Source: JBFMHD01 sp040752395 [NCBI: Candidatus Hydrogenedentota bacterium] (GTDB taxonomy: Bacteria; JBFMHD01). Taken from it: DNA of 12,373 bases. Within the stretch, counting starts at the first letter, position 1. Each line of letters starts with the position of its first letter. The position numbers and the translations under genes are program-made. Positions 1 through 12,373 of this stretch are shown in pieces. The stretch spans positions 1 through 12,373 of the forward strand of contig JBFMHD010000071.1 of the NCBI GenBank assembly GCA_040752395.1, in the 5' to 3' direction. A model generated the notes under the pieces. The model was not told where the DNA came from. It did not search any database and saw nothing but the letters and a program-made list of their open reading frames with translations.

Positions 1-22
1 GAAGCACGGAGCCTGCTGAAAA

Positions 23-135
23 GTCTTGAGTCTTGAGTCTCGAGTCCTGTTTTGACTCACGACTCTTTTCATATCATCTTTAGTTTTTCATCCTTTGTGC
101 CTTTGAAAGTAAGAAGTAAGAAGTGAGAAGTATCA
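23..135. repeat. Heptanucleotide tandem repeats, two clusters
   Basis: Positions 23-50 hold four 7-bp units (gtcttga, gtcttga, gtctcga, gtcctgt). Complementary units (gactcac, gactctt) at 54-67 let 35-46 pair with 54-65 as an imperfect hairpin of two 5-bp blocks. A second cluster at 108-135 has units agtaaga, agtaaga, agtgaga, agtatca and runs to the stop codon of the adjacent phosphorylase. These are degenerate microsatellite-like intergenic repeats. No gene is visible in 1-132. Confidence 0.6.
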
Positions 136-2475
136 GAAGGGGTGAATAACAATCTCATTCTCATATTTTAATTCATCTGGCTTGATTATATTTCCTCTAA
201 TTTTTCTGCCGTTTAAGTAAATCCCCTTCTTTTCACTTTTTTTATAAACAATATTACAAATTTTATTTCGATAAATCCTTTTAATACTAAAAGAGTTCCA
301 TTTATCAGGGACGCAGGGGTCAATTACAAGTCCATCCCAGTCAGGTCTTATGCCAAGAAACCATTCACATAAAATTCTATGAAGCCAGGCAGAACTGCCG
401 GTATACCAGGTCCAGCTGCCGCGGCCGAAGTTCGGGCTATCGGGTCCATCAACGTTTCCAGCTGTTACATAAGGTTCAACAAAATATTTTTGGGCTTTAA
501 GTCCTCGAAGAACAGGTGAAAATTTTTGATATAACGCATAAGCCCATTCTTTATCTTTAATAAAGCAAGCCATCCACAAAGCCCAGACACCAGCATGAGT
601 ATATAACCCCCCATTTTCACGGGTGCCCGGTGCATAACGCGTTAGATAACCAATCGAAGAATCAGGACTCTTGTATGCAGGGTATAAAAGTATGCATCCA
701 TATTTTCGATCAAGATATTTTTTTATAGATTTAATAACAAGAGGTTTTCTATTTTGCGGGATTAAGCCTGAGAGGATAGACCATATTTGAGGGTTTAAAA
801 ATATTTTACCGTCCCTGCATCTCTTACTCCCGATTATTTCACCTTCATCAGTTGTTGCTCTAAGATACCAATTACCATCCCAGGCGTATTTATTTGTAGC
901 AATTTTTAGTTTTTTCATCACGTTTTTATAATAGGGTATCTTCTCTGTTTTATTTATTTTAGTTAATACAACAATAAGGTCAGAAAGGATATAATATAAA
1001 AACATACTCATCCATATACTCTCGCCCTTCCATTTATCGCCAGCAGATGATAGGCCATCATTCCAGTCACCCTCACCTATTAATGGTAGCCCGCGTTTAC
1101 TGCGTCTTTTGATTACAAGATTGATTGCTTTTAAGATATGATTAAGCAGAGAGTCTCTGCCTTTATCAACGTAGGCTTCAGTTTTATCAAGTATGTTGAA
1201 ATCACCTGTTTCTTTTAAGTAATTAAAAGTAACGAACCCGAGCCAGAGCAGATCATCAGAGAATTCGCTTTTTGGTCCAACACCAGCATCAGGGTGCCAC
1301 CAGTGATAAACCCTACCGTCAGAAAACTGGTGTCTTGCATGAAGTAGAATCTGATTTTTTGTTTTTTCCGGCTTTGATGGTAAAAATATTTGCGAATCCT
1401 GTAGCTGGTCTCTAAAACCAATTGCCCCACTTGATTGATAGTAACCACTACGAGCACAAAGTCTTGCTGAGATTGTCTGATAGGGGAGCCAGTAGTTGAC
1501 AAGTGCGTTTATATCGTCATTGGGTGTTTTAATCTGAGGGTTACAAGTCATTGCTTGAAAATATTTTAACGATTCTTCTATGATTTTATCAGTATCGGTC
1601 AAAGCAGTTTTTATGATGGAGTTAGCTTTAGTTAAAGTTTCAGAGACACCGAGGATAAAACTAAATTCGAGTGTTTGTTTTGGCTTTAGATTAATTTTCA
1701 ATCCAAGTGAAGCGATCCCGTCGCCGTGATTACCCACTGAGTTACCAAGATTGTTTCTTCTTATGCTTTCCGGGTCTGAAAGTTTTCTTGTTTTTCCGAT
1801 AAACACTTCTTTATCTCCGCTATATGAGCTTACCTTTTGTGAAACAGAATGAAACGCAACAAATGGCCAGGGCGTATTCCAGGCTTCTTTATATTGTGGC
1901 GAGGGAAAGATGCGTTTAGTTGCAAAGATAGAATTATTAAAAAACCAGGTCTTAATAAAAAGTTTATGGAATTCTCTGTGAGAATCAGGCCAGGGTCCAA
2001 GAAGCCATTCAAGATAAGAAGCAACAAATAAACTACGAGATTTATTTGAGCTGTTTTGTAGCCTTACTTTCCATATCTCGTAAGGCCTATCTTTACTCAC
2101 AAAAAACGATACCTCACACAGAACCCCATTCCTCACTGTTTTAATTATAGTATAACCGATACCATGAATACATTTATAGTCATCATATTTAGCGAGGCAG
2201 GGTCGAGGTGTAAGTGACCATAAATCATTACTTAATGAATCGTAAATAAACAGAAATTTGCCAGATCGCTCATCAATCAGATCCTGCTCGAACCGGGTGA
2301 TTCTATTGAGATTAGAGTTTTGATAAAATGAGAACCCGCAGCCGCTCTGGGTTATAACAAACCCGTAATCAGGGTTTGAGATCACATTAGCCCAGGGTCT
2401 TGGAGTATCTGGTGAAGTTATATGATATTCTTTTAAATCGTTACTAAAATAGCCGAACTCACTCTTATATTTCAT
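133..2475 (-). CDS. Glycoside hydrolase family 94 phosphorylase (cellobiose/chitobiose phosphorylase-like)
   Basis: A GH94 (former GT36) enzyme, which reversibly phosphorolyses a beta-linked disaccharide or oligosaccharide to a sugar 1-phosphate, usually in the cytoplasm. No signal peptide is visible. Numbered from the TTG at 2499: an N-terminal beta-sandwich with the typical opening FGYFSNDLKEY and PRPW, the FRDQ motif around R363-D364, then HWWHPDAGVG. GDWNDG follows at 477-482, where D481 is the expected general acid. GGLYTHAG around H635 fits the phosphate-binding region. About 780 residues matches chitobiose and cellobiose phosphorylases (about 800). I chose ATG 2475 because family members start just before GYF and the promoter's -10 lies over the TTG at 2499, which has no ribosome site; the TTG would add 8 residues. 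It ends in TGA. It stands alone behind its own promoter. The family call is secure; the substrate cannot be read from sequence. Confidence 0.93.
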   Translation of the reverse strand: MKYKSEFGYFSNDLKEYHITSPDTPRPWANVISNPDYGFVITQSGCGFSFYQNSNLNRITRFEQDLIDERSGKFLFIYDSLSNDLWSLTPRPCLAKYDDYKCIHGIGYTIIKTVRNGVLCEVSFFVSKDRPYEIWKVRLQNSSNKSRSLFVASYLEWLLGPWPDSHREFHKLFIKTWFFNNSIFATKRIFPSPQYKEAWNTPWPFVAFHSVSQKVSSYSGDKEVFIGKTRKLSDPESIRRNNLGNSVGNHGDGIASLGLKINLKPKQTLEFSFILGVSETLTKANSIIKTALTDTDKIIEESLKYFQAMTCNPQIKTPNDDINALVNYWLPYQTISARLCARSGYYQSSGAIGFRDQLQDSQIFLPSKPEKTKNQILLHARHQFSDGRVYHWWHPDAGVGPKSEFSDDLLWLGFVTFNYLKETGDFNILDKTEAYVDKGRDSLLNHILKAINLVIKRRSKRGLPLIGEGDWNDGLSSAGDKWKGESIWMSMFLYYILSDLIVVLTKINKTEKIPYYKNVMKKLKIATNKYAWDGNWYLRATTDEGEIIGSKRCRDGKIFLNPQIWSILSGLIPQNRKPLVIKSIKKYLDRKYGCILLYPAYKSPDSSIGYLTRYAPGTRENGGLYTHAGVWALWMACFIKDKEWAYALYQKFSPVLRGLKAQKYFVEPYVTAGNVDGPDSPNFGRGSWTWYTGSSAWLHRILCEWFLGIRPDWDGLVIDPCVPDKWNSFSIKRIYRNKICNIVYKKSEKKGIYLNGRKIRGNIIKPDELKYENEIVIHPF

Positions 2476-2500
2476 ACTCCTACTCGAAGAGTCTGACAAT

Positions 2501-2529
2501 ATATGTAAACGTTTTCATAATTTTGTCAA
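2501..2529 (-). promoter_or_regulatory. Promoter of the GH94 gene
   Basis: On the minus strand a perfect TTGACA (2524-2529) is followed after 16-17 bases by a weak -10 (TACATA 2502-2507 or ACATAT 2501-2506). Transcription would start around the TTG at 2499, which favours translation from the ATG at 2475. The spacer is filled by the palindromic operator listed separately. Confidence 0.5.
2503..2518. promoter_or_regulatory. LacI/CcpA-family type operator in the GH94 promoter
   Basis: Sixteen bases read ATGAAAACGTTTACAT on the minus strand. They are palindromic at 14 of 16 positions around a central CG and fit the catabolite-responsive-element consensus WTGNAANCGNWNNCW. LacI-family regulators bind such CG-centred palindromes. 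It lies between the -35 and -10, where a bound repressor would block polymerase. The regulator gene is not in the window. Confidence 0.6.
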
Positions 2530-2539
2530 GAAAAAAATT

Positions 2540-2562
2540 AGAGACCTCTAAAAGAGGTCTCT
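2540..2562 (-). terminator. Rho-independent terminator reading leftward
   Basis: A perfect 10-bp stem (AGAGACCTCT, 2540-2549, with 2553-2562) closes a 3-base AAA loop. On the minus strand a run of seven T follows; on the plus strand no T-run follows directly. It therefore stops transcripts moving leftward, just before the GH94 promoter. No minus-strand gene is recognisable to its right. Confidence 0.7.
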
Positions 2563-2667
2563 GAAAAACCCTATTTTTAAGGAATTTGTTTAAAAATTTT
2601 ATAAAACTATCTTTTTTAAGGGGTATACGATGTCCGGGATACTTTCCAAATATAGTCCAAAAAAGGA

Positions 2668-2695
2668 TTGACAATACTCCAATAGAAAATAACAT
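2668..2695 (+). promoter_or_regulatory. Possible rightward promoter upstream of the cassette
   Basis: TTGACA (2668-2673), a 16-base spacer and TAACAT (2690-2695, 4 of 6 matches) face the restriction-modification cassette. Apart from this, 2563-2790 holds no gene I can support. The only ORF there runs straight through the attC hairpin and is probably chance. Confidence 0.3.
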
Positions 2696-2790
2696 AACAA
2701 ATTTTCTTGAAAAGTTAACAAAAATTAGATTTTTATCCAAACACGGAAAAGGAAAAGAATTATTAAGTATGTACCGCCGAGCCGAACTTC

Positions 2791-2879
2791 GTCTAACACA
2801 GCATAAAAGGTTTGTGCCTTACAGCACTCACCCAAATTTTTGCTTCGCAAAAACTTCTTTTATGCTGAGAATGTTAGGC
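2791..2879 (+). repeat. attC-like integron recombination site, copy 1
   Basis: It starts with GTCTAAC (RYYYAAC, 2791-2797) and ends with GTTAGGC (GTTRRRY, 2873-2879). Inside, CAGCATAAAAG pairs with CTTTTATGCTG, leaving unpaired AGAA on the right arm. Two smaller hairpins lie in the centre (GTGC/GCAC and TTTTTGC/GCAAAAA). The length of 89 bp is in the attC range. Cleavage is expected between G2873 and T2874. A copy 84/89 identical lies at 5737-5825. Confidence 0.75.
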
Positions 2880-2905
2880 GACATTTTGCTTGGCGGATTT
2901 GCAGA

Positions 2906-2911
2906 TATAAT
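2906..2911 (+). promoter_or_regulatory. Candidate -10 element of the cassette's own promoter
   Basis: A perfect TATAAT lies 49 bases before the original restriction gene start (2960). The -35 at the right distance is poor (ATTTTG or TTTTGC, 2883-2889). An internal promoter would be expected for a two-gene cassette that must express methylase wherever it lands. Confidence 0.35.
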
Positions 2912-2959
2912 CAAAATGAGAAAACATAAATATTATAAAATACAATCAAAGGATTAACT

Positions 2960-3085
2960 ATGTCTACATTTGAACTTGGTTCGGCAACAGCTAAAGGAGG
3001 CTTTGCTAACGAAAAGGCTATTTGTGGCAAGTTTAACAATTGGGAAACCGATGATGAGTCGCCGCTCTGGCTTAAAATTATGTGA
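2960..3085 (+). pseudogene. N-terminal fragment of the type II restriction endonuclease, cut by in-frame TGA
   Basis: ATG 2960 has a ribosome site AAAGGA at 2948-2953, six bases away. The 41 residues begin MSTFELGSATAKGGFANE, a conserved-looking opening I associate with a family of type II restriction enzymes. They run to WLKIM and stop at TGA (3083-3085). The next codons in the same frame, with no shift, read YNTSQIDSVRAIHIPTR and lead straight into the ORF starting at ATG 3137. One point mutation (for example GGA to TGA, giving IMGY) would explain this. The full gene 2960-3793 would encode about 277 residues. Confidence 0.7.
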
Positions 3086-3136
3086 TACAACACCAGCCAG
3101 ATTGATTCTGTAAGGGCAATTCATATTCCAACGAGA

Positions 3137-3793
3137 ATGAAAAGGACAGATATAGAACGATTAGGATTGAAAGAAACTTATGAAGAATTGATGAAATTCA
3201 AAAAGGCAGATGCCCAATTGAGAATTGTGATTACTATTGGTAAGATAGTAAAGATTGAAAATCTATCATTGAAGAAAGCAAACTCAGACGCAGATTATAA
3301 TCAGATAGATAAAAGATGGGTAGAAACATATCAGGAAATATGGAAATTTTCCAATGATGTAGCCTTTGGACTTAAACTTTTTACAGGAGAAGTCAATCTT
3401 GTTTCCCACCCTGAGATAGTCAGAAATAAAACATTGCGAGACAAAAGAAGGATGTTTCTTGATGAGCTTCCAACAGATTTAAAGAATAAAATTATGAACT
3501 TCTTTGCTGAAAATAAAATCCTTGTGGTTACAGACATCCTAAAGGGTAGAGGAGGTTTATCAGCTAACTGGATGTTAGTAACGAGGTACAACAGAGAAGA
3601 CGACACCACCACTTGGATTCTAAAGGATATTAACACAGTAATGAATTTCTTTGGTTCCGGCAATGTAAGAATGTCCCCGAGAGGAAGTTTATACATTGGA
3701 AGGATTACTATGCAAAGGAAAGGCGGTACTCCAGATCCAACAAAATTACAATTCAAAATAAAACCGTGTGAATTATTTAAAGTGGGAGAATAA
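3137..3793 (+). CDS. Type II restriction endonuclease, C-terminal 218 residues after a premature stop
   Basis: Probable DNA endonuclease partner of the methyltransferase that starts 2 bases after its stop. A possible PD-(D/E)xK-like core is D25 in KKADAQLRI followed by SLK at 44-46; numbering is from ATG 3137. The stretch NQIDKRWVETYQEIW, RRMFLDELP, ILVVTDILKGRGG, then SPRGSLYIGRITMQRKGG and LQFKIKP looks like the conserved body of an uncharacterised type II restriction family. I recognise the pattern but cannot name the prototype or the recognition site. ATG 3137 has no ribosome site and lies inside the ancestral frame (59 codons downstream of 2960), so this product exists only through restart or readthrough and lacks the N-terminus. 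Activity is doubtful. The alternative that 3137 is the true start is weakened by the conserved sequence upstream. Confidence 0.7.
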   Translation: MKRTDIERLGLKETYEELMKFKKADAQLRIVITIGKIVKIENLSLKKANSDADYNQIDKRWVETYQEIWKFSNDVAFGLKLFTGEVNLVSHPEIVRNKTLRDKRRMFLDELPTDLKNKIMNFFAENKILVVTDILKGRGGLSANWMLVTRYNREDDTTTWILKDINTVMNFFGSGNVRMSPRGSLYIGRITMQRKGGTPDPTKLQFKIKPCELFKVGE

Positions 3794-3795
3794 AC

Positions 3796-5685
3796 ATGTT
3801 CTTCTTGGCAAAAGTAAAATTTGACCTAAGAGACCCGGATGAACTTTATTTTGCTCAAAGGGAAATAGATAGTTTATTGAAGATAAAGACAGAGTTTGTT
3901 AAAACAATCGCCTCTCTGATTAAAAAGGAACCTTTTAACTTGCTTGATGACGAGGTTGTCCACTTGATTACTCGGTTAGTTTATATGGGTGAAGGGCAAG
4001 GATATTTAGCAGAGATACCGTTTAGAGAGATAATAAGTATAGTAAAAAAGGCAACCTTCTTCAGAGAAATTTATGGAATTTTTGAAGCAGAAAATAATCC
4101 AGAGAGACTAAAGGAGTTACTAAATAAGGTAGGGATAACAATTAGCAGTGAACAATTAGAGAATGAAAAAATAGATCCAAATCCTTATACTCAAATTTTC
4201 TTAAAGAACTTAAACGATACGAGTAAATTAGTAGCAATTAGATTTTTGCCTTTCCAAACACTTTTTGAATATGCAACTGAGGTAAAGAAACTTCCGGCAG
4301 CAGTATTCCGTCCTAGAAATAGTGAGAACTGGGCAGAGTACTTTAAGGAGAAGGAAAATGGAATAGAAAAAGGTATAAAAGAATTACTTGAACACATGAA
4401 AACAGGTTATTATCGTTCACCCCACTTTGGACTTGGGAAAAATCATGTAGGTGACTTTGTAGATTGGGCATCTACTGACCTGAGAAAACCCTTTCTTCAT
4501 TACCTCCACAAATACAAAGGAAAGGGAGATCCAAGAATATCACGTGCCTTGATAAACTTATTAGATGTGAAAGAAGGTGATACAATCCTTGACCCTTTTG
4601 TAGGTTCAGGAGCATTTATTGCTGATGCTCCCTCCATGGGATTAAATGCTATCGGTATAGAGATTTTGAATATAGGAAAGATGATTACTGAAGTTAAATG
4701 TAATCTAGGAATTAATATCACAGATTTACGAAACACTATAATCAAATTATTTGAATCTATGGATGGTATACTCTTCAAACAAGATATAAGGAATGAGTTA
4801 ACAGAAATAAAGGAAAAAATTAAAAAGAATACTGGCAATAATAGAACTTATGAGAATATCAGCCCACACTTGGCAAAAATTATATTTCTAAAGAAAGGCA
4901 TAGATAATATAGGTAATGAAGAAACAAGGACATTTCTTTTAGTTCTCTTAAGCCAAGAGATTGTAGAATATTCTGAAAAAAAGAGAGGATGGGATATAAT
5001 TAACTCTTTCAAATCTTATATTGAAGATAGATTCTTAACTTTATATGCTACTAAGAAACTTGCAGAGATACTCAATGTAAATCTCAACAAAGGTAAGGTT
5101 ACAATAATTAAAGGAGATTCCACTAATATGTCAATGATCAAAGATAATTCTATTGATGGAATGCTTACTTCTCCCCCTTATTTTGACGCTTTAGACTATA
5201 TCGGAAATAACAAGGTTTCAATTTTAATTTTGGGTTTAGATGAAGACCTTACTTGGGAATCTACAAAGCAATTTTATGAAGTAAAACATCGAGACGAAAA
5301 AAAGTATGAAACATTACCGCTGTTTGTCAGTGATAGATATTTTTCTATTCAATTACCTCCATCAAGTTTAAAACTTATAAAGCTACTGCAGGAATCCCGT
5401 AGAGCATATAAATCAAAAGTTGTCGAAAATTACCTAAAGATGATGAAACTTTCATTCGAGGAGTGTTATCGTGTTTTACGAAACAAAAAGTATTATTTAA
5501 TGGTGGTAAGCAAAAATCATAGATGGATAATAAATGGACAGGAGCAAACGATAGAAACGTCTTCTATACTAGCAGATTTAGGAAGATCTGTTGGTTTTAA
5601 AGTAAGCGATGTCATTGAGCACGGATTATCCAAAGCTGATAAAGGTAAGATCGGAGTAGAAGACATACTGGTTTTCCAAAAATGA
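3796..5685 (+). CDS. Site-specific DNA amino-methyltransferase of the restriction-modification cassette
   Basis: An S-adenosylmethionine-dependent DNA methylase of 629 residues. A motif X-like segment (LHKYKGKGDPRI, around residue 235-250) leads into motif I DPFVGSGAF at 266-274, which binds the cofactor. Catalytic motif IV TSPPY is at 458-462; SPPY points to N4-cytosine or N6-adenine rather than C5 methylation. The order X-I-IV leaves about 185 residues between I and IV and about 165 after IV for target recognition. The first 200 residues have no domain I recognise. A ribosome site GGGAG (3784-3788) lies seven bases before ATG 3796, and the start is 2 bases after the endonuclease stop, so the two are co-transcribed. 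The frame is open and appears functional; it would protect host DNA or act as an orphan methylase if the endonuclease is dead. It ends in TGA. Confidence 0.88.
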   Translation: MFFLAKVKFDLRDPDELYFAQREIDSLLKIKTEFVKTIASLIKKEPFNLLDDEVVHLITRLVYMGEGQGYLAEIPFREIISIVKKATFFREIYGIFEAENNPERLKELLNKVGITISSEQLENEKIDPNPYTQIFLKNLNDTSKLVAIRFLPFQTLFEYATEVKKLPAAVFRPRNSENWAEYFKEKENGIEKGIKELLEHMKTGYYRSPHFGLGKNHVGDFVDWASTDLRKPFLHYLHKYKGKGDPRISRALINLLDVKEGDTILDPFVGSGAFIADAPSMGLNAIGIEILNIGKMITEVKCNLGINITDLRNTIIKLFESMDGILFKQDIRNELTEIKEKIKKNTGNNRTYENISPHLAKIIFLKKGIDNIGNEETRTFLLVLLSQEIVEYSEKKRGWDIINSFKSYIEDRFLTLYATKKLAEILNVNLNKGKVTIIKGDSTNMSMIKDNSIDGMLTSPPYFDALDYIGNNKVSILILGLDEDLTWESTKQFYEVKHRDEKKYETLPLFVSDRYFSIQLPPSSLKLIKLLQESRRAYKSKVVENYLKMMKLSFEECYRVLRNKKYYLMVVSKNHRWIINGQEQTIETSSILADLGRSVGFKVSDVIEHGLSKADKGKIGVEDILVFQK

Positions 5686-5736
5686 GTAAAGTCAACTCAA
5701 ATAGATATGAAAGAATGATTGCCAAGCAAAACGGTC

Positions 5737-5825
5737 GTCTAACACAGCATAAAAGGTTCGTGCCTTACGGCACTCACCCAAATTTTTGCTTCGCAAAAAC
5801 TTCTTTTATGCTGGGAACGTTAAGC
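5737..5825 (+). repeat. attC-like integron recombination site, copy 2
   Basis: Same 89-bp layout as copy 1, with five substitutions: GTCTAAC at 5737-5743, GTTAAGC at 5819-5825, and the CAGCATAAAAG/CTTTTATGCTG stem unchanged. In an integron this is the attC belonging to the restriction-modification cassette, with its last six bases (TTAAGC) contributed by the next cassette. Cleavage is expected between G5819 and T5820. Confidence 0.75.
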
Positions 5826-5867
5826 AAAATGCCAAGCCCAACAAAAAATTATGTAAGGTGAAAGAAG

Positions 5868-6209
5868 ATGGCTACCCGGACAACATTAGAGCGACTGGAA
5901 CAACAAGAAACTCGGCTGCCGATACGTGATCAACTAAAGCTGATAGCTCGCATCCCCGAGCGGTTGAGTATTATGCCGCGGGACATAGAGAAACAACATG
6001 CTGGAGATACTGATAAACTTTTAACATTGTGCGATGCGACAGCGGATATGTGGGAAGGCAAGTTTGATGCGGCTCAAGAGATTCGCCAAATGCGTCAAGG
6101 ACGAGAGGAGCAAATATGGCCGAGAATAAACACAATTTTTCTATCAGCTCCCCCAATTATCTCACCTGCGAATTGTAAAAGCATTGGAAAAGGCAGGTTT
6201 TACAATTAG
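5868..6209 (+). CDS. Probable antitoxin gene upstream of a HicA-type toxin
   Basis: A 113-residue soluble, charged protein beginning MATRTTLERLEQQE. Ribosome site AAGGTG (5855-5860) lies seven bases before ATG. I do not recognise a named domain. The DAAQEIRQMRQGREEQI segment (residues about 65-82) resembles the C-terminal tail of small antitoxin-like proteins found next to HicA genes; this is from memory, not a search. The natural end is probably near IWP (about 6120), because the last 26 or so residues are read out of frame through the toxin gene's 5' end. It starts 42 bases after attC copy 2, so it may be the first gene of the next cassette. Role as antitoxin is inferred from position. Confidence 0.6.
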   Translation: MATRTTLERLEQQETRLPIRDQLKLIARIPERLSIMPRDIEKQHAGDTDKLLTLCDATADMWEGKFDAAQEIRQMRQGREEQIWPRINTIFLSAPPIISPANCKSIGKGRFYN

Positions 6210-6369
6210 AAGACAGGGAAAACACATAACGATGTCTGATGGGATATCCATAATTCAGGTTCCGCGAAATAATCCTGTTAAAAAGTACACATTAAAGGAA
6301 ATAATTGAAGACGCAGGACTAACAATAGAACAATTTAAAAACATGATATGGTTATTGATAAATGGTTAA
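6184..6369 (+). CDS. hicA: HicA-family mRNA interferase toxin, N-terminus split by a frameshift
   Basis: HicA toxins are small double-stranded-RNA-binding-fold ribonucleases that cleave mRNA. This frame gives EKAGFTIRRQGKHITMSDG with the RQGKH motif carrying the catalytic histidine, then VPRNNPVKKYTLKEIIEDAGLTIEQF, a close match to the family ending. The TTG at 6184 is unlikely to be the ancestral start. In the same frame the codons from about 6146 read LPQLSHLRIVKAL, the missing first helix, but an upstream TAA leaves them without a start. A strong ribosome site AGGAG (6106-6110) sits five bases before ATG 6116 in another frame, which stops at 6176. A one-base loss between 6119 and 6155, for example in the T5 or C5 run, would explain the break. 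Either the toxin is inactivated, or this is slippage or an assembly error. Confidence 0.7.
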   Translation: MEKAGFTIRRQGKHITMSDGISIIQVPRNNPVKKYTLKEIIEDAGLTIEQFKNMIWLLING

Positions 6370-6583
6370 TGATCAGAGAATATTGAATTATTTGTCAATA
6401 AAATGATTTATATCACCCTAACCCGAATAAATCGGAAAAGAAATATTACCACACTTACATTCTGTAGATATTTTTCTGATTTTTCTATCATAAAAGGATG
6501 ATAAAGCTATTTGAGATAAAGAGATCGAAATTATGTATCTCGCTAGTGCATTGTGACATTAATTTCTGACCGTAGATTTTTTA

Positions 6584-6651
6584 TGTCATACCCCCGAAAG
6601 CGGGAATCCATACTCTTTTACTGGATTTCACGGTCAAGCCTGGGAATGACA
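6584..6651. repeat. Palindromic intergenic repeat (TGTCAT...ATGACA type), possible MITE
   Basis: Inverted ends TGTCATACCC (6584-6593) and GGGAATGACA (6642-6651) match at 9 of 10 positions. Inside are a CCC/GGG hairpin around CGAAAGCGGGAATCCA and a second TGGATT arm. This pattern matches a repeat commonly seen dispersed between genes in several bacterial groups, recognised from memory. Imperfect direct copies of GAAATT..ATCTCGC flank it at 6527-6543 and 6659-6672. Confidence 0.55.
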
Positions 6652-6709
6652 ATGTGCTGAAATTTATCTCGCAAACCACTATCTTTTTTAATGCTCGTAA
6701 TTCAACCCA

Positions 6710-6735
6710 CCCATTTTTTCAAAAAGGGGGTTTTT
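6710..6735 (+). terminator. Weak hairpin followed by five T
   Basis: CCC and TTTT on the left (6710-6717) pair with AAAA and GGG on the right (6722-6729) with one mismatch, followed within one base by TTTTT (6731-6735). It could end transcription from the toxin-antitoxin genes, or be another dispersed repeat. The stem is short. Confidence 0.3.
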
Positions 6736-6840
6736 CTGAGCAAGATAGGTCTAAAGACCTTTACTACATTATATTTTTGCAGTGGTCGATTCGGCTATTT
6801 CTTTATTGGATGACGAATTTATAGGTAGCTATTCTGTTTC

Positions 6841-6868
6841 TTGACAGAATAATGCCAATTATGATAAG
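6841..6868 (+). promoter_or_regulatory. Sigma-70-type promoter of the EF-G-like gene
   Basis: A perfect TTGACA (6841-6846), a 16-base spacer and GATAAG (6863-6868, 4 of 6 matches) lie about 50 bases upstream of the start codon. The leader then contains three heptamer units (agaagac, aggagac, agaaaac) and the ribosome site AAGGAG (6904-6909). Confidence 0.55.
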
Positions 6869-6917
6869 AAAGAATAAAAATTAGAAGACAGGAGACAGAA
6901 AACAAGGAGTTAAAACG

Positions 6918-9005
6918 ATGAAGGTATATACTACTGATAAAATACGCAATGTTGTAGTTGTGGGGCATGGGGGTTGCGGTAAAACATCGCTTATAGAAAT
7001 GGTGCTTTATAAATCAGGTGTTACTACAAGATTAGGGAGCGTTGATCTGGGAACAAGTTTTTGTAATTATGACCATGAAGAGATTAAAAGACAGACCTCG
7101 ATTTATCTAAAAATTATACCCATAGAATGGAATGGATATAAAATAAATTTTATAGACACCCCGGGATATGCTGATTTTATCGGCGAGATATTATGTGGGA
7201 TTAAAGCTTCTGATATCGGGCTAATCGTTGTCAGTGCCGTGGCTGGTATAGAGGTCCAGACACAAAAGGTATGGCGTATGCTATACGAAAAAAGTATGCC
7301 ACGAGCTTTCTTTATAAACAAATGCGATAGAGAAGGTAGTGATTTCGATAGCGTTTTGAATAGTTTAAAAAATACTTTCTCTAATAAAGTCGTACCGTTT
7401 CAGATACCAATTGAGCAGGGACAAAATTTGAAGGGCATAATTGATGTTTTAACGGAGAAAGCTTATGTATATAAAGATGATAAATTTGAAATAAAGGAGA
7501 TCCCACAAGAACTTAATGAAACTGTGAAAATTTACAAATCCGGGATTATAGAAACTTCTGTTGAAACCGACGATGCTTTACTTGAAAAATATCTTGAGAC
7601 AGGCGAAGTATCGGAAGAAGAGTTGATCAAAGCATTACATAAAGCTTTTAATAGTTGTGAACTATTCCCTGTATTTTGTGGTGCATCAACAAAAGCGATT
7701 GGGGCAGAGGAACTTCTCAATAATGTTATATCTATATTCCCACAACCAGCTGATACGCAAGCTATTAAGGCTAAAGATGCTAAAGGTAATGAGGTTAGTA
7801 TAAGGCCTGACTCGAATGAGCAACCAGCCGGTTTTATATTTAAGATTATATCTGAACCTCAGCTTGGTGAAATTGCGATTATGAGATTTTATTCTGGCAA
7901 ACTAACTCCTGGAACAGAACTTATTAACATCAGGCAGAATTCTTCTGAACGTATAGGACATATTATGGTTATCAGGGGTAAGAACCGAGATGAGATCACT
8001 GAGGTATATGCAGGCGATATATGTGCTTTACCTAAACTGAAAAATACTTATATCAATGATACATTATCTTCTCCAAAACGAAAGTTATTATTTCCCGAGA
8101 TAGTATTCCCTGAACCTGTTGTTGATTTTTCAATAAGGACCGCTTCACGAAAAGACCAGGAAAAATTAGGGAACGCTTTTTCAAAAATACTCGCTAACGA
8201 CCCCACAATTAAGCTTCAGATGGACCCTGAATTTAATCAAACTATAATCAAGGGGATGGGGGAACAGCATATTGAAATTACAATGAGCAAAATAAAAGAG
8301 AGGTTTCTGGTAGAGGCAACGCTTGATAAACCTTTAATCCCTTATCGGGAAACAATCCGAACACAACAAGAAGCAAGATTCAGACATAAAAAACAGAGTG
8401 GTGGAGCAGGCCAATTTGCTGAGGTCGCTTTAAGGATATCGCCGCTTGAACGTGGCAAGGGGTTTGAGTTTGTTGATGATATTGTCGGTGGTGTGATACC
8501 GAGTCAGTTTATACCATCCTGCGAAAAAGGTGTTATCTGGGCGATGAAAGAAGGCGTGATTGCAGGCTACCCGGTTGTTGATGTGCAGGTTTCTCTCTGG
8601 GATGGCAAAGACCATCCTGTTGATTCAAAAGATATCGCATTCCAGATAGCTGCACGAACAGCATTTAAAATGGCTATGGAAGCAGCTAAACCTGTTTTAT
8701 TAGAGCCCATTATGAATGTAGAGATAACAGTGCCTGATAAATACACAGGTGACGTTACAGGTAATTTAAACTCACGCAGAGGTAGAATCCAGGGTATAGA
8801 GTCACTGGCAGAGTTTCAGGTAATAAAAGCTACGGTCCCACAGGCTGAGATGTACGGTTATTCTGGCGATCTACGTTCGATGACCCAAGGCACCGGCTCA
8901 TACACAATGTCATTTTCTCATTATGAAGAACTTACAGGACAATTAGCTGAACGAGTAATAACCGAATCAAAAAAACGCGAAGAAGAGACCAGAGAAAAGG
9001 AATAA
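6918..9005 (+). CDS. EF-G-like translational GTPase (divergent EF-G2/FusA2-type paralogue)
   Basis: A 695-residue GTPase with the full elongation factor G layout. The G1 loop is GHGGCGKT at 16-23 instead of the AHIDAGKT of canonical EF-G; the RQTSI region (59-62) stands in for the usual RGITI switch. DTPG is at 80-83, NKCD at 134-137, and CGAS at 254-257. Domain II follows, then domain III (MGEQHIEI), domain IV (HKKQSGGAGQFAEV) and domain V. The altered G1 and switch residues are typical of the EF-G-like paralogues found beside true FusA in many bacteria; their role is unsettled, with translocation under special conditions or another ribosome function proposed. ATG 6918 is placed by AAGGAG eight bases upstream. 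No str-operon genes (rpsL, rpsG, tuf) adjoin, which also argues against the housekeeping copy. Confidence 0.92.
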   Translation: MKVYTTDKIRNVVVVGHGGCGKTSLIEMVLYKSGVTTRLGSVDLGTSFCNYDHEEIKRQTSIYLKIIPIEWNGYKINFIDTPGYADFIGEILCGIKASDIGLIVVSAVAGIEVQTQKVWRMLYEKSMPRAFFINKCDREGSDFDSVLNSLKNTFSNKVVPFQIPIEQGQNLKGIIDVLTEKAYVYKDDKFEIKEIPQELNETVKIYKSGIIETSVETDDALLEKYLETGEVSEEELIKALHKAFNSCELFPVFCGASTKAIGAEELLNNVISIFPQPADTQAIKAKDAKGNEVSIRPDSNEQPAGFIFKIISEPQLGEIAIMRFYSGKLTPGTELINIRQNSSERIGHIMVIRGKNRDEITEVYAGDICALPKLKNTYINDTLSSPKRKLLFPEIVFPEPVVDFSIRTASRKDQEKLGNAFSKILANDPTIKLQMDPEFNQTIIKGMGEQHIEITMSKIKERFLVEATLDKPLIPYRETIRTQQEARFRHKKQSGGAGQFAEVALRISPLERGKGFEFVDDIVGGVIPSQFIPSCEKGVIWAMKEGVIAGYPVVDVQVSLWDGKDHPVDSKDIAFQIAARTAFKMAMEAAKPVLLEPIMNVEITVPDKYTGDVTGNLNSRRGRIQGIESLAEFQVIKATVPQAEMYGYSGDLRSMTQGTGSYTMSFSHYEELTGQLAERVITESKKREEETREKE

Positions 9006-9034
9006 AAAATTCACCTCACCTGCGGTAATTTATC

Positions 9035-9217
9035 GTGTTAAGAATAATTTTTTATATTATTATTTTTTATTTGTTACTTAGATTAATATTCTGGTTTTTA
9101 CGTTTTTTCTTATCTAAACCAGCTCAAAGAAATAGTAAAAATTATAACGCCAAAACGATTATCGATATAAAACCAGATGATTATAAAGTTTACGACGAAA
9201 ACGAGAAACGAAATTAA
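9035..9217 (+). CDS. Small membrane-anchored protein of unknown function
   Basis: Sixty residues from a GTG start. Residues about 3-27 are strongly hydrophobic (IIFYIIIFYLLLRLIFWFLRF), one membrane segment; the remainder is polar and ends in an acidic stretch IDIKPDDYKVYDENEK. The ribosome site is weak (GCGGTA region). It lies 29 bases after the EF-G-like stop and may be translated from the same message. Its stop codon overlaps the stop of the convergent RRM gene. It could be chance, but the hydrophobic helix plus acidic tail is a pattern seen in real small membrane proteins. Confidence 0.5.
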   Translation: MLRIIFYIIIFYLLLRLIFWFLRFFLSKPAQRNSKNYNAKTIIDIKPDDYKVYDENEKRN

Positions 9218-9495
9218 TATTTCCTGAAAAAGCCACGGTCTCTACCGCGTCTCCCTTTATCTCTTGGAGGCTTTGCAGCATCGACTCTGATTGTTCTACC
9301 GCCGAAATCTGTGCCATTAAGCTCGCTTTTGGCTTTCTCAGCTTCTTGCGGGGTTGATAATTCAACAAAACCGAAACCTTTGCCTTCAATGACTTTTATT
9401 TCTTTAATCTTACCGTACTTTTCAAACAAAGCCTGAAGTTGTTCTTGAGTTGTGCCGTAATTAAGATTACCAACGAAAAGTTTACTGCCTTGCAT
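9214..9495 (-). CDS. Single-domain RRM RNA-binding protein
   Basis: A 93-residue protein made of one RNA recognition motif and a short basic tail. RNP2 is LFVGNL (6-11) and RNP1 is KGFGFVEL (39-46), with the aromatic residues that stack on RNA bases present in both. After residue 75 comes a Lys/Arg/Gly-rich tail (RDKGRRGRDRG). Bacterial proteins of this kind bind RNA, and some are cold-induced in cyanobacteria; function here is unproven. ATG 9495 is set by AAAGGAGA, with AGGAG at 9504-9508 eight bases upstream. The gene is monocistronic and convergent with the small membrane protein. Bases 9496-9779 upstream hold no other gene I can see. Confidence 0.9.
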   Translation of the reverse strand: MQGSKLFVGNLNYGTTQEQLQALFEKYGKIKEIKVIEGKGFGFVELSTPQEAEKAKSELNGTDFGGRTIRVDAAKPPRDKGRRGRDRGFFRKY

Positions 9496-9779
9496 AATGC
9501 TTTCTCCTTTACGAATGTTTTTACCACTATACCTATGCCATAAGTATAAGGGGTTTACTTCTCTTCAAAAAATACTGAAAGTAGCTATTTTTAACCAAAG
9601 CTTCTGAAAGAAATCTCCATAGAGCTGAAGTTATAATAAGTACATTTACAGAATTAAGAAGACTGAAGTATTTGTGTACTATGTTTCTAATTTGACATTT
9701 TTTTAGTTTTTATGCAAGTAATATTTTACTCTAATCCCTGTGCATTTGTAACCCACTGTTGTGGCTTAACTTATATTCA

Positions 9780-11015
9780 TTATGGTCTGGATTTGGAGAT
9801 TATATCCTCAATTAATGGTATTAATTTAGAGAGATGATGCTGTTTTGTAAAATTATTAAGCACGATTCTGCGACCCTCGCTCCCAAACCGCTCTCTGGAT
9901 TCTCTATCTAATAACAATTTTTCAATTCTATTTTTTAAACAATTTAGATCTTTTCTTTCCACAAGAAAACCACAAACACCATCTTTTAACCAATCAGATA
10001 CACCACCACCGTTGAACCCGACAACAGGGGTTTCGCAGGCGAGAGATTCGATACCAACAATCCCAAATGGTTCAGGCCAGATAGACGGGAAAACAGTTAA
10101 TGTTGCCTTGCGATAGTAATCAACAAGTTCCTTATTTGGAATGAAGTTTTGAACTATTACCCTATCAGCGAACCCCAACTCTTTTGATTGTTTTAAGATA
10201 TCTTCTTTCAAAGGACCTTCCCCGATTATTCTATATCTCCATAATAGATTCGTATTTTTTAAAGCAGGGAGCAATAGATGTGGACCCTTTGGAGTTACAA
10301 CACGGCCTATAAATAGTATCTCTGGAGGCTCTATTTTTTGGATAGAATTATCAGGGGAAAACATAACTGGATCTATATAATATGGAATTTTATGTATCAG
10401 TGATGGAGGAACACTATGTTTTATTAAAAGTTTGCTTATATAATCACTGGGAGTAATCAATGCTTTAGCTAACTTAGCTGTTTTTAAAAGACGCAAGCCT
10501 GTTAATATTGTTTTTAAGTTTAAATCCGGTCTTCTTGGGCTACATCGTTCTTTATAAGTTCTTAAAAAACAACTGGTTCCAAATTTGTGTTCACAGATTT
10601 TATCCGAGTAGTTTAGAATTCGTCTGCCATTATAGCACGTTAGCCTGACTCCATTTACATATCTTATAACAGGAAAATTCCTGCATAAAAATTCAGAGAC
10701 AAAAGGGTTCTGTAATTCCGAGACATATATGAGATCGGGTTTTTCAGAAAATACTGACTTTTTAAATTCCTCTATTAGGCTTTTTGTATTTTTATAATAT
10801 ATATGAAAGAAACCTGGTGGCCAGCGTTTGGTTGAAAATTTACTGGCCAACTCCGAAGAAACAGGGTCTTCACTAAAATAGACTTTTATCTCATAGCCTA
10901 TCTTTTGTAACTCAAAGAGTACATCATAAAGATATTGTTCAGCCCCACCCTCAAAATTTAGATTGATATGGACTGCAAGTATTTTAGATTTTAACATTCT
11001 GGAATATATGAGCAT
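9780..11015 (-). CDS. GT4-family (GT-B fold) glycosyltransferase
   Basis: A retaining glycosyltransferase that would transfer a sugar from a nucleotide-sugar donor to an acceptor glycan or lipid at the cytoplasmic face of the membrane. The N-terminal acceptor domain has GGAEQYLYDV at 24-33. The C-terminal donor domain has IGRVVTPKG at 236-244 (R238 and K243 for the donor phosphates), IGEGPL at 264-269, and the E-x7-E motif E315...E323 in EPFGIVGIE followed by ETPVVG. Length 411 is usual. Unusual are four cysteines at 127, 141, 149 and 158 in the linker region of the acceptor domain, possibly a metal knuckle. The start could be ATG 11015 or ATG 10997; neither has a clear ribosome site. Both overlap the upstream gene's end, so translation is probably coupled. 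Last gene of a three-gene operon. Confidence 0.92.
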   Translation of the reverse strand: MLIYSRMLKSKILAVHINLNFEGGAEQYLYDVLFELQKIGYEIKVYFSEDPVSSELASKFSTKRWPPGFFHIYYKNTKSLIEEFKKSVFSEKPDLIYVSELQNPFVSEFLCRNFPVIRYVNGVRLTCYNGRRILNYSDKICEHKFGTSCFLRTYKERCSPRRPDLNLKTILTGLRLLKTAKLAKALITPSDYISKLLIKHSVPPSLIHKIPYYIDPVMFSPDNSIQKIEPPEILFIGRVVTPKGPHLLLPALKNTNLLWRYRIIGEGPLKEDILKQSKELGFADRVIVQNFIPNKELVDYYRKATLTVFPSIWPEPFGIVGIESLACETPVVGFNGGGVSDWLKDGVCGFLVERKDLNCLKNRIEKLLLDRESRERFGSEGRRIVLNNFTKQHHLSKLIPLIEDIISKSRP

Positions 11016-11760
11016 TGTATTCTGGATTATAAAGATTTACAATACCATGAGCGATATCTGTTATATAAAGTCTTGAATTCTCAATCATAGCTTTTTTAAA
11101 AGAGACACCAGAGCAAAATAATGTTACATGCATTACTTCCTCAGTGGTCCAGGTGGCTATAGAATGTCTTCCTCCGTCGGTCATTCCGTGGTCAGAAAGA
11201 CATATTATATTATAATTCCCGGGGCATACTTTTTCAGCCACTTTAATTATCTGGCCTACTCTTTCGTCGCATCGTTTTATAGCCCAGATATAAGGTGATT
11301 GAAAGGAATAAATATGTCTATGAGCATCTCTACAGACGTGTGCGTATTCGTCAGGTTCTACAAAATACACATAAATAAAATCAAAATCTTTTAATATTTC
11401 CTTAACAACATCTGTTCTGACCTGGTCTGAACGGTAATGATGGTTCGCATCGTATAAATTATCCCAATTAGCTGTAGCACCTCGTCCTGTATATGGGTCA
11501 GTACCGATTGAAGCTGTTCTTAATCCCAATTGACCAAGGGTATCAAAAACAGTTTGGTGTCTATTATAATCCTGATGTCCAACGAGTATTTTACTCTGAC
11601 AATGGTTTGTTAAAACAGGTTCGAAAGTAAAAACATTTGTAAACCAGATACCATTTTTGATGATGTTTTGAAAATTAGGTAACCCAACCCAGTTATCGAT
11701 AAGCCTGACAGCATCATATCTTACGCCATCGAGAAGACAAAGGATCGTCTTAAACATCAT
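10984..11760 (-). CDS. Alkaline phosphatase superfamily hydrolase (phosphodiesterase/nucleotide pyrophosphatase-like)
   Basis: A 258-residue metal-dependent phosphohydrolase with a complete set of catalytic residues: D11 in LLDGVRYD, nucleophile T51 in PVLTNH, D137 and H141 in EPDEYAH, D190-H191 in SDHGM, and H199 in GGRH. This is the two-zinc pattern of nucleotide pyrophosphatase/phosphodiesterases. It is shorter than most and has no signal peptide, suggesting a cytoplasmic substrate such as a nucleotide-sugar or phosphorylated glycan precursor (inference). Two ATGs lie in tandem at 11760 and 11757; GAGG at 11765-11768 fits the second slightly better. It starts 9 bases after the HAD gene and overlaps the glycosyltransferase gene by 14-32 bases. 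Confidence 0.87.
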   Translation of the reverse strand: MMFKTILCLLDGVRYDAVRLIDNWVGLPNFQNIIKNGIWFTNVFTFEPVLTNHCQSKILVGHQDYNRHQTVFDTLGQLGLRTASIGTDPYTGRGATANWDNLYDANHHYRSDQVRTDVVKEILKDFDFIYVYFVEPDEYAHVCRDAHRHIYSFQSPYIWAIKRCDERVGQIIKVAEKVCPGNYNIICLSDHGMTDGGRHSIATWTTEEVMHVTLFCSGVSFKKAMIENSRLYITDIAHGIVNLYNPEYNAHIFQNVKI

Positions 11761-11769
11761 CTTGCCTCT

Positions 11770-12234
11770 TTATAATAGACTGATATATTTTATCAACTCG
11801 TTCCAGCACTCAGGTGCTTTAAAAAAATATATTCCGAAACGTTTACACTCATCTTCAAGTTCTTCCTGATCATCAAATAGATTTATAGATTCTCTTGAAT
11901 GCTCGATAATCTTTTTAAATATATCACTTTTGTAGTGTAATCTTGTTCGTTTATCACCATTTGACCTCATATATAGTTTTACCCATTTACTAAAACCATT
12001 TTTATTCAGCCACTTAATAGTAACATCTCTTAACTTTTCCTGTCTTGAAGACAAAAAGACAAGCGGATGCCTTAAGGAGAGTTTGAATAATATCTCTTTA
12101 GAATATTTAATTGGGGGGTCTTTTTCAATAAGTTCGGGAGTATCATAATAATCCCAGTCAAACGAACCATCAGGATTACGTTTTAATCTATGTTGTGTAT
12201 CAGCAATGGTATCGTCGATATTTACGATAATCAT
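11770..12234 (-). CDS. HAD-superfamily phosphatase-like protein, nucleophile Asp replaced by Asn
   Basis: A 154-residue protein resembling the 3'-phosphatase domain of polynucleotide kinases (T4 Pnkp type). Motif I reads VNIDDTIADTQHRL where the family has hDhDxT, so the first, phosphate-accepting aspartate is Asn5 (codon AAT, one base from GAT); the second Asp is kept. Motif II is FLSSRQ, and the metal-binding motif IV is LFDDQEELEDECKRFGI. A native enzyme would remove phosphate from nucleic acid ends or a small molecule; this version is probably inactive or regulatory unless the base is a sequencing error. I chose ATG 12234 because AGGTG (12241-12245) lies six bases upstream; the in-frame GTG at 12243 lies inside that ribosome site and would add three residues. 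First gene of the operon. Confidence 0.82.
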   Translation of the reverse strand: MIIVNIDDTIADTQHRLKRNPDGSFDWDYYDTPELIEKDPPIKYSKEILFKLSLRHPLVFLSSRQEKLRDVTIKWLNKNGFSKWVKLYMRSNGDKRTRLHYKSDIFKKIIEHSRESINLFDDQEELEDECKRFGIYFFKAPECWNELIKYISLL

Positions 12235-12256
12235 AAAAATCACCTCTTTTTTTCCA

Positions 12257-12275
12257 TTTCTGTCTCCTGTCTTCT
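12257..12275 (-). repeat. Heptamer repeat in the operon leader, matching the EF-G-like leader
   Basis: On the minus strand agaagac, aggagac and agaaa form a 19-base sequence identical to 6883-6901 upstream of the EF-G-like gene. Both copies have the same sense as the gene they precede, 17-22 bases before the start codon. It appears related to the heptamer family at 23-135. Beyond it, 12276-12373 is AT-rich with no clear promoter; the operon's promoter probably lies in it but I cannot place it. Confidence 0.5.
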
Positions 12276-12373
12276 TAATTTACATATTTATTTAATTTTG
12301 CAAAGAGAAATCTCTTGTATTTTGATAGAGCCCGATATACTATAGAAAATACGAGAGAAAGAAATGCAATTTA

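What the first reader, a model, noticed from the sequence alone, without database searches (positions are those of the whole stretch)
2791..5825. Two near-identical attC-like sites bracket a restriction-modification pair
Two 89-bp hairpin sequences, 84/89 identical, begin with RYYYAAC, end with GTTRRRY and enclose two same-direction genes. This is the architecture of an integron gene cassette, but carrying a 2.9-kb two-gene restriction-modification system, larger than most cassettes. No integrase is seen, so this may be an integrase-less attC cluster in a poorly studied lineage.
Basis: partly seen in the sequence, partly recalled or inferred. Interest (0 to 1): 0.8.

Follow-up and report, generated by a model that had tools for sequence, protein, structure and literature searches.

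The report
Integron-like cassettes with unusual recombinases
Two matching DNA hairpins frame a mobile gene cassette carrying a bacterial defence gene pair, and they belong to a hairpin family found across bacteria and archaea whose likely moving enzyme lacks the part thought essential in the known cassette-capture system.

Summary
Two 89-bp hairpins (84/89 identical) at 2791-2879 and 5737-5825 bound a 2,946-bp cassette (2874-5819) with a HinP1I-type restriction gene, which has an in-frame stop, and an amino-methyltransferase gene. "attC-like" is right in function; "integrase-less" is probably wrong for the family. One pattern scan gave 97 genome stretches from many bacterial and archaeal phyla; 93 match the site model. 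Within arrays, each cassette's start is complementary to its own downstream end rather than to the other half of its hairpin: the footprint of circular cassettes. The three-way-junction hairpin covaries strongly. In related genomes, arrays lie downstream of a tyrosine recombinase of the integron-integrase clade lacking the IntI-specific insert, often with a HARP-like N-terminal domain: 16 of 20 regions with room, against 0 of 20 XerC/D-type and 0 of 7 IntI regions. An attI-like sequence follows some of these genes. The stem has no conserved extrahelical bases. I read this as an integron-like system whose recombinases lack the I2 insert, which bears on the published paradox of how I2 and attC co-evolved. 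No recombination was shown; the window has no recombinase and its lineage is unknown.

The parts
2791..2879 (+). Recombination-site hairpin, copy 1 (R'' GTCTAAC 2791-2797; stem 2799-2809 / 2857-2867; arm 1 2814-2827; arm 2 2834-2856; R' GTTAGGC 2873-2879)
   Evidence: R1 115.3 bits; the site is in the model's training set
5737..5825 (+). Recombination-site hairpin, copy 2 (R'' 5737-5743; stem 5745-5755 / 5803-5813; R' GTTAAGC 5819-5825)
   Evidence: R1 120.2 bits; in the training set
2874..5819 (+). The cassette: 2,946 bp between the presumed G|TT crossover points of the two sites
   Evidence: spacing; crossover point inferred by analogy with integrons and from the complementarity
2873..2894 (+). 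Cassette start arm, complementary over about 22 nt to the cassette's own end
5721..5743 (+). Cassette end arm (partner of 2873-2894)
2960..3793 (+). R.HinP1I-family restriction endonuclease frame, in-frame stop at 3083-3085; open part 3137-3793
3796..5685 (+). N6/N4 amino-methyltransferase, 629 aa
5820..6369 (+). Start of a second cassette (inferred): 113-aa ORF 5868-6209 (no family found) and a HicA-like frame 6184-6369; its own end site was not found

Best explanation
The window holds part of a cassette array of an integron-like system. Each cassette is a gene plus a hairpin site. SHOWN by sequence comparison: the two sites belong to one covarying family with a basal stem (R boxes), an 11-bp stem and a three-way junction of two arms (CCAAAT ... 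ACTTC). Cassettes lie head to tail on one strand. The ends of a cassette are complementary to each other as if it had been a circle with one complete site. In relatives, arrays lie behind a tyrosine recombinase of the integron-integrase clade without the IntI-specific (I2) insert, and in some of them an attI-like sequence (about TTCGKATATRAACRA|GTTA) follows the recombinase gene. INFERRED: the recombinase cuts at G|TT, excises cassettes as circles and inserts them at attI. It recognises the site folded as a hairpin by its three-way junction and asymmetric spacer (commonly 1 nt against 5 nt), not by I2 and extrahelical bases; in one branch an N-terminal HARP-like domain may do this. The window's array is either cut off from its recombinase or a decayed remnant.
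For: Family: 97 genome stretches in one scan; 93 of these loci match R1 at E<0.001; both domains. Covariation: 94.1% of cells paired, 702 double-changed cells against 157 in shuffles, 0/500; slid controls 29-49% paired. Arrays: 82 same-strand adjacent pairs against 1 opposite; longest ORF on the array strand in 73 of 77 intervals. Circle footprint: own end 5.68/9 matches, same hairpin 3.63, shuffled 3.56, 0/5000; own better in 49, worse in 6, 10 ties, p 1.8e-9. Window: start and own end complementary over about 22 nt, 1 of 20,000 shuffles as good. Recombinase: nearest site downstream on the same strand in 16 of 20 regions with room; a site in 17 of 31 regions against 0 of 20 XerC/D-type controls (p 3e-5) and 0 of 7 IntI regions. 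Leaving out contigs fetched by the site pattern: 9 of 23 against 0 of 20, p 0.0017. Class of G039: HARP-N at E<1e-8 in 2 of 119 genomes (one is the centre G039 itself), sites in 9 of 119, both HARP genomes among them, on the same contig and strand. Missing insert. Clade with IntI apart from XerC/D. attI-like. Nearest solved fold: integron integrase 2a3v.
Against: No recombination was observed. The window has no recombinase and its genome is not held. Three HARP regions with room (L187, L189, L190) have no site; in L188 the nearest site is upstream and opposite, though a same-strand downstream one exists. HARP-N (E 0.001) was found in 23 of 62 genomes, while R1 sites are in 56 of the 62, so most site-bearing genomes show no such enzyme (incomplete, another branch, or moved in trans). 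Pfam's HARP matched two of four HARP-type proteins, below its cut-off (22.5 and 18.5 against 25). A member of the IntI clade (L189) also has the domain, so it is not specific. The strict attI motif is behind 5 of 17 such genes (0 of 21 controls). Several recombinases carry stops or lack their N-terminus. Most genomes are MAGs, so mis-binning may inflate the taxonomic spread. In L178 the sites lie on the other strand from a recombinase piece; in L042 a site lies on both sides of the recombinase.
Confidence: 0.72

Rival explanations
1. Ordinary integron cassettes (a CALIN): the sites are canonical attC of an unusual type, moved by IntI in the same cell or in trans; the neighbouring recombinases are unrelated.
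For: R boxes fit RYYYAAC/GTTRRRY in the window. Ghaly 2022 found mostly CALINs in archaeal MAGs, 23 attCs 95-100% identical to bacterial ones, and IntI1 recombining eight of nine archaeal attCs at control-like frequencies (PMC9668308). IntI over the model's cut-off in 4 of 46 site-bearing genomes.
Against: No site in 7 IntI regions, against 17 of 31 HARP regions. Three genomes carry both systems, with a differently built repeat that looks like canonical attC beside an IntI in G032 (L162). Bulge-free stem in 113 of 138 sites. attI-like sequences lie behind some non-IntI recombinases.
Confidence: 0.14
2. The recombinase acts on double-stranded sites like XerCD at dif; the hairpin is symmetry needed for two-sided binding, not a folded substrate.
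For: The XerA model NF040815 is passed by the four HARP-type proteins tested; no I2; the attI-like site looks like a simple inverted core site.
Against: The long stem and both arms of the three-way junction covary at many positions, far beyond a dif-sized site (size recalled); the nearly fixed A/G difference at tail position 11 is a mismatch in one strand and a G-T pair in the other, as if one strand were preferred (inference).
Confidence: 0.12
3. A mobile palindromic or MITE-like element that happens to flank genes.
For: The same core occurs in a phage contig with changed ends (L001), and the conserved arm with another stem lies near a contig end in a viral contig (L003).
Against: Strand-uniform arrays, ORFs along the array strand and own-end complementarity are not expected; link to a recombinase.
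Confidence: 0.02

Closest known systems
Integron gene cassettes, attC and CALIN (IntegronFinder sense)
   Same: RYYYAAC ... GTTRRRY ends, head-to-tail same-strand cassettes, circular-cassette footprint, attI-like site beside some recombinase genes, two-site cluster without IntI in the window
   Different: Recombinase lacks the IntI insert; stem without conserved extrahelical bases; conserved three-way junction; complementarity of cassette ends runs to about 18 nt; in the HARP branch the recombinase gene is on the same strand as the array
Integrons in archaeal MAGs (Ghaly 2022, PMC9668308)
   Same: Archaeal and bacterial hosts, mostly CALINs, near-identical sites across domains; some sites may be the same family (their sequences were not seen)
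   Different: IntIs there carry the specific domain; no recombinase without it is described in the parts I read
XerA/XerC/XerD dimer-resolution recombinases
   Same: Same fold; NF040815 cut-off passed
   Different: Different clade from XerC/D controls, beside cassette arrays, extra N-terminal domain in one branch
Integron-like subgroup of tyrosine recombinases (Smyshlyaev 2021, PMC8138268)
   Different: No link to sites or arrays in the passages seen

Membership tests
Canonical integron | intI gene with IntI-specific (I2 / patch III) domain next to the array | tested here: not met
   None found in the window; neighbouring recombinases in relatives lack the insert and the four tested fall below the TIGR02249 cut-off, 200-230 against 265 bits; 0 of 7 IntI regions have sites
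Canonical integron | attC R boxes RYYYAAC and GTTRRRY in a hairpin | tested here: met
   In both window copies; in relatives often only the AAC and GTTR cores are kept
Canonical integron | Extrahelical bases in the L stem of attC | tested here: not met
   Bulge-free stem of 9 or more pairs (at most one mismatch) in 113 of 138 sites with standard ends; perfect 11-bp stem in both window copies
Canonical integron | Score with IntegronFinder's attC covariance model | not testable with these tools
   The model is not held; Rfam has no match at gathering and only chance-like ones below it
Canonical integron | Cassettes move as circles (own-end complementarity as footprint) | tested here: met
   (65 of 82 pairs usable); window
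Canonical integron | attI beside the integrase gene | tested here: inconclusive
   Not in the window. In relatives an attI-like start lies behind some recombinase genes; strict motif 5 of 17 against 0 of 21
CALIN | At least two attC less than 4 kb apart without IntI | tested here: inconclusive
   Two sites 2.85 kb apart and no IntI found in 12.4 kb, but whether the standard attC model accepts them was not tested
Integron recombination | Strand-specific recombination of a folded single-stranded site | not testable with these tools
   Needs an assay

The most novel reading that the evidence does not exclude
A separate, widespread lineage of integrons in uncultivated bacteria and archaea captures circular cassettes with recombinases that never had, or lost, the I2 domain. 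It recognises folded sites through a conserved three-way junction, in one branch with a HARP-like domain. Such a lineage would be either the missing intermediate before I2 or an independent solution to recombining folded DNA, and it exchanges cassettes between bacteria and archaea.
Probability: 0.5. Interest if true: 0.92.

Novelty: new variant of a known kind. Interest (0 to 1): 0.83.

Why it matters
The I2 helix of IntI and the extrahelical bases of attC are regarded as the co-evolved pair that made folded-site recombination possible. Escudero 2016 (PMC4792948) states the resulting chicken-and-egg paradox, and the eLife 2020 paper (PMC7790495, passages) notes the lack of intermediates. A natural cassette system with hairpin sites but neither feature would make that question testable. 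It would also give many 'integrase-less' clusters in MAGs a recombinase, and add a route for gene exchange between archaea and bacteria: one PIN-domain cassette is 83-84% identical in DNA between the genomes of a Nitrospinae and a Methanophagales MAG.

Tried and rejected
Rfam at two thresholds: nothing of use. Plasmid collection for the repeat: no match. Placing the window by its EF-G: at most 45% identical over near full length in 46 genomes and under 60% in the plasmid collection, so the phylum stays unknown. A first idea of a palindromic element inside genes (after L001 and L003) was dropped once the flanks of 100 hits were seen. A crude canonical attC model from IntI contigs was considered; too few clean sites were found, so it was not built. 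My first circle test (54 pairs; 55) lost some neighbours through de-duplication; one search redoes it and is the one quoted. A first letter test of the site ends had a faulty pattern (26 of 98); the repaired one gives 67 of 98 with both ends.

Rows dropped: one search used 65 of 82 same-strand pairs (17 without AAC/GTT where expected) and 77 of 82 intervals for ORFs; 15 weak matches were added by hand there so that neighbours were not skipped. Alignment A7 holds the best 150 of 165 matches. L001 was left out of the model alignment. Four HARP-N matches with E above 1e-6 were left out of the 31 regions. In one search one gene with little sequence behind it was not counted. For one search the number of arrays tried was not printed and no chance control was run; 33 starts are listed, 12 of them with AAC[AGT]A just before GTT, and some are starts behind another site, not attI. 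Eight of the 17 HARP regions with a site lie on contigs that the site pattern had fetched. Of 21 further fetched regions with other recombinase pieces or types, 8 have a site (L148, L149, L150, L160, L173, L176, L178, L180); they are in no count. Cargo was searched for 20 of the 62 cassettes; 18 matched a Pfam family at 1e-5.
Full report
WHAT IS IN THE WINDOW. Two + strand copies of an 89-nt hairpin (2791-2879, 5737-5825; 84/89 identical, within a 96-nt repeat at 93%) lie 2,946 nt apart. Each strand of each copy folds with z -4.6 to -6.6. Between them lie a R.HinP1I-family endonuclease frame, interrupted by an in-frame stop at 3083-3085, and a 629-aa amino-methyltransferase. After copy 2 come a 113-aa ORF without a family and a HicA-like frame. 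The neighbours outside look like ordinary chromosomal genes: a GH94 phosphorylase, EF-G, an RRM protein, a glycosyltransferase. No third site or attI-like motif was found and no recombinase among the ten ORFs searched. The genome is not held, and EF-G is at most 45% identical over near full length to those of 46 genomes tried, so the lineage is unknown.

A WIDESPREAD SITE FAMILY. Patterns from the hairpin gave one or two viral contigs per scan. A pattern from the second arm gave 97 stretches in one scan of GTDB species genomes, with 98 matches in them; 67 of the 98 have both TAAC or CAAC on the left and GTT on the right by a simple letter test (flanks). A covariance model R1 from 40 sites matches 93 of the 97 loci at E<0.001; L016, L022, L074 and L085 do not match and look like chance. 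It found 165 matches in 100 loci, matches in 46 of 46 genomes chosen for having a site, in 11 of 17 genomes of the phylum of G041 and 9 of 119 of the class of G039. Of the 96 loci in alignment A7, 48 are labelled Bacteria, 42 Archaea and 6 neither. One archaeal locus, L047, is from a record titled complete genome. Most of the others are titled MAG, so mis-binning is possible.

STRUCTURE. On 150 aligned sites 94.1% of cells pair and 702 cells have changed on both sides, against 157 in shuffles (0/500); sliding one side drops pairing to 29-49%. The 41 sites found near recombinases show the same (94.1%, 276 against 84). The alignments were fitted to the model, which leans towards it. One-sided changes such as G-T pairs are rare, which fits folded DNA better than RNA (inference). 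In 138 sites with standard ends the stem has 9 or more pairs without a bulge in 113; the commonest spacers are 1 nt on the left (101) and 5 nt on the right (88). So the R boxes of attC are present, but a conserved extrahelical base in the stem is not.

CASSETTES THAT WERE CIRCLES. In an integron array the first bases of a cassette come from its own attC, so they should be complementary to its own far end and not to the other half of the hairpin they now sit in. Of 83 distinct adjacent pairs within 6 kb, 82 are on the same strand. In the 65 usable ones the nine positions after GTTA match the own far end at 5.68, the same hairpin at 3.63 and shuffled partners at 3.56 (0 of 5,000 shuffles); own wins 49 to 6 with 10 ties, p 1.8e-9. 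The match runs to about position 18 with a nearly fixed A/G difference at position 11 (55 pairs). In the window the cassette start 2873-2894 and end 5721-5743 are complementary over about 22 nt with one mismatch and one mismatch/indel (1 of 20,000 shuffles as good; but 31 of 24,700 window 23-mers score as well, overlapping ones counted separately), and copy 2's left arm is the best partner in the whole downstream window (12 of 15, next 11). The longest ORF is on the array strand in 73 of 77 intervals; the median cassette is 1,180 bp, range 383 to 5,934, the longest possibly with an undetected site inside. Cargo in 20 cassettes searched includes NUDIX, PIN, ion channel, FMN reductase, GmrSD, SNF2 helicase and two DNA methyltransferases; one methyltransferase (L080) is a distant relative of the window's (22.8% identity over 359 aa, E 5e-13).

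THE RECOMBINASE. IntI (TIGR02249) passes its cut-off in 4 of 46 site-bearing genomes. Many others have a tyrosine recombinase matching it in two pieces, with the IntI insert missing. The four tested pass NF040815 (XerA / 'integron integrase') at 221-247 bits against 220 and miss TIGR02249 at 200-230 against 265. Two of these four have a HARP match at the N-terminus, below Pfam's cut-off. A model of that domain (A5) hit 23 of 62 genomes at E 0.001. I took the 31 regions with E below 1e-6, of which 17 hold a site. Of 20 with at least 1 kb of contig behind the gene, 16 have the nearest site downstream on the same strand; the other four are L187, L189, L190 (no site) and L188. In the remaining 11 the recombinase is close to a contig end. 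Controls from the same genomes: 0 of 20 XerC/D-type regions and 0 of 7 IntI regions. Eight of the 17 lie on contigs the pattern had fetched; without these it is 9 of 23 against 0 of 20, p 0.0017. In 119 genomes of the class of G039, four have A5 at E 0.001 or better; the two with E below 1e-8 (G039, which was chosen for a site, and G159) also have sites, on the same contig and strand; the other two are long frames (914 and 935 aa) in genomes without sites. In nine DPANN and Patescibacteria or unnamed-bacterium loci a shorter recombinase (236-296 aa, without HARP) lies upstream of sites on the opposite strand, as in classical integrons; in one of them (L042) a further site lies on the far side, and no control was made for these. 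A quick tree (SH-aLRT only) separates all these together with IntI from the XerC/D controls (99), with IntI plus L189 as one group. AlphaFold2 of the L050 protein (mean pLDDT 79.5, pTM 0.54) is nearest to the integron integrase 2a3v in the PDB, then XerA.

attI. Looking upstream of the first site for its own partner finds a start just behind the recombinase gene: about 15 nt behind its stop in L055 and about 90-130 nt in L050, L146, L143 and L153. Of the 33 starts listed, 12 have AAC[AGT]A just before GTT; together they suggest TTCGKATATRAACRA|GTTA. The strict motif AAC[AGT]AGTT[AG] lies within 260 nt of 5 of 17 HARP-type genes and 0 of 21 controls. In the divergent branch L038 has a strong partner (14 of 15) 103 nt from the recombinase start; candidates 31-35 nt away in L026, L030 and L073 match only 8-10 of 15.

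WHAT IS KNOWN. Papers: PMC9668308 (parts 1-2 of 6, plus the detection section), PMC4792948 (passages and part 1 of 2 of the Discussion), PMC7790495, PMC8138268, PMC8371274, PMC9024848, PMC2727003 and PMC8352920 (passages only). Ghaly 2022 describes integrons in 75 archaeal MAGs, six IntIs, mostly CALINs, and near-identical attCs in both domains. Smyshlyaev 2021 says the IntI insert is not fully conserved in its integron-like subgroup. Escudero 2016 and the 2020 eLife paper treat I2 acquisition as the step that made integrons. The listings of my ten paper searches showed no report of cassette arrays served by a recombinase without I2; the library holds open-licence papers only and no preprints. 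That IntI-based programs would miss these recombinases is my inference from the cut-offs.

VERDICT. The family it belongs to works like an integron but fails two defining features that I could test (I2-bearing integrase, extrahelical bases), so I file it as a new variant, not as a canonical integron.

Noticed in passing
L189:7762-8550 (G031:C136): A HARP-like N-terminal domain fused to a truncated integrase that falls in the true IntI clade, so the domain may serve folded-site recombination in both branches.
   Followed up: partly
L001:3888-3999: A phage contig carries the same hairpin core as window copy 2, with altered ends and a longer right spacer.
   Followed up: partly
L146:1932-2612 and L148:6143-6646: A PIN-domain cassette shared at 83-84% DNA identity between the genomes of a Nitrospinae MAG and a Methanophagales MAG.
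   Followed up: partly
L005, L025, L026, L030, L038, L042, L073, L076, L079: Short recombinases without HARP or IntI insert lie divergent from arrays, mostly of sites with other stems (such as AAGGATTTAGAG), in DPANN, Patescibacteria and an unnamed bacterium.
   Followed up: partly
window 2960-5685: A HinP1I-type REase is paired with an amino-methyltransferase; I recall M.HinP1I as a cytosine-5 enzyme, so the pairing is unusual. The REase frame has an in-frame stop.
   Followed up: no
window 6184-6369: HicA-like frame listed only from a TTG start, open further upstream without a clear start; possibly decayed.
   Followed up: no
G017, G031, G032: Single genomes carry both canonical IntI and HARP-N recombinases; beside an IntI in G032 (L162) lie two copies of a differently built repeat that looks like canonical attC.
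   Followed up: partly
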